The position numbers and the translations under genes were made by a program. The notes under the pieces are model-generated. The model was not told the DNA's origin. It was given only the letters and a program-made list of their open reading frames with translations, and did not search any database. From Kangiella sp. TOML190 (GTDB lineage: Bacteria > Pseudomonadota > Gammaproteobacteria > Enterobacterales > Kangiellaceae), in NCBI RefSeq assembly GCF_023706045.1, contig NZ_BQYL01000001.1, positions 682,001 to 746,000 of the forward strand: a stretch of DNA of 64,000 nucleotides. The letters are read 5' to 3'. Positions 1-64,000 of the stretch are shown in pieces; the stretch's first letter is position 1, and each line of letters starts with the position of its first letter.

Positions 1-698
1 CCTAAGGGTTTAGCAATTTTCTGGTCAATTAAATCTCCATAATCTTTGCCACTGATCATCTCTAAAATATAGCCCAGCAATAAATAATTACTGTTGCTAT
101 ATTCTCCTTTCGAGCCAGGTTCAAAAATAGCATCAAACTGTTCGATTCGTTGTACCATTTGTTGCGGAGTCTGAGGCTTTTGAAAGTAACTGATGAATTC
201 CGGACTATCGGTATAATTAAAAATTCCTGAGTGGTGATTCAGCAACATTTGAATGGTTATTTGTTCAGCCTTATCAATCTCTGGGAAAAATTTTGATAAC
301 TTTGTTGCTAAATCCAGCTTGCCGCTTTCTATCATCTGCAAAACTAGCGTCGCGGTAAAAGTCTTCGAAATAGAGCCTATTTTATAACGATAATTATTGC
401 TTGATTCGACTATCTTGTCGGCTTCTAGGATAAAAGCTTTTTCATAGTCCTGATCACCTTCGCGATAGATACCTATCGAACCTAATATCCGCTGCTTTTC
501 TACTAGTGCATTAAAATACTCATCTAACTGCTGATAATGATTGCCATGATTTATTTTATCGGCTGTAGCTTCTTGCTGCTGATAAGTTTCCGTTATATTG
601 GATTTTCCTTCGGAGCGCGTTGCTTTGTCATCACAACTAACAATACAAAGAAGGCTGAGTGGCACAAGGTATTTAATAAACATAGCTATTGATTTCAT
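1..698 (-). CDS. Serine hydrolase, beta-lactamase/penicillin-binding-like lipoprotein (partial)
   Basis: The 3' end runs off the left edge, so about 232 N-terminal residues are visible. The N-terminus is a lipoprotein-type signal: a hydrophobic stretch ends in IVSC with the lipidated Cys near residue 22. A class C beta-lactamase/DD-peptidase fold is indicated by SISK (nucleophile Ser about 109, Lys 112) and the second motif YSN at about residues 200-202, followed by a typical NYLLLGYILE stretch. The third KTG-like motif would lie outside the window. Family members include esterases, D-aminopeptidases and PBP-like hydrolases, so the substrate cannot be named. It is probably anchored on the periplasmic face of a membrane. 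It lies on the same strand as the cyo operon, about 270 bp downstream of cyoD, and is probably a separate unit. Confidence 0.85.
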   Translation of the reverse strand, partial: MKSIAMFIKYLVPLSLLCIVSCDDKATRSEGKSNITETYQQQEATADKINHGNHYQQLDEYFNALVEKQRILGSIGIYREGDQDYEKAFILEADKIVESSNNYRYKIGSISKTFTATLVLQMIESGKLDLATKLSKFFPEIDKAEQITIQMLLNHHSGIFNYTDSPEFISYFQKPQTPQQMVQRIEQFDAIFEPGSKGEYSNSNYLLLGYILEMISGKDYGDLIDQKIAKPL

Positions 699-966
699 TC
701 AAGATTAATAGGGACTGTTGCTAATCATAACGGATCCATTCTAGAAATATTCCCTATTTACTACGGAAAATTGTTTCAGAATAATTCTTTTCCAAGCGTT
801 AAGGATTCATCTAATCAATAACAGATTAAATAAGATGGATACGATAGGAAGTCTGAAACGATAATGACAGCACAAGAGCTGCGCGCTATCTATACACTGC
901 AATTACCGTTTATCTATTGAGTGTTAAGTGAGTGAATACCGAGCATTAATACAGTGATTGGCGCAA

Positions 967-1287
967 TCACGGCATCATTCTTTCGCCCAAATTACCCATT
1001 ACCCACAAGCTACCAAAGATCATCACAATCACCATAAAAGATGCTAAAAATAAGGCGATCCTGGCTTCGATAGGCACTCTATCGGTGGTGTAGTGAAGGA
1101 AAAACCTTAACTGCACCACTACTTGGATAATCGCCATAACGGTGATTACGGTGACCGTTGCAAAATAACCCACATCGTCTCCATGAGACGCTACGGTAAA
1201 AGGAATAACGGTTAAAATCACCGCCAAAATAAAGCCATAAATATAATCTGTTAAATGCGGTTTTCTTAGGTGTACTGGTTTCATCAT
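967..1287 (-). CDS. cyoD: Cytochrome bo3 ubiquinol oxidase subunit IV
   Basis: A small (106 aa) subunit with three predicted membrane helices of the cytochrome o oxidase subunit IV family; it assists assembly of the heme-copper centre of the bo3 quinol oxidase. The start overlaps the cyoC stop as ATGA; a second ATG follows at once, so the start may be one codon later. AGGA lies about 6-9 bases upstream. Earlier in-frame codons would extend it into cyoC and lack support. It is the last gene of cyoABCD. No heme O synthase gene (cyoE) follows, although it does in many relatives. Confidence 0.93.
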   Translation of the reverse strand: MMKPVHLRKPHLTDYIYGFILAVILTVIPFTVASHGDDVGYFATVTVITVMAIIQVVVQLRFFLHYTTDRVPIEARIALFLASFMVIVMIFGSLWVMGNLGERMMP

Positions 1288-1925
1288 AAAATTCCTGGCA
1301 AGTAGACAATAGAAAAGATCCCGATCCAAATAAGATCAAGGAAGTGCCAAAATAAACCGACTCGATACAGTCGCGACAATACTGGTTCAGTTAGCCCTTT
1401 GCTCAACATCTGCGCTGCAATTACGGCTAACATAATAAGACCGAACAAGACATGCAAACCGTGGGTTGCTACTAGCGCAAAGAAAGAGGACAGGAAGCCA
1501 CTGCGCTGCGGGCCATGGCCATCATCAATTAACTCTTTAAACTCAAGTAGCTCGAGCACAATAAAGCCCGCGCCTAAAATAAAGGTTACCACCAACCAAA
1601 TCAGCGCTAGATTTCGTTTTCCCGATAAAGCGCTTATGGTAATCATGCCAAAAGTGAAACTTGAGAGTAGTAATAACGCGGTTTCTTGCGCGGCGCGGCC
1701 AATTTCAAAAATTTCATTTGCTCTTGGCCCGTCGGCGACACCATTAATCAAAACTTCATAATTGGCAAACAAGAGAGCGAAAATAATGGAGTCACTCATC
1801 AAGTAAAACCAAAAACCCAGTGCGCGCTCGCCATGCTTGGCATTACTAGCAGGAGTACCCAAATTACCCATTGGGTGCTCTTTATCTTCTATCTCCTGAG
1901 CGTTGCTTGCGGTAATTTCTGTCAT
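1284..1925 (-). CDS. cyoC: Cytochrome bo3 ubiquinol oxidase subunit III
   Basis: A 213-aa membrane protein of the heme-copper oxidase subunit III family with about five hydrophobic segments. The segment ALGFWFYLMSDSIIFALLF near the N-terminus and HFLDLIWIGIFSIVYLPGIL at the C-terminus are typical of CyoC. It is part of the proton-pumping quinol oxidase in the inner membrane and carries no redox centre itself. The start is supported by AAGGAG seven bases upstream, and the gene overlaps the cyoB stop by four bases, so translation of the two is probably coupled. Its stop overlaps the cyoD start in the same way. Confidence 0.96.
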   Translation of the reverse strand: MTEITASNAQEIEDKEHPMGNLGTPASNAKHGERALGFWFYLMSDSIIFALLFANYEVLINGVADGPRANEIFEIGRAAQETALLLLSSFTFGMITISALSGKRNLALIWLVVTFILGAGFIVLELLEFKELIDDGHGPQRSGFLSSFFALVATHGLHVLFGLIMLAVIAAQMLSKGLTEPVLSRLYRVGLFWHFLDLIWIGIFSIVYLPGIL

Positions 1926-3883
1926 GACGATACTCCTTGATGGCTTTCCATAATTTCTTTGACTTCCTCAGCCGTGATTTCATATTCATCATGATCGTTA
2001 TAACTGCGCACAATGGTCGCCGCTAAAATGGCTACTAAACTGACGAAGAATAACCACCAAATTTGCCATACGGCTGCAAAACCGGCTACAAACGATATGA
2101 CTCCGATAATAAAGGCAATAGGCGTTGATTTAGGCATTTCAATATCTTCATAAGGACCTAACTTTAACGATTCTCCCTTTCGTTTAGCTTCGGCATAGCC
2201 ATCTATTTCGTCAATATAAGGAACTCGAGCAAAGTTAAATTCCGGTGGTGGCGATGGAATAGTCCACTCCAGTGTTCGCCCATCCCAAGGATCGCCAGTA
2301 GTATCACGCAGCTTATCGCGATTTTTAATACTGACGTAAAGCTGGATCAGCATGCCAATAATGGCAAATAACACCAGACAAGCGCCGATAAAGGCAACTA
2401 CTAGCAATGGCATAAAGCTGGGATCATAGATCTCGGCGGTACGTCTTGGCAGCCCCATCAAACCCAATGCATACAGCGGCATAAAGGCACAAATAAATCC
2501 AAGGAACCAACCCCAGAAGATCCGTTTACCCCACTTTTCATCCAACTGGAATCCAAAGGCTTTAGGGAACCAATAGTTGTAGCCCGCTAAATAACCAAAC
2601 AGCACTCCTGGGATAATCATATTGTGGAAATGCGCCACCAAGAAGGTCGTGTTATGCAGGTTGTAATCCACCGGCACAATCGCATGCATCACACCCGTCG
2701 CTCCACCAATTACAAACAAGACAATAAAGCCTAGCAGCCAATAAATGGTTGAATGGAAGCGTACCTTGCCGCGGTACATGGTGAACATCCAATTAAAGAT
2801 TTTTAAACCGGTCGGGATCCCGATGATCATAGTGGCAATACCAAATACCGCATTAACGTATGCGCTAGAACCCATGGTAAAGAAGTGGTGTAGCCAGACC
2901 AGCATTGAGAAAATGGTGATCACCGCGGTAGCTGATACCATATGCTTATAGCCATACAGTTTTTTGCTGGAGAAGGTTGCACTGACTTCAGAAAAAATAC
3001 CAAACGCCGGTAACACCAAGATATAGACTTCAGGATGGCCCCACATCCAGAATATGTTGGCAAAGTTCATAATGTTACCACCGGCTTCGTTGGTAAAATT
3101 ATGCATCTCAAAAATACGATCCAGACCCAATAAGGCAGTCGCCACCGTGAGCGCGGGGAAGCACAATAAGATGATGATGCTGGCACACAATACTGTCCAA
3201 GTAAAAATCGGCATATGCATTAATTTCATGCCGGGAGCTCGCCGCCTGATAATGGTGACAATGAAATTAATTGCTGACATGGTCGTCCCCCAGCCGGATA
3301 TAAAAATTGACCAAATCCAATAATCCACGCCAACTCCGGGACTTCGTAAAATTCCCGAATAGGGTGGATAGCCAGTCCAGCCCGCGGTTGAGAACTTTCC
3401 AACCACTAACGAGATCAGAACTAAACCCGCGCCAGCAGCGGTTAACCAAAAACTCAAGGCATTCATGTAGGGATAAGCAACGTCTCGAGCACCAACTTGC
3501 AACGGCAACAGGTAATTGATCAAGCCGCTCATAAAGGGCATAGCCATAAAGAAAATCATGATGGTGCCATGAGCCGAAAAAATCTGCTGGAAATGATCGC
3601 CTTCTAAATACCCCTCGCCAGCCACCGACATAACTTGCTGGCTTCTCATCATGATAGCGTCAAAAAACCCACGCAGTAGCATAATCAAAGCCAGCACTAT
3701 GTACATGATGCCAATCTTTTTATGATCGACCGTGGTTAAATAATTACGCCATAACCAACCCCAAGCTTTGAAATAGGTCAAGACGGCAACTGCCACCAAG
3801 GCACCTAAAACCGTTACCGCCGCCCCACTTAGCGCTACTGGGCTGTAAAGGGGTAATGCATCCATTGATAAACGACCAAACAT
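1922..3883 (-). CDS. cyoB: Cytochrome bo3 ubiquinol oxidase subunit I
   Basis: The catalytic subunit (653 aa), which carries low-spin heme b, heme o3 and CuB, reduces O2 to water and pumps protons. It closely resembles E. coli CyoB from the first residues (MFGRLSMDALPL versus MFGKLSLDAVPF). Visible marks are WGHPEVYILVLPAFG (CuB-His/cross-linked Tyr helix), WLHHFFTMG (CuB His pair) and FLVAHFHNMI (heme ligand His residues). The start is fixed by AAGGAGC eight bases before the ATG at 3883; an in-frame ATG six codons upstream overlaps cyoA and has no ribosome site. Only one base separates it from the cyoA stop. Length matches the family (E. coli 663 aa). Confidence 0.98.
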   Translation of the reverse strand: MFGRLSMDALPLYSPVALSGAAVTVLGALVAVAVLTYFKAWGWLWRNYLTTVDHKKIGIMYIVLALIMLLRGFFDAIMMRSQQVMSVAGEGYLEGDHFQQIFSAHGTIMIFFMAMPFMSGLINYLLPLQVGARDVAYPYMNALSFWLTAAGAGLVLISLVVGKFSTAGWTGYPPYSGILRSPGVGVDYWIWSIFISGWGTTMSAINFIVTIIRRRAPGMKLMHMPIFTWTVLCASIIILLCFPALTVATALLGLDRIFEMHNFTNEAGGNIMNFANIFWMWGHPEVYILVLPAFGIFSEVSATFSSKKLYGYKHMVSATAVITIFSMLVWLHHFFTMGSSAYVNAVFGIATMIIGIPTGLKIFNWMFTMYRGKVRFHSTIYWLLGFIVLFVIGGATGVMHAIVPVDYNLHNTTFLVAHFHNMIIPGVLFGYLAGYNYWFPKAFGFQLDEKWGKRIFWGWFLGFICAFMPLYALGLMGLPRRTAEIYDPSFMPLLVVAFIGACLVLFAIIGMLIQLYVSIKNRDKLRDTTGDPWDGRTLEWTIPSPPPEFNFARVPYIDEIDGYAEAKRKGESLKLGPYEDIEMPKSTPIAFIIGVISFVAGFAAVWQIWWLFFVSLVAILAATIVRSYNDHDEYEITAEEVKEIMESHQGVSS

Positions 3884-3884
3884 A

Positions 3885-4841
3885 TCAAAGCTCCTTGTCA
3901 TATTCTTCTGTGGTTTTTAGCGGCTTCATACTGTAATGAGGCATATATTTCTGCACAATCCGACTAAAAAGCTCTGGCTCGGTCGAACTAAAATAGGTGA
4001 TTGGATAACCTTCCGTACGTTCAACCAGTTGCTCGTAACGCTCAAAGTTCAACCGCGATTCTTGAGTCACTTCCGCATCGCCAATGACGTTATTTGCGCT
4101 ACCAACATTATCCGCCCAAGCCTGAAATTCATCCGGCGTTAGCAAATGCATCAAAAATCGTTGCTTTGAAAAACCAGGGCCAGAATACATAGCATTGGCT
4201 CCTTCCAACACGGTCGGTTCCGGCGCTAAGAAGTTGGCTCGGGTTTCCATTCCAGGCATGGCATAAATCTGGCTGATAATCGCCGGAATGAAAATCGAAG
4301 TCATCATGGGATCAGAAGTGATGCGAATGGTCACTGGGCGCCCGGTGGGCGCTACCAATTGATTAACGGTTGCTACTCCTTCCTCGGGATAAATAAACAG
4401 CCACTTATAATCAAGACTAACCGCCTGAATTTCATACGGTCTTTCATCGCCGCCTAACGGTCGATAAGGATCGAGTCGATGAGTATAGATCCAGGTCACA
4501 GTGCCTAGCGCTAAAATGGTTAGCATCGGCACAAACAATGTCACCATATTGATAGGCTTAGAATCTTCAAATTCCGGATCGTATTTGGCCTTATCGTTAG
4601 ACGCTCGATAGCGCCAAGCAATCCACAAGGTAGCAATGATCACTGGCACGATAATGCACGCCATGATGAGGGTGGAGATGACTAAGAGCTCATACTCAGA
4701 TTCTGCCACTTGCCCCACTGGGTTGAGCATTGGCATATTGGCTTTCGAGCAGCTCGAAAGTAAGAACGGAAACGCAAGCAAATAGCTAAGGTTACGAAAT
4801 TGTCCGAAACCTTTTCCGCTGGAAGTTTTTTCCTCTGCCAT
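3885..4841 (-). CDS. cyoA: Cytochrome bo3 ubiquinol oxidase subunit II
   Basis: Subunit II (318 aa) of the bo3 quinol oxidase. It has a lipoprotein signal with lipobox LSSC at about residues 30-33 and two following transmembrane helices, then a periplasmic cupredoxin-fold domain and the COX-aromatic-rich C-terminal region (PGFSKQRFLMHLLTPDEFQAW). As in other quinol oxidases the domain does not show the CuA ligand pattern. I chose the second of two close ATGs because AAGGA lies eight bases upstream of it, while the first overlaps that ribosome site. It is the first gene of cyoABCD, so the operon promoter should lie upstream, between it and the TRAP transporter genes. Confidence 0.96.
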   Translation of the reverse strand: MAEEKTSSGKGFGQFRNLSYLLAFPFLLSSCSKANMPMLNPVGQVAESEYELLVISTLIMACIIVPVIIATLWIAWRYRASNDKAKYDPEFEDSKPINMVTLFVPMLTILALGTVTWIYTHRLDPYRPLGGDERPYEIQAVSLDYKWLFIYPEEGVATVNQLVAPTGRPVTIRITSDPMMTSIFIPAIISQIYAMPGMETRANFLAPEPTVLEGANAMYSGPGFSKQRFLMHLLTPDEFQAWADNVGSANNVIGDAEVTQESRLNFERYEQLVERTEGYPITYFSSTEPELFSRIVQKYMPHYSMKPLKTTEEYDKEL

Positions 4842-5576
4842 AATAAACATCCTTGACCGTTAGTTTTAACTGTCGGCAAATTTACAGTTTGGTTAGCAAA
4901 AACAGTCTTAATTGACTAAAGCTCATTGACCTAAACTTAATTAACACACAATGGTTAGTGGATGAATTACGACTGCTTTTTTAGTTAGAATATTCCTATA
5001 AAGTTTAATTTACCTACCTTCAAGTCTATAAGAGGGTTTTGAAAAGCACAAGTTGGATAGCTTGAACTAGCTCACAACCTCTATAAATCACTGATCTCAA
5101 TATGGTTTTTCACTTTTGTTTTTATTTTACTGACCTATTCTGGATAAAGACCGCGCTAGCGGGGTCAAAAATCATATGGAATTGAGGCGAATAGCCAGAT
5201 TTAACGCTAGCCAAACTCAGCCAATTTCAAAGCAAGTTCAAGGGAGCCAGCTTGCTAAAATGGCGACTCCAGTTCAAGATTAAATGGATCATTTCAAGCA
5301 TTTTCAGTATCTTAGAAGCACAACTGTCTTTTGTTATCCACAAAGCCACAATTTCTGTGGATAAGTCTGTGATAAAAAAGCCGATAACTAAGTTAAAAGT
5401 GACACCTTAAAACAGGATGAATTAGAGCAAGTCATATTTGCATTGGATAAAATTTAATAAAAACAAATGTTTATAAATATAACTGAAAGTTGTCTCTCAT
5501 CTGAAAAAAAGTATAGACTTTATCCTCAACTGTGGAAAAGTTAGATTGATTAATTCCTAAACAAGCAAAAATTAGA
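4842..5576. other. Long intergenic region between cyoA and dctQ
   Basis: About 735 bp without a convincing gene, lying between divergent operons. It should hold the cyo promoter (left part, reading left) and the TRAP operon promoter (right part), but I cannot place either with confidence. The right half is AT-rich and contains DnaA-box matches (separate entry). A small hairpin lies at 5149-5166 (GACC/GGTC ends). A 35-codon reading frame at 5176-5283 on the + strand has only a weak GGGG upstream and no recognisable features, so it was not called as a gene. Confidence 0.6.
5334..5539. promoter_or_regulatory. Cluster of DnaA-box matches flanking an AT-rich tract
   Basis: Two perfect consensus DnaA boxes face each other: TTATCCACA at 5334-5342 and its reverse complement TGTGGATAA at 5356-5364. 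A second inverted pair lies at 5520-5539: TTATCCTCA (one mismatch) and TGTGGAAAA (reverse complement TTTTCCACA, which fits TTWTNCACA). TGTGATAA at 5369-5376 is a weaker match. Between the pairs, 5440-5490 is very AT-rich, as a DNA-unwinding element would be. There is no dnaA, dnaN, rpmH or mnmG nearby and GATC sites are sparse, so calling it oriC is not justified. It may be a DnaA-titration or DnaA-regulated promoter site. Confidence 0.5.
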
Positions 5577-6152
5577 ATGATAACGCCTATTTTTACACGC
5601 TTAATTCGTATCTTGGATGCCTTGATTGAATGGTCGGGAAGGGTCATCGCTTGGCTAACGCTGTTTATGGTGCTGGCGGTGGTTTTGGTGCTGATTTTAC
5701 GGCATGGTTTCAGCTTAAGCGCCATCCCTCTCAAAGAGTCAGTGACCTATATGCACGCTTTGGTCTTTATGCTTGGCGCTGCCTATACCTTGAAGCACAA
5801 TGGGCACGTGCGAGTGGACGTCTTTTATCAGAAATTCACGCCGCGCCGAAAAGCTTGGGTCGAAATTTTTGGCTTTGTCTTTTTGCTGGTTCCTGTGTGC
5901 TGGTTTATTTACCACTATTCGGTCAATACAGTAGCTTTGAATTGGGCTCTTAAGACAGGCTCCAACGATCCTGGCGGTATTCCTTATCTGTATCTGTTAA
6001 TGGGCTTGTTACTGCTTCTGCCAATCAGCTTGTTTTTGCAAGGCCTCTCCAACAGCTTGAAAAATCTACTGTTTTTACTGGGCAAAGCCCCAGATCCGAA
6101 CCTTAGCAGTCATCTGAGCGACGATCAAAAGTTGGAGCAACCGCATGCTTGA
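5577..6152 (+). CDS. dctQ: TRAP transporter small permease subunit (DctQ type)
   Basis: A 191-aa membrane protein with four predicted helices, matching the small (Q) subunit of tripartite ATP-independent periplasmic transporters. The conserved region around KHNGHVRVDVFYQKF and the LYLLMGLLLLLPISLFLQG helix place it with the Q subunits of the mannitol/chloroaromatic/2-oxoacid branch. It supports the large M subunit in sodium-driven uptake of an organic acid delivered by a periplasmic receptor. It overlaps dctM by eight bases, indicating translational coupling. The solute receptor is not adjacent as usual; a candidate lies beyond murI on the other strand. Confidence 0.93.
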   Translation: MITPIFTRLIRILDALIEWSGRVIAWLTLFMVLAVVLVLILRHGFSLSAIPLKESVTYMHALVFMLGAAYTLKHNGHVRVDVFYQKFTPRRKAWVEIFGFVFLLVPVCWFIYHYSVNTVALNWALKTGSNDPGGIPYLYLLMGLLLLLPISLFLQGLSNSLKNLLFLLGKAPDPNLSSHLSDDQKLEQPHA

Positions 6153-7530
6153 GCTGCTTATCGATCTATTGCCCCTATTGCTATTCGCTTGCGTCTGCTT
6201 AGTGTTGCTATTGGGCTATCCGGTTGCCATTAGTCTAGCGGGGGTCTCCTTATTGTTCGCCGCCATTGGCATTTGGCTGGGTATTATCGAACCCACGCGC
6301 TTTAATTTTCTCGGCGGTCGTCTGTTTAAAATTATGGAGCGCGGCACCTTAGTCGCAGTTCCTCTATTTATCTTTATGGGCTTGATGCTCGAGAGAGCCA
6401 AGATCGCCGAAGATCTCTTGGACTCGATGGCTACCTTATTTGGTAAGTTGCGCGGCGGCATGGGAATTGCAGTAACACTGGTTGGCATGCTATTGGCAGC
6501 CAGTACGGGCATCGTCGGCGCTACCGTGGTCACTATGGGGCTGCTGTCCTTACCCGCCATGTTAAAGCGAGGTTATCAACCCGAATTATCCACTGGCGTT
6601 ATTTGTGCTTCGGGGACTTTAGGACAAATTATCCCGCCTTCAATTGTTTTGGTGTTACTCGGAGACGTGCTGGCTAATGCGATGACCGAAGCTAAGGGAC
6701 AGGGCTTAAAAACCGATCAGGTGGCGTCCATTGGCGATTTGTTTATGGGCGCGGTGATCCCAGGTTTAATTTTGGTGATGAGCTATATGGCCTATGTCGC
6801 CTTTATCGCTTGGCGTCATCCCGAGCGAGCACCGGCAATTGAGTCGAGCTCCGAAATCAGCCGACGCCAGCTGTATTTTGCTGCATTCAAAAACTTAAGC
6901 ATGCCGCTAATTTTAATCGTGGCGGTTTTAGGCTCAATCTTAACAGGACTCGCCACCCCCACCGAAGCTGCGGCCATTGGAGCTCTAGGCGCAATCTTAT
7001 TGGCTATCGTTCGCCAACAGTTCAGTCTAGCGCGGCTAAAAGAGGTCATGCGCGCGACGGTCAAAACCACCAGCATGGTCTTTTTAATTTTAATTGGCGC
7101 TTCAATTTTCTCACTAGTATTCCGCCTGTTGGGCGGTGATGAGATGATCCATCAGTTCTTTAGTCAGTTGCCCGGCGGCTTGTTTACAGCCTTGTTGATC
7201 GTCATGATCGTGATGTTCTTGCTCGGCTTTATTCTCGATTTTATCGAGATCACTTTTGTCATAGTGCCGATTATAGGCCCCGTATTATTGTTAATGGGCG
7301 CCGATCCAATTTGGTTAGGTATTTTAATCGCGATTAATCTCCAAACCTCGTTCCTAACGCCGCCGTTTGGTTTCGCGCTCTTTTATTTGCGCGGAGTAGC
7401 ACCGCCGGAAATTAAAACTCAGCATATCTACAAAGGGGTCATACCTTTTATTATAATTCAAATGCTGGTATTGATTATGATTGCGCTATGGCCATCGCTG
7501 GCGACTTGGCTTCCCGCAACGCTAAACTAA
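6145..7530 (+). CDS. dctM: TRAP transporter large permease subunit (DctM type)
   Basis: The 461-aa channel subunit of a TRAP transporter, with about twelve hydrophobic segments spread over the whole length. The sequence TGIVGATVVTMGLLSLPAML and the ASGTLGQIIPPSIVLVLLGD region are strongly conserved in DctM; the second half repeats the pattern with LQTSFLTPPFGFALFYLRG. It couples import of a carboxylate-type solute to a cation gradient. The substrate is not evident from the permease. It ends 45 bp before murI on the same strand, so murI could be cotranscribed. Confidence 0.96.
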   Translation: MLELLIDLLPLLLFACVCLVLLLGYPVAISLAGVSLLFAAIGIWLGIIEPTRFNFLGGRLFKIMERGTLVAVPLFIFMGLMLERAKIAEDLLDSMATLFGKLRGGMGIAVTLVGMLLAASTGIVGATVVTMGLLSLPAMLKRGYQPELSTGVICASGTLGQIIPPSIVLVLLGDVLANAMTEAKGQGLKTDQVASIGDLFMGAVIPGLILVMSYMAYVAFIAWRHPERAPAIESSSEISRRQLYFAAFKNLSMPLILIVAVLGSILTGLATPTEAAAIGALGAILLAIVRQQFSLARLKEVMRATVKTTSMVFLILIGASIFSLVFRLLGGDEMIHQFFSQLPGGLFTALLIVMIVMFLLGFILDFIEITFVIVPIIGPVLLLMGADPIWLGILIAINLQTSFLTPPFGFALFYLRGVAPPEIKTQHIYKGVIPFIIIQMLVLIMIALWPSLATWLPATLN

Positions 7531-7575
7531 TCCGATGGTTTAACCACACACTTATGGTAGGAAAATAAACACCCT

Positions 7576-8427
7576 ATGTCCGAGCGCCCAATTGGTATTT
7601 TTGATTCCGGAGTTGGCGGCCTTTCTATTTTAAAGGCGGTGCAAAAACAGCTGCCGAATGAAAACTTGCTCTATTTCGCTGATTCGAAATACGCACCTTA
7701 TGGCAACTTGGATCAAACTTTGTTAAAACAGCGCTGTTTGTTTATCGCTGATTTTTTTGCCAAAAACAATGCCAAAGCCATGGTGATTGCCTGCAATACC
7801 GCAACCGCGCTTATGGCCGAATGGTTAAGGGCTGAATACGATATTCCAATTATTGCCATCGAGCCCGCCATTAAACCGGCAGCGGCTTTAACCAACACGG
7901 GGAAAATTGGCGTTTTCGCCACCGAACATACCCTTAATAGCGAGCGCTACCTGTTATTAAAACAGCGCTTCGCCAAAGATATCACAGTCTATGAATCGGC
8001 ATGCCATGGGTTTGTTGAACAGGTCGAACAAGGCGCATTGGATGCGCCTGAAACCTTAGCGTTAGTTGGGCGCTATTTAAACCCCATGTTAGAAAATGGT
8101 ATTGATACTCTAGTGCTTGGCTGTACCCACTATCCGTTTTTAAGTCCTAGCATTACAACCGTCGCTGGCGATGCCCCATTAACCATTGTAGATAACGCTG
8201 AGGCGGTTTCTATACAATTGAACAAGGTGATTGCAGAAAAGCAGCTACTGAACCTCGCATCTGGCGATAACTCATCAAGCAACAACTCCGGCTTCTACAA
8301 TAGCGGCGATACCGTAACCAGTTCAGCGGTTATGAGCAAATTACTGGGCAAGCCGCTTAACTTCTTGCATCATAATAACTCTGCTCAGAAACCTTATGCC
8401 ATTGACGCGCCTGATCGCGAAAACTGA
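7576..8427 (+). CDS. murI: Glutamate racemase
   Basis: Interconverts L- and D-glutamate, supplying D-Glu for peptidoglycan synthesis in the cytoplasm. The two catalytic cysteines are in ACNTAT (Cys about 73) and LGCTHYPF (Cys about 183); GIFDSGVGG near the N-terminus and the YFADSKYAPYG region are also diagnostic. At 283 aa it is within the family range, with a Ser/Asn-rich low-complexity tail after residue 230. The tail is convergent with, and overlaps by 71 bp, the end of the TRAP receptor gene on the opposite strand. Confidence 0.97.
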   Translation: MSERPIGIFDSGVGGLSILKAVQKQLPNENLLYFADSKYAPYGNLDQTLLKQRCLFIADFFAKNNAKAMVIACNTATALMAEWLRAEYDIPIIAIEPAIKPAAALTNTGKIGVFATEHTLNSERYLLLKQRFAKDITVYESACHGFVEQVEQGALDAPETLALVGRYLNPMLENGIDTLVLGCTHYPFLSPSITTVAGDAPLTIVDNAEAVSIQLNKVIAEKQLLNLASGDNSSSNNSGFYNSGDTVTSSAVMSKLLGKPLNFLHHNNSAQKPYAIDAPDREN

Positions 8428-9469
8428 TAAAAGACTCCAGTATCCGTCGATCCAGATCGCTGCTTGCTTGTTCGGTTAACATCTCATCAGAAATTTTAGC
8501 CAGCTCCGTTAACACCTCTTGCGGTAACTCTTTTAGCACGACTCCATGTTTTTCCACTAAGGTTTGCAAGGCTTGGTTATTACGCGCGGTAAAATCCGCC
8601 AACATATCCGCATTAGCCGCGCGGCAAGCTTGAGTGACCACTTGCTGCAGATCTTCTGGCAAAGCTTGATAAGCATCTTTATTGATCAAGGCTTCTAGCG
8701 TAGTGCCAGGCTCGTGCCAGCCAGGATAATAATAATATTTAGCCGCTTTAAACAAACCAAAAGCCAAATCGTTATAAGGGCCGACCCATTCAGCAGCATC
8801 AATCACCCCAGTTTCCAGCGAGGTAAAAACTTCCGAGCCAGGCATCAGCACTGGAATACCGCCAGCCCGTTTCCAGACTTCGCCGCCAAGCCCTGGAATA
8901 CGCATTTTAAGCCCTTGCACATCCTGCATGGAGTGGATTTCTTTATTAAACCAACCCGCCATCTGCACCCCAGTGTTGCCTGCGGGTTCAGGCATTAAAC
9001 CCACCGGATCATACAGCTCCTGCCAAAGCTCCAAGCCGCCACCGTGCAACAACCAGCCGTTCATTTCTTGTGCATTCAGGCCAAAAGGAACCGAGGCAAA
9101 AAACGGCGCCATCGCTAATTTACCGCGCCAATAATAAGCTGCTCCATGACCCATTTGCGCAGCGCCGATCGCCACCGACTCAAACACTTGCAAGGCCGGC
9201 ACTAATTCGCCAGCGCCATAAACCTTCACTCGCATCCGGCCGCCGCTCATCTGATTAATCAGTTGTGCTAAATATTCCGCTCCTTCACCCAATCCAGCAA
9301 AGTTTTTCGGCCAAGTCGTGACCATGGTCCACTCAATCACCTTACCGCTAAAGCTATTGCCACTAGCGGATGCGGATTGGTTTTTCTCTGGCGGTTTATT
9401 CGGTTTGCTACAAGCGCTAAGTCCCACCGCCGTCGCACCCAAGCCGCCAATAAATTTTCTACGTTTCAT
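8357..9469 (-). CDS. TRAP transporter solute-binding protein (TakP/DctP type), Tat lipoprotein signal
   Basis: A 370-aa periplasmic receptor of the mannitol/chloroaromatic/2-oxoacid branch of TRAP systems. The N-terminus combines a twin-arginine motif (RRKFIGG) with a lipobox-like LSAC at residues 17-20, so it is probably exported folded by Tat and perhaps lipid-anchored. Conserved binding-site stretches are LKMRIPGLGGEVW (the ligand-binding Arg region) and DAAEWVGPYND; the YPGWHEPGT motif is typical of TakP-like receptors, which bind 2-oxoacids. The C-terminal VSEQSYYDAR is a normal family ending, so the 71-bp antisense overlap with murI is genuine. It likely serves the dctQM permease upstream. 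Confidence 0.93.
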   Translation of the reverse strand: MKRRKFIGGLGATAVGLSACSKPNKPPEKNQSASASGNSFSGKVIEWTMVTTWPKNFAGLGEGAEYLAQLINQMSGGRMRVKVYGAGELVPALQVFESVAIGAAQMGHGAAYYWRGKLAMAPFFASVPFGLNAQEMNGWLLHGGGLELWQELYDPVGLMPEPAGNTGVQMAGWFNKEIHSMQDVQGLKMRIPGLGGEVWKRAGGIPVLMPGSEVFTSLETGVIDAAEWVGPYNDLAFGLFKAAKYYYYPGWHEPGTTLEALINKDAYQALPEDLQQVVTQACRAANADMLADFTARNNQALQTLVEKHGVVLKELPQEVLTELAKISDEMLTEQASSDLDRRILESFISFRDQARQWHKVSEQSYYDARS

Positions 9470-9565
9470 CTTATTTTAAGCTCTAAAAAACTACTGGCAT
9501 CAATGTACCGACTATAATAGGCTATGGCAAATTTGTTCAACTTTTCACCCCAGAATGGAGTTCGC

Positions 9566-10279
9566 ATGTCCAGTTTTATTAATATCTATGAAAACGCGCT
9601 TAGCCCTGAGTTTTGTCAGCGCTGTATTGATAAATTCGAGCAAAGCCCAAACAAACGCCAAGGAGAAACTGGTCATGGGGTGGATAAAATTAAAAAGAAC
9701 AGTATCGATATTACCATCACTAATTTTGCAGATGAATGGCAAGACGAAATGACCCATCTGCAAAATATTGTCTTACAAGGTCTGATTCAATACGTTCGCC
9801 AACACCCCTTTATGCTTGCCGGTGCGATTTCCCTCACCTATCAAAACCAAGATGGTGAAATGGAGCCATTATCCTACGTTGATGTGGAAAAGATGGACGA
9901 CGCTTCGCTGGCGAATTTTTTACGCGCGGTGTATCGCCTTGGCTCAGTTAATTTACAAAAGTATGAAAAAGGCAAAGGCGGCTATTTCCATTGGCATTCG
10001 GAACATTATCCGCACCCGCAAGATCCCCATCAGGACTCGTTACACCGCACTTTGCTTTGGATGTTTTACTTAAACGATGTCGAGGAAGGCGGCGAAACCG
10101 AATTTTACTTTCAAAAAATTCGCTCCAAACCCAAACAAGGCTCGCTACTGATCGCGCCCGCTGGCTTTACCCACACCCACCGCGGACAAAAGCCAATTTC
10201 CGACGATAAATATATTTTCACCAGCTGGGTCTTGTATCAAAGAGCGCAAGATATGTACCAACAAGCACCGCAAGGATAA
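9566..10279 (+). CDS. 2OG-Fe(II) oxygenase family protein (prolyl 4-hydroxylase-like)
   Basis: A 237-aa protein with the P4Hc double-stranded beta-helix in its C-terminal half. The segment FHWHSEH (about 141-147) provides the first metal ligands, here HxE rather than HxD if His144 and Glu146 are used; the distal His is in THTHRG (about 205). LLWMFYLNDVEEGGETEF is the conserved core. Family members hydroxylate proteins or small molecules with 2-oxoglutarate and O2; the substrate is unknown. The start at 9566 has GGAG seven bases upstream; an ATG 14 codons earlier lacks a good site. Transcription probably ends at the bidirectional terminator just downstream. Confidence 0.88.
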   Translation: MSSFINIYENALSPEFCQRCIDKFEQSPNKRQGETGHGVDKIKKNSIDITITNFADEWQDEMTHLQNIVLQGLIQYVRQHPFMLAGAISLTYQNQDGEMEPLSYVDVEKMDDASLANFLRAVYRLGSVNLQKYEKGKGGYFHWHSEHYPHPQDPHQDSLHRTLLWMFYLNDVEEGGETEFYFQKIRSKPKQGSLLIAPAGFTHTHRGQKPISDDKYIFTSWVLYQRAQDMYQQAPQG

Positions 10280-10294
10280 ATTTTTCTCTAGCTC

Positions 10295-10325
10295 AAAAAA
10301 AGCCCAGCAATTGCTGGGCTTTTTC
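10295..10325. terminator. Bidirectional intrinsic terminator
   Basis: A perfect 10-bp palindrome, AGCCCAGCAA/TTGCTGGGCT at 10301-10320, is preceded by a run of A and followed by a run of T. It can therefore end transcription of both the oxygenase gene from the left and the convergent protease gene from the right. Confidence 0.93.
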
Positions 10326-10357
10326 CCTTAGGTACTCACTACATACTTAGATAAGCA

Positions 10358-12217
10358 TTAAGGCGTTACACTTTCCTCATCCGAACAAACGGTAGTCGAG
10401 TTACGTTCGCAAATTTGATAAGTATAAGTTACGCCAGCAGTAACATTCTTATCGTTCCACTTACCATCGTTACGAGTAGTTTTGATCTTAGTGCCATCGC
10501 GATAAATATCGACACGCGAGCCATTTGCTCCAGACCAACGAACTTTTAAGAAGCCTTTGCGAGTAAAGCCGTCGAAGTATAAATCGATTGGCGCTGGGCC
10601 GGTTCCGCCATCAGTTACTGTGACTTGCTGAGTAGCATTATCTGTCGCACCGTCATTATCGGTTAGGGTTAGCGTGACCGCATAGGTACCGGCGCTACCA
10701 AAGGTATGATTAGTGGTTGCACCAGAGCCACCGAATGACCAAGCATAGCTTGCAATGGAACCGTCCGGATCATTGGAACCAGAGCCGTCGAAACTACAGC
10801 TTAAATCGGCACAGCTAAAGGTAAAGCTCGCGTTAGGCGCTTGGTTGGTGGGTGGCGTGCCGCCATCGATTTCAGCGATTGCTGCAGCCGCATCCACAAT
10901 ACCATCACCACAGTTAGAGGTATTACAGCTAGAGCCAGATGGGAAGGCTCGTGCAGAATCTTTTAACGCCTGCTCGATTTCATCCGGTGTCGCATTTGGG
11001 TTCGCCTCAAACATCAAAGCCGCAACACCCGCCACATGCGGCGCTGCCATCGAAGTTCCTTGGTAATACACATAAATATCACTACCCGGACCTTGAGCAC
11101 CATCATTCAAGGTTGAAGCAATGCCATCATTGCCATTGCCGCCTGGCGCTGCAACATCAATATTGGAGCCGTAGTTTGAGTAAGAAGCGCGCTCGCCTTG
11201 ACGACCGGTTGCCGCCACGTTAATAACGCCTGGACAGTTGCCTGGGCTGTAATTTGAAGAATTGGCATTGCTATTACCCGCAGCAACCACCACCACAGCA
11301 CCATTGGCTTTAGCGGTATTAATCGCATCGATTTCCGACTGCGAACAAGCGCCAGAGCCGCCAAGACTCATATTGATAACTTTGGCAGGATTAGGATTTC
11401 CCGGCACGCCCGAAACGCTACCGCCAGATGCCCACACGATGCCATCCACAATATCCGAAGTATAGCCACCACACTTACCTAAGACGCGTACCGGTACTAC
11501 CTTAGAATTATAAGCAACGCCAGCAACCCCAATATTATTGTTGGTTACCGCAGCAACCGTACCGGCAACGTGGGTACCGTGCCAGCTTGAGTCTTGCGCT
11601 GAGTTAAAGCCACCACACTCATTAAAAGTAACCCAATCACCTGGATCGAGCGCGTCTGAATCACGACCGTTGCCATCATTAGCAACAAAGGTATCGTTGA
11701 TCATGTCATAGCCACCAATAATATTGGCCGCTAAGTCAACGTGGGGACGATAACCCGTATCCAAGACCGCTACATTCACCCCAGCACCCGTAGCTTGATC
11801 CCAAGCGTCTTCAAGGTTAATACCGCCAGTAGCTTCATGATAGTGCCACTGCAGATTATAAAATTCGTCATTAGCCGTTGCGAAAGGCTTTTTAATCGCA
11901 TCAATTTCTACGAAAGCCACATCCGGATCGGCGGCAATTTGTGCCATCAAACGTGCTAATTGCTTGCGATTTTGCTTACGATTAAGCTTTACTACTTGTG
12001 CACCATTGTGCATAAAACGGCGATGCTGCATCGACTCTGCGGTGCGCGCAGCCATACTGTTCATGGCATTAAAACCAGATTTATTTTTTAGATTAACGTG
12101 TTGTTTATATTTAATGATCAAACGATCAGAAACGTCTTCAGCTTGGACGGATAAACTTAAACCCATAGCCACAGCAACAGCCGCAGGCACTAGGCCGCTT
12201 TTCATAGATAACTTCAT
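10358..12217 (-). CDS. Secreted subtilisin-like (S8) serine protease with PKD domain
   Basis: A 619-aa exported protease. It has a Sec signal peptide (cleavage after VQA near residue 26), an inhibitor-I9-like propeptide (about 30-112), and a peptidase S8 domain with Asp153 (VLDTGY), His213 (SSWHGTHVAG) and Ser389 (GTSMAAPH). A PKD domain follows (about 465-545, NDPDGSIASYAWSFG) and then a C-terminal beta-sandwich-like segment. Paired cysteines suggest disulfides in the mature extracellular enzyme. Similar proteins are extracellular proteases of marine Gammaproteobacteria used in protein breakdown; the substrate is not known. It is monocistronic, with a 196-bp leader separating it from uvrD. 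Confidence 0.95.
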   Translation of the reverse strand: MKLSMKSGLVPAAVAVAMGLSLSVQAEDVSDRLIIKYKQHVNLKNKSGFNAMNSMAARTAESMQHRRFMHNGAQVVKLNRKQNRKQLARLMAQIAADPDVAFVEIDAIKKPFATANDEFYNLQWHYHEATGGINLEDAWDQATGAGVNVAVLDTGYRPHVDLAANIIGGYDMINDTFVANDGNGRDSDALDPGDWVTFNECGGFNSAQDSSWHGTHVAGTVAAVTNNNIGVAGVAYNSKVVPVRVLGKCGGYTSDIVDGIVWASGGSVSGVPGNPNPAKVINMSLGGSGACSQSEIDAINTAKANGAVVVVAAGNSNANSSNYSPGNCPGVINVAATGRQGERASYSNYGSNIDVAAPGGNGNDGIASTLNDGAQGPGSDIYVYYQGTSMAAPHVAGVAALMFEANPNATPDEIEQALKDSARAFPSGSSCNTSNCGDGIVDAAAAIAEIDGGTPPTNQAPNASFTFSCADLSCSFDGSGSNDPDGSIASYAWSFGGSGATTNHTFGSAGTYAVTLTLTDNDGATDNATQQVTVTDGGTGPAPIDLYFDGFTRKGFLKVRWSGANGSRVDIYRDGTKIKTTRNDGKWNDKNVTAGVTYTYQICERNSTTVCSDEESVTP

Positions 12218-12413
12218 GGAACTACCCCGTGATTGGTTATAATTTAGGCTTTATAGCCTCTCCTTCTTAACACTCAAAACTAACCAGTGTTGTTGTTCCG
12301 TTAACCGGACTTTGCAAGTTATAGCAGTTCAGAAAGTCGCCATCAATCATTATTTAAACTAATTTTATGAGGCAATTAACATTACTTAAATTAATGTCAA
12401 TATTTTTTACATT

Positions 12414-14588
12414 TTAGGTAACGGCTTCCAATTTGGCATAAGCTACCATCAGCTTTTTTAGCCCTTCGGTTTCAAAATTAATTTGTACCGAAGCTTGCGG
12501 GCCATCGCCTTCATAGTTAATGATGATGCCTTTGCCGAACTTGGGGTGTTTAACCAATTGGCCTAGATAGAAACCTTCGGGACTTTTTTTGCGGATGGGT
12601 GATGATTTGGTGAAAACAGGTCTTTGCACTTGGGTGTTTAAACGCACTTCGCTTAATAATTCCGAAGGGATCTCGCGAATAAAGCGCGACATTTGCGGAT
12701 AGGTTTCGCGCCCAAATAAACGCCGCTTTTCCGCATAGGTCAGATACAGCTGCTGCATCGCTCGGGTGATGCCGACGTAAGCCAAACGCCGCTCTTCTTC
12801 GAGTCCGCCTGGCTCATCAAGCGACATTTGATGGGGAAATAGTTTTTCCTCGACTCCGGTGATAAAGACTAGCGGAAACTCTAAACCCTTAGCCGAGTGT
12901 AGCGTCATCATCTGCACCGCTTCTTGGTATTCTTCAGCTTGAGTATCGCCAGCTTCCAATGAAGCGTGGGATAAAAAGGCGGTCAAAGGCTCCATATCAG
13001 GCAGTTCTTCTGGCACTACTTCGTCCGGATCAAACTCACGTGCAGCGCTCACCAATTCTTGCAAGTTTTCTTTGCGTGCTTGGCCTTTTTCGCCTTTTTC
13101 CTTACCGTACATTTCTAACAAGCCAGAATGCTCAATAACAATCTGAGTTTGCTCAGCCAGCTCCAACTCGGCTGTATCTTGATCAAGCTCATTGATCAAA
13201 TTTACAAAGCCAGCCAAGGCATTCTTGGCTCGCGGAGTTAATAAATTCTCCGCTACCATTTTTTCCGCAGCCTGCCACAAAGACACTTGCTGACTTCGCG
13301 CCAATTCGCGGATCGCATCAACCGATTTTTGTCCTAGACCGCGCGCTGGCTGATTCACCACCCGCTCAAAAGAGGCATCGTCATTACGGTTCGTCATTAA
13401 CCGCAAATAGGCCAGAGTATCCTTAACCTCGGCGCGCTCGAAAAAGCGCAAGCCGCCATAAATCCGATAAGGGATCCCTTTATACAGCATCGATTCTTCC
13501 AAGATCCGCGACTGGGCGTTGGAGCGATACAGGATTGCTATGTCGTTATAACTGTTGCCTTGGCCGATCCAATCTTCAATCCGCGCCGCAATAAAGCGCG
13601 CCTCTTCTTGTTCATTAAAAGCCGCATAAACCGCAATCGGCTCCCCTTGGTTACCATCGGTCCAAAGGTTTTTGCCTAAACGGTCATTGTTATTGGCGAT
13701 CACGGCGTTGGCCGCCTTTAAAATCGTCGAGGTGGAACGGTAATTCTGTTCCAAACGGGACACTTTACAATCGGGGAAATCTTGTTCGAACTGGCGGATG
13801 TTTTCGATTTTCGCGCCGCGCCAGCCGTAAATCGACTGGTCGTCATCGCCGACTATGGTGATACGATTGTTAGCGCTACACAGCATCCGGATCCAAGCAT
13901 ATTGGATATGGTTGGTATCTTGAAACTCGTCCACCAAAATATGCGCAAAACGTTCTTGGTAGTGCTGTAACAAGCGCGGATTTTTGCTCCATAGCTCATA
14001 AGCACGCAGCAACAGCTCATTAAAATCTACCAGGCCGGCGGTTTTACAGGCTTCTTCGTAGGCGTAATACACCTTGATCATGGTGCTAACAAAAAAATCA
14101 CCATGATGATGAATATCACCCGGTCTTAGCGCCTCATCTTTTTTCGCATTGATATACCACTGGGCTTGTTTTGGCGGCCATTCGTTATCGTCTAGGTTAA
14201 GCTCTTTCATCACCCGCTTGATCACTCTGAGCTGATCCTGCGAATCGAGGATCTGAAAACCTTCGGGTAAACCAGCATCTTTATAGTGGGCGCGTAATAA
14301 GCGATGCGCAATCGAGTGGAAAGTCCCAATCCACATACCGCGCGCCGGCATTGCCAGCATATCCTCAACCCGCCCACGCATCTCGTGCGCCGCTTTATTG
14401 GTAAAGGTCACCGCCAAAATTCCATTCGGTGAGACGCCCTCGACCTTAACCAACCAAGCAATCCGGTGTACTAATACACGGGTTTTGCCCGAGCCAGCAC
14501 CGGCTAACACCAGCAAGGCTTTGTTGGGCGCGGTTACTGCTTCAGTTTGTGGCTCGTTTAGCGACTCGAGTATGCTTGAGGCATCCAT
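12414..14588 (-). CDS. uvrD: DNA helicase II
   Basis: An SF1A 3'-5' helicase of nucleotide-excision and mismatch repair (724 aa, E. coli UvrD 720 aa). Walker A is AGAGSGKT (about 29-36), Walker B is in LVDEFQDTN, motif III GDDDQSIYGWRGA, motif IV QNYRS and motif VI YVGITRAMQQLYLTYA. The C-terminal region LGQLVKHPKFGKGIIINYEG is the Tudor-like RNA-polymerase-interaction domain that separates UvrD/PcrA from Rep. In E. coli uvrD follows yigB directly; here two genes on the other strand separate them. The start is close to the first codon of the divergent lipoprotein gene. Confidence 0.97.
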   Translation of the reverse strand: MDASSILESLNEPQTEAVTAPNKALLVLAGAGSGKTRVLVHRIAWLVKVEGVSPNGILAVTFTNKAAHEMRGRVEDMLAMPARGMWIGTFHSIAHRLLRAHYKDAGLPEGFQILDSQDQLRVIKRVMKELNLDDNEWPPKQAQWYINAKKDEALRPGDIHHHGDFFVSTMIKVYYAYEEACKTAGLVDFNELLLRAYELWSKNPRLLQHYQERFAHILVDEFQDTNHIQYAWIRMLCSANNRITIVGDDDQSIYGWRGAKIENIRQFEQDFPDCKVSRLEQNYRSTSTILKAANAVIANNNDRLGKNLWTDGNQGEPIAVYAAFNEQEEARFIAARIEDWIGQGNSYNDIAILYRSNAQSRILEESMLYKGIPYRIYGGLRFFERAEVKDTLAYLRLMTNRNDDASFERVVNQPARGLGQKSVDAIRELARSQQVSLWQAAEKMVAENLLTPRAKNALAGFVNLINELDQDTAELELAEQTQIVIEHSGLLEMYGKEKGEKGQARKENLQELVSAAREFDPDEVVPEELPDMEPLTAFLSHASLEAGDTQAEEYQEAVQMMTLHSAKGLEFPLVFITGVEEKLFPHQMSLDEPGGLEEERRLAYVGITRAMQQLYLTYAEKRRLFGRETYPQMSRFIREIPSELLSEVRLNTQVQRPVFTKSSPIRKKSPEGFYLGQLVKHPKFGKGIIINYEGDGPQASVQINFETEGLKKLMVAYAKLEAVT

Positions 14589-14628
14589 TTAGGGTATGCT
14601 TATTAAAATTTTGATTGATGACCATTGT

Positions 14629-15390
14629 ATGAAAAAAGCGGCTGTATTTTTACTCTTTTTCAGTTTTATTTCGCTAGTTAGCTGCCAATCACCCTATACA
14701 GCCACACCGCCACTTGATCCGGTAGCTAAAGCTTATCAAAAACAGCAGTTGCGAGTACAAAATCAGCATAAAACTATCGTTGGCTATAAAGCAGGGCTCA
14801 CCAGTCAGGTAGGTCAAGCCAAGTTTGGGGTTACGCAACCCATAGCCGGCGTCTTATTTAAAGAAGGGCTGTCTTATGAGCGTCAAGTCTATCTATTGAA
14901 CGACTACCAGCGCTTGATGTTGGAAACGGAAATTGGCTTTATCCTCAAAACCGATCTGCCTCAATTTGTGATTTTTCCACCGGATATTCGCGGCTTTTTC
15001 GACCAGGCCGTTGCAGTGATTGAACTACCAAACCTAGATTTCCCCAATCTGAGCAAGGTCACTGGGATCGATTTGATAACCACCAATGTTGCATCTAATC
15101 ACTTCTTGATTGGCAAGCCCAAACCTTTAAACCCAAGCACCATCAATTCCATCACCACGGAACTGACTCGTAATGGGCAAACGGTAATAAAAGGTAAGGC
15201 GACCGATGCTATGGGCGATCAATTGGTAGCGCTTCGCTGGTTAATGATGAGACTACAAAGTGCTGGCTACTCGCTCAAAAAAGGCGATATTTTAATTACC
15301 GGCGTTTTAGGCAAGATGATCCCTGCCGAACGCGGTCAATACGATGCGGACTTTAGCGAACTGGGTCAGTTAAGTTTTTCTATTCAATAG
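14629..15390 (+). CDS. 2-keto-4-pentenoate hydratase/FAH-like lipoprotein
   Basis: A 253-aa protein with an N-terminal lipoprotein signal: MKKAAVFLLFF, then lipobox LVSC with Cys at residue 19. The rest resembles the MhpD/fumarylacetoacetate-hydrolase superfamily: GYKAGLTS near residue 52, the metal-site E-x-E pair in LETEIGF (about 99-101), an acidic residue in VIELP and the closing KGDILITGVLG. Those enzymes are normally cytoplasmic hydratases or decarboxylases of aromatic catabolism, so a lipid-anchored form is unusual. An alternative ATG at 14596 would spoil the signal. No strong ribosome site is seen. It is followed by a dehydrogenase gene and lies between uvrD and yigB, opposite in strand to both. 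Confidence 0.75.
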   Translation: MKKAAVFLLFFSFISLVSCQSPYTATPPLDPVAKAYQKQQLRVQNQHKTIVGYKAGLTSQVGQAKFGVTQPIAGVLFKEGLSYERQVYLLNDYQRLMLETEIGFILKTDLPQFVIFPPDIRGFFDQAVAVIELPNLDFPNLSKVTGIDLITTNVASNHFLIGKPKPLNPSTINSITTELTRNGQTVIKGKATDAMGDQLVALRWLMMRLQSAGYSLKKGDILITGVLGKMIPAERGQYDADFSELGQLSFSIQ

Positions 15391-15416
15391 TGTTAGTCGA
15401 CAGTTTAGGAGCAAAT

Positions 15417-16391
15417 ATGAAAGCGGTTTTACTCGATGCCGATACGCTTGGCGATTGGCAAGATCCAGCCAGCAGCGGCGGCGTTGATTTATCACCAGTG
15501 AGTCAGCTGTTCGACCAATTTGAAATTTATGGTCAAACCGAGCCGAGCCAAGTCTTGGCGCGTTGTGCTGATTGTGAGGTGATTATCACCAATAAAGTCG
15601 TACTCGATCGGGCTCTGCTTGAGCAGCTACCGAACCTACAGGTGATTCAATTAACTGCTACTGGCATGAATAATTTGGATCTAAACGCCTGCCAAGATCT
15701 AAATATCCAAGCCTTAAACGTCGAAGACTATTCAACCTATACGGTGGCGCAACTGACCCTACAATTTATGCTGAATTTTGCCACCCGTACCATTGAGCAT
15801 GATCGGCTGACCAAGTCAGGCGCTTGGCAAGCTAGCCGAATTTTTACCCTAACCAATTACCCCACCATCGAGTTAGCGAATAAAAACCTAGTGATTATTG
15901 GGCAGGGTAATATTGGTAAAAAAGTGGCACAACTGGCGCAAGCCTTTGGTATGAAGGTAAGTTTTGCGCAGCTGCCTAATCGCCCCGTTAGGACTAATCA
16001 GGAACCACTGATGGACGCAGTACAAAAAGCCGATTTTATTAGCCTACACTGCCCTTTATCGCCAGAGACTCAACAGCTCGTCGATAGTGAGTTTTTGCAA
16101 CAGATGAAACTCAGCGCCTACTTAATCAATACCGCCCGCGGGCCCATTATTAATGAAACGGATCTGGCCAAAGCTTTGCAAAATAAGATGATTGCAGGGG
16201 CAGCGCTGGATGTCTTATCGCAAGAACCACCGACCGCTGACAATCCGTTGCTGAACAAGCCACTGAACAATCTAGTGCTCACTCCACATATCGCTTGGGC
16301 GAGTCAGGAAGCCAAAGTGCGCTTAATTGATAAAATGGCTACGAACTTAACTGACTATTTATCCAATAACAACTTGCCTAATCGCCGCTAG
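15417..16391 (+). CDS. D-2-hydroxyacid dehydrogenase (glycerate dehydrogenase/hydroxypyruvate reductase-like)
   Basis: A 324-aa NAD(P)-dependent oxidoreductase. The Rossmann motif is VIIGQGNIGKKVAQLA; the catalytic Arg is in NTARGPIIN, the Glu in LDVLSQEPP and the His in TPHIAWAS, all in canonical order. Similarity is greatest to HprA-type enzymes that reduce hydroxypyruvate or glyoxylate, but substrate assignment within this family is loose. The start at 15417 has AGGAG six bases upstream. It begins 26 bp after the hydratase-like lipoprotein gene, so the two are probably cotranscribed. It converges on the HAD hydrolase gene with only a six-base gap. Confidence 0.9.
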   Translation: MKAVLLDADTLGDWQDPASSGGVDLSPVSQLFDQFEIYGQTEPSQVLARCADCEVIITNKVVLDRALLEQLPNLQVIQLTATGMNNLDLNACQDLNIQALNVEDYSTYTVAQLTLQFMLNFATRTIEHDRLTKSGAWQASRIFTLTNYPTIELANKNLVIIGQGNIGKKVAQLAQAFGMKVSFAQLPNRPVRTNQEPLMDAVQKADFISLHCPLSPETQQLVDSEFLQQMKLSAYLINTARGPIINETDLAKALQNKMIAGAALDVLSQEPPTADNPLLNKPLNNLVLTPHIAWASQEAKVRLIDKMATNLTDYLSNNNLPNRR

Positions 16392-16397
16392 GTAAAA

Positions 16398-17048
16398 TCA
16401 AATCGAGTGTAAGACGCCGATTTGCTCAAAGTTAAGTTCCAAATGCGGCACCTTAGCCGCTTTGGCGCTTAAAATATCTGTTTCAAAACTATCGCCAATA
16501 TGCACTAACTGATTGGTATTAATTTGGTAATGAGCGACTAGATAATTGAGCATTTCTGGCGAAGGTTTAGCCTGCCCATGAATTCCGGCGATCAAATGTT
16601 GATCAAAATATTTCGCTAGACCGACTTGATGCAAATTTGAATTACCGTTTGAAGTTGCCACTAGGGTGTATTTTTTTGTCAGTGTTTGCAAAACCTGCCG
16701 GCTAATTTTCGGTACTTGAATTTGATTGCGCCAATGATAAAAAATTGCAAAAGCCGGATTAATTAAGGCCAAATCACCGTCAGTGTCTATTAGCATTTGT
16801 TTGATCACTGCTTTACGCAATAAGGTCATATTATCGAAGTTTTGGTTCGATAGTTGCAGTTGCTGCGCGATAGATTCCATCGCATCAATAGAAAAGCGCT
16901 CTTTAATTGGTGGGTGCTGCTCAGATAAATAATCGAACAAAGCCTGTTGGCAGGTTTCTATAACGCCGCGATTGTCCCAAAGCGTATCGTCCAGATCAAA
17001 ACTGATGATTTTAATTTGATCCCAAGCTATGGACTTGATGTCGGTCAC
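16398..17048 (-). CDS. yigB: HAD-family hydrolase (YigB-like)
   Basis: A 216-aa haloacid-dehalogenase superfamily phosphatase. Motif I is SFDLDDTLWD (nucleophile and acid Asp), motif II VATSNGN, the motif III Lys is in GQAKPSPEML, and motif IV is HIGDSFETDI. Position directly after xerC, with a four-base ATGA overlap, matches E. coli yigB, whose product dephosphorylates FMN among other substrates. The name rests on motifs plus gene order; actual substrate is inferred. Confidence 0.88.
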   Translation of the reverse strand: MTDIKSIAWDQIKIISFDLDDTLWDNRGVIETCQQALFDYLSEQHPPIKERFSIDAMESIAQQLQLSNQNFDNMTLLRKAVIKQMLIDTDGDLALINPAFAIFYHWRNQIQVPKISRQVLQTLTKKYTLVATSNGNSNLHQVGLAKYFDQHLIAGIHGQAKPSPEMLNYLVAHYQINTNQLVHIGDSFETDILSAKAAKVPHLELNFEQIGVLHSI

Positions 17049-17998
17049 TTTTTGTTTTTCTCTTTAGTAGCTTTTAAGGATTCAGGATTCTGCTTCTTGG
17101 CAGTTGCTTTCTTATGGGCTCGCGGGTGCGCCGCATCGTAAGTTTTAGCTAAATGTTGAAAGTCTAAATGGGTGTACACTTGGGTGGTGGCGATACTGAC
17201 ATGGCCTAATAATTCTTGTACCGCACGCAAATCACTGGAAGACTCTAGAACATGAGTCGCGCAAGAATGGCGTAGCTTGTGTGGATGCAGCTTGTCATTC
17301 AGACCTAATACTTTACCCCAGTGGGTTAAGCGCATTTGTATTCCGCGTTGCGATAGGCGCTTGCCATTTTTATTTAAAAATAAGGCCAATTCTTGCGGAT
17401 CTTTGAGCAACAAGCTGCGTGCCTTGAGCCAAACCTTAATCGCCTCAATAGCAGCAGTTCCAATCGGCACTTGCCGCTGCTTATTACCTTTACCCAATAC
17501 TCGCAGTTCTTGGTTGGCCAGATCCATATCCGGCAGATCGATCCCCACTAACTCACTCAACCGAATGCCCGAACTGTAAAACAACTCCATGATCGCTTTA
17601 TCCCGCTGTTGTAACGGCTCGTCTGTGGGTATTCGATCTAAAAACTGAGTTAAGGAGTCAACGTCAATATTTTTGGGCAACCGTTTCGGCTTTTTTGGCG
17701 CACGAATACCCTTAGCAGGGTTCGACTTAGCCAATTTGTGCGCGACCAAGTAATCAAAAAATTGACGCACTGCACTTAATGACTGGGCAATACTGGTGGC
17801 GGATTTTCCTTGACGATTTTGCTCGGCAACAAACATTCGGATCTGCTGCCCTAATATCATCGAATAATTGTCCAGCTGATAGCGCTGACAGTAGTCTTGA
17901 AATCTATTTAAACAGCGTTGATAGCTGCTAACGGTATGCTCTGAATACAACTTTTGATGACTTAGGTAATCGAGATAAGCCTTTATGTGTTGTTGCAT
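17045..17998 (-). CDS. xerC: Tyrosine recombinase XerC
   Basis: Site-specific recombinase that, with XerD, resolves chromosome dimers at dif. It has the N-terminal SAM-like core-binding domain (1-95) and the catalytic domain with Arg146 (SGIRLSEL), His240-x-x-Arg243 (HPHKLRH), His266 (LLGHVSI) and Tyr275 (TTQVYTHL). The length of 317 aa slightly exceeds E. coli XerC (298 aa) because of a Lys-rich tail after DAAHPRAHKK. It sits in the conserved lptM-dapF-yigA-xerC-yigB block. Confidence 0.97.
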   Translation of the reverse strand: MQQHIKAYLDYLSHQKLYSEHTVSSYQRCLNRFQDYCQRYQLDNYSMILGQQIRMFVAEQNRQGKSATSIAQSLSAVRQFFDYLVAHKLAKSNPAKGIRAPKKPKRLPKNIDVDSLTQFLDRIPTDEPLQQRDKAIMELFYSSGIRLSELVGIDLPDMDLANQELRVLGKGNKQRQVPIGTAAIEAIKVWLKARSLLLKDPQELALFLNKNGKRLSQRGIQMRLTHWGKVLGLNDKLHPHKLRHSCATHVLESSSDLRAVQELLGHVSIATTQVYTHLDFQHLAKTYDAAHPRAHKKATAKKQNPESLKATKEKNKK

Positions 17999-18022
17999 AC
18001 TGTCATCGCTTATTAATACCCA

Positions 18023-18700
18023 TTAACTGTAATATTTACCCAAACAGGATTGGGTTACATCACCAATCAAGCGTAAAAATAAAGTCCCCATGTCGGCAGT
18101 AAATAAATTAGCATCCTTACTACCCAATACCAGCACGCCCAGCTCTGCTCCTTCACCTAGCGGAATAAGCGCGTAAGACTGAATATTTCTATCGCCATCA
18201 AAAAGTTGCGCGGTACTATCTGTAACGCGACCACACACTGGCTCTTCAGTAATAAATTTTTGTTCCGTTAATTGCTGAATGGTGTAAAGATCACCATAGT
18301 TAACATGATTTAAAGTACCACTGGGATCAAACAACCAAATACGACTAGTATCAATAGCGAATTTATCGTTAAGTTGCGCTAATAAATTATCCACCAATTC
18401 TTGCTCCGAGCGAGCTTCAATTAAAGCCACCGTTAAGCCAGTGGCTTTTAATAACAATTGGCTATTTTCAGTCGCGGTTTTAAGCATGACTTCTAGCTGC
18501 GCGTTTAATTTTTGTTGGCGCTCTCGCAAGTTCAAAATTTGCTTTTCAACCAATGATACAGAACCATAAACATTATGATGCAAACGCATACTGTGCAGCA
18601 ATTCATCATGGTCATGAAAAAAATCAGGATTTTGTTTTAAATATTCAACGATCTTTTCTTCAATGATGCCGTTACGCGGCTGTCGTAGTTTTGAATTCAT
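18023..18700 (-). CDS. DUF484 family protein (YigA-like)
   Basis: A 225-aa cytoplasmic protein of the DUF484 family: N-terminal helical part with IVEYLKQNPDFFHDHDELL, a short coiled coil (about 55-85, LVEKQILNLRERQQKL), then a GAF-like domain ending in LGVLVLGSKDANLF. Its function is unestablished; GAF-like folds often sense small ligands. The gene sits between dapF and xerC as in many Gammaproteobacteria and overlaps dapF by four bases. E. coli yigA occupies the same slot. Confidence 0.9.
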   Translation of the reverse strand: MNSKLRQPRNGIIEEKIVEYLKQNPDFFHDHDELLHSMRLHHNVYGSVSLVEKQILNLRERQQKLNAQLEVMLKTATENSQLLLKATGLTVALIEARSEQELVDNLLAQLNDKFAIDTSRIWLFDPSGTLNHVNYGDLYTIQQLTEQKFITEEPVCGRVTDSTAQLFDGDRNIQSYALIPLGEGAELGVLVLGSKDANLFTADMGTLFLRLIGDVTQSCLGKYYS

Positions 18701-19539
18701 AGTTCTATTTGCCCTTCATATACCCATTTGGCTGAACCGGTCATAGACACATTATTTTGATCTTGGTTGCTTTGACCATGCCATTCAATCCACAAATTAC
18801 CACCTGGCAGGGTAACTTTCACTTTCTTTTCGGTTAATTGATTTAGTCGACTCACCACCATCGCAGCACAAGCTCCAGTGCCACAAGCCAGCGTTTCGCC
18901 TACCCCCCTCTCATAAACCCGCAATTTAATATGTTCACGATCCACGATCTGCATAAAGCCTACATTGGCTTGCTGCGGAAAATAACTGTGCTCACTCATC
19001 GCCTGCCCAACTTTTTCGACATTAAAGGTTTCTAAATTGTCCACCTTAATAACGCAGTGCGGATTGCCCATCGACAAAGCGCCCACTTGGTATCGAATGC
19101 CTGCAGCTTCTAACCCATAATTAGTCGACTTTTGTGCATAACGCAAAGGGATCTGCTCAGGCTCAAAGCGCGGCGCTCCCATATTGATGGTGATCAAACC
19201 GCTATCTTCTAGCAGCGCCTGCATCATCGCCGTATTAGTCGATAAAGATAGTTCTTTTTTCCAACTTAAGCCCCGCTGCCTAACGTATTTAGCCACACAG
19301 CGAGCGCCATTACCGCAATGACCCGCTTCGCTTCCATCAGCATTGAAAATCCTGAAATGGAAATCTGCTGCGGGATGTTGCGGCGGCTCGATCAACAATA
19401 GCTGATCAAAACCAATCCCAAAATTGCGATGACTCAAGCGAGCGATCTGAGCCTTGTTTAGGTAAACAGGCTGATTGATGCCATCAACCACCATAAAATC
19501 ATTGCCCAGCCCATGCATCTTACTAAAGTGCAGCAGCAT
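18697..19539 (-). CDS. dapF: Diaminopimelate epimerase
   Basis: Converts LL- to meso-diaminopimelate for lysine and peptidoglycan synthesis. The paired catalytic cysteines are Cys75 (GHCGNGARC) and Cys219 (LACGTGACA); FSKMHGLGNDF at the N-terminus is a family signature, and 280 aa is normal length. I chose ATG at 19539, preceded by a G-rich site, over the TTG codon immediately before it. Its start lies inside the last codons of lptM and its end overlaps the DUF484 gene, so this block is tightly coupled. Confidence 0.97.
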   Translation of the reverse strand: MLLHFSKMHGLGNDFMVVDGINQPVYLNKAQIARLSHRNFGIGFDQLLLIEPPQHPAADFHFRIFNADGSEAGHCGNGARCVAKYVRQRGLSWKKELSLSTNTAMMQALLEDSGLITINMGAPRFEPEQIPLRYAQKSTNYGLEAAGIRYQVGALSMGNPHCVIKVDNLETFNVEKVGQAMSEHSYFPQQANVGFMQIVDREHIKLRVYERGVGETLACGTGACAAMVVSRLNQLTEKKVKVTLPGGNLWIEWHGQSNQDQNNVSMTGSAKWVYEGQIEL

Positions 19540-19720
19540 CAAAGCCCCCTTCGGTTGGGGCTAACAAAGGCACAGCTGCCGATTTAGAGACAGCTACCGA
19601 CAAACCACTTTGCTCTGGCTCTGGAGCCGGATGACGCAAAGGGCCCTTCTGGCCGCAACCACTAACTAGGATGGCCAACAAAACTAAAGTTCCGAAGACT
19701 CTAACGGATGATTTTTTCAT
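19523..19720 (-). CDS. lptM: Small lipoprotein LptM (YifL)
   Basis: A 65-aa lipoprotein with signal MKKSSVRVFGTLVLLAILVSGC and lipidated Cys followed by the hallmark GQKGPL. LptM helps assembly of the LptD/LptE lipopolysaccharide translocon in the outer membrane. The rest is Pro/Ala/Ser-rich and low in complexity, as usual. Position directly before dapF matches the enterobacterial order. The start chosen puts Lys-Lys at positions 2-3; a codon five residues upstream is less likely. It overlaps dapF by about 17 bases. Confidence 0.9.
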   Translation of the reverse strand: MKKSSVRVFGTLVLLAILVSGCGQKGPLRHPAPEPEQSGLSVAVSKSAAVPLLAPTEGGFDAAAL

Positions 19721-19851
19721 GATGTTCGAACACAATCTTTATTGCCGTTATCTTGCATGAGCTTGGCTTTATCTGCAAGATAAGTTTACAATTCACCCCT
19801 AGTAGCGCCTTCAAGTTACAACCTTTAGCCCCAGAATTATAGACTGAGCCA

Positions 19852-20193
19852 ATGAACAGCCACGAATACCACCAAAAAATTGAAGCCACCTTATTAGCCA
19901 TTGAAGAAGCGATGGAAACCATGATCCAAGAAACCGATATGGATATCGATTACGAAACTGGTGGTGGGATCCTAACCATCAGCCTTGGTGCTGGTGGTAA
20001 ATTGATCTTAAATCAACAAGCGCCACTCCAACAGCTTTGGCTGGCGGCAAAAAGTGGTGGCTATCATTTAGATTGGAACCCAGCGATCAACCAATGGCAA
20101 ACCGATCGCGATGGCGAACCGCTCGATATCCTATTTAATCGGGTTTTTACCGAGCAAACGGGGGTCGAAGCGCATATTGTTATCGAAATATAG
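19852..20193 (+). CDS. cyaY: Iron-sulfur cluster assembly protein CyaY (frataxin)
   Basis: A 113-aa frataxin homologue, length typical. The acidic first helix (EYHQKIEATLLAIEEAMETM) supplies iron-binding carboxylates, followed by the beta-sheet core with GGILTISLGAGGKLILNQQ, HLDW and the closing LDILFNRVFTEQTG. CyaY regulates cysteine desulfurase IscS in Fe-S cluster assembly. It is divergent from lptM, as cyaY is in E. coli; the shared 131-bp gap should contain both promoters. Confidence 0.95.
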   Translation: MNSHEYHQKIEATLLAIEEAMETMIQETDMDIDYETGGGILTISLGAGGKLILNQQAPLQQLWLAAKSGGYHLDWNPAINQWQTDRDGEPLDILFNRVFTEQTGVEAHIVIEI

Positions 20194-20237
20194 GTTGCCG
20201 ATACCCAAAACAAAATCCTCTAACCCTAATTATTGCT

Positions 20238-20915
20238 ATGACTGATACCAGCGAACTACTACCCTGCGAGATTATCGCACCACAAAGCACCCACCAAGCC
20301 AGTGTTATTTGGCTGCACGGCCTTGGAGCTGATGGCAATGACTTTAAGCCGATAGTGCCAGAGCTGAAATTACCCACCGAGCTCGGGATCAAGTTTATCT
20401 TTCCTCATGCACCAGTAATGCCCGTAACTATTAACAATGGCTATCCGATGCGTGCTTGGTACGATATCCGCAATGCCGATCTATCCCAGCGCGAAGATGG
20501 CGATGGGGTGCAAAAATCTGCTGGACAAGTGATGGCTTTGCTACAAGCAGAGTTAGACGCGGGCATTGCGCCTGAAAAGATAATCTTGGCTGGTTTTTCT
20601 CAAGGCGGCGCTGTAGCTTTGCATTTAGCCACTCGACTAACTTTCAAAATTGGTGGCATTATTGCTCTCTCCACCTACCTGACTCAAGCCGATAAACTCG
20701 CTCAAGAGATGACCAGCGCCAATCTTGAAACTGCTATTTTTATGGCACACGGTTCGCAAGATCCGGTGGTACCGATACAAAGAGCCCAAATAAGCGCTAA
20801 AACCTTGGCCGATAACGGCTACCAGATCCTATGGCAGGACTACCCGATGCCGCATGCGGTCTGTGCTGAAGAAATCCAAGCCATTAGCCAATATCTGCAA
20901 CAACAGCTGGCTTAA
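20238..20915 (+). CDS. Carboxylesterase (phospholipase/carboxylesterase family)
   Basis: A 225-aa cytoplasmic alpha/beta hydrolase of the LYPLA/EstB type. The nucleophile elbow is GFSQGG (about residues 114-119), the acid is in SQDPVVP and the His in PMPHAVCAEE; VIWLHGLGADGNDF forms the oxyanion-hole loop. Such enzymes hydrolyse short-chain carboxylic esters; some bacterial members act on acylated proteins or thioesters. No signal peptide. It lies 45 bp after cyaY and 70 bp before algZ; a shared transcript is possible but not shown. Confidence 0.93.
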   Translation: MTDTSELLPCEIIAPQSTHQASVIWLHGLGADGNDFKPIVPELKLPTELGIKFIFPHAPVMPVTINNGYPMRAWYDIRNADLSQREDGDGVQKSAGQVMALLQAELDAGIAPEKIILAGFSQGGAVALHLATRLTFKIGGIIALSTYLTQADKLAQEMTSANLETAIFMAHGSQDPVVPIQRAQISAKTLADNGYQILWQDYPMPHAVCAEEIQAISQYLQQQLA

Positions 20916-20986
20916 ATTATTGTAACTTAGTAGCCAATGGTTTGATTTTATTGGCATTTTTTGTTGATTTAAGCCACTATTAGCTT

Positions 20987-22015
20987 ATGAAGCATGAAAT
21001 GCCACAAATGGCTGAGCTGCCAGACTTTTGTCGAGCCAGTATTCTTTATTTAACCATAATAGCCAGCCTGCTGCTTGCCGCACTGATGGCCTTTTTAGGT
21101 ACAAACTGGCGCAGCAATTATTGGCTCAGCTTTTCGTCCTTTGCCCTGTTTAACCTCTGGACGGCCGTGTCTAGTGTTGGCATCCTGTGCTTTATCAAGC
21201 GCTATTTTGGGCAAATGACGCTGCGACGCTTTTCTAACTTAGCAGTGCTTATCACCACCAGCATTAGCATTATCTTTAGTCTTTTGCTGCAATGGTACTT
21301 GGATCAAACCATCACATTGGATTTTTTGCTGCGCAATGGCGCTATTGCCTTGATTGTCAGCGGCGTTTTCTTTCGCTATTACTTTTTACAGCAACAATCG
21401 TTACTGCAAATCCAATCAGAAGCTGAGGCTCGAGTGCAAGCGCTGCAGTCGCGCATTCGCCCCCACTTTCTGTTTAATAGCTTAAATACGCTAGCCAATA
21501 TGGCGACTATCGATCCTGATAAGACCGAAGAATCCATTCTCGATCTGGCGGATATTTTCCGCGCCAGTATGCAAAGGGCCGACAAACTGATCCCTTTTGC
21601 CGAAGAACAGCAACTGTGCGAGCAATACCTTAAGCTGGAAAAACAGCGTCTAGGCGACAAGCTGCAATACCAATGGCAAACTGACACCATTGCGCCAGAA
21701 TTGCCTTTCCCACCTTTATTACTCCAGCCGATAATCGAAAATGCGGTCTATCATGGCGTCCAACATCGACAAGCTGGCGGCGAGATCCTCATTACCGGTG
21801 TCAGCGCCAAAAACCATGTGCAACTGGAAGTGACCAATCCGCTACCGACCACGCAAGCCAGTTTACACAAAGGCAATTCGTTGGCACTGCGCAATATTCG
21901 CCAACGGCTTGAGGTGCTCTATCAAGGACGCGCCCACTTGAGCTATCATAGCTCCAATGATAGCTTTTATTGTCGAATCAAAATTCCAAAGCGGCAGGCT
22001 TTGGAGTTTGAGTAA
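20987..22015 (+). CDS. algZ: Sensor histidine kinase, LytS/AlgZ type
   Basis: A 342-aa membrane sensor kinase. About four hydrophobic segments occupy residues 18-130, followed by a coiled segment and the His_kinase (LytS-like) domain with phosphoacceptor His160 in RPHFLFNSLNTL; the N-box is LLQPIIENAVYHGVQH and the G region RNIRQRLEVLY. AlgZ/FimS is the partner of AlgR. The order algZ-algR-hemC-hemD matches Pseudomonas. There alginate and twitching motility are controlled; the target here is unknown. It ends 21 bp before the regulator gene. Confidence 0.92.
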   Translation: MKHEMPQMAELPDFCRASILYLTIIASLLLAALMAFLGTNWRSNYWLSFSSFALFNLWTAVSSVGILCFIKRYFGQMTLRRFSNLAVLITTSISIIFSLLLQWYLDQTITLDFLLRNGAIALIVSGVFFRYYFLQQQSLLQIQSEAEARVQALQSRIRPHFLFNSLNTLANMATIDPDKTEESILDLADIFRASMQRADKLIPFAEEQQLCEQYLKLEKQRLGDKLQYQWQTDTIAPELPFPPLLLQPIIENAVYHGVQHRQAGGEILITGVSAKNHVQLEVTNPLPTTQASLHKGNSLALRNIRQRLEVLYQGRAHLSYHSSNDSFYCRIKIPKRQALEFE

Positions 22016-22036
22016 TCACTCTCAAAGGGAGTCTTG

Positions 22037-22732
22037 ATGACAAAAATCAGCGCGCTTATAGTTGACGATGAACAGCCAGCCAGAGAGCGACTGACTCGTC
22101 TGATCAATCCGATCCAAGCGATTGATCTGATTGGTGAAGCCGATAGCGCCGATGCAGCTTTAGCAATGATTGCAAAACATCAGCCGCAACTTATTTTTCT
22201 TGATATTTCCATGCCCAGCATGAGCGGAATTCAACTAGCGGAAACGCTGCGGCAACAAGCTAACACTGCTAAAATTATCTTCACCACCGCTTTTGACGAA
22301 TACGCACTGGATGCTTTTGACGTTAGCGCTAGCGATTATCTGCTCAAACCGATCCGCCGTGAGCGGCTACTTGAAGCCATAAAAAAGGTATTGCCGGAAC
22401 CCAAAGAAGACGCATTTATTGTGATTAAGGATGCCAAAACTACCCGAAAGATTGCCCTAAATGACATTATCTTCTTGCACGCTGACCAGAAATATACCGA
22501 GGTATACCTTAGTCATACTAGCTATCTCACTTCCGACAGCCTCAAGGAGTTTGAGCAGAATTTTTCCGGCTATTTTTTAAGAATCCATCGCTCGACTTTG
22601 GTTAACCGAAACTTTCTCAAAGGCTTTGAGCAGCACAAAAGTGGTATGTTTGTAACCCTGAATGATACCGACAAAACTCCCGAAGTCAGTCGCCGTCATC
22701 AAGCTGAAGTACGCAAATTTTTTAGTCGTTAA
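22037..22732 (+). CDS. algR: LytTR-family response regulator, AlgR type
   Basis: A 231-aa regulator: receiver domain (1-120) with Asp56 as phosphorylation site in FLDISMPSMSG, acidic pair in IVDDE and Lys in DYLLKPI; then a LytTR DNA-binding domain (about 130-231) with FLHADQKYTEVYL and FLRIHRSTLVNRNFL. I chose ATG at 22037 with AAGGGAG upstream over the TTG just before it. It is the partner of the LytS-like kinase immediately upstream. It is followed by a 112-bp gap before hemC, which likely carries a hem promoter. Confidence 0.94.
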   Translation: MTKISALIVDDEQPARERLTRLINPIQAIDLIGEADSADAALAMIAKHQPQLIFLDISMPSMSGIQLAETLRQQANTAKIIFTTAFDEYALDAFDVSASDYLLKPIRRERLLEAIKKVLPEPKEDAFIVIKDAKTTRKIALNDIIFLHADQKYTEVYLSHTSYLTSDSLKEFEQNFSGYFLRIHRSTLVNRNFLKGFEQHKSGMFVTLNDTDKTPEVSRRHQAEVRKFFSR

Positions 22733-22844
22733 TCGCATTAGACTCTTCCATCAAACCTCGGTATCAAACCTTAGTGTCAAGCTCGGTTGAAACTGTGCTA
22801 AAATCCGCTTAACTTTACTACTAAAAATCAGTCCAACAAGCTTC

Positions 22845-23813
22845 ATGCCAATCAAGCAACTACGAATCGCCACTCGCCAGAGCCCGCTCGCACTATGGCA
22901 AGCAGGATATGTACAATCGCGTCTACAACAACTTTATCCAGACTTATCGGTGGTGCTGGTTCCCATGACCACTCAAGGCGATAAAATTTTAGGCACGCCC
23001 TTAACTAAAATTGGCGGTAAAGGTTTATTCGTAAAAGAATTAGAGCAAGCAATGCTCGACGATAAGGCAGACATAGCAGTTCATTCCATGAAAGATGTTC
23101 CCTATCGCTTTCCACAAGGTTTAGAGCTTAAAGTTATTTGTGAGCGCGAAGATCCGACCGACGCTTTCGTCTCTAATCGCTATCAAGATTTAGCAGAATT
23201 ACCCGTCGGAGCGGTGGTTGGCACTTCCAGTATGCGCCGCAAAGTTCAACTACTTCGGTTTAGACCCGATCTTGAAATCAAGGATTTGCGCGGCAATGTC
23301 GGAACTCGCTTATCGAAACTGGATAATGAAGAATACGACGCTATCATTTTAGCTAGCGCTGGCCTTAAACGCTTAGGCCTAAGCGAGCGGATCAGTAGCG
23401 CTATCTCGCCAGAGCAAATGTTGCCAGCGCCAGGGCAAGGAGCCGTTGGTATTGAAGCTCGTACCAATGAACCTGAGCTGGATGACTTATTAGCACCATT
23501 AATCGATAAGGATACTCAGCTCAGAGTAGCAGCCGAGCGGTGCATTACGGAAACCTTGCAAGCTAGCTGCCAAGTACCAGTCGCCGCCTTTGCGACTATT
23601 GATAAAACGCAAGAAGAGCGACTTTCGCTCAAGGCTTTAGTGGGTGGTCGCGATCAAATTATCATTACCGCCGCAGCGAATGGCGATAAAAAAGATGCGC
23701 TAAAGATAGGCAATCAAGTAGCGCACCAATTGCTCGAACAAGGCGCCAAAAACTTAATGCAGTCTTATCTCGCAACTACTGAGCAAACAACTACTGACAG
23801 TAGTCATGAGTAA
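22845..23813 (+). CDS. hemC: Porphobilinogen deaminase (hydroxymethylbilane synthase)
   Basis: Polymerises four porphobilinogens into hydroxymethylbilane in heme synthesis. Cys242 in [10 protein letters not shown] carries the dipyrromethane cofactor; [37 protein letters not shown] and [12 protein letters not shown] are family signatures. Length 322 aa is slightly above E. coli (313 aa) owing to a short acidic tail. It overlaps the next gene by eight bases, so hemC-hemDX-hemY is one coupled operon. Confidence 0.98.
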
Positions 23814-25905
23814 CCGCAATTTCTCCATTCTTATTACTCGGCCCGAGCCCTACGCTTCGCAGGCGGAACAGCTTTTTAGCGCGAATGACTTTAGCGCCTA
23901 TGCTACCCCCCTAATCGATTTTGCCCCCAAAGAATTTGATTCTGACTTGGCTAGCGAGGCCGATCTGGTGATTTTTATCAGCCAACAAGCGGTTAACTTT
24001 TTTCTTGATGCTGCTTCCCATGATCCTCAAGAAACCATAGCTCTACTGAAACAAAAGCCCATTATTGCCGTTGGCCAAGCCACCCAGCAAGCACTAGCAA
24101 CAGCAGGCATTGAAGCACAGATACCCGCAACCGCGAATAGCGAAGGTATTTTAGCGCTGGTTGCAAAACTGGCCGAGCCAGAGCAGAAAATTGCTTTAGT
24201 TCGCGGTAATCAGGGGCGCAAGCTACTCGAGCAAAAATTGCCTGAGAACTATTCTTTAGCCGTATTAGAAGTCTATCAACGACTGGTAGTCGCCCAAGAG
24301 TTCCCTAAATTGGCTGCGCCCAAAGCTATACTTATCACCAGCGAGCAAGTTTTAAGTTTGGTCACAGAGCAGCTGGCAAGAAAAGAAACTGCTCAGCTGC
24401 AAAATTCTGCAAAATCTTCAAAACATGACTTTGCATACCTCTGTGCAAGCGACAGAATAAGGGATAAAGCACAACAATTGGGGCTCACAAATTGTTATAC
24501 TGCGGCTAGTGCCAGTAACCAAGACTTGCTAGAAGCAGCATTTGCATGGCGCCAGCAACAACTTAAACAACAAGAGCGTGAGCGACACGCAGATCAACCA
24601 CTAGAATTACAGAGAGCGACTATGAGCGAATCCGAAAACCAAGCCGACGAATTGATCGAAGCTTTAGAGATTGAAGAGCAAGAAGTTGCTTCCGAACCTC
24701 CTCAGAAAAAGTCCTCACCTTTAAAGTGGCTACTAGCGCTTATTGTCATTGCTGCGCTTGCTTACGGCGGCTTTTGGCTGTGGCAACAATGGCAAGCCAT
24801 GCAGGCAGTACAACAAGACAATTCTCGACTAGTAGAACTTGAAAAATCACAACAATCGCAAAGCCAGCAGCTTAGTCAGTTGCGCAACAGCCTTAGTCAA
24901 CAACACACTCAGGCCGCACAACAAAGAACTGAATTAGAGCAACAAATAGAGCTATTGCAACAACAGCTGATCGCCAGCCAACGAAAATTTCAATCATTAA
25001 CTGCCGATATAGAAACTCAATCCACCAACTGGCAAATCGCTGAAGCAGAGTACTTAATTCGCCAAGCAGCACAAAAACTGCATTATTCCGACGACACTGA
25101 TTCAATTGTTGCTTTATTAGAAGCTGCCGACCAGCAACTATTATCCGTAGGCGACTCCAACTTATTAAGTCTAAGACGCGCCATCAGCAAGGATATTGCA
25201 CAGATCAAAAGTGTTGCCCCATTGGATATCGATACCATTTTAGTGAAACTCGATGCTGTAGAACTGCTACTGCCCCAATTAACTTTAGCCAGCGTGCAAT
25301 TGGGTAGCTTCTCTGAACAAACTGAACCGGAAGTAGCGGCGACCGCTCCTAGCGCTTGGCAAACCTTTAAAACCAATGTGCGCAATACTTTTAGCGATTA
25401 CTACAAAATTCATCACTATGATCAATCGGTCAAACCTTTTATTAATCCGCAGCAAGCCGATCTACTGGAGCAAAATCTGCGTCTTAATATACAGATGGCG
25501 CAACTAGCCGCGCTCAGACACCAACAAACGGCATACGATAAAGCGCTCAAAGAGTTATCCATATGGGTCAACGAATACTATCGCAGCGATTCAACTTCAA
25601 AAACTCTGTTAGAAAATTTAAAACAATTATCTCAGGCCAAAGTAGCAATAAGCTTACCCAATAAGATCGAATCTTTAAGTTTTATTAAACAAAGTCAGCA
25701 GCGCCAACTTAATCAATGGCTACAATCCGAACAAGTTGAAACTGCTAATAACAGCAACAAGCTTGCCGCAGCCGCAGATGAGTCAGAAGAAGAGGATGTA
25801 TTGGCTAACGATAACCATACTGGTGATATCGATCAAAAAATCCAAGATTCCATTAAACGACTCGAAGATAAGAAACCCGAAACAAACGACGGAGATCAAG
25901 AATGA
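23806..25905 (+). CDS. hemDX: Fused uroporphyrinogen-III synthase and HemX-like membrane protein
   Basis: One continuous 699-codon frame. Residues 1-255 are uroporphyrinogen-III synthase ([12 protein letters not shown] start, [33 protein letters not shown]), which closes the tetrapyrrole ring. Residues 273-699 are HemX: an acidic lead, one transmembrane helix (about 305-326), a Gln-rich coiled coil (330-395) and the HemX domain ([19 protein letters not shown]). E. coli encodes these separately. An in-frame ATG at 24622 with an AGAGAG stretch nearby opens precisely at the HemX N-terminus, so both fusion and separate HemX could be made. HemX function is not established. Confidence 0.93.
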
Positions 25906-27089
25906 AGCTACGTTGGTATGTCATCATCGGGCTTTTTATTGGCCTACTCTCAGTACCCTTTATTCGTAATATTAAAGGCTCAACCTATATTTTATTCGAT
26001 AAAACCGCGATTGAATTTCAAAATTATTTCGCAGTGACTGTGTTAATGGTCGCTTTCCTATTAATTTGGTTTGGTTGGCTTCTGATCCGTTATTTACTCA
26101 AAGGCACCGATAAAACTTTAGGCTGGTTCGGCGGCCGAAAAGGCAGCAAAGCGCGCCAACAAACTATTGATGGCATGATTGCCTTATCCGAAGGCCACTG
26201 GCAAACGGCGGAAAACCTTTTAGCAAAAAGTGCTGTGACCAATGACACCAAGCTGATTAACTATTTAGGCGCGGCGCGCGCGGCGCAAAAACAAAGCGAT
26301 GTGAATAAACGTGATCACTTTTTAAAACTTGCCGTCCAGTCCGAACCAGATGCGCAAATGGCGGTTGGCTTAACCCAAGTTGAATTGCAAATCGAAAATT
26401 CAGAATATGAAAGTGCGCTAGCTGGTTTAAGCCACCTTCGCAGCATTAATCCAAACCATCCCTTTGTATTGACCCTGCTAAAAACCGTCTATACCAAGGT
26501 TGCAGACTGGAAATCCTTAATCGAATTGTTGCCCAAACTAAAAAAGCATCGGGTTTTAGACGAGCCAGAATTTGCCGAATTTGAACATGATGTTTGGCAA
26601 CAGCGCTTGCTCCGGGCCGCCGATAAAGGCTTGGATAAAATCGAATCTCTATGGCAACAAATGCCAAAGTCGCTCACGAAAGACAGCCAGCTCAACAGTA
26701 TCTATTGCCGTAGTCTACACCGATATCAACAAGACGAGTTGTCTGAATCACAAATCCGGCAGACTTTAAAACGCGACTGGAATAATGAATTAGTAGCCTT
26801 GTACGGACAACTAGAAAATCAAGATACCGGCAAGCAACTGGCAACTGCAGAGCAATGGCTCAAATCCCATCCGAACGATACGGTTCTACTAAATACCTTA
26901 GGCAAGCTGTCACTGAATCACCAAATTTGGGGCAAAGCAAAAAACTATCTTGAGCAAAGCTTAGCGATCAAACCTAGTTCCGAAGCCTACTTCTACTTGG
27001 CTAAAGCTTTTGAACACTTAGGGCATCCTATCAATGCGCAAGAAGCCTATCAAAAAGGATTAGCGTTACAGGTGTTAACACCACCTTAA
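25902..27089 (+). CDS. hemY: HemY-like membrane TPR protein of the hem operon
   Basis: A 395-aa inner-membrane protein with two N-terminal hydrophobic helices (about 5-22 and 43-66) and a cytoplasmic or periplasmic TPR-rich region (100-390). GRKGSKARQQTIDGMIALSEGHW is typical of the HemY N-terminal domain, and the terminal repeats (LNTLGKLSLNHQIWGKAKNYL) are TPR-like. This is the proteobacterial HemY of unknown function, not protoporphyrinogen oxidase. It overlaps hemDX as ATGA. A hairpin-plus-T-run terminator begins 38 bp past its stop. Confidence 0.93.
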   Translation: MKLRWYVIIGLFIGLLSVPFIRNIKGSTYILFDKTAIEFQNYFAVTVLMVAFLLIWFGWLLIRYLLKGTDKTLGWFGGRKGSKARQQTIDGMIALSEGHWQTAENLLAKSAVTNDTKLINYLGAARAAQKQSDVNKRDHFLKLAVQSEPDAQMAVGLTQVELQIENSEYESALAGLSHLRSINPNHPFVLTLLKTVYTKVADWKSLIELLPKLKKHRVLDEPEFAEFEHDVWQQRLLRAADKGLDKIESLWQQMPKSLTKDSQLNSIYCRSLHRYQQDELSESQIRQTLKRDWNNELVALYGQLENQDTGKQLATAEQWLKSHPNDTVLLNTLGKLSLNHQIWGKAKNYLEQSLAIKPSSEAYFYLAKAFEHLGHPINAQEAYQKGLALQVLTPP

Positions 27090-27100
27090 TTGACTTAAGG

Positions 27101-27340
27101 CTAAAGCTGTTTGATTTTTATGTTAAGGGTAGCTTTTGGCTGCCCTTTTTTTACTTGCTTATCGGCGACAGTTTCATCGTCCGTCAAGCGCTCCTTAAAA
27201 CCACAATCCACACATTCACGCACCGGAATATGGCGCACACTATTTCCTTTTACATCTTCTTCCCGATAAAACACCAACGAATCCATCGCACTGCATTTAG
27301 GGCAACGCGCTCCTGCGATAAATTGTTTTCTTAAGGACAT
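27101..27340 (-). CDS. yheV: YheV-family putative zinc-binding protein
   Basis: A 79-aa protein with two cysteine pairs, CPKC (about residues 13-16) and CVDCGF (about 42-45), forming a zinc ribbon. The opening SLRKQFIAGARCPKCSAMD and the length match the YheV (DUF2387) family, found widely in Gammaproteobacteria with unknown function. Convergent with hemY, 11 bp away; the hem terminator lies inside its 3' end. Confidence 0.9.
   Translation of the reverse strand: MSLRKQFIAGARCPKCSAMDSLVFYREEDVKGNSVRHIPVRECVDCGFKERLTDDETVADKQVKKGQPKATLNIKIKQL
27127..27152 (+). terminator. Intrinsic terminator of the hem operon
   Basis: A 7-bp stem GGGTAGC/GCTGCCC (one G-T pair) with a five-base loop is followed by seven T residues at 27146-27152, reading on the + strand. 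It lies within the last codons of the convergent YheV-like gene and would end the hemC-hemDX-hemY transcript. Confidence 0.8.
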
Positions 27341-27433
27341 AGTTTCCTGCTTCAGGCTGATTGTATTTCCAATGGCTTTGCTTTAAGGTTTACGGACGAT
27401 TAACTTACGATAATTTTAGGTCCAGTAGCCCAC

Positions 27434-28801
27434 ATGTCTGAACTTAGCAGTACTTGGCTCACCATATTACCGCCCATTTTAGCAATTATCCTTGCTATCT
27501 GGAAACGCCAAGTTATTTTGGCATTGGTTGCCGCTATTTTTTGCGCCGAGTTAATCTTAGTTTCCGGCAACCCAGTCAGCGCCTTTAGTCAAATGGTAGA
27601 GCGTGTGGTTGGCGTTTTCCAAAGCAGCTATTCAACCCGAGTGCTAATGTTCAGTTTGTTAATTGGCGCCTTAATCCAACTGATTAAAATTTCCGGTGGC
27701 GTCAGCGCTTTTGTAGAATGGTTAACTCGAAAACGCTATGTAGACAATCAACGCAAAGCAGGTTTATTGCCCGCCATTTTGGGCTCCTCAATTTTTATCG
27801 ATACTAACATGAGCGTTTTAACCGCGGGCGTGTCTTCACAAAGCTTGTTCGACAAATTTAAAATGAGCCGCGCTCGTCTTGCTTATATTATCGACTCTAC
27901 TTGCGCGCCGATTAGTGTTTTAATTTTGCTCAACGGCTGGGGCGCAGCGATTTTAGCCGAGGTTATGAAAAGCGACGTGGCCAACGCCAACTCGGTTGTC
28001 ATTGGCAGTATTCCCTTAAATTTTTATGCCCTTATTACTTTAGTGATTGTGTTCTATACGGTACTGTCGACTAAAGTTTATGGCCCCATGAAACACTCTG
28101 AAAGCATTGCCGTGGAGCAGCCACCGCTTAAGATGGAAGCCGCCACCAAAAAACGCTATATGGTGGTGCCGCTACTGTTTATGGTCGCCAGCATTATCAT
28201 CTTCATGTATTTCACTGGCGATGGCGATATTCGCAATGGCTCAGGTTCGCAAGCGGTCTTATGGTCGGTGATCCTATCCATCGCACTGTGTTTTATCATG
28301 TTAAGGTTCGATGGCAAACGCAACACCAACGAACTGATCGAAGAATCCTTCAAAGGCATGGGCAATCTATTGCCACTAGTGTCTTTAGTGCTACTCGCCT
28401 TTGCCCTTTCTTCATCCATGAAAGCGCTTGGCACAGGCGAATTTGTTGCTAGTGCCATTGGCGAATGGCTACCCAACTGGTCGATTCCAGCACTGATTTT
28501 TGTCTTAGCGGGCTTTATCGCCTTCACCACCGGAACCTCGTGGGGAACTTTCGGCATCTTAATTCCAATTGCCATGCCCATCGCCCTTAATTTAGGCATC
28601 GACCCTAGCCTATTGCTCGGAGCTGTGCTCGGTGGCGCCGTGTTTGGCGATCATGCTTCCCCCATCTCCGATACCACAGTAATTTCTTCGTTGGCCGCAG
28701 GTTGTGATCTGCTGGAACACGTTAAAACCCAGTTACCTTACGCCTTGTTTGGTGGCACCATTACCATTGTGCTTTACCTGATCGCAGGATTTTTAGGGTA
28801 A
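27434..28801 (+). CDS. Na+/H+ antiporter, NhaC family
   Basis: A 455-aa polytopic inner-membrane protein with about eleven hydrophobic segments. GSSIFIDTNMSVLTAGVSSQ, AYIIDSTCAPISVLILLNGW and FGDHASPISDTTVISSLAAGCDL are characteristic of the NhaC-type antiporter family, including the conserved SPISDTT signature. It probably exchanges Na+ for H+; some relatives exchange organic acids such as malate/lactate, so ion specificity is inferred. Its stop is three bases before aroE, so they are probably cotranscribed although functionally unrelated. Confidence 0.93.
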   Translation: MSELSSTWLTILPPILAIILAIWKRQVILALVAAIFCAELILVSGNPVSAFSQMVERVVGVFQSSYSTRVLMFSLLIGALIQLIKISGGVSAFVEWLTRKRYVDNQRKAGLLPAILGSSIFIDTNMSVLTAGVSSQSLFDKFKMSRARLAYIIDSTCAPISVLILLNGWGAAILAEVMKSDVANANSVVIGSIPLNFYALITLVIVFYTVLSTKVYGPMKHSESIAVEQPPLKMEAATKKRYMVVPLLFMVASIIIFMYFTGDGDIRNGSGSQAVLWSVILSIALCFIMLRFDGKRNTNELIEESFKGMGNLLPLVSLVLLAFALSSSMKALGTGEFVASAIGEWLPNWSIPALIFVLAGFIAFTTGTSWGTFGILIPIAMPIALNLGIDPSLLLGAVLGGAVFGDHASPISDTTVISSLAAGCDLLEHVKTQLPYALFGGTITIVLYLIAGFLG

Positions 28802-28804
28802 TTT

Positions 28805-29605
28805 ATGAAAGCTTTACGATACGGCGTTATTGGTAATCCCATCTCGCACAGCTTATCGCCGCAACTGCACCAGCAATTTGCCCAGCAATTTAAGCTTGAT
28901 ATTAGCTACGGCAAAATTTGTGCCACGCAAAAAGGCTTTAATCGCGTCCTAAACGATTTTTTTGAGTCCGGTGGCAAAGGCTTAAACGTCACTGCACCTT
29001 TTAAACTCGCCGCGCTCGACTATGCCGATATCATTACCCAACGCGCCGAAGATGCCAATAGCGTAAATACTCTCGTTATGACCAAAGAAGGCATTTTAGG
29101 CGATAGCACCGACGGTATGGGATTCTTAAAAGATCTCTATAACAAGCAACTGGAATTTAATAACAAAAGAGCCGTCTTGCTCGGCGCCGGCGGTGTCGCT
29201 CGTTGTATTGCTTCGGCATTATTATTGGATGCCTTTGAAGTCTATTTGATTAATAGAACCGAATCTAAAGCCCAGCAACTAGCCGACGATTTATCACATC
29301 TTGGTCATATTAAAGTTTATGATAAAGAAAATTATATCGATCTAGTGGTTAACTCGGTTAGCAAGAATGGCGAACAGTATCTTAACGATATTTACTTTGA
29401 CTTAAACGCTAAGGCCTACGATCTAAACTATGGCGACAAAGCCGAAAAATTCTTAGCTCACGCCAAACAATTCACCACCCAACAAATCAATGGTCTTGGA
29501 ATGCTGATCGAGCAAGGCGCCGAATCTTTTGGCCTTTGGACGGGAAAACATCCTGATGCGTCAATAATTCGCCAAGAAAGGCTACTTGATCGCAGCCCAC
29601 AATAG
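28805..29605 (+). CDS. aroE: Shikimate dehydrogenase
   Basis: NADP-dependent reduction of 3-dehydroshikimate in aromatic amino-acid synthesis. The 266-aa protein has the substrate motif GNPISHSLSP, catalytic Lys67 in NVTAPFK, the Asp in DANSVNTLV region, the nucleotide loop GAGGVARCIASALL (about 125-138) and the NRTESKAQQLA NADP-specificity segment; the closing NGLGMLIEQGAESF is canonical. AGGG lies about seven bases upstream of the start. Confidence 0.97.
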   Translation: MKALRYGVIGNPISHSLSPQLHQQFAQQFKLDISYGKICATQKGFNRVLNDFFESGGKGLNVTAPFKLAALDYADIITQRAEDANSVNTLVMTKEGILGDSTDGMGFLKDLYNKQLEFNNKRAVLLGAGGVARCIASALLLDAFEVYLINRTESKAQQLADDLSHLGHIKVYDKENYIDLVVNSVSKNGEQYLNDIYFDLNAKAYDLNYGDKAEKFLAHAKQFTTQQINGLGMLIEQGAESFGLWTGKHPDASIIRQERLLDRSPQ

Positions 29606-29630
29606 AATGGCATGCCTCGAAAGCTAGATT

Positions 29631-30260
29631 TTACTCAGAATAGAAGTAGTATTCCATACCTCTATTTTGAAAATCATTTGTAACAACCTCTTTCTTACCT
29701 TTAAGTAATTCCATGGTGCCAAGTTGTGCTCCTATTAACTGCATTTTTGGTATGCGACTTTCTATATTTCCATTTTCTTCATCGACTCTAAAGCTTAATT
29801 TGCATATTTTATCTCGGCACTCAACATTCGAGAAAAAAACATTCTTTTCTAATAAAACATCATATATCCCTTTTTCATATATGTGGTTATTAATCTCTGC
29901 TGTATGTTGGATACTTTTGGTGGTTGTATTTGCTTTATTAAAGTTGTCTACAACACTACCAACCGATGAGCTCACTTCTTCGTCCGTGTATAAATCAGAA
30001 AGCAGTGCTTCGGCCACATGCTCAACATCTTTCGGATTAAGAGAAGCCCCCTTACTTTTCTCTAATTCTTTATTTTCTAGATTAGAGGCGAGCACATCAC
30101 TATTTTTCCATGAGTTTTCATAATCGAAGTTTGTTCTAGTTTCTACTACATCATCATGTTCAACCCTTACAGGTAATTGTGTCGTTTCATTCTTATTTAT
30201 TAGAAGAAATACCGTTACTATGATTAATAAAGAAATGCCAGTAATTGCTTTGATTTTCAT
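29631..30260 (-). CDS. Exported or membrane-anchored protein of unknown function
   Basis: A 209-aa protein I do not recognise. Residues 1-22 form a Lys-led hydrophobic segment (signal peptide or membrane anchor), followed by a polar, acidic stretch (about 28-120) and a C-terminal region with a closely spaced cysteine pair in VECRDKICKLSF (about 147-158). That C-x4-C beta-strand pattern occurs in many uncharacterised exported proteins. The base composition is visibly AT-richer than neighbouring genes. A strong AAGGAAGG site sits four bases before the ATG. A small exported peptide gene lies just upstream on the same strand, so the two may form an operon. Confidence 0.75.
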   Translation of the reverse strand: MKIKAITGISLLIIVTVFLLINKNETTQLPVRVEHDDVVETRTNFDYENSWKNSDVLASNLENKELEKSKGASLNPKDVEHVAEALLSDLYTDEEVSSSVGSVVDNFNKANTTTKSIQHTAEINNHIYEKGIYDVLLEKNVFFSNVECRDKICKLSFRVDEENGNIESRIPKMQLIGAQLGTMELLKGKKEVVTNDFQNRGMEYYFYSE

Positions 30261-30324
30261 TTTCCTTCCTTAATTGTTATGTTATTGAGTTGACGGGATT
30301 GTCCCCGTCAACTTCATTATTAAG

Positions 30325-30495
30325 CTATTTTTCTTTCCATTTACCTTCATGTTTTTTACAATTCTCTCCATTGTCATCACAAACCCAACATTCATATGTA
30401 CCATCCTCATAGAAAATACAGGTTCCTGCAAAAGCAGTTGATGCCATAATACCTAGAGCTATAGTGGCAGTTATTAATAGTTTCTTCAGCTTCAT
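30325..30495 (-). CDS. Small exported cysteine-rich peptide
   Basis: A 56-residue frame. It begins with a clear Sec signal (MKLKKLLITATIALGIMAST, cleavage predicted after AFA at about residue 23) and leaves a 33-residue mature peptide with four cysteines (GTCIFYEDG, CWVC, NCKK) and a basic tail. AGGAGAAAGG lies just upstream of the ATG, so translation is well supported. It precedes the 209-aa exported protein by 64 bp. Function unknown; the CWVC pair could bind metal or form disulfides. Confidence 0.75.
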   Translation of the reverse strand: MKLKKLLITATIALGIMASTAFAGTCIFYEDGTYECWVCDDNGENCKKHEGKWKEK

Positions 30496-30561
30496 ACCTT
30501 TCTCCTAGATTTTTATTGATTAGTCACTTAACTGTGACAATAGCATATTTGATTATTTAAG

Positions 30562-30966
30562 CTAGTTCACAATTTTTATTGGTGGATGGTGAATCATCTG
30601 CACTCGATTTCCGTCTGGGTCACTACAATAAAAACTAGTCGCCCCATCACGATGCAGTCTTGGCTTAGTAAAAATTTTCACTGCATTGGTTTTTAAAAAT
30701 TCATACCACTCATACACTTCTTCGGCGGTGTTCATAATAAAACCGAGATGATCGAGTTTTTGTCCTCCTGAAGTATCCAGTTCTGGCTGCTTACGATGCA
30801 GTGCTAGATTGTCATGGCCTTTTGAGGTTAAATAGACATTATCTTCGTCGGGACGCCATTCGACTTGCATGCCCAAAAGCTCTACATAAAAATGCTCGGT
30901 TGCTTCAAACTTTTCTACAAATAACGCCAGATGGCGCATGCCTAAATGATTAGCTGGTCTTTTCAA
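30562..30966 (-). CDS. VOC-family (glyoxalase/bleomycin resistance-like) protein
   Basis: A 134-aa vicinal-oxygen-chelate fold protein. The opening MRHLALFVEKFEATEHFYVELLGMQVEWRP is the first beta-alpha-beta module with a metal-ligand-type His; the second module contains LDHLGFIMNTAEEVYEWYEF and closes with FYCSDPDGNRVQMIHHPP, providing His and acidic ligand candidates. Family members include glyoxalases, dioxygenases and resistance proteins, so activity cannot be assigned. It is the first gene downstream of OsmC on the same strand, separated by an intergenic palindromic repeat. Confidence 0.9.
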   Translation of the reverse strand: MKRPANHLGMRHLALFVEKFEATEHFYVELLGMQVEWRPDEDNVYLTSKGHDNLALHRKQPELDTSGGQKLDHLGFIMNTAEEVYEWYEFLKTNAVKIFTKPRLHRDGATSFYCSDPDGNRVQMIHHPPIKIVN

Positions 30967-31013
30967 TTTCTTACCTTTTTTAACTTACTACTTTTGTCTT
31001 ATTGTTTATCAAA

Positions 31014-31095
31014 CGTCATTGCGAGCATAGCGACACAATCCCTTAAACTTTATATTAAAACGAGATTACCGCGTCGTTTCACTCCTCGTAATGAC
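31014..31095. repeat. Intergenic palindromic repeat of the GTCATTGCGAG class
   Basis: An imperfect inverted repeat of about 82 bp. The left arm starts GTCATTGCGAGCATAGCGAC and the right arm ends ACTCCTCGTAATGAC; the right arm reads GTCATTACGAGGAGTGAAAC in reverse complement. Internal arms CAATCCC and GAGATTACC also pair partly. Elements with these ends recur in intergenic DNA of many bacteria and resemble small miniature elements or REP-like palindromes. This is the only copy seen in the window. Confidence 0.75.
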
Positions 31096-31103
31096 TAGAG
31101 CAA

Positions 31104-31502
31104 TCAAACGGGAACAATTTCAAAGCTGGTAGTCACTGGCATTTCTTTATCCAAAGAATGCATTACTGAGCAATATTTCTCCACTGACAAATCAATTGCT
31201 TTAGTGACATGTTTAATCGACAAGTCGCTTCCCGCTATGACAAAGTGTAAGTTCAAGCTGGTAAAACGTCTTGGCGGTTCGTCAGCTCTAGCACCTTCGA
31301 GTTTACAGCGACAAGCCGTTACTTTCTGGCGCGCTTTTTCCAAAATCATTACCACGTCAATCGAGGCACAAGAACCTACCGACATCAGCAAATTTTCCAT
31401 TGCTGAGACATAATCGCCTTCACCGCCAAACTTCACTCGCTGGCCTTTGCTATTTGCGCCAACAAAATTCAAGCCTTCTAACCAATCCACCGTTACTTTC
31501 AT
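31104..31502 (-). CDS. OsmC-family protein
   Basis: A 132-aa protein of the OsmC/Ohr superfamily of thiol-dependent hydroperoxide reductases. The two characteristic cysteines are in SVGSCASIDVVMILEKARQ (about 48) and SVEKYCSVMHSL (about 111), though the spacing fits the general OsmC branch (YhfA-like) better than Ohr. GGTGG stands upstream of the selected ATG; an in-frame codon five residues earlier is possible. It is divergent from crp, the arrangement found in Pseudomonas (vfr next to an osmC-like gene). Confidence 0.92.
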   Translation of the reverse strand: MKVTVDWLEGLNFVGANSKGQRVKFGGEGDYVSAMENLLMSVGSCASIDVVMILEKARQKVTACRCKLEGARADEPPRRFTSLNLHFVIAGSDLSIKHVTKAIDLSVEKYCSVMHSLDKEMPVTTSFEIVPV

Positions 31503-31632
31503 CTTATTCACCACCAATTCGTTGTTTTGTGATGCAGTTATTATATCTAAGCTTATAGTGTAATCGGAAATTTGCTTTTGGTCAGGTAGAAGATTAGTAT
31601 CTAAGGCAGAAATCTAATTTAAGGAACACTAG

Positions 31633-32268
31633 ATGCCATTACCTTTTCATTTGGCGCAAGATGAGACTATTCTCAGCTTTTTAGATAATTGTCAGAGAAG
31701 GCGCTTTCCGGCAAAAAGCACCTTGATCTATGCTGGTGATTCGTCCAACACCTTATATTTCTTGCTCGAAGGCTCGGTTTCAGTCCTCATAGAAGACGAT
31801 GAAGGACGCGAATTAGTCTTGGCTTACCTTAACCCAGGCGACTTTTTTGGCGAAATGGGACTCTTTTCCGACGAACATGACCGCACCGCTTGGGTGCGCA
31901 CCAAAACTGAATGTGAAGTGGCTGAAATCAGTTATGAACGTTTCCGTCAGGTATTTAAAGAAAACCCTGATATTTTATTTAAATTATCTACCCAATTGGC
32001 GACACGTTTGCGTAAAACCAGTCGCAAGGTTGGAGACTTAGCATTCCTTGATGTTACTGGACGCGTAGCCCACGCCTTATTGGAATTGGCCAAAGAGCCT
32101 GATGCTATGACTCACCCGGATGGCATGCAAATCAAAATTACCCGCCAAGAACTCAGCCGCATTGTCGGTTGTTCACGGGAAATGGTTGGACGGGTGTTGA
32201 AAGCACTGGAAGAACAAGGTCATATTCATGTTAAGGGTAAGACTATGGTGATTTTTGGAGCTAGATGA
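31633..32268 (+). CDS. crp: cAMP-activated global regulator CRP (Vfr-like)
   Basis: A 211-aa CRP homologue. The N-terminal cyclic-nucleotide domain holds the cAMP-binding stretch FFGEMGLF plus the nearby Arg in DRTAWVR; a long dimerisation helix contains [23 protein letters not shown]; the C-terminal helix-turn-helix is [20 protein letters not shown], nearly identical to E. coli CRP, so the TGTGA-type target is expected. AAGGAAC is six bases before the ATG. It terminates at a strong hairpin 90 bp beyond the stop. Confidence 0.96.
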
Positions 32269-32575
32269 CCTTGAAACCATCCCAAACTAGACTTGGGATC
32301 TCATGATAATTGCTATCAACTCTAGCCCCCCGCTTTCGCGATAATGATTAAAGAAAAAGCCTGAGTTAATCTCAGGCTTTTTTTATTTCCCTTTTGCTAA
32401 AGAGCTGCCCATAAGTGCTGCAATCTATCATCAATTACACGATCTTAACCAAAGTAACAAATGTTTTACCTCTCGGCGAGTTACTTTTGATGTGCTAAGC
32501 TAAATAGAAAAAGATTTTTGGTACTCTGCATAGAAGATCCCTCTCTACATCATTACTTTACATAAAAAGCTAATT
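32269..32575. other. Gap between crp and the amidotransferase gene
   Basis: About 307 bp between convergent genes. It contains a perfect 7-bp stem (ATCCCAA/TTGGGAT, 32279-32299) without a T run, and the crp terminator at 32357-32386. Beyond 32390 I see no gene, repeat or RNA. In Pseudomonas-type gene order this is where trpD and trpC would lie. Confidence 0.6.
32357..32386 (+). terminator. Intrinsic terminator after crp
   Basis: The stem AAGCCTGAG (32357-32365) pairs with CTCAGGCTT (32371-32379) around a five-base loop and is followed by a run of T. The preceding A residues allow it to act on the opposite strand as well. Confidence 0.92.
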
Positions 32576-33520
32576 TTACCCGTTTAAGAAATTTCGCAAG
32601 ATTTGGTGTCCATACTCAGAAAGAATCGATTCGGGATGGAATTGAACGCCTTGCATCGCTAATTGCTTATGCCGAATACCCATAATGTACTCTAATTCAC
32701 CCGTATCATCTTGCGTCCAAGCAGTCACTTCAAATTCACTTGGTAAAGTATCAGCTTTGACAATCAGGGAATGATAGCGGGTGGCTTTGAACGGATTAGG
32801 CAGCCCGGTAAAGACGCCTTTGCCAGTATGGTAAATATCGGAAGCTTTTCCATGCATGACCTTTTCAGCTTTGCGCACCTCGCCGCCATAAGCCTGCGCC
32901 ATGGCTTGGTGCCCTAAACAAACTCCAAAGATTGGCTTTTTAGACCCGAAGTGAGCTATCACTTCTAGCGAAAGCCCCGATTCATAAGGAGTGCACGGAC
33001 CGGGTGAAATAACAATATAGTCAGGATCTAAAGCCTCGATTTGTTCAATAGTCACTTCATCATTGCGCTTAACAATAATCTCTAAAGCCGTTTGTTGGTA
33101 TGATCCTTGTGCCATTTCAAGACCAACTTCACCAAAATACTGCACCAAGTTATAGGTAAAAGAGTCATAATTATCGATCATCAAGAGGCGCTTTTTTACT
33201 TTAGAATCCGCTTTCTCGTCGGGCATAGCCAATTTTCTTTTTAGGCTTTGCTCAAACTCTACTGGGGTTTTCACAATTCCCAAGACCAAGCTACCAATTG
33301 CCGCCACTGCACTAAACAACCAGAGCAAAAATAAAGGAATATGATTAGCGACAAAACTTTGCGAATCTTGATAATTTTCCTTAAAAGAGCAAAAGTCCGT
33401 TTGATAATTAAAGCTGCCGCCTTGGTCAAGGCACTGATCAATGGCCGATTGGTCATTGAAATAATGAGCTGCCAGGCCAAAGCTCATTACCACCGCTAGC
33501 AACCATACGACCTTTCTCAT
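32576..33520 (-). CDS. Membrane-domain fusion of TrpG/PabA-type glutamine amidotransferase
   Basis: A single 314-codon frame. Residues 112-314 are a complete component II of anthranilate/aminodeoxychorismate synthase: [27 protein letters not shown], catalytic Cys201 in FGVCLGHQ, and His294/Glu296 in VQFHPES. Residues 1-98 form a different module: a hydrophobic helix (3-19), a short loop with [15 protein letters not shown], and a second helix (60-83). No ribosome site precedes the internal ATGs at 33226 and 33181, so an unfused product is not favoured, though the MRKVV start is weak too. It probably provides ammonia for folate (PabA) or tryptophan synthesis; it follows rpe by 22 bp. Confidence 0.85.
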
Positions 33521-33542
33521 AACTTAATACTGGCTGCTAAGG

Positions 33543-34214
33543 CTAACAGCGGGCCTTAGCGTTTTGCTTCATCTGGCTAATGGTCGCTTGATAATCGTCG
33601 GTATTGAAAATCGCGGAACCCGCAACAAAAGTATCAACACCACAAGCGGCAATCTCGCCAATATTGTCGATTTTTACCCCGCCATCAATCTCCAAGCGAA
33701 TGTCATAGCCCGACTCATCGATCAATTGGCGTACTTGCTTGGCCTTTTCCAAAGTCGAAGGGATAAACTTCTGACCACCGAAACCTGGGTTGACCGACAT
33801 GAGCAAAATCAGATCCAATTTATCCATCACATAATCCAAGCAATCCAAGGAAGTCGCGGGATTGAGCACAATTCCGGCCTTACAGCCTAATTCGCGGATC
33901 ATGCTTAACGAACGATCCAAGTGGTCGCTCGCCTCTGGATGAAACGAAATATAGGTGGCACCTGCTTTAGCAAAGTCAGGAATGATTCGATCTACCGGCT
34001 TGACCATTAAATGCACATCAATTGGCGCTGTAATGCCATAGTCGCGCAACGCCTGACAGACCATAGGGCCAATGGTTAAATTTGGTACATAATGATTATC
34101 CATCACATCAAAATGCACCCAATCGGCGCCGGCTTGCAACACATTTTCGACTTCTTGACCCAAACGCGCAAAGTCTGCAGATAAAATCGACGGAGCTATG
34201 ACCAAATCTTTCAT
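33543..34214 (-). CDS. rpe: Ribulose-phosphate 3-epimerase
   Basis: Interconverts ribulose 5-phosphate and xylulose 5-phosphate in the pentose phosphate pathway. The 223-aa TIM barrel shows [25 protein letters not shown] (metal ligands), [25 protein letters not shown] and LEIDGGVK, all family signatures. Normal length. It begins a short transcription unit with the amidotransferase fusion downstream, a remnant of the rpe-(gph)-trpE-trpG order known from other Gammaproteobacteria. Confidence 0.97.
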
Positions 34215-34295
34215 AAGAATTCCAAAGCTGAATTTTTAGGCATTGTACCCAATGGCGCTGTCAGATAATAGCCTGAAGCGGCTAGCAACATACTT

Positions 34296-35429
34296 TTAGC
34301 CACGCCGCATTCGGTCAATGGTTTCAAGCAAAATACCGATAATCACCACCATAATAATATTCGTCACATCAGGCATCTTATTGGCGATAAATAGCTGTAA
34401 ACCACTGATTAATATAATAATTATTAAAGTTATTAGAGAGGCTTTTTTAAAACTATTGGCGCCTTTGGCAATGGCATAAGCCAAACAAGCAATCAGTAGC
34501 GAGAACTCTAAGAGGTTGGTTAAATGATACCAAGTGCTGCCGCCCAAAAAACCTTTAAAAGGGATCCACTGAATCGCATTGATACCATCGCCGCTCCAGT
34601 ACCACGGCAATAATAACTGCCCAACTAAGATGGCCAGACTAGCAAGACTCATGATCATCAACTGGCCATTAGAAGCCACTAGGCGATACAACATCAAAGC
34701 AACTGGAACTGCGCTTATTTCGCTCCAGCCCAACTGGCTGCGGAACATACTAAGCTTAATGGTGAGAATGAAAATGGCGATCGCCACTAACACTCCTAAG
34801 TGATATTGGCGCTGCATAACACGACTAAAGCTGTAAAAAAATGCTAACCAAAAGAGTGAGAACTTGAACCATAAGAACCAATGCCATTGGCTTTGGTAGA
34901 TATTAACGATCCCTTTACCTAATTGGGCGCTGTCAAAAACTGGACTGTAGGGGAAAAAGGCCCAGCCCAACCATAAGGCTAAAATTACCAAAGCCGGCGT
35001 TAATTGAAAGTGTAATCTTCTGGGAATAACCCGGCGCAAACGGTGACTGTTGGTGTAAGCTGCCATCGAAATTCCTAGCAGAATGCCTAAGCTATTGATA
35101 ACCGCATCAGCGGCATGGGGCACCCGAGAAGGCAGATAGAACTGCAAGAACTGCAACAGCAAAGCATAGACAACTCCTGCAAAAATCAGCCAAAATACGG
35201 ATAAAATAGGGTAACGTCGATTATCTTGCTGAACTGTAAGTGCGCCAAAAAAGCCAAAAGGAATAAACAGCAAAATATTAGCGATTAAATCGCTACGGAT
35301 GGTTCTTTGCTCCCAATTGCCAAGCCAGGCGAGCAAATCTTGAGGTAATTCACGCGAAAAATCGAAATTAAACGGAAATAGCGAACCGTAGCCGATTAAG
35401 ATAATAACAATAATCCAAATTAGACGCAT
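34296..35429 (-). CDS. VanZ-family membrane protein
   Basis: A 377-aa protein with about ten hydrophobic segments. The first 120 residues are VanZ-like: GYGSLFPFNFDFSRELP, DLIANILLFIPFGFFGAL and the FLPSRVPHAADAVINSLG stretch. VanZ proteins are of uncertain function; in enterococci one confers teicoplanin resistance, and related ones occur in exopolysaccharide/exosortase regions. The start is uncertain: I chose ATG before RLIWIIVIIL, but a TTG at 35483 would add 18 residues. It is divergent from the exosortase-associated acyl-CoA ligase gene. Confidence 0.82.
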   Translation of the reverse strand: MRLIWIIVIILIGYGSLFPFNFDFSRELPQDLLAWLGNWEQRTIRSDLIANILLFIPFGFFGALTVQQDNRRYPILSVFWLIFAGVVYALLLQFLQFYLPSRVPHAADAVINSLGILLGISMAAYTNSHRLRRVIPRRLHFQLTPALVILALWLGWAFFPYSPVFDSAQLGKGIVNIYQSQWHWFLWFKFSLFWLAFFYSFSRVMQRQYHLGVLVAIAIFILTIKLSMFRSQLGWSEISAVPVALMLYRLVASNGQLMIMSLASLAILVGQLLLPWYWSGDGINAIQWIPFKGFLGGSTWYHLTNLLEFSLLIACLAYAIAKGANSFKKASLITLIIIILISGLQLFIANKMPDVTNIIMVVIIGILLETIDRMRRG

Positions 35430-35544
35430 GGCGCTGGCGTATTCCCTGTAAATGTTAAGTTTTTGATGATAAAGCTGACGCAAATGCTTGAAAAAGCTAC
35501 AATATCACCACCTTTCAATATAACGCCATCATAAAGATTCATGC

Positions 35545-37107
35545 ATGTTTTGCCAGCTTGATCAGATCCTAACGCAAACTGCTTCGCAGTTTCCCGACAA
35601 AATTGGGTTGGATGACAATAAAAAGTCCTTCTCATATCAGCAACTTGAACAAGAAGTGTCCAAGTTGGCTACTTATTTTTTAACTCTAGGACTACAAAAA
35701 GGTAGCCGCATCGGGATCTATTTGCCAAAACAAGTGGAAGCGGTTATCGCTACATTCGCGGCCAGTCGCGCAGCCTTGGTGTTTGTCCCTATCAACCCTT
35801 TATTAAAACCGCACCAAGTCAGCTATATTGTGCAAGACTGCGACATCGAGCTGCTGATCACTTCGGGCCCACGCGCTAATCAGCTGAACGGGATCTATAA
35901 AGAGACTACTAGTCTTAAAAGGCTGTTGCTGGTCGATGATCGGGTTAAAGATCCATTGGATATTCAGCATGAGCTTTGGCCACAACAAGCCCCAGAACAA
36001 AGTTCGTATGCTCCAGAGATCATCGATCAAGATCTGGCAGCAATTCTCTATACCTCAGGCTCGACTGGCAACCCCAAAGGGGTGTGTCTTTCTCACCGTA
36101 ATTTAATCGCGGGCGCGCAAAGTGTCAGCCATTATTTAGAAAACACTCACCAGGATATTGTACTGGCAGTTTTGCCGCTAAGCTTTGATTACGGATTAAG
36201 CCAAGTCACCACAGCAATCTTAAGCGGGGCAAAAGTGGTGCTGATGGAGTATTTACTCCCTCGCGACGTGATACGACAGGTAGAAAAGCATCAAGTGACG
36301 GGATTGGCGGCAGTCCCCCCTTTATGGTTCCAATTAGCGCAGTTGGAGTGGCCGCAAAGTGCTAAGCAATCTTTGCGTTACATTACTAACAGCGGTGGTG
36401 CCATGCCAAAAGCAACCTTGCAAAACCTGCGTCAGCAGCTACCTAAGACCAAACCGTTTCTGATGTACGGTTTAACCGAAGCTTTTCGCTCGACTTATCT
36501 CGATCCATCGGAAATTGACAGGCGCCCTGATTCGATTGGCAAAGCCATTCCCAACGCACAGATTTTGATTTGCCGCCCCGATGGCAGCGAGTGCGAAGCT
36601 GATGAGGTTGGCGAATTAGTTCATCGCGGAGTCCACGTTAGTTTAGGCTATTGGAACGCGCCACAAAAAACCGCTAGCCGCTTTAAACCGATTGGCCAAC
36701 ATTCGAAATACCTAGCCGAACTGGCGGTCTGGTCAGGCGATCAAGCGAAAAAAGATGCTCAGGGTTTTATCTATTTTATTGGCCGCGCCGACGATATGAT
36801 AAAATCATCAGGTTATCGCATTAGCCCCAGTGAAGTAGAAGACACAGTATTTTTGCTCAACGGGATCAAAGAAGTGGCTGCTTTGGGGGTTAATGACGAG
36901 CAGCTTGGTCAAGCAGTAGCTTTAATTGTAAAAGCTGATGACGCGCTAACCAACGAACAGATTAAAAAATATTGCCTGAAACAGCTACCCAATTTTATGC
37001 AACCGAAATATATTGAACGAGTCGAACAGTTACCGCGCAACCCTAATGGTAAAATTGATCGATCACAACTTAAAAGCTTGTATCAAAGCTTGGCGAATCA
37101 GCCGTAA
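35545..37107 (+). CDS. Acyl-CoA ligase (AMP-forming), exosortase A-associated type
   Basis: A 520-aa ANL-superfamily enzyme. The P-loop motif is LYTSGSTGNPKG (about 170-181), then MYGLTEAFRSTYLDP for A5, WSGDQAKKDAQGFIYFIGRADDMIKSSGYRISPSEVE for the hinge and C-terminal domain, and the catalytic Lys in NPNGKIDRS. Overall sequence and the immediate downstream decarboxylase match the pair found in exosortase-A (EPS/PEP-CTERM) loci. It would adenylate a carboxylic acid and load it onto CoA or a carrier. Family assignment is from memory of that pairing; substrate unknown. It ends 28 bp before the decarboxylase gene. Confidence 0.85.
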   Translation: MFCQLDQILTQTASQFPDKIGLDDNKKSFSYQQLEQEVSKLATYFLTLGLQKGSRIGIYLPKQVEAVIATFAASRAALVFVPINPLLKPHQVSYIVQDCDIELLITSGPRANQLNGIYKETTSLKRLLLVDDRVKDPLDIQHELWPQQAPEQSSYAPEIIDQDLAAILYTSGSTGNPKGVCLSHRNLIAGAQSVSHYLENTHQDIVLAVLPLSFDYGLSQVTTAILSGAKVVLMEYLLPRDVIRQVEKHQVTGLAAVPPLWFQLAQLEWPQSAKQSLRYITNSGGAMPKATLQNLRQQLPKTKPFLMYGLTEAFRSTYLDPSEIDRRPDSIGKAIPNAQILICRPDGSECEADEVGELVHRGVHVSLGYWNAPQKTASRFKPIGQHSKYLAELAVWSGDQAKKDAQGFIYFIGRADDMIKSSGYRISPSEVEDTVFLLNGIKEVAALGVNDEQLGQAVALIVKADDALTNEQIKKYCLKQLPNFMQPKYIERVEQLPRNPNGKIDRSQLKSLYQSLANQP

Positions 37108-37135
37108 GCTTAAACAACCGTGACCCATAACGATT

Positions 37136-38383
37136 ATGACTAAAAAGAAAGCCATTGTTCACACTGCCATGGATCAGTTTTCCAGCCTTGATGGAGAATT
37201 AGCTGTAGAGGGTAAAACCTTAAGCCAGATTGCGCAAATGGCTGGACAGACACCTTTTTATCTTTATAGCAAAAGCGTTGTTCGGGCTAATATTGAGCGG
37301 CTGAGAAAGCACTTTCCGAAGCTAAGCTTACATTACGCCATCAAAGCCAATCCGATGCCACAACTGGTGTCTTATGTGGCTGAGTTAGTGGATGGTTTGG
37401 ATGTGGCCTCTGGTAAAGAGTTGCTCCTAGCGCTGGCAACCGAAACCAGCAATGACAATATCAGTTTCGCAGGCCCCGGCAAAAATCTTACCGAATTGCA
37501 GATGGCGATTGCCAGTGGTATCACTATCAACATTGAGTCGCTAACGGAGCTTGAGCGGATTGTGACGCTTGCTCAAGAACAAAATACCCATGCCAATATC
37601 GCTATTCGGATTAATCCTGATTTTGAGTTAAAGTCCTCGGGCATGAAAATGGGCGGCGGCTCACAACAGTTTGGCATTGACGTGGAGCAACTTGATCCCC
37701 TATTCGCACTACTGCAAAATCCAAGCCTTCGACTCACTGGTTTGCATATTTTCACCGGCTCGCAAAATCTTAATCCGAACGCAATCATCAGTGCTCACAA
37801 TAATATTTTTGCGCTAGTAGAGCGCCTACAAAAACAATACCAATTCTCATTAGAGCATTTAAATATTGGTGGTGGCTTTGGCATACCTTACTTTCCTGGC
37901 GACGAGCATTTAGCGCTCGCGTCGATTGCCGATAATCTTGACCAGTTGTTCGAACAATACGCAAAGCTAGTGAAAAACTGCGAAATTATTTTAGAACTGG
38001 GGCGTTATATTGTTGGCAATGCTGGCTTGTATGTTGCCGAAGTTACCGATATTAAAGTGTCTCGCGGTAAAAAATATCTGATCACTAATGGTGGTTTGCA
38101 CCATCATTTAGCAGCCTCTGGTAACTTTGGTCAGGTTATTCGTAAAAACTATCCCGTAGCCATTGGCAATAAAATACCTTCACAAAACCAAAACAGCGAT
38201 AGTGAAGAAGTTACCATCGTCGGGCCTTTATGCACTCCTCTGGATTTGCTGGGGCATAAGATGTTGCTACCCACTGCTGAAATTGGCGACTTGGTAGTTA
38301 TTTATCAATCTGGCGCATACGGTTTTAGCGCTAGTCCGCGGGACTTTTTGTCGCATCAAGAACCCGTAGAATTACTTTTATAG
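37136..38383 (+). CDS. PLP-dependent decarboxylase, exosortase A-associated type
   Basis: A 415-aa fold-type III (alanine racemase/LysA-like) enzyme. The PLP Lys is in LSLHYAIKANPMPQL (about residue 69); HIFTGSQNL, NIGGGFGIPYFPG, LELGRYIVG and the active-site GPLCTPLD follow. The N-terminal HTAMDQFSSLDGELAVEGKTL matches the version found beside exosortase-A systems rather than classical diaminopimelate decarboxylase, and supports the start at 37136. It probably decarboxylates an amino acid for a surface polymer or lipid. It forms a unit with the acyl-CoA ligase and perhaps plsB, which starts ten bases later. Confidence 0.85.
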   Translation: MTKKKAIVHTAMDQFSSLDGELAVEGKTLSQIAQMAGQTPFYLYSKSVVRANIERLRKHFPKLSLHYAIKANPMPQLVSYVAELVDGLDVASGKELLLALATETSNDNISFAGPGKNLTELQMAIASGITINIESLTELERIVTLAQEQNTHANIAIRINPDFELKSSGMKMGGGSQQFGIDVEQLDPLFALLQNPSLRLTGLHIFTGSQNLNPNAIISAHNNIFALVERLQKQYQFSLEHLNIGGGFGIPYFPGDEHLALASIADNLDQLFEQYAKLVKNCEIILELGRYIVGNAGLYVAEVTDIKVSRGKKYLITNGGLHHHLAASGNFGQVIRKNYPVAIGNKIPSQNQNSDSEEVTIVGPLCTPLDLLGHKMLLPTAEIGDLVVIYQSGAYGFSASPRDFLSHQEPVELLL

Positions 38384-38393
38384 AGTCTAATAT

Positions 38394-40946
38394 ATGTCGA
38401 TTATCGATTCCATCAGCCGCTTTGCTTTAACGTTATTCCGCAAACCTTTTCATTGGTTGGTTAAAGCCCATCATGTGCCGAAAGATCCGCGCCAAGAATT
38501 TGAGCTCGACAAAAATGACAAGCTGGTTTATGTACTGCGCACCAAATCTCTGTCTTCGATTGAAATTTTAAAGCGCCAAACCAAAATGCTGGAGATGGTC
38601 GAAGCACGCCATTTTGAATCGGGCCTACCAAAATCTGGAACCTGTATTTTTATTAATAATCGTCCTAAATGGTTTAGCAACAAACGCAAATTGACTGGCC
38701 ATAAGAAATCATTTGCCGCCATGCTCGAGGCGCAAAAAAATAATCCTGATGTTAATTATAAAATCATTCCCGTAAGCGTTTTTTGGGGTAGAAACCCCGG
38801 TAAAGAAAAATCTTTTTTGCGCTATGCCATGTCTAACTTGGAAGAAACGGGACGCTTGGGAAAATTATTAATCATTTTGTTTTTGGGTCGCCAATGTTTT
38901 ATTCAGTATGGGAAGCCGATAGATTTAAACTCCGAACAAATTAACTTAGGGCAAGAGTCTGATAAAACCGCACATAAGCTTTCGCGGATTTTGCGGATTT
39001 ACTTCAATCGCCACTGGGTAGCAGTGATGGGGCCACGTAAAGAAAATCGTCGTGATTTAATCAGTGGTATTATCGCTTCCGATCCTGTGCAGAAAGTAAT
39101 CATTGAAGAAGCCAGTCGTAAAAATAAAACCATGGCAAAAGTGCGTAGCGATGCTGAGAAATACATTAAAGAAATTGCTGCAAATTATAATCCGCGCACG
39201 GTACGTTTTTTATCAACTTCCTTCACTCGGTTGTGGAATAAAATTTACTCGGGCATTGAAGTTAATAACATTAAACAAGTCCGCGAATTGGCCCAAAATC
39301 ATGAGCTTATTTATGTGCCATGCCACCGAAGCCATACCGACTATTTGCTACTTTCCTACCAGCTTTATCATGAAGGTTTAGTGCCGCCACATATCGCAGC
39401 AGGGATCAATTTAAATTTCTGGCCCGTAGGCAATATTCTGCGCAAAGGCGGTGCTTTTTTCCTGCGCAGAACCTTTAAAGGCAACAAACTCTATACCGCG
39501 GTTTTTAATGAATACCTCTATCGCTTACTCAATAAAGGCGCCCCCGTCGAATACTTCCAAGAAGGCGGTCGCAGTCGCACCGGACGCTTATTAACGCCTA
39601 AAACGGGCATGCTCGGCATGACGGTTCAAGGTATGTTGCGTGGCATTCGCAAACCGATCGTATTTATCCCAGTTTACATCGGTTATGAAAAAATGTTTGA
39701 AGGAAAAAGCTATGTAGGCGAGTTGCGCGGTCAAGCCAAAAAGCAAGAGTCTTTTGGTCAACTGCTTGGCGTTCGTAAAGCATTAAAGCGCTTCTACGGC
39801 AAAGTCTATTTGAATTTTGGTGAGCCGCTTAAGTTGACGGACTATCTTGATCAACAGCTACCTCATTGGAAAGAAAGCCTTAATATCGAGCAAAAACCTG
39901 ACTGGCTTAATCAGCAAATGATACATTTGGGAGATGAAATTAACCGCCGCATTAATGCCGCCGTCAGCATCAATAGCGTTTGCCTGGTTAGCATGGCGCT
40001 GCTCGGCACGCCGCGCCAAGCGATGGATAAAGCCGAACTGATTGCACAACTCGACACCTTATTAGCCTTTGCCAAGGATGCGCCCTACAGCCCATACACC
40101 AATGTGAGTCAGCAAAGCGGTAGCGAATTGGTAGCAACGGCTATCAAGCTCGGTATGGCTTATGAAACCAATGATCCTGCGGGTAATGTTATTTCAATTG
40201 AGGGTGACGAGCGGGTTTTATCCACCTATTACAGTAACAATATTTTGCATCTATTTGCTTTACCGTCACTGATTGCTTCCTTGTTTCAACGCCACAATCA
40301 TGTGCCAAAAGCTAAAATCATGGACTATATTCATGCCTTCTATCCTTTCCTTAAAAAAGAACTTTATATCCACTGGACCGAGGCACAGCTTGCCGAACGC
40401 GTAGATACTTTATTAGCAACCATGTTGGAACATGGGCTCTTGAATATGGGCGCCAAGAATTATTGTGTGCCGCATTCTGACACTCCAGAATGGTCGCGCT
40501 TAATGTTATTGGCTGAAGCGATTCAACCTGCTCTGCAACGCTATGCCATTAGTTTGACTTTACTCAACAGTCTTGATGCTACAACTTCGATAAAGCGCGT
40601 TGAACTGGAACAAGAAAGCCAAAAGCTCGCGCAGCGAATTTCTGCACTGTATGGAATCAATGCACCGGAGTTTTTTGATAAAAACTTATTTAAAAACCAA
40701 GTCAAGGTACTCAAAGAAGAAGGTTATATCAATCACCAAGAAGGCTCTGGAATCAGAACCACAGATAAAGCGCAGGAGCTTTACCGTAAAATTTTGAATA
40801 TTCTAAGCATTCCCGTTCAGCAGGGTTTACAACTGGCGGCACGAAGTTTAAAGGTGACTAAGCCGCTTGAGTCCAAGCTTTCGGAACCTAAGTCAGAAAA
40901 TCCAAAAGCTCCAGAGCAAGATCAAGAAGGAAACCCCAACTCTTAA
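38394..40946 (+). CDS. plsB: Glycerol-3-phosphate acyltransferase
   Basis: The first step of phospholipid synthesis: acylation of sn-glycerol 3-phosphate at the inner membrane (850 aa; E. coli 807 aa). Acyltransferase motif I is CHRSHTDY with His311 and Asp316 (HX4D), motif II GGAFFLRRTFKGNKLY, motif III FQEGGRSRTGR and motif IV IVFIPVYIGYEKM. The C-terminal tail (after about 815) is Lys/Pro/Glu-rich and low in complexity. The adjacency with ubiA and ubiC resembles the enterobacterial ubiC-ubiA-plsB neighbourhood. Its last codons form part of a 14-bp tandem repeat. Confidence 0.97.
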   Translation: MSIIDSISRFALTLFRKPFHWLVKAHHVPKDPRQEFELDKNDKLVYVLRTKSLSSIEILKRQTKMLEMVEARHFESGLPKSGTCIFINNRPKWFSNKRKLTGHKKSFAAMLEAQKNNPDVNYKIIPVSVFWGRNPGKEKSFLRYAMSNLEETGRLGKLLIILFLGRQCFIQYGKPIDLNSEQINLGQESDKTAHKLSRILRIYFNRHWVAVMGPRKENRRDLISGIIASDPVQKVIIEEASRKNKTMAKVRSDAEKYIKEIAANYNPRTVRFLSTSFTRLWNKIYSGIEVNNIKQVRELAQNHELIYVPCHRSHTDYLLLSYQLYHEGLVPPHIAAGINLNFWPVGNILRKGGAFFLRRTFKGNKLYTAVFNEYLYRLLNKGAPVEYFQEGGRSRTGRLLTPKTGMLGMTVQGMLRGIRKPIVFIPVYIGYEKMFEGKSYVGELRGQAKKQESFGQLLGVRKALKRFYGKVYLNFGEPLKLTDYLDQQLPHWKESLNIEQKPDWLNQQMIHLGDEINRRINAAVSINSVCLVSMALLGTPRQAMDKAELIAQLDTLLAFAKDAPYSPYTNVSQQSGSELVATAIKLGMAYETNDPAGNVISIEGDERVLSTYYSNNILHLFALPSLIASLFQRHNHVPKAKIMDYIHAFYPFLKKELYIHWTEAQLAERVDTLLATMLEHGLLNMGAKNYCVPHSDTPEWSRLMLLAEAIQPALQRYAISLTLLNSLDATTSIKRVELEQESQKLAQRISALYGINAPEFFDKNLFKNQVKVLKEEGYINHQEGSGIRTTDKAQELYRKILNILSIPVQQGLQLAARSLKVTKPLESKLSEPKSENPKAPEQDQEGNPNS

Positions 40947-40992
40947 TCTAAAGTTCTTGAACTGAGGTTCTTGAGCTAAGATCCTTAACCTA
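40937..40992. repeat. Four imperfect 14-bp tandem repeats
   Basis: Successive units at 14-bp spacing read CAACTCTTAATCTA, AAGTTCTTGAACTG, AGGTTCTTGAGCTA and AGATCCTTAACCTA, sharing a CTT(A/G)A core. The array starts in the last plsB codons and fills most of the short convergent gap to ubiA. It may be a slippage product; no function is evident. Confidence 0.6.
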
Positions 40993-41004
40993 AACAGCCT
41001 AAAG

Positions 41005-41859
41005 CTAGGCTAGCGCATAGTGGGCGGCAATGCCAACAAATAGCACCATGCCCACATAATTGTTATTTAAAAACGCCTTAAAGTAAGCTTCTGGTTGGCG
41101 GCTACGGCAAGCATATAGCTGAAGGGTTACTAACAAAGCCGCCAATGCTACTCCAGCATAATAGTAAAGACTAAGCTCTAAACGCTGTCCTACCAATACC
41201 ATACCACCCAAAAACAACGCTTGGATTAACGCAACTAAAACTAAATCCGCTTCGCCAAATAAAATGGCGGTAGATTTCAATCCCAGTTGGATATCGTCTT
41301 CGCGATCCACCATGCCATAAAGCGTGTCGTAAGCCAGAACCCATAATAAAGTTGCGGCATACAACACCCAGCTGACACTGGGTACTTGATTGGTCACTGC
41401 CGCAAACGCCATTGGAATAGCCCAAGCAAATGCGGCACCAAGGATCATTTGTGGGAAGTAGGTATAACGTTTCATAAACGGGTAAAAAGACGCCAACAAA
41501 ACCGCTATGAAACTCAACTGAATGGTCAACTTGTTCAGGGTTAACACCAAACCAAAGGCCATCAACACTAGTATGAAGAATAGGGCTAAAGCACCTTTGG
41601 TACTAATCTTGTTTTGTGCTAAGGGTCGCTGCTTGGTTCGTTTAACGTGTGCATCGAAGTCTCTGTCCGCATAGTCGTTAATGATACAGCCTGCTGAGCG
41701 CATAATAAAAACGCCTAAAACAAACACACATAAAATCCAATAGTCAGGGATCCCTTCCGCTGCGATCCACAAAGCCCACAGCGCTGGCCATAGCAATAAA
41801 AAAATGCCAATCGGCTTGTCGAGCCGCATAAGTTGCGCGTAATCTTTTAGCTTATTCAT
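41005..41859 (-). CDS. ubiA: 4-hydroxybenzoate polyprenyltransferase
   Basis: Attaches the polyprenyl chain to 4-hydroxybenzoate in ubiquinone synthesis, in the inner membrane. The 284-aa protein has about eight helices; the first aspartate motif is NDYADRDFDAHVKRTKQRPLA and the second is AYDTLYGMVDREDD, both Mg-diphosphate binding. MRLDKPIGIFLLLWPALWALW at the N-terminus is diagnostic. It follows ubiC by 21 bp and shares its product pathway. Confidence 0.97.
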   Translation of the reverse strand: MNKLKDYAQLMRLDKPIGIFLLLWPALWALWIAAEGIPDYWILCVFVLGVFIMRSAGCIINDYADRDFDAHVKRTKQRPLAQNKISTKGALALFFILVLMAFGLVLTLNKLTIQLSFIAVLLASFYPFMKRYTYFPQMILGAAFAWAIPMAFAAVTNQVPSVSWVLYAATLLWVLAYDTLYGMVDREDDIQLGLKSTAILFGEADLVLVALIQALFLGGMVLVGQRLELSLYYYAGVALAALLVTLQLYACRSRQPEAYFKAFLNNNYVGMVLFVGIAAHYALA

Positions 41860-41880
41860 TTTTGTCGTTTTAGGGCTATT

Positions 41881-42423
41881 TTAATAAAGTGGTGAAGCTG
41901 GCAAAAATACTTCGTTGACCAATAAAGCATAGCGCTTCTCCTGATGCTGATTATTCCATAAGGAGCGCCGCGCCCAAAGAAATTCTTGTGAGCAATGATC
42001 TAAGTGTTGTACTGCCTTTTGATACAACTCGTCTTCGGGGAAGGTTTTTTTTATCTGTAAGAATTGTCGTCTTAGATGCTCATTGTTAAATAATATCGAA
42101 CCTAAAGGTTGTTGTCCTAGCTGCTCGATTAACTGTTGTGATTCTTCGCTAACAATGGTTCGGGCAAAAATCCATGGCTTATCATTGGCGTATAAAACCA
42201 CTTCTCTTTGCGGTAATTGGTTAGCGTCTGTCGCCATTGCTTGTTGTTCACTGCTAGCAATAGTGCCCGGAGCTTGCAGCAACAAGTCCAACTTTACTGG
42301 GTTTTTACTGTGCCGATTAAGCTTTTCGGTCAACGAGCCAAACTCCAACAACCAATCCGCTACTTGATAAGGCAGTTCTTTAACACAGTCGTCGCTTAAG
42401 CTTTGCCATTGGTTCCAATTCAT
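41881..42423 (-). CDS. ubiC: Chorismate--pyruvate lyase
   Basis: A 180-aa enzyme that makes 4-hydroxybenzoate and pyruvate from chorismate, the first committed step to ubiquinone. The sequence shows the UbiC signatures LREV-like QREVVLYANDKPWIFARTIV and PLGSILFN, followed by WARRSLWNNQHQEKRYALLVNEVFLP, including the active-site Arg and C-terminal Glu. It is placed directly upstream of ubiA on the same strand, an operon arrangement common in Gammaproteobacteria. Confidence 0.95.
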   Translation of the reverse strand: MNWNQWQSLSDDCVKELPYQVADWLLEFGSLTEKLNRHSKNPVKLDLLLQAPGTIASSEQQAMATDANQLPQREVVLYANDKPWIFARTIVSEESQQLIEQLGQQPLGSILFNNEHLRRQFLQIKKTFPEDELYQKAVQHLDHCSQEFLWARRSLWNNQHQEKRYALLVNEVFLPASPLY

Positions 42424-42513
42424 AGTTTAATCAGTTTAAATTTTGATACTTAGTTTATAGAAAATCATGCCCTTAAATGGCTTAATGGGTAACCAAAAAT
42501 TTGGATCATCATT

Positions 42514-42729
42514 ATGAGCCTAGCTACCGTCGCCACTTTTCCCAATACCATGCTTGCCCATATCGCCAAAGGTCAGCTTAACAACTATGGTATAGAAGCC
42601 GTAATTCTGCACGAGCATTTCCACTCTACCTATTCTTTTGCTTTAGGCGAAATTCCAGTGATGGTACCAGAAGAACAGCTAGAACAAGCGCAGCAAATTT
42701 TAGCAGAGAATTTCGAAGAAGATTCTTAG
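42514..42729 (+). CDS. DUF2007-family small protein
   Basis: A 71-aa protein with an alpha-beta arrangement: VATFPNTMLAHIAKGQLNNYGIEAVIL, then GEIPVMVPEEQLEQAQQILAE. This is the DUF2007 pattern (putative signal-transducing proteins, PII-like fold). No function is established. It is divergent from ubiC and convergent with the glpE gene. Confidence 0.85.
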   Translation: MSLATVATFPNTMLAHIAKGQLNNYGIEAVILHEHFHSTYSFALGEIPVMVPEEQLEQAQQILAENFEEDS

Positions 42730-42776
42730 ACCATACTTCGAACAAAGACCCTCTCAACATTTATCCACTTTAACGC

Positions 42777-43088
42777 CTAAGATTCCACCGCTTGGCTTAG
42801 CTTCCAAACTTCAAAACCGCCATCCATACTGTAAACCTCGGCAAAGCCCTGTGCGGCAAAATATTGTGCGGCTGGTTGACTGCTATGACCGTGATAACAA
42901 ACCACGATTAAAGGTTGCGTCTTATCGCTACTCTCGATCACATCCGCAACATTCTGGTTATTGACATTAATCGCTCGGGGCATTCGACCAACGGCAAAAG
43001 ACTGAGGATCACGAATATCGAAAATAAGCACCGGCTTTTGCGCCACAAGCTGTAGCGTATCCTCGATTGAAATGCGTTTGAAATTCAT
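42777..43088 (-). CDS. glpE: Thiosulfate sulfurtransferase GlpE (single-domain rhodanese)
   Basis: A 103-aa rhodanese. The active-site loop VVCYHGHSSQ, with its Cys near residue 63, matches E. coli GlpE (CYHGNSS-like); LIFDIRDPQSFAVGRMPRAINV is the CH2A region. It transfers sulfane sulfur from thiosulfate to cyanide or thiol acceptors. The start ATG overlaps the rhomboid gene's stop by one base (TGATG), giving translational coupling; longer in-frame starts lie inside that gene. The gene pair glpG-glpE is preserved as in enterics, without glpR. Confidence 0.93.
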   Translation of the reverse strand: MNFKRISIEDTLQLVAQKPVLIFDIRDPQSFAVGRMPRAINVNNQNVADVIESSDKTQPLIVVCYHGHSSQPAAQYFAAQGFAEVYSMDGGFEVWKLSQAVES

Positions 43089-43705
43089 CAAAAACTCTTC
43101 ATTTTCGAAGTAATAAAACCTAACACAGCGCCTATTACCAAGCCTGACAAATGCGCCATATTGGCAACGCTGCCGATAATTCCGGTAAAGCCTAACACCA
43201 ACCAAATCAGCATAAATTGCAAAATTGCTGGATTTAATTGGATTGGAAAAAAAGGATCGAAACGGCGGCGCATAAAGATAAAGCCCAAGAGCCCGTAAAC
43301 GACGCCTGACATACCGCCGAAAATACTGGCGTAAGCATAGGCCTCGCCTTTAAACATAATATTGCCGTAAAATTGTGCTAAATTCGAACCGACGCCAATG
43401 ATTAACACCAAACCCAATAAATAACCGGAAGACTTGGCTTTTTCAATCGAGCCACCTAAATCCCATAACCACATCATGTTAAAAAGTAGATGGATCGGCA
43501 AGCCAGCAATCATAAAATGCAGAAAAATTGGCGTTATCAACCGCCAAACTTGACCAGCATAAATCGCTGGTTCAAAGAAAATAAACCAGCCCGTGTATTG
43601 GTTGGTTCCCCACCAAGTAAGCAAACTGATAATGGTGCTTAGCGCTACCAGCGCGATAGTCGCCCTGCCCGCGCGACTTAAGAAATGTTGCCAATTTGGA
43701 TTCAT
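43088..43705 (-). CDS. glpG: Rhomboid intramembrane serine protease (GlpG-like)
   Basis: A 205-aa membrane protein with six helices. The catalytic pair is Ser133 in GGMSGVVYGLLGF and His185 in MAHLSGLVIGAVLGF; WRLITPIFLHF and HLLFNMMWLWDLGG are the other conserved rhomboid stretches. It lacks E. coli GlpG's cytosolic N-terminal domain and resembles the short form. It would cleave membrane proteins in the bilayer; substrates unknown. It is coupled by overlap to elaA upstream (ATGA) and glpE downstream. Confidence 0.94.
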   Translation of the reverse strand: MNPNWQHFLSRAGRATIALVALSTIISLLTWWGTNQYTGWFIFFEPAIYAGQVWRLITPIFLHFMIAGLPIHLLFNMMWLWDLGGSIEKAKSSGYLLGLVLIIGVGSNLAQFYGNIMFKGEAYAYASIFGGMSGVVYGLLGFIFMRRRFDPFFPIQLNPAILQFMLIWLVLGFTGIIGSVANMAHLSGLVIGAVLGFITSKMKSF

Positions 43706-44148
43706 AATAATTTTGCTGTTCTTTTCATTCTAATGTGTTCAATGCCATCTTCTAAATAAATTTCCGAAGCCACTTCAAAGCCAAAATTATAGTAGAAATC
43801 TCGCAGGTAAGCCTGAGCGGAAATTACAATATCTTTACCGAACTGCTGATCACAATAGCGTAGCGCCTCCTGCATCAACTCTTGCCCAAAACCGGTGCCG
43901 CGCATCGCGTCATTACAACAGACTCGCCCAATCGAAGCCTGCCCTTGGTATTTTTCCAGCGACTCAAATACCCGTAAATAACCGGCAAGTTGGGTGTCTT
44001 GATAAGCCAACAAATGCACCGCCGATTGATCCAAATCATCGCAATCTTGATAAGGACAATCTTGTTCGACTGCAAATACCGACAAGCGTAACTGCAGCAG
44101 ATCATAAAGCTCTTGCTTCGATAATTCCTGCCAATTGCGCCAATACAT
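43702..44148 (-). CDS. elaA: GNAT-family N-acetyltransferase, ElaA type
   Basis: A 148-aa GNAT acetyltransferase. The N-terminal LQLRLSVFAVEQDCPYQDCDDLDQSAVHLL is the ElaA signature, and the acetyl-CoA pyrophosphate loop is IGRVCCNDAMRGTGFGQELM. Substrate unknown. It overlaps the rhomboid gene by four bases and lies 27 bp after tdh on the same strand. Confidence 0.92.
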   Translation of the reverse strand: MYWRNWQELSKQELYDLLQLRLSVFAVEQDCPYQDCDDLDQSAVHLLAYQDTQLAGYLRVFESLEKYQGQASIGRVCCNDAMRGTGFGQELMQEALRYCDQQFGKDIVISAQAYLRDFYYNFGFEVASEIYLEDGIEHIRMKRTAKLL

Positions 44149-44175
44149 ATATCCTAAATTCCTTTTAACTCTAAA

Positions 44176-45201
44176 CTAGTCCCAACTTAATACCACTTTG
44201 CCCGACTGTCCACTGGCCATCGTTTCGAAACCTTGTTCGAATTCATTAACATCGAAACGGTGAGTAATAATTGGTGAAATATCCAAGCCCGACTGCAGCA
44301 TGGCAATCATTTTATACCAAGTTTCGTACATTTCACGGCCATAAATACCTTTTAAAATCAACCCTTTAAAGATGATTTGATTCCAATCAATCGCCATGTC
44401 GCTAGATGGAATACCCAGCATCGCCACTTTGCCACCATGATTCATAGTGCTTAGCATGGATTGAAAAGCCACTGGCACACCGGACATTTCCAAGCCCACA
44501 TCAAAGCCTTCCTTCATGCCAATTTCCGCCATCACATCTTCCAGCTTTTCGTTAGCCACATTGACAGTACGGGTCGCGCCCATTTTTGCCGCTAACTCCA
44601 AGCGGTAATCGTTAATATCGGTAATCACCACATGCCGTGCACCCACATGCTTGGCAATCGCTGCGGCCATAATACCAATCGGGCCTGCGCCAGTAATCAA
44701 GACATCTTCACCCACTAAATCAAACGATAAGGCAGTATGCGCCGCATTGCCAAAAGGATCTAAAATCGAGGCTAGCTCATCGGAAATATCGTCAGGAATT
44801 TTATAGGCGTTTTCTGCAGGGATCACCAAGTAGTCACCAAAAGCACCCGGACGGTCCACTCCAACCCCTGTGGTATTACGGCACAAATGACGACGCCCAG
44901 CGCGGCAATTACGACAAAAACCGCAGGTGATATGGCCTTCTCCGGAAACTCGATCACCAACCTTAAAACTGTTCACTTCTTGTCCCACCGCTTCGATAAC
45001 CCCAACGTATTCGTGGCCAACGGTCATGGGTACCGGAATGGTATTTTGCGCCCACTCGTCCCAATGGTAAATGTGCATATCGGTGCCACAAATGGCAGTT
45101 TTCTTAATTTTGATCAACACATCATTATGACCCAACTCCGGTTTTGGCTGATCAACCATCCAAATGCCTTTTTCAGCTTTGGCTTTACTTAAAGTTTTCA
45201 T
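44176..45201 (-). CDS. tdh: L-threonine 3-dehydrogenase
   Basis: NAD-dependent oxidation of threonine to 2-amino-3-ketobutyrate, the first step of threonine catabolism to glycine. The 341-aa zinc enzyme matches the E. coli length. Catalytic zinc Cys38 is in [15 protein letters not shown]; structural-zinc cysteines are in [15 protein letters not shown]; the NAD loop is [21 protein letters not shown] stands about nine bases before the chosen ATG; the longer frame overlaps kbl. It forms the kbl-tdh operon. Confidence 0.97.
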
Positions 45202-45214
45202 AATTTTCGACCCT

Positions 45215-46411
45215 TTAAGAAATAACGCCCAGTTCACGGCCCACTTTCTCGAAAGCCGCTATTGCGCGATCGATATGTTCAATTTCGTGCGCCGCCGACA
45301 TTTGAGTACGGATCCGCGCCTGACCTTTTGGCACCACTGGGAAAGAAAATCCTACGACATAGATCCCTTCTTCTAGCATCTTGTCCGCAAACTTGGAAGC
45401 TAGAGACGCATCACCAAGCATCACGGGAATAATTGGATGTTCGCCTGGTACTAATTCAAAACCCAAAGCAGTCATTTTTTCTCGGAAATATTCGCTATTT
45501 TTACGTAACTTTTGACGTAAATCATCACTCGCTTCGAGCATATCCAAAACCTTTAAGCTAGCCGATGCTATCACTGGCGCCAAAGTGTTCGAGAACAAAT
45601 AGGGACGCGAACGCTGGCGTAACCATTCAACAATTTCTTTGCTTGCTGAAGTATAGCCACCCGATGCGCCACCCAGCGCTTTGCCCAAGGTTCCCGTGAT
45701 AATATCCACGCGCCCCATGACCTCGCAAAACTCGTGCGAGCCTTTACCTTTTTCACCAATAAAACCCACTGCATGCGAATCATCGACCATTACTAAGGCA
45801 TGGTATTTATCCGCTAAATCACACACCGCTTTTAAGTTAGCGATAATCCCATCCATTGAAAAGACGCCGTCAGTTACGATCAACTTATACCGCGCACCAT
45901 CGGCATCAGCTTGCTGTAACTGTTTTTCCAGCTCCGCCATATCATTATTGGCATAGCGATAGCGCATGGCTTTACACAAACGCACCCCATCAATAATCGA
46001 AGCATGGTTCAGCGCATCGGAAATAATCGCATCTTCCTTAGTTAAAAGCGTCTCAAACAAGCCCGTATTGGCATCGAAACATGAAGAATACAAAATGGTG
46101 TCTTGCATCCCTAAAAAACGGCTAATGCGGCTTTCCAATTCTTTATGCACCGTTTGAGTGCCACAAATAAAACGAACCGAAGCCATACCATAACCGAATT
46201 CATCCAAAGCTTTTTGCCCGGCATCGATTAGTTCAGGCGCATTGGCTAAACCGAGGTAGTTGTTGGCACAAAAGTTAAGAACATCCTGACCAGTAGTCAC
46301 GGAAATATCGGCGGCCTGTTGCGAGTTAATCACTCGCTCAGACTTGTATAAGCCAGCTTCTTTGACTTCATCAATTTGTGATTGGATGTGTTTGGAAAAT
46401 TCAGGTTTCAT
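45215..46411 (-). CDS. kbl: 2-amino-3-ketobutyrate coenzyme A ligase
   Basis: A PLP enzyme (398 aa) that splits 2-amino-3-ketobutyrate with CoA into glycine and acetyl-CoA. The Schiff-base Lys244 lies in [31 protein letters not shown] and TDGVFSMDG provide the PLP-binding Asp and neighbours; length and numbering match E. coli Kbl exactly. It precedes tdh by 13 bp, giving a two-step threonine-degradation operon. Confidence 0.98.
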
Positions 46412-46580
46412 AAGTGCAATTTGTCCACTTTGGGATCCGCTGTAAAAAATTGCACCTATTCTAGCATTGATTGAGCTTTAAGCGGTATAACCAGTGCTTA
46501 AATCTTGTTACAACTGGCTACTTGCTACCAGTACTTTTCCCACTAGAATTAAGACAAGAATAAAAACAAAGGAGAAACAC

Positions 46581-47024
46581 ATGGAATTTTCAATTAAATA
46601 CACTACTAGAGACTATTCAGCAGTTTCAAAATATAAAATCAGAGAAATACTGCTTGATGAGAACAAAAATCCCGATAGTTTTTGGTATAAGGTTTTCTCG
46701 AATGTTATTAATGTCTTAATTTGCACCTATAACAAGTTTGGTAAATTAAGACATACCTACCACTTTTCAATTAATGAAGAATCGCTCACTCGAGCGCATA
46801 AAAAACAAAGTGGTACTGTTGGCTGGGATAGAATCTTTAACTTCCTTGATCATCCTAAGTTTTTCCTACTTAACCTTGAAGACGGTAGCTTGGTAATACC
46901 CAAAAGGGTTCTTAAAGCGGAATGGATAACTAGGATAACTAATCTTCTTAAAGCTAATGAAATAGAAGAAAAGGTTCTTATTGATCTGCCATCAGATACT
47001 GAGAAACCAAAACTGCCAAAATAG
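46581..47024 (+). CDS. YcxB-like family protein
   Basis: A 147-aa AT-rich gene. The product resembles the YcxB-like C-terminal domain: FSINEESLTRAHKKQSGTVGWD, FLLNLEDGSLVIPKRVL. Unlike many relatives it has no obvious pair of membrane helices; only residues 36-52 are hydrophobic. Function unknown. AAAGGAG lies eight bases before the ATG, which fixes the start; longer frames are not supported. Its 3' end overlaps the convergent aquaporin gene by 47 bp. Confidence 0.75.
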   Translation: MEFSIKYTTRDYSAVSKYKIREILLDENKNPDSFWYKVFSNVINVLICTYNKFGKLRHTYHFSINEESLTRAHKKQSGTVGWDRIFNFLDHPKFFLLNLEDGSLVIPKRVLKAEWITRITNLLKANEIEEKVLIDLPSDTEKPKLPK

Positions 47025-47622
47025 CGCCAGCAATAGTGGCAACAATATAAAGCCATAAATGCTCAAGATTGCCTGAGACTACTGCTGGGGCGATGGAGCG
47101 CGCTGGGTTCATGGAAGCTTTAGTCACTGGGCCTGCGAACATGGCTGCTAACCCAACGGTAGTGCCAATAGCAGCACCTGCCATTAAACCTTTTTCTTTA
47201 GCGCCAAAGGCTACCTGCATAATCACAAACATCAAAATAAAGGTCAGGATTAACTCGATGACTAAGGCTTTTTCACTGGCTACGCTAGGAATAGTAGCAC
47301 CAAGAGTCTCATGGGTGGGGAAAAGCCAAGCGAGCAGTAATGATGCGCTAAAAGCCCCGGCGAGTTGCGCCACAATATAGGGTGCCATTTGATTAACGGG
47401 GAATCGTTTAGCAACTACAAAGCCAATCGTTACTGCAGGATTTAAATGTGCTCCCGAAATATCACCAATCGAATAGATCACCGCCGCTACTATCATGCCC
47501 CAAGTCAAAGCCACACCAACATGAGTAATAGCTCCGCCTGAAATGTCGTTAATGATCATGGCGCCAGTACCCGCGAAAATTAACATAAATGTGCCTAGAT
47601 ATTCGGCGGTAAAATTGCGCAT
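46978..47622 (-). CDS. aqpZ: Aquaporin (MIP family)
   Basis: A 214-aa channel with six helices and two NPA motifs: HLNPAVTIG (about 61-63) and MNPARSIAP (about 171-173), the latter with Arg174 of the selectivity filter. Aromatic-arginine filter details needed to separate water from glycerol channels cannot be decided fully, but length and lack of the glycerol-facilitator insert favour a water-type channel. It converges on the YcxB-like gene, with overlapping ends. Confidence 0.9.
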   Translation of the reverse strand: MRNFTAEYLGTFMLIFAGTGAMIINDISGGAITHVGVALTWGMIVAAVIYSIGDISGAHLNPAVTIGFVVAKRFPVNQMAPYIVAQLAGAFSASLLLAWLFPTHETLGATIPSVASEKALVIELILTFILMFVIMQVAFGAKEKGLMAGAAIGTTVGLAAMFAGPVTKASMNPARSIAPAVVSGNLEHLWLYIVATIAGAILAVLVSQYLMADQ

Positions 47623-47705
47623 AACAACTGCTAAAAAGGCTACTAAATTAGGTGGCTGCTAGTGTGCCAAAATTTTTCTTAAAGCTCTAGTTGTTAATGG
47701 ATAAA

Positions 47706-49199
47706 TTACCACTCAAATTCGATATTACGAATACGGCGCGAAACCCTGTGATAGATTCTTTCGGCTGCTGGGTAGTCCAAATACGGAATATCAATATGGT
47801 GGGCACCAACTTGTGCACCTGCCGTGTCCAGCTCTACTCTGGCCATTTGATGCCGACGATCAAAATAGCTTTCTTTTATCCGCACCGTCTGTACTTTTGG
47901 TAAACGTACATAGGTTTCTTTTCGGAACACTACGCCACTTTTAAAAGCCACCAGTTCGTCACTAAGGTAATAACCCATGTTATCAATATACGCCTTGGCA
48001 TAGAAAAATGACCAAATCGCAGCAACTGCCAGCGCAGATCCAAACACCCAAGGCGAATAAAAGTTTAAGGCCGCTAACAGCAGGGTCCAAATAATAAGCG
48101 AAACCTTGAACACTCGCTTCCAAGCTCTCGTCTCTATCGACGACCACTGAATCTTGTCCCAAGCTTGATCCGGCTGCACCTTTTTTAGGTAAAGCATTTT
48201 TTGCTCCACAGGTAAAACTGGAGCTAACTGCTTCATGGTCACCCCTTGCTGTTCGCTATTGACCCCTCCGGCAGTTTCAATAGAAACTCCTATCCGCTTA
48301 AAGAATTGGTGCAACCAAGAGTTATGAATCGTTAAGGTTTGAATTCGCGACATCGGAATGGTCGCTTGTAATCTTGTGAGCAAGCCCATGGTCGCGGCTA
48401 ACTTGCCCTGACGCTTTCTTAAATTAAAATCATGAAACTTAAACAGCGCCATACCAATGGATAAGAGCCAAAGCACTAAGATGGCACTAATCACAAAAAT
48501 AATCCCATACAGTATATTGGTATAGATGCTTGCTTCAGGCACTATAGACTGGACACCTTCGGTCACATAATTAATGCTTTGCTTTAGAAAAGGGCGGATA
48601 TTTCTGGGGTTATCATCATCCAAAAACTGGCCAATAAAGCCAAAAAACAAGGCTACTACCACCAGTCCCTTGTTAGAAATAATTCCATAGCGGACAATTT
48701 CTGCAAAATTTAAACTTAAGATAGCATTTGTTTTATCAACTTCTTCACTATCGGGATCTTCGATTGCTAGCTCTTGTTTTTCTGCTAAAACGCGGCTTTG
48801 CAATTCTTTCACTGCGTCTAAATCAATAACGTTGATCACCGCTTCTGGCTTACCGCCGGAAGCCGATTCCAACTGCACTTTGACCACACCGAAAATTCGA
48901 TGCAACGGACCCTGGATCAGATTAAGGTTTTGGATCTTGTCGTATCTTACTTGACGCAAATTACGAAAAATCACCCCTTCTTTAACTCGGATTTGCTGAT
49001 CTTCTAGCCAGTAGCGGTAAAAACGAAATTGGATAATGGAAATAATGCTAACCAGCGAAGCCCCCGCTAAGGCATACAACTCCCACGAGCTGCTACCACC
49101 TGTACCAAGCAAGGCAATCAAGGCTGGGAAAATTAATTTCTTAATATTTTCCCATAAGATAAATAATGGAGAGACTTTATGGAGCTTGTGTTCTTGCAT
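47706..49199 (-). CDS. Bacterial PH-domain (bPH2/DUF304) membrane protein, YdbT-like
   Basis: A 497-aa membrane protein with three bPH2 (YdbS/YdbT-like) domains interleaved with hydrophobic helix pairs near residues 15-55, 165-240 and 370-400. Recognisable stretches are RVKEGVIFRNLRQVRYDKIQNLNLIQGPLHR and VVFRKETYVRLPKVQTVRI. Functions are unproven; in Bacillus the pair is linked to resistance to certain antimicrobial compounds. It follows the shorter YdbS-like gene by 28 bp, so they form an operon of the usual two-gene type. Confidence 0.88.
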   Translation of the reverse strand: MQEHKLHKVSPLFILWENIKKLIFPALIALLGTGGSSSWELYALAGASLVSIISIIQFRFYRYWLEDQQIRVKEGVIFRNLRQVRYDKIQNLNLIQGPLHRIFGVVKVQLESASGGKPEAVINVIDLDAVKELQSRVLAEKQELAIEDPDSEEVDKTNAILSLNFAEIVRYGIISNKGLVVVALFFGFIGQFLDDDNPRNIRPFLKQSINYVTEGVQSIVPEASIYTNILYGIIFVISAILVLWLLSIGMALFKFHDFNLRKRQGKLAATMGLLTRLQATIPMSRIQTLTIHNSWLHQFFKRIGVSIETAGGVNSEQQGVTMKQLAPVLPVEQKMLYLKKVQPDQAWDKIQWSSIETRAWKRVFKVSLIIWTLLLAALNFYSPWVFGSALAVAAIWSFFYAKAYIDNMGYYLSDELVAFKSGVVFRKETYVRLPKVQTVRIKESYFDRRHQMARVELDTAGAQVGAHHIDIPYLDYPAAERIYHRVSRRIRNIEFEW

Positions 49200-49227
49200 A
49201 AATTAGATCCTACCGCTACGGCCAATA

Positions 49228-49710
49228 TCACACTGCATCGGTTTGTTCCGAATCAATAAGTCTATCGCGAAGTTCATTAGCCACTTCCAACTCAACTCCA
49301 GATAGAGTAACCGAAGCATCTCTGGTGCCAGCAGTATGCACCACCAATTTACCAAGATGATACTTTCTATCTAGAGGCCCTTGAGCAACGTCCGTATGCT
49401 GAACACGGTTTTGCGGTACTAAAATTCTTTTGCGCCAAAAAACACCCCGCTGGAGGTATAAACCCTCTTCGCTAAACCACCAACGGCTATAATCGTATCG
49501 CTTCTTTGACCAGAAAAAGCCGAATAACCACAGTAGAATTGCTGCGACTAAACCGTAGCCGAAGCGTGTCCACTCACCACTAACCACAGCAATAAAAACC
49601 GCAAGGGCGAGAACACCGATACTAAAAATTGAAAAAATAATCCGTGTGATGGTAATGGACTTTGGACTTAAAGATTGTGCATCTTCAGGAATCTGTTCGA
49701 ACAATGACAT
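49228..49710 (-). CDS. Bacterial PH-domain (bPH2) membrane protein, YdbS-like
   Basis: A 160-aa protein with two adjacent helices (about 25-70) and one bPH2 domain in the C-terminal half: WFSEEGLYLQRGVFWRKR, then VPQNRVQHTDVAQGPLDRKYHLGKL. This is the short partner of the three-domain protein encoded next. Function unknown; the two probably form a membrane complex. Confidence 0.88.
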   Translation of the reverse strand: MSLFEQIPEDAQSLSPKSITITRIIFSIFSIGVLALAVFIAVVSGEWTRFGYGLVAAILLWLFGFFWSKKRYDYSRWWFSEEGLYLQRGVFWRKRILVPQNRVQHTDVAQGPLDRKYHLGKLVVHTAGTRDASVTLSGVELEVANELRDRLIDSEQTDAV

Positions 49711-49806
49711 GCCAAGAATTTAATTAACTTTGTTAAGATTTTATTATACTGAAAATGTCTCTAACCACTAGTCTTAGCTTGTAACCAATTATTTTAATCT
49801 AATGAG

Positions 49807-50124
49807 TTATCTTACTGACTCAATTCCACCCTTAAGGCTATAAACGCTGGTAAAATCAGCCTGAATTAACAAAGTCGCGGCGTTAAAACTTTTTTGCCCT
49901 ACCTGGCAGTATAAAACTATCGGCTCATCAGGATCGAGCTGATTAATATGACTAGAAAATTCCAAAATCGAAATATTGTCGCCACCGAGGTTATTGGCGA
50001 GATGTTTATCTTCTTCTCTAACATCGATTAGCGCTGGGGCGTTATTTTGAGCTAACCAGATTTCTAGCTCTTGCCAGTTGATCCATTGCACTTGATCCGA
50101 TTCTTGCGGAATAAACTCAGCCAT
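49807..50124 (-). CDS. Rhodanese-like protein at the end of the thiamin operon
   Basis: A 105-aa single-domain rhodanese. The active loop LYCQVGQKSFNAATLL carries Cys about 75 and has the CxxGxKS form typical of rhodanese domains attached to ThiF/MoeB proteins; PALIDVREEDKH is the N-terminal signature. It starts four bases after thiDE stops. Since no thiF is in the operon, it may bring persulfide sulfur for thiazole synthesis (inference). Confidence 0.88.
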   Translation of the reverse strand: MAEFIPQESDQVQWINWQELEIWLAQNNAPALIDVREEDKHLANNLGGDNISILEFSSHINQLDPDEPIVLYCQVGQKSFNAATLLIQADFTSVYSLKGGIESVR

Positions 50125-50128
50125 CTTG

Positions 50129-51619
50129 CTAGTACTCTTGGATAATTTTCATCATTTGCAACGTCACCGCCTCTGGATCTTCCGCTTGGGTTATCGCTGA
50201 AATCATGGCAATCCCTGAAGTTTTGGTTGCAGCCACTTCAGGCATTCTTTGCAAGTTAATGCCGCCAATCGCCACCCACGGATATTCATTCATGGTATTA
50301 ACCCAATAGGACAAATTTTCCACCCCATGCGGGATCCACGGCATTTGCTTCGACTCGGTATGATACACAGGGCCACAAGCTAAATAACTGGGTTTGATCG
50401 CATGCGCCCGCGCCACTTCATAATAACAATGAGTACTGATCCCAAGTCGCAAGCCCGCTTTGCTAATCGCTAGCAAGTCAGCGCCATCCAGATCTTCTTG
50501 ACCTAAATGCACGCCATAAGCATTGTGCTTAATCGCCAGCGACCAATAGTCATTAATAAATAAACGCGCTTGATATTTTTTAGCAATGGCTATTGCTGCC
50601 TTAATTTCTTGCTCTAACTGCTCGCCACTTAAGTCTTTAACTCGCAGTTGAACAGTGCTGATCCCTAAAGGTAATAAACGCTCTAACCATTGCGCCCGAT
50701 CCACCACCGGGTATAAACCCAACGGTTTTTCATCGGCACAAGGTGGAAAAGCATAATCTTGTTCTATAAAAGATTTTGCCAGTTGCGGCATATACTCTTG
50801 TTTGGCTGGCCACTGTAAAGGCTTTAACGGCCCCTTACCCATACCGACTCGATAGCCATGCTCAATCGCCTGATTGATTTGCATTTTACCAATCACAATC
50901 GCATCTTTTAGCGAATGATTGAGCGCCCAAGCGGTAGCAATAGACGCCGCCAGAACACAACCAGTGCCACGGGTATTATCCCGATGCTGGCGTGCGCTAC
51001 TTAGCCAAAAAGATTCACTTTCTTGTTCAAGCGAATCACTGCAAAAATAATCGGCACAAAAATCCTCGTCCGCATGACCGCCTTTAACTAACACCGCTTT
51101 AACTCCAGCGGATAAAATATCATCCACCGCAAATTCAATATCCTCTAACTTTTCGATTTTACGAGCAGTTAATAATTCCAATTCGGGAATATTGGGCGTT
51201 AATAGATCAATCTGGTGAAATAAGGTTTTAAAAGCAACTTGTGCCGCCTCATCCATCAATTGTTTGCCTGAGGAGCTCACCATAACCGGATCAACAATTA
51301 ACTTACCTTGATACTCTTTTAAAAATTCTTTTAAAGCGTTAATCGCATCAACCGTGGGTAATAATCCCACCTTGATCGCATCCGCTGGCAAATCATCTTT
51401 AAGCGCATTAAATTGTGCCGTTATTTGCTCTTCCGATAACGGATTAATCGCCAGTACTTTTTTTGAATTTTGCGCAGTAACTGCTGTAGTTACCATACAC
51501 GGATGCGCACCAAAAGCTTCTATTGCTCGAATATCGGCAACTTGTCCAGCCAAACCCGAGCAGTCCGATCCGGCAACAGACCAGACGATTGGTTTTCTTT
51601 TCTGAGAGTGTTGATTCAT
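50129..51619 (-). CDS. thiDE: Bifunctional HMP-phosphate kinase / thiamin-phosphate synthase (ThiD-ThiE fusion)
   Basis: A 496-aa fusion. Residues 1-270 are ThiD: WSVAGSDCSGLAGQVADIRA, VDPVMVSSSGKQL and TRGTGCVLAASIATAWA (anion hole). Residues 300-496 are ThiE: LYPVVDRAQWLERLL, TVQLRVKDLSGEQL, LFINDYWSLAIKHNAYGVHLGQEDL and AIGGINLQRMPEV. Together they phosphorylate hydroxymethylpyrimidine phosphate and join it to the thiazole phosphate. Ten bases follow thiG. Confidence 0.95.
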   Translation of the reverse strand: MNQHSQKRKPIVWSVAGSDCSGLAGQVADIRAIEAFGAHPCMVTTAVTAQNSKKVLAINPLSEEQITAQFNALKDDLPADAIKVGLLPTVDAINALKEFLKEYQGKLIVDPVMVSSSGKQLMDEAAQVAFKTLFHQIDLLTPNIPELELLTARKIEKLEDIEFAVDDILSAGVKAVLVKGGHADEDFCADYFCSDSLEQESESFWLSSARQHRDNTRGTGCVLAASIATAWALNHSLKDAIVIGKMQINQAIEHGYRVGMGKGPLKPLQWPAKQEYMPQLAKSFIEQDYAFPPCADEKPLGLYPVVDRAQWLERLLPLGISTVQLRVKDLSGEQLEQEIKAAIAIAKKYQARLFINDYWSLAIKHNAYGVHLGQEDLDGADLLAISKAGLRLGISTHCYYEVARAHAIKPSYLACGPVYHTESKQMPWIPHGVENLSYWVNTMNEYPWVAIGGINLQRMPEVAATKTSGIAMISAITQAEDPEAVTLQMMKIIQEY

Positions 51620-51628
51620 GAATTGTTT

Positions 51629-52399
51629 TTAATCGTTATGCCAGAAAGGGGTGCCAACCACTGGGGTGCTCGGCTTAGCCAAATCGCGCTCTGGTATCGC
51701 CCCAGCTTCAAAAGCCTGGCGTCCTGCGTTAACCGCATTTTTAAATGCTGAAGCCATCATTACCGGATCTTCCGCTTGCGCAATTGCAGTATTTAGCAGC
51801 ACAGCATCGTAGCCCATTTCCATAGCCTTTGCTGCGTGCGATGGCAAACCTAAACCAGCATCAATCACCATGGGTACGTCCGGTAAACGCTCGCGTAAAG
51901 TTTGCAAAGCATAGGGATCGGTTAAACCTCGGCCTGTACCGATCGGAGCGCCCCAAGGCATTAAAATATTACAACCCACATCCAGCAGTTTTTGGCATAA
52001 AACCAGATCATCGGTGCAATAGGGAAAGACCTCGAAACCGCGCTGGGTTAATGCTTTAGCCGCTTCGACTAGCTGAAACGGATCTGGCTGTAAGTTATAA
52101 TCATCGCCTATAACTTCGAGTTTAATCCAATTGGTTTGAAAAATTTCACGCGCCATTTCGGCCGTTGTGATCGCTTCTTTGGTTGAATGACAGCCGGCGG
52201 TGTTCGGCAGCCAATGGCAGTCCAGTTGATTAATCTGACTCCAAAAATTTTCGCCACCTTTTCCTTGACGGCGCACTGAAACCGTAATCACCTGCGATTC
52301 TGAAGCTTTTAACGCATCCAGCATAACCTGTGGCGACGGGTAGAGCGCCGTACCGACAAATAATCTGCTTGAAATGTCTTTACCACCAATTGTTAACAT
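51629..52399 (-). CDS. thiG: Thiazole synthase
   Basis: Forms thiazole phosphate from deoxyxylulose phosphate, dehydroglycine and ThiS-thiocarboxylate. The Schiff-base Lys93 is in [53 protein letters not shown] and [19 protein letters not shown] are signatures. Length 256 aa is normal. It follows thiS by 76 bp. Confidence 0.97.
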
Positions 52400-52475
52400 A
52401 CGCTGTTGCTCGTTACTTAAACTCTATTTTTTATTTACTGTTCTAGGTTAGCGCGATACGCGGTAACTGGAATTT

Positions 52476-52688
52476 TTAACCGCCTTGCATAGGCAAAACG
52501 ATCTCTACCTTATCATTTTCGTTTAATGCGGTTTCTGCATAAATTGATCTTGGAATAAACTCCATATTCACTGCCACAGCGAAGTTGCTTTGTTCCAATT
52601 GGTTATTAGCTTGTAACCAATCAATAAATTGACTAATCGTCATCGGCGTTTCGATTTCTATCGTCCGATCATTAAGCATTAACTGCAT
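52476..52688 (-). CDS. thiS: Sulfur carrier protein ThiS
   Basis: A 70-aa ubiquitin-like protein ending in Gly-Gly (LPMQGG), where sulfur is carried as a thiocarboxylate for ThiG. FAVAVNMEFIPRSIYAETAL and NDKVEIVLPMQGG are typical. The start ATG lies after AGAGGAA and overlaps the end of thiO by 17 bases; a second ATG three codons later is possible. Confidence 0.93.
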   Translation of the reverse strand: MQLMLNDRTIEIETPMTISQFIDWLQANNQLEQSNFAVAVNMEFIPRSIYAETALNENDKVEIVLPMQGG

Positions 52689-53730
52689 AGACTTCCTCTT
52701 TACTATCAATAGATTCTAATAATTGCTCTATCGCTTTTTCAATCAAAGCTGGTGCCAATAAGATCCCATGCCGATAAAGACCATTAATTTTGCCAATGCC
52801 ATCTTCCAGCTCCATCAAGGGCAAATTATCCGCTAAGGCCGGCCGACAATTAACTACTGACTTGATAATACGCGCCTCACCAAAACCTTTATGCACACTG
52901 TAAGCGGCTGACAATAACTCCAAGCTGGAACGAACCGAAACTGGCGAATAATCTTCCGACTCAATTTCAGTCGCACCCACCAAATAGATGTTATTCGGTC
53001 TTGGCACTATATAAATTCGATAACGCGGATGCATTAACCGGGTTAAATTTTTGATGTTAACGTCTGGAGCTTCGAGCCACAGCAATTCACCACGCACAGC
53101 CCGTAATGGTAAACTTTCTTTTGCTCCTAAGCCGCGACAATCAAATACCCAATCAAAAGCATGGGTATCATGCTCCGTTTTAAGCAAGCCTTTTTCGATG
53201 GATACTACCCGCGTATTGTCATACCACACAATAGTATCCAGCTCTCTATCCAGTGCTTGCAATAATTCTATGGGATCCAATTGACCTTCTGTTGGTAAAA
53301 AGAGTCCCTCGCCCAAAGAAGCCAATTCTTGATCTTTAATCGCAAGGTCAACTTTTTGTGCATAGTCAGCAACATTATCTAGCTTACGATGTATTAATCG
53401 ATAAAAATGCTCTAACTCAACCTTGTCTTGGCCATGTGCGGCGACAATAGAACCTTGTTGCTTGAAAAACACCTGCGATGAAAGCTGGCTTAACCACTGC
53501 GGATAAATTTCCAGCGAGCGACAGCCCAGTTCAAAAACTTTAGGCTCGGCCATTTCTAATTCGGCTAATGGTGATAAAATTCCAGCGGCCGCATAAGAGC
53601 AAGCCGCTTGGCTATGCCGCGCAGCTTTATCGAAAATCGAGATTTCAAATCCAAGCTCAGCTCCTAACTTGGACAATCGCCAGGCAAGCATTCGCCCAGC
53701 AATTCCAGCGCCGACTACCGCAATTCGCAT
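52672..53730 (-). CDS. thiO: Glycine oxidase ThiO
   Basis: A 352-aa FAD enzyme that oxidises glycine to the imine used by thiazole synthase, the O2-dependent alternative to ThiH. The dinucleotide motif is VVGAGIAGRMLAWRLSKLG; SYAAAGILSPLAE, RGELLWLEAPDV and RPALADNLPLMEL are conserved. Its presence in place of thiH fits an aerobic organism. It lies four bases after thiC. Confidence 0.93.
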   Translation of the reverse strand: MRIAVVGAGIAGRMLAWRLSKLGAELGFEISIFDKAARHSQAACSYAAAGILSPLAELEMAEPKVFELGCRSLEIYPQWLSQLSSQVFFKQQGSIVAAHGQDKVELEHFYRLIHRKLDNVADYAQKVDLAIKDQELASLGEGLFLPTEGQLDPIELLQALDRELDTIVWYDNTRVVSIEKGLLKTEHDTHAFDWVFDCRGLGAKESLPLRAVRGELLWLEAPDVNIKNLTRLMHPRYRIYIVPRPNNIYLVGATEIESEDYSPVSVRSSLELLSAAYSVHKGFGEARIIKSVVNCRPALADNLPLMELEDGIGKINGLYRHGILLAPALIEKAIEQLLESIDSKEEVYAVNA

Positions 53731-53733
53731 GAG

Positions 53734-55656
<1,923 letters not shown>

Positions 55657-55734
55657 TCACGGCTGGCATGACGGAACCTAGGAAAGTGTAATGATTACAA
55701 AGACTTAGCGTTAAAGCTTTGATTAAGAATTACT

Positions 55735-55854
55735 CTTCCCTCCGCCGATGCTAATCGGATCAGGTTATACGGGTTTGCGTAGTGCATCTCAGCCTTAGTT
55801 GTTAATCCTTACTTATCGCATAACGCGCAAACTAGGAACAGAAGGCACCCCGAG
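55735..55854 (-). promoter_or_regulatory. TPP riboswitch
   Basis: On the minus strand the leader opens with GGGGTGCC (55844-55851), has CTGAGATGCAC in the middle (the pyrimidine-sensing CUGAGA) and closes with ACCTGATCCGATTAGCATCG and GGAGGGAAGAG. These are the conserved elements of the thiamin pyrophosphate (THI-box) aptamer in correct order. It lies just upstream of thiC and would repress the operon when TPP is plentiful. No clear terminator hairpin follows, so control is probably at translation initiation. Confidence 0.95.
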
Positions 55855-55865
55855 AGTTGCAATCT

Positions 55866-55893
55866 ATTATACCGGTTTTTAGCAACTTTTCAC
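55866..55893 (-). promoter_or_regulatory. Probable promoter of the thiamin operon
   Basis: Reading on the minus strand, a perfect TATAAT occupies 55866-55871. A weak -35 (GTGAAA, 4 of 6) lies 16 bases upstream of it. Transcription starting about seven bases downstream would begin almost exactly at the 5' end of the riboswitch. Confidence 0.6.
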
Positions 55894-55968
55894 CTCATCC
55901 GATGGCAGTTACGAGTCCTATTTGCACTTTTTGCCAATTAGTTGCATCATAATTTTATCGCCCAGCAA

Positions 55969-57537
55969 ATGATCCATTATTTGAGATTGAAAACAAAGCT
56001 GTTAACTTGTGTTTGTTTATTCTTTTCGATTATCGGCTGCCAAACGTTTCATTACGATCCCAGCCAAAGAACCGACAGTTATTTGATGCCCATGGTTAAA
56101 GAAGGATCAATTTATCAAGCTATAACACCTCTACTGGAGGATAAGGCTCCCGATCAGTCAGCTTTTCACTTGCTGGATGATGGGCTCTCAGCGTTTGTTG
56201 CCCGCGCCGTGCTAATTGATCAAGCACAACACTCACTGGATCTGCAATACTACATATTCCGCCAAGACGTTTCGGGAAAAATTCTTATCGCCAAATTGAT
56301 CCAAGCCGCTGAGCGCGGAGTTCGAGTACGGATCTTGCTGGACGATATTGGCAGCGCCTTGGATAACCGCTGGCTAGCCACCTTTAACCACCACCCGAAT
56401 ATCGAACTTCGAGTTTTTAATCCGGTTCGAGGGCGCAGCGGCCTGTCCCGAGCTCTGCAGCAAGCAGGCACTTTTTCTCAAACTAATCGCAGAATGCACA
56501 ACAAGTTATTAGTCGCCGACAGTATGATTGCTATCACTGGAGGTCGTAATATTGGCGATCAATATTTCTCCAATACCCATGTTGATTTTCAAGATCTTGA
56601 TGTGTTGGCGATTGGCGAGATCGTCAAACCCAGTCATCAATACTTCGATGACTATTGGAATCATGTCTTGTCCGTACCGATTGATTTACTGATTGAACTG
56701 GATAGCGAAAAAAGCTTCAGCCAACTGAGCAGCCTTACTAACCAATATTTGCAAGACGCTAAAAATTCAGAATTTATTAATGCGCTAAAGCAATCTAACT
56801 TTCTGACCCAGCTGCGGCAAGGTCGATTGGATCTCTCTTGGGGTAATGCCTATGTGTATGCGGATCCGCCAGACAAAGCGCTAACAGAAGTTGAAATCGG
56901 TTTTGAGGAAATGTTAGGCAGTAAAATTGGCCAAGTTCTTGCTAACGGTCAACAACGACTACTAATTACTTCGGCTTATTTTGTGCCCACCAGTGCCGGA
57001 ATGGAGTTTTTACAAAAACAACTTAAACAAGGTGTTGAGATTTCGATCTTAACCAACGCCCTTAGCACCACCGACGTTAGCGCCGTTCACAGTAAATACC
57101 GTTATTACCGAGAACCGCTTATCAAGGCTGGCGCCAAACTTTGGGAGTTACGATCTTCGGCCAAACAAACCAAGCGCCAGAAATGGTTTCGCTCACGCTC
57201 GCAAGCCAGCTTACACGCCAAAACCTTTGTTATCGATCAAGATAAAAGCATTGTCGGCTCTGCCAATTTCGATCCGCGCTCCATCAAAATCAACACGGAA
57301 ATGGCAATACTGATCGTCAGTGCATCGCTTAATCAAAAACTAGCAAGAATTTTCGAAAACTTAACGACTCCAGAATCTGCATGGAAATTGGAGTTAGATG
57401 AGGATGAAGATTTAAGCTGGCACGCGATCGATAAAGAGCAACAACCCCTAGTATACGACAAAGAACCCGAAACCAGTTGGTGGATGCGCTTTAAGGTTTG
57501 GTTGGTGTCTATTTTGCCGATTGAGGATCAAATTTAA
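55969..57537 (+). CDS. Phospholipase D-family lipoprotein (cardiolipin synthase-like)
   Basis: A 522-aa protein with two HKD motifs: RMHNKLLVADSMIAITGGRN (first, about 174-193) and SLHAKTFVIDQDKSIVGSAN (second). The N-terminus has a lipoprotein signal with lipobox IIGC, so it is anchored in the periplasm. Relatives include YmdC/ClsC, which makes cardiolipin from phosphatidylglycerol and phosphatidylethanolamine. I chose ATG at 55969; the longer frame starts with TTG. It is divergent from the thiamin operon. Confidence 0.88.
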   Translation: MIHYLRLKTKLLTCVCLFFSIIGCQTFHYDPSQRTDSYLMPMVKEGSIYQAITPLLEDKAPDQSAFHLLDDGLSAFVARAVLIDQAQHSLDLQYYIFRQDVSGKILIAKLIQAAERGVRVRILLDDIGSALDNRWLATFNHHPNIELRVFNPVRGRSGLSRALQQAGTFSQTNRRMHNKLLVADSMIAITGGRNIGDQYFSNTHVDFQDLDVLAIGEIVKPSHQYFDDYWNHVLSVPIDLLIELDSEKSFSQLSSLTNQYLQDAKNSEFINALKQSNFLTQLRQGRLDLSWGNAYVYADPPDKALTEVEIGFEEMLGSKIGQVLANGQQRLLITSAYFVPTSAGMEFLQKQLKQGVEISILTNALSTTDVSAVHSKYRYYREPLIKAGAKLWELRSSAKQTKRQKWFRSRSQASLHAKTFVIDQDKSIVGSANFDPRSIKINTEMAILIVSASLNQKLARIFENLTTPESAWKLELDEDEDLSWHAIDKEQQPLVYDKEPETSWWMRFKVWLVSILPIEDQI

Positions 57538-57548
57538 TTTTCACCAGC

Positions 57549-58151
57549 CTAACCTTCAACCAGATGCAGCTGTTCTACATAAATTAACTCACAAGCGCCA
57601 TCGCCAGTATCCTCTCTGGTTAAAGAACTTTTCCAGCGCCAGTTGGATTCTTTATTCCTAACCTTAACTAATTTGCCCTGGAGCTCCACGATTTGTCCCG
57701 CTTTAATCTTTTTGATCTGCTTGGCAATATAACTACTACTGGGGATCAGATGCATATTGGCGCTATGTGTTTGAATTTCTTGTTGCGGAATTGGCGCTTT
57801 ATCGTATCGATAGCGATACCAACGACCGGTTTGCCAAAACTCAATCTGTTGCAACACCGACTCATCTGACATTCGCCCCCAGCCTAACGCCAGATCCGTT
57901 GGCGAAATCTCAGCACCTTTATCGTAACGATAATCTTCTTTTAAAATTACCTTAGCTTTAATATTAAAATCCGCCAAAGGCGTTACTTCGAAGTTAGCAT
58001 GTTCGAAACTAATCGGATCGTTAATGGGCTTCTGATAGGGAACATCAGCGGCCATTACTCCATCACCCAGCGTTACGGGTTGCTTTGCTTTATAGATAAT
58101 GAGCAAGACTAAAACGCCGACAATGGCCGTAGCGATTTGCTTTGTACCCAT
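57549..58151 (-). CDS. Membrane-anchored protein of unknown function
   Basis: A 200-aa protein not assigned to a family. One N-terminal helix (about 8-21) probably anchors it, with the remainder periplasmic: DYRYDKGAEISPTDLALGWGRMSD, then YRYRYDKAPIPQQEIQTHSANMHLIP, and a C-terminal QGKLVKV strand region ending in CELIYVEQLHLVEG, with a single Cys. The conserved-looking SPTDLALGWG section recalls uncharacterised proteins of marine Gammaproteobacteria. It follows DUF4870 on the same strand, but a terminator separates them. Confidence 0.75.
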   Translation of the reverse strand: MGTKQIATAIVGVLVLLIIYKAKQPVTLGDGVMAADVPYQKPINDPISFEHANFEVTPLADFNIKAKVILKEDYRYDKGAEISPTDLALGWGRMSDESVLQQIEFWQTGRWYRYRYDKAPIPQQEIQTHSANMHLIPSSSYIAKQIKKIKAGQIVELQGKLVKVRNKESNWRWKSSLTREDTGDGACELIYVEQLHLVEG

Positions 58152-58182
58152 GGCTTTTCCAATGATTACTTTTAGATAGTAT

Positions 58183-58207
58183 AAAAAAAAGGGCGACTAA
58201 TGTCGCC
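58183..58207 (-). terminator. Intrinsic terminator after the DUF4870 gene
   Basis: On the minus strand GGCGAC-ATTA-GTCGCC (58192-58207) forms a perfect six-bp stem and is followed by eight T residues. It lies after the DUF4870 gene and would insulate it from the gene downstream. Confidence 0.9.
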
Positions 58208-58273
58208 GGGGGTATGTAGAGAGTAGCTTTTATAATTATTGTTATGTTTCTTAGGAGTTTTACTAACTAACAA

Positions 58274-58777
58274 CTATTGAACTAATTTTAGTGAAAAAGG
58301 ATATTTATAAACGCCCCCTTCACTTGCTTTAATTGCTGCCAAAATGGTTACGATAAAGTGGAAAATTATCAGTCCAAACAGCAACGGAATTCCAATTAAG
58401 ATAAAGCAAAGGATTAGTGCTACACAATAAGCAATAAACATACTGATATTAAAATTCAGCGCTTCTTTACCATTTTCCGCCACTAAAGGCATCGACTCCT
58501 TCTTCAATAACCAGACTACCAATGGGCCCAGCACCATTCCGATAACAGGAATCAAAGGCACCATTGCGACAAAGGCAGCTAAATGGGCGAACATTGACCA
58601 GCTTTTTTCATCGCCGCTGGCGCTTTCTGTATCTAAGACTTCCGCTTCGCCCTCAATCACTCTTTCTTGCTGCGCATGCTCGTTAGCTTGTTCACTCTCT
58701 GCGCTAGCACTGTCGACCGCTTCCACGTTTTCAGTAGCATTTTCGGTAGCCGCTGGTTTTTTATCTTTATCTGACAT
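58274..58777 (-). CDS. DUF4870-domain membrane protein
   Basis: A 167-aa protein. Residues 1-60 are an acidic, Ala/Glu-rich disordered tail; the rest is a DUF4870-type domain (Tic20-like) with three to four helices: FAHLAAFVAMVPLIPVIGMVLGPLVVWLLKKE, KEALNFNISMFIAYCVALILCF and HFIVTILAAIKASEGGVYKYPF. The conserved GKEALNFN segment is diagnostic. Function unknown. GGAG is about 11 bases before the selected ATG; an upstream start eight codons away is less likely. Confidence 0.87.
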   Translation of the reverse strand: MSDKDKKPAATENATENVEAVDSASAESEQANEHAQQERVIEGEAEVLDTESASGDEKSWSMFAHLAAFVAMVPLIPVIGMVLGPLVVWLLKKESMPLVAENGKEALNFNISMFIAYCVALILCFILIGIPLLFGLIIFHFIVTILAAIKASEGGVYKYPFSLKLVQ

Positions 58778-58801
58778 TCGCTTTATTTCTCCGCGTTTCA
58801 T

Positions 58802-59177
58802 AATTTACGGTTTTAGATTAGCAAAGAAACTTATTTCAAAATGTAACCAAGAGTGATAGGAATTGACGATAAAATGCTGCTGCCAATTGCATTAGCCAGT
58901 ATTAACTAACACATTGATTTGTATAAGTTTTTTGTGAAACCTTCTTGTTTGCTAAAAAATAAAAGCAAGCAGCTCAATTAGTAAAACCTAGATAAACCTT
59001 TGATTTATATGGAAATATTAAACAGGAAAATAATTGGCGAGATCCAAAATGACGCCGCAATGCGATAAGCTATTGTTTTTGCTGGTTATTTTTGGAGTAT
59101 TTCTACTTCCGCGCCAACTGCGACAGGTAATTGCCCCGAGATACTAAGTAGCGCAGTGAAAATCATTAATATAACTA
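58802..59177. other. Intergenic region before apt
   Basis: About 375 bp, AT-rich. It should contain the promoter of the DUF4870 gene on its left side. On its right side one short + strand frame (59049-59147) is entered separately at low confidence. No RNA gene, repeat or clear terminator for apt was seen. Confidence 0.5.
59049..59147 (+). CDS. Possible small membrane peptide (32 aa)
   Basis: A 32-codon frame encoding a polar start, a hydrophobic run (LLFLLVIFGVFLLP) and a basic tail. The architecture is that of a single-helix small membrane protein with a positive C-terminus. The upstream sequence GGCGAGATCCAAA offers only a weak ribosome site and there is no supporting context. Could be chance. 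Confidence 0.22.
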   Translation: MTPQCDKLLFLLVIFGVFLLPRQLRQVIAPRY

Positions 59178-59726
59178 TTAACTTTGGTAGTCCGCTAAAC
59201 TGAAACATGAACCATACTGCCGGAGCGATTGGCGGCCTTGCAAAAATGCCAATTCGATTACAAAGGCAAAGCCCGCGATTTCTCCGCCTAATTGCTGCAC
59301 CAATTGCGCACTTGCAATTGCAGTACCTCCCGTTGCTAACAAGTCATCATGAATCAGCACTCTATCACCAGCTTTTATCGCATCTTTATGTATCTCTAAA
59401 CAAGCCGTTCCATACTCTAAATCATAGTCTACTTGAATAGTATCGGCGGGTAGCTTACCTTTTTTGCGGATCAAGACGAAGGGAAGCCCTAAGGCGCGCG
59501 CCAAAGAAGGTCCGAATAAAAATCCGCGCGAATCAATACCGACTATGGCACTTAAGTTTAATGGTCTAGCATGTTCAATTAGCGCTGTAAGAATTTGTTG
59601 GGATACTTTTGCATCCAACAGTAGCGGCGTTATATCTTTAAAAGAAATTCCAGCTTTTGGAAAATCTGCGACTTCACGGACATTAGCTTTTACAAGCGTT
59701 TCGATATCAATGGACTGGCTGCTCAT
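59178..59726 (-). CDS. apt: Adenine phosphoribosyltransferase
   Basis: Salvages adenine to AMP with PRPP. The 182-aa enzyme has the APT N-terminal region VREVADFPKAGISFKDITPLL, GIDSRGFLFGPSLARALGLPFVLIRKKGKLP, and the PRPP motif VLIHDDLLATGGTA. Length is standard. It is divergent from a nucleosidase-like gene that probably releases adenine, so the two may share regulation and pathway. Confidence 0.97.
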   Translation of the reverse strand: MSSQSIDIETLVKANVREVADFPKAGISFKDITPLLLDAKVSQQILTALIEHARPLNLSAIVGIDSRGFLFGPSLARALGLPFVLIRKKGKLPADTIQVDYDLEYGTACLEIHKDAIKAGDRVLIHDDLLATGGTAIASAQLVQQLGGEIAGFAFVIELAFLQGRQSLRQYGSCFSLADYQS

Positions 59727-59806
59727 AATACAATTTTTTACATAACAACTTCAGTTATAATGCGCACATAATACCGCAAGCTCAGTCTTAAAGTGAAAAG
59801 TTAATC

Positions 59807-60508
59807 ATGAAAAACATTCTAATTTATGTCGCCATGCAGTCCGAAGCGCAACCGATCATTGAGGCCTTAGATTTAACCATCACTTCTTTACTACCTAAGG
59901 CTTTACCCATGCAAACTTTTGCGGGCAAGAAGGATAAACATCACTATTTACTTGTGACCTCTGGTAAAAGCACACTGTATGGCGTTGATAATGTAGGCAC
60001 CGAGCCTGCGGCTGTCGGTTTGCAAGCGGCTTTGCAATTGTTCGATGCTGACCTAGTGATTAACGCTGGAACCGCAGGCGGCTGGCAAACCAAAGGAGCA
60101 AAAATTGCTCAAGTTTATCTTGGTAAAAGTCCTATTCGTTATCACGACCATCGAATTCCGATCCCTACTTTCGAAGCCTATGGTCGCGGTTCTTATCCTT
60201 GCATGGACACATCGGAGTTAGCTCGCAAACTCAATTTAACACAAGGCTTTATTAGCACCAGCAATTCGCTCGATTTTAACCAAGATTGTGATCGGTTAAT
60301 GCAGGAAAATAACGCTGACTGTAAAGAAATGGAATGCGCCGCTCTGGCTTGGGTTTGCCATTTGTACCAGAAGCCGTTTTTGCCAGTAAAAGCAATTACG
60401 GATTTTGTTGATGGCAAACACCCGACCGCAGAGCAGTTTCAACAAAACTTAAACCGCACCTGTGAAGCGCTAAAAAATGCAGTGATCAAACTACTAGCCA
60501 TAATTTAA
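59807..60508 (+). CDS. MTA/SAH nucleosidase-like phosphorylase-family protein
   Basis: A 233-aa nucleoside-phosphorylase-fold protein. The opening ILIYVAMQSEAQPII matches MTA/SAH nucleosidases (VAMEAEA-like), VINAGTAGGW is the phosphate/ribose loop, KEMECAALAWVC provides the ribose-binding Glu pair and VKAITDFVDG the catalytic Asp. It resembles the plant-type MTA nucleosidase more than E. coli Pfs, so substrate range is uncertain. It would produce adenine for APT across the intergenic region. Confidence 0.88.
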   Translation: MKNILIYVAMQSEAQPIIEALDLTITSLLPKALPMQTFAGKKDKHHYLLVTSGKSTLYGVDNVGTEPAAVGLQAALQLFDADLVINAGTAGGWQTKGAKIAQVYLGKSPIRYHDHRIPIPTFEAYGRGSYPCMDTSELARKLNLTQGFISTSNSLDFNQDCDRLMQENNADCKEMECAALAWVCHLYQKPFLPVKAITDFVDGKHPTAEQFQQNLNRTCEALKNAVIKLLAII

Positions 60509-60509
60509 G

Positions 60510-60878
60510 CTAGAATAATGGCTGAAAACCCGCGTACAACATTCGTTCAGCATCAAAGATCCGTCTCTTTGTATTAACTAACGGTTTGATCAGATCCGCC
60601 ATTCTAGGATCAGCTGCAACTTTTTTATTCACCAAATCACGCGCCTGACGAGACTCAAATGTCACCCAACCAAAAATAATTACCTCATCTTCAGCTGCTT
60701 TTACCGCTTTAAAAAATGAGCCAACGCCCTCTAAGCTAAAATCGTCGCCAACATTTTCCGTATAATCAAGTGCGCCATGCTCTTTCCAAATTTTAGCGAC
60801 TTGTTTAACCACTGTTTGATAGGTTTCTAACCCATCGCGTGGTATCGGCAATATAAAACCATCGATATAGTGTGCCAC
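60510..60878 (-). CDS. DUF1428-family protein
   Basis: A 122-aa ferredoxin-like (dimeric alpha-beta barrel) protein. MAHYIDGFILPIPRDGLETYQ, HGALDYTENVGDD and IFGWVTFESRQARDLVNKKVAADPR are the DUF1428 (YbaA-like) pattern. Function unknown. Convergent with the nucleosidase-like gene, with only a one-base gap. Confidence 0.92.
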   Translation of the reverse strand: MAHYIDGFILPIPRDGLETYQTVVKQVAKIWKEHGALDYTENVGDDFSLEGVGSFFKAVKAAEDEVIIFGWVTFESRQARDLVNKKVAADPRMADLIKPLVNTKRRIFDAERMLYAGFQPLF

Positions 60879-61011
60879 TCTTGACCTCTTTTTTATTGAA
60901 TTTTTTGCAGCAAAAAGCTACCGCTAAGGCATGAAAAGGCACTCACCAGAATAACGCGTACCATAACGTTCATTCCAATGAGTACCTTTAAGCAGTTAAA
61001 CAATGATTAAA

Positions 61012-63249
61012 TCAAGCGCTATTTTCTGCTAAAGCAAACGCTATTAGTCTGTGGCTATCGATACCAAGACGCTTATAACCATTGGTAGCTTTACCCCAAA
61101 CATCCAGATCAGCGGCAAAAGCAGCATTGATACAGCTACCCACTAAGTCGGATGCACTAAAGTCATTCTGATAAGTTGAACCCACTTTAGTGTATGGCGG
61201 TGCCGCTACGGCAGCGGTTTCAACATAAGGCGAACTGGTTGAAGCCAGCCCAAGCACGTTGGAACCACGAATAATGGTAAAGTCAAACACCGCATGGTTA
61301 TTAGGATGCTCAGCTTGATACTCAATATGTACCGCAGTCGATGGGCTATCATAGCGTAAGAAGCCACAATCATCGCTAGCCGAAACACCACCAATACTGG
61401 GTTGCGGCAACGCTGAACTAACCAAATTGTTATCAACATGCACCTTAAACACTAAGCCGCCAGCCACCACTTCCGCAGCCTCAGCCCGTCGCGACAGAGT
61501 CGGGTCGGTACTGTCTCGCATTAAGAACTCAAAAGTATCAGCGCCTGGCATGATCTTTTGCCCGACAGCATTGAACACCTCAATCTGAACTTCAAAAGTT
61601 CCAGCATCATCCGTCAAATTGGTACTGCTCATCGGCGGTGCCACTCCTCTGGTATCCCAACTCGCTGCAACATCGTTCAAATTGCCCGTTAACCACTCAC
61701 GAACCACCACCGTAGCCGGATCAGTTGCTCTTGGCGGCGGCGTACGCGGTTTAAACTCAAACAAATTGGACTCGGAACCAACCGTCTGTGGCGGTATCGG
61801 GTACGTTTCATAAGTGGGTAGACTGCCATCGTCATACTCCATTCGATATCTACGATTCTGGGGCGCGGTCATGGCGGTCCAACCGCTAGTACCCACGCGG
61901 CGATAAGAATAACGATAATACTTAATGCTATTGTCATCAGATCCCGGATCCGTATCTCCTTTAGGGATAAAATACGAATCATCATGAAAGAAGTGCAACA
62001 CATGCGCAAAAGGTGCGTTATAAAGCGTACCTAAGGCGCTGTTATTATAGTCCAAGAAACCGTCCGGCTTGAGCCAACCAATCGGAGGTGTAACACCAGA
62101 AGGATTGCCAAAAATTGGAGTATGACCAATTTTGTACGGTAGCACGAACAAGGTAACGCCATCGGGTATATCGTATTCTGGAGTTTCACAAGGCTCCGCA
62201 TTGGGCGCATTGATCACCACCTCGCTGCCGCACTCATAATTCCAATAGGTGTTACAAGCAACGTTCGGTTTATACACCGTTTGCCAGACTCCATCTTGCA
62301 ACTGCTCAACCCAGAAATACAAATCCGGGTGGTCATTACAATTATAAAAGATGGTAGTAGAAAAGTGACCTTGATGATCAACTTCAACCGTTTTGATGCA
62401 ATCTTTTCTATAGAGTGGCCATAAATACCTAAACCAACACCAATAGGGGTATAAATAGCGATTCAAGTTTAGCAACTGTCTTCTTATAGCCATCGCATCA
62501 TTAGCATTAGCTAAAGCTTCAAAAGCAAACTGATCATTACTGATCGCCATTCTAGCTTCGCTTAATCCCCTAGCGCTATTATCAAAAGTACGATTAGCAA
62601 CACCAGATACCGCAGCCGAATCGAGACTTAAGTCTCTTCTCAATTCAAACTCTGGCGGAATCGGATCAGGGCGAGGATCAGGAATCGGATCAGGGAAGGG
62701 ATCAGGAATTTTCGGTCTTCTAACGGGGTAGAGCTTCTCGAGTAAATCCTCTTTTAGTCTAAAAATATCGCGATCAGGAATTTTCGGTAGAATTAAATAC
62801 CAGGGATCAACCTCGCAAATATGCACTCTGGCGTTACACACAGGCGCATCTTGAACCGTCCCATCAGGCAGGCTAACGCGATTGATAACCTTGCCTTTAA
62901 CGTTGCAAAAACACAACAAGGGCAAAATAAAATCGCGCGGGATTTTCAGTTCAATTTCAGGTCGCTCGGCAATAAAACGAGAATCAGCACCATAAGCGCC
63001 AAAACGCTGCAACTGCTTTAAACTCGGTGTTGCTTGATCCTTCTCCAAAGCTGGAGCAATTACCAATTTTAGGTTTCGACCATCAACATTTTTAGCAAGC
63101 TTAATATTTGCTTCGCAATTGTCAGAAACCTTAGCATTACCTAGCGGCTTTCCTCCTGTACTAAACACAAAGGCTTGCAGTTCTTTTTCAGCTAATTCGG
63201 GGGGAAGAGATAACTTTAGTTTTAAAGCATCTCCTTTACTATTTTCCAT
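61012..63249 (-). CDS. Large protein of unknown function with a proline-rich linker
   Basis: A 745-aa protein I do not recognise. There is no signal peptide. Residues 1-130 look like a small beta domain; FCNVKGKVINRVSLPDGTVQDAPVCNARVHICEVD (about 115-150) has the look of a carboxypeptidase-regulatory/transthyretin-like repeat. A Pro/Asp-rich linker (about 190-215, repeating PDP units) leads to a Cys/Trp/Tyr-rich region (RYLYPYWCWFRYLWPLY, HGHFSTTIFYNCNDHPDLYFWVEQ-type segment). The C-terminal half shows beta-sandwich-like stretches (DDAGTFEVQIEVFNAVGQKI; HNAVFDFTIIRGSNVLG-like). It may be a structural, secreted-by-other-route or surface protein. Monocistronic by spacing. Confidence 0.7.
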   Translation of the reverse strand: MENSKGDALKLKLSLPPELAEKELQAFVFSTGGKPLGNAKVSDNCEANIKLAKNVDGRNLKLVIAPALEKDQATPSLKQLQRFGAYGADSRFIAERPEIELKIPRDFILPLLCFCNVKGKVINRVSLPDGTVQDAPVCNARVHICEVDPWYLILPKIPDRDIFRLKEDLLEKLYPVRRPKIPDPFPDPIPDPRPDPIPPEFELRRDLSLDSAAVSGVANRTFDNSARGLSEARMAISNDQFAFEALANANDAMAIRRQLLNLNRYLYPYWCWFRYLWPLYRKDCIKTVEVDHQGHFSTTIFYNCNDHPDLYFWVEQLQDGVWQTVYKPNVACNTYWNYECGSEVVINAPNAEPCETPEYDIPDGVTLFVLPYKIGHTPIFGNPSGVTPPIGWLKPDGFLDYNNSALGTLYNAPFAHVLHFFHDDSYFIPKGDTDPGSDDNSIKYYRYSYRRVGTSGWTAMTAPQNRRYRMEYDDGSLPTYETYPIPPQTVGSESNLFEFKPRTPPPRATDPATVVVREWLTGNLNDVAASWDTRGVAPPMSSTNLTDDAGTFEVQIEVFNAVGQKIMPGADTFEFLMRDSTDPTLSRRAEAAEVVAGGLVFKVHVDNNLVSSALPQPSIGGVSASDDCGFLRYDSPSTAVHIEYQAEHPNNHAVFDFTIIRGSNVLGLASTSSPYVETAAVAAPPYTKVGSTYQNDFSASDLVGSCINAAFAADLDVWGKATNGYKRLGIDSHRLIAFALAENSA

Positions 63250-63477
63250 TTTTACATCTCCTTGCTATATGAATATCCAAATACTCTAAGATCTAGAGCA
63301 CAGGCTAGCATGACATAAAAATATCAATTACCCGATTGCGAAATATACATTCTCGCTGTGACTATACTCACAACCGCTAAAACTCGTTATAAGAAGTGTA
63401 AAGCCAGCTTTACGGAATGAGCTTAAAAGGACTTCTCTAGAGTTATATAAGACCAAAAATCAGCAAGCAAGCTAAGC

Positions 63478-63924
63478 TCACTCTTCGACTATTATCTCGA
63501 TTTTATTGGAAATCACTGGCCTTTTGTGCGGCACGTGCAAATAGTTGCCAAGCAATAATTGCAAGCTGTGCTTACCCGCTGGTAAGGTAATTTCAGTTTC
63601 GGTTTGACCGCCGCCAAAATGGCGAACTTGATCCGTTGAGGGCAAAGGCAGGGTTAGATTTGGCAATTGTTCCAGATCGATTAATAAATGATGATGGCCA
63701 GTATTTTCTTTGTCCACACCGGCTGGCGCCACCCCCATGTTCTTTAGACCAAAGACCACCTTAAAAGGCGACTTGAGGGTTTGTCCATCTTGCGGCGTAA
63801 TAAAATAGACTTCAGCATTTTCTGGGGCGTCACTAACCAACTCGTTAGCAGCAGTTTCCGAGGTTAGGTTTAACCACAGCAACCCGACAAAAAGCAAAAC
63901 TTTCGGCAAAGTAATTTTCAGCAT
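63478..63924 (-). CDS. Exported DUF4399-domain protein
   Basis: A 148-aa protein with a signal peptide (hydrophobic residues 6-20, cleavage near TAA-NE) followed by a DUF4399 domain: VYFITPQDGQTLKSPFKVVFGLKNMGVAPAG, TGHHHLLID and PAGKHSLQLLLGNYLHVPHKRPVISN. The HHH cluster and final HVPH suggest a metal-binding possibility. Function unknown. It precedes the large unknown protein by 228 bp on the same strand. Confidence 0.9.
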   Translation of the reverse strand: MLKITLPKVLLFVGLLWLNLTSETAANELVSDAPENAEVYFITPQDGQTLKSPFKVVFGLKNMGVAPAGVDKENTGHHHLLIDLEQLPNLTLPLPSTDQVRHFGGGQTETEITLPAGKHSLQLLLGNYLHVPHKRPVISNKIEIIVEE

Positions 63925-64000
63925 AACTCATATCCTATTTTCACCAGAGCCAAACTGCAGCACATTTAATCCTAGCGACGATAATAGCTAACAACTCAAC

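Follow-up and report, generated by a model that had tools for sequence, protein, structure and literature searches.

PabA in free and fused forms

PabA is the glutaminase subunit of aminodeoxychorismate synthase and supplies ammonia for the folate precursor PABA. Its amidotransferase can form part of a longer chain, as in the fused aminodeoxychorismate synthase of Streptomyces venezuelae (8HX6), where it spans residues 18-200 of a 702-residue chain whose partner is not a membrane module; going by the PDB title, this partner is the synthase half. In Escherichia coli, PabA (8RP0, 8RP1, 8RP2; PMC7617670) is a soluble protein of about 188 residues. That paper describes a salt bridge between Arg30 of PabA and PabB, an expansion of the PabA-PabB subunit interface upon glutamine binding, and strain at Cys54 of PabA upon glutamine binding. 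The literature searched, which leaves out most subscription journals, yielded no description of a PabA or TrpG tethered to the membrane.

The protein considered here is encoded in a 64,000-nucleotide stretch of DNA from Kangiella sp. TOML190, here called the window. It shares with E. coli PabA a whole amidotransferase domain with the catalytic triad and the KRND motif, and with the Streptomyces chain the placement of this domain within a longer polypeptide, but differs from both in possessing an N-terminal membrane module. The gene lies on the minus strand, begins with an ATG at 33520, and ends at 32576, stop codon included, encoding 314 amino acids in a single frame; the plus-strand reading of this segment contains 13 stops. 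Its parts and neighbors are:

32576..33520, minus strand: fusion gene of the membrane module and the amidotransferase (most likely PabA), 314 aa; single open frame, same fusion in 19/20 genus genomes
33455..33511, minus strand: predicted transmembrane helix 1, residues 4-22; hydropathy peak 1.63, model helix 2-32
33341..33454, minus strand: loop, residues 23-60, predicted periplasmic; more acidic than basic in 19/19, model strands 36-38 and 43-45
33431-33433, minus strand: Cys30, in the loop; conserved in 19/19
33389-33391, minus strand: Cys44, in the loop; conserved in 19/19
33275..33340, minus strand: predicted transmembrane helix 2, about residues 61-82; hydropathy peak 2.39 at 65-83, model helix 61-79
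33191..33274, minus strand: basic linker, residues 83-110, of varying length among species, from the alignment and charge counts; pLDDT below 50 at 99-106
32582..33190, minus strand: class-I glutamine amidotransferase domain (most likely PabA), residues 111-313; Pfam, NCBIfam, and PDB sequence and structure matches
33543..34214, minus strand: rpe, ribulose-phosphate 3-epimerase, 22 bases upstream of the fusion; TIGR01163 over cut-off
31633..32268, plus strand: crp-type regulator, convergent, downstream of the fusion; NF008732 over cut-off

An earlier note, made from the letters of this DNA, had described an intact TrpG/PabA domain with catalytic Cys, His, and Glu, read in the same frame after about 110 residues that contain two hydrophobic helices and a loop with a conserved-looking cysteine pair. 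This description was borne out. The domain scores over the cut-offs of Pfam GATase (PF00117; residues 113-312, 194.6 bits vs. 22.8) and TIGR00566 (residues 112-313, 268.8 bits vs. 121.05). Cys201, His295, and Glu297 are present in the window protein and at the aligned sites of all 19 fused proteins of the genus, and the cysteine pair of the loop is kept in every one of them.

Several positions of the enzyme domain vary among the fused proteins. Tyr179 of the window protein (CTPYESG; 32984-32986) is Asn or Asp in the other 18. An insert of 10-13 residues precedes the KRND motif in 6 of the 19 (L001-L005 and L007; residues 134-149, 33074-33121 in the window) and lies near the residue that, according to the E. 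coli study, contacts PabB. Five fused proteins (L009-L013) have GPATP, with Ala replacing the Cys of GPCTP. Elsewhere in the window, at 35545-38383, an acyl-CoA ligase (TIGR03098) and a PLP-dependent decarboxylase (TIGR03099) both exceed the cut-offs of exosortase-A-associated families. By our own residue count, the Cys of GPCTP is presumably Cys54 of E. coli PabA.

Conservation within Kangiella

The protein search covered 61 genomes: that of TOML190, 19 other Kangiella genomes, 17 at the family level, and 24 at the order level. The fusion is present in one open frame, with no stop, in 19 of the 20 Kangiella genomes. The sole exception (G002) is 55% complete and shows only the second TrpG-like match, which is found in all 20 genomes, and a more distant one. 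A scan of named contigs returned 36 pattern matches and led to 12 confirmed loci, all from Kangiella and overlapping with the assemblies of the genus set. The stretch after helix 2 ranges from 9 to 30 residues among the 19 fused proteins, and its length changes are always in frame.

Selection was assessed by computing 171 pairs; reported here are the 24 whose amidotransferase sequences diverge least at synonymous sites, and dS of the module was estimable in 12 of these. Seven close pairs, in some of which dS approaches saturation, put the dN/dS of the module at 0.027-0.116; the other five estimable pairs, four of which involve L007, put it at 0.275-0.535. The module of L007 is divergent, retaining the cysteines, lacking CLD-x-GG, and conserving little else. 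Across all pairs, nonsynonymous change is about twice as fast in the module as in the enzyme (mean pN 0.33 vs. 0.16). By these sequence measures, the module is maintained as a protein, though under looser constraint, and close pairs show purifying selection on it.

An error of sequencing or assembly that joins two genes was rejected as an explanation, and its probability is close to nil: nineteen assemblies share the same join in an open frame without a stop, the length changes are in frame, and the module shows purifying selection. The earlier note had also considered a stop or frameshift between module and domain, which occurs in none of the 19 fused genomes, and a fusion missing from all relatives with an internal start in use; what was found is conservation across the genus, with the ancestral PabA start gone in 19/19. 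By these comparisons, the fusion is real, conserved, unusual, and, within the sample, confined to Kangiella.

Identity of the amidotransferase domain

The genome of TOML190 encodes two chorismate-binding enzymes. One exceeds a TrpE cut-off (PRK13564, 578 vs. 471) and is located at 2.27 Mb beside trpG2 and trpD, with trpG2 between trpE and trpD in a trpE-trpG-trpD cluster. The other exceeds the PabB cut-off (TIGR00553, 339 vs. 328.4) and is located at 1.842 Mb, away from the trp cluster; PabC is also over its cut-off in this genome. A search with the fused protein yielded four matches in the genome. One is the protein itself and another the trp-cluster protein (42% identity), and these are the only TrpG/PabA-type proteins; the remaining two are amidotransferase domains of longer frames and more distantly related. 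No other PabA candidate was found by this search. The fusion lies beside neither trpE nor trpD, its neighbors being rpe and crp. Given this trpG in the trp cluster and the pabB elsewhere, both separate from the fusion, the fused domain is most likely PabA rather than TrpG. The class given in the earlier note, a component II amidotransferase of TrpG/PabA type, therefore holds and can be narrowed to PabA.

Structural comparison points in the same direction. The best Foldseek match of the model is E. coli PabA (8RP2; target-normalized TM 0.95, 59% identity), whereas TrpG chains show 34-44%; the closest solved structures are 8RP2/8RP0 and 6QUR by structure, and 6QUR and 8RP0 by sequence. The Arg of KRND, present in 19/19 fused proteins, aligns with Arg30 of E. 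coli PabA by our own count from the sequence alignment. All four PabA-type equivalog cut-offs of NCBIfam were missed (PRK06774, 283/340; PRK08857, 283/345; PRK07649, 282.1/327; PRK08007, 270.8/332 bits), which counts against the assignment; the insert and lineage divergence may be responsible.

An identity as TrpG was rejected in view of the separate trpG in the trp cluster. A wider form of the idea, in which the domain works with anthranilate synthase besides or in place of PabB, as a dual-use or TrpG subunit, could draw on TIGR00566, which covers both functions without separating them, and on a gene position that may descend from a dual-use trpG: 2 of the 11 unfused matches (L020 and L028) adjoin trpD. 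We regard it as quite unlikely, given the position of trpG2 between trpE and trpD, the second TrpG-like match in 20/20 genus genomes, and the closer resemblance to PabA in structure and sequence.

Predicted topology of the membrane module

Hydropathy peaks at residues 4-22 (mean 1.63) and 65-83 (mean 2.39); the value for helix 1 counts against a tether. In 19/19 fused proteins, the N-terminus carries two basic residues and no acidic one, acidic residues outnumber basic ones in the loop, and basic residues outnumber acidic ones past helix 2. Under the positive-inside rule, basic flanks stay cytoplasmic. Because of this rule and the charge pattern, the module is predicted to adopt an N-in/C-in orientation, with the cysteines in the periplasm and the enzyme in the cytoplasm. 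The AlphaFold model of the fused protein (mean pLDDT 81.2, pTM 0.63, 33 sequences) has a helix at 2-32, strands at 36-38 and 43-45, helices at 61-79 and 86-98, and a region of low confidence at 99-106. Hydropathy, the charge pattern (19/19), and the model agree on two predicted helices in the N-in/C-in arrangement. The module would accordingly be inserted in the membrane, and Cys30 and Cys44 probably form a disulfide.

Translation start

Ten of the 11 unfused relatives (L020-L030) have ATG as the codon aligned with Met1 of PabA, and L030 has CGT. At this position the fusions have AAG, AAA, CGT, CGC, or CGG (Lys or Arg) in 19/19, and ATG in none. The only internal start-type codon kept in all 19 is the Met of LLM, which lies inside the first strand, three residues past the old start, and could serve as an internal start. 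In 12 of the 19 genomes, no internal codon matches the ribosome-site pairing of the first Met, and in one there is a tie; in the remaining six (L001, L002, L003, L004, L007, and L011), which include the window's gene with its weak pairing at the first Met (+0.4), an internal start-type codon scores better. The start-codon comparison and the pairing across the 19 fusions together make a free PabA from an internal start unlikely.

These data bear on the reading that one frame gives two products, with PabA freed by proteolysis of the linker or by an internal start, no lasting tether, and the module acting as a separate small membrane protein. The six genomes with better internal pairing are in its favor, as are the linker, which varies in length and is modeled with low confidence, and the related small proteins that stand alone elsewhere. 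The loss of the ancestral start in every fusion, the lack of a shared internal start-type codon other than the Met in the first strand, and the preference for the first Met in most genomes speak against it; moreover, helix 2 and the domain lie only 9-10 residues apart in seven species, leaving little room for a cleavage site. We consider this reading improbable, though it deserves some weight, and retain a lasting tether as the preferred one.

Related modules in other proteins

No Pfam family came over its cut-off for the module, either in the whole-protein search or among six families tested. Its features, a hydrophobic helix followed by CLD-x-GG and by a second Cys about 14 residues on, were found outside Kangiella. 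C30, L31, and C44 are invariant in two alignments of 12 and 18 chosen rows, with L007 outside both. Among 394 order-level genomes, a model of the module matched in 36, of which 18 belong to Kangiella and 18 do not. Twelve of the 18 matches outside the genus were read, G237, G255, G272, and G324 being outside this set, and all 12 carry the motif in frames of about 50-115 aa. The match in G189, a 356-aa frame, was rejected, as by eye it has the look of a UbiA-type prenyltransferase and probably reflects hydrophobic similarity. Stand-alone proteins with two helices that align with the whole module include L069 (94 aa), L070 (89 aa), and L077 (91 aa).

A broader module model matched in 9 of 369 class genomes, that of TOML190 counted; among the class-level loci beyond its own, 7 of 9 have the motif in the frames examined, and L085 and L089 do not. 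A motif model matched in 14 of 398 phylum genomes, again with its own counted. Twelve phylum- and family-level loci were read: L123 is without the motif in the frame examined, L128 is without the first Cys, and in L114 the second Cys lies much further on; L115-L117 fall outside this reading, their genomes being already covered. Overall, the motif is located near position 1501 in loci L069-L080, L082-L084, L086-L088, L090, L118-L122, and L124-L127. In the form CLD-x-GG-[SR]-[FWY]...C, it directly follows a membrane helix or a lipobox in small proteins of many families. L114 and L090, from two distant genomes, represent a longer multi-helix family with a similar N-terminal part and CLDSGG near the C-terminus.

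The small membrane proteins with D-x-CLD-x-GG-[SR]-[FWY]...C thus resemble the Kangiella module in having a hydrophobic helix, then the motif and a second Cys, but they are encoded by separate genes. In L124 (G051; 1069-1644, minus strand of the locus), the motif is again fused to an enzyme: a helix and CLDSGGRW...C are joined to a YkuD L,D-transpeptidase domain (68.5 bits vs. cut-off 23.4). In contrast to the Kangiella protein, it has one helix only, and because of this its enzyme would face the periplasm.

Another reading is a periplasmic sensor, in which the amidotransferase is informed by the Cys pair of the redox or wall state of the envelope, and PABA synthesis is tuned in this way. Cys30 and Cys44 are invariant in 19/19 fused proteins and in the related module proteins, and L124 joins the same motif to an L,D-transpeptidase. 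The flexible linker of variable length would however be a poor lever for signaling, and the disulfide may be purely structural; we hold a sensor to be very unlikely. The module is better seen as an anchor.

Neighborhood and origin of the fusion

rpe is upstream in all 19 fused loci, and crp is present in 18, the exception being on a 4-kb contig. The gap between rpe and the fusion is roughly 700 bases in several species (e.g., L008 and L042). In other genera of the family, pabA is found beside rpe without the module. The 11 unfused pabA loci, with short flanks, were covered by chosen neighbor proteins and genome-wide module searches. rpe is upstream in six of them (L022, L023, L025, L026, L027, and L030), two of which (L026 and L027) also have crp. 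The comparison with relatives proposed in the earlier note thus shows pabA without the module in family members outside the genus.

In the order search, the 17 listed genomes from other genera of the family gave no module match at E 0.01. With a shorter motif model and E 0.05, matches came from 2 of 20 such genomes, L114 (G027) and G034, and the motif was read in L114, a longer membrane protein with CLDSGGEF and a second Cys far off. Because these searches showed no fused module in other family genomes, the fusion is, as judged from sequence, confined to Kangiella within the sample.

The earlier note had proposed that a former separate gene was fused. Stand-alone module-like proteins in other families of the order agree with this, although none was found beside an unfused pabA in the 12 stand-alone module loci read by eye. 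A plausible course is that a small membrane-protein gene landed between rpe and pabA in an ancestor of the genus and was joined to pabA in frame; loss of the pabA start would then have locked the fusion in. A neutral fusion fixed in this manner explains the data without any benefit.

A possible membrane-tethered PabA

Taken together, the gene is likely a pabA that became joined, in the ancestor of Kangiella, to a two-helix membrane protein; this would keep PabA, and PabB through it, on the cytoplasmic side of the inner membrane. The N-terminus and the amidotransferase would lie in the cytoplasm, with helix 1, the periplasmic Cys30-Cys44 loop, and helix 2 forming the anchor, and the basic linker of variable length might let the domain dock onto soluble PabB. 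The tethered PabA would work with PabB as in E. coli, and chorismate would receive the ammonia of glutamine in the ordinary way, only at the surface of the inner membrane. The enzyme domain itself is ordinary. A bolder proposal, in which the folate precursor is made at the inner membrane by PabB recruited to the tethered PabA while the Cys-pair loop lets the envelope state tune aminodeoxychorismate synthesis, is very doubtful.

If the likely reading holds, one genus has built a subunit of a core pathway, elsewhere normally soluble, into an apparent inner-membrane protein, and the loss of the old start codon probably leaves the cell only the tethered form. Kangiella may thus offer a natural test of whether a two-subunit amidotransferase that is dynamically joined in E. 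coli can work from the membrane. A further point of interest is the unnamed membrane module with its Cys pair, which turns up both in small proteins and in fusions to enzymes.
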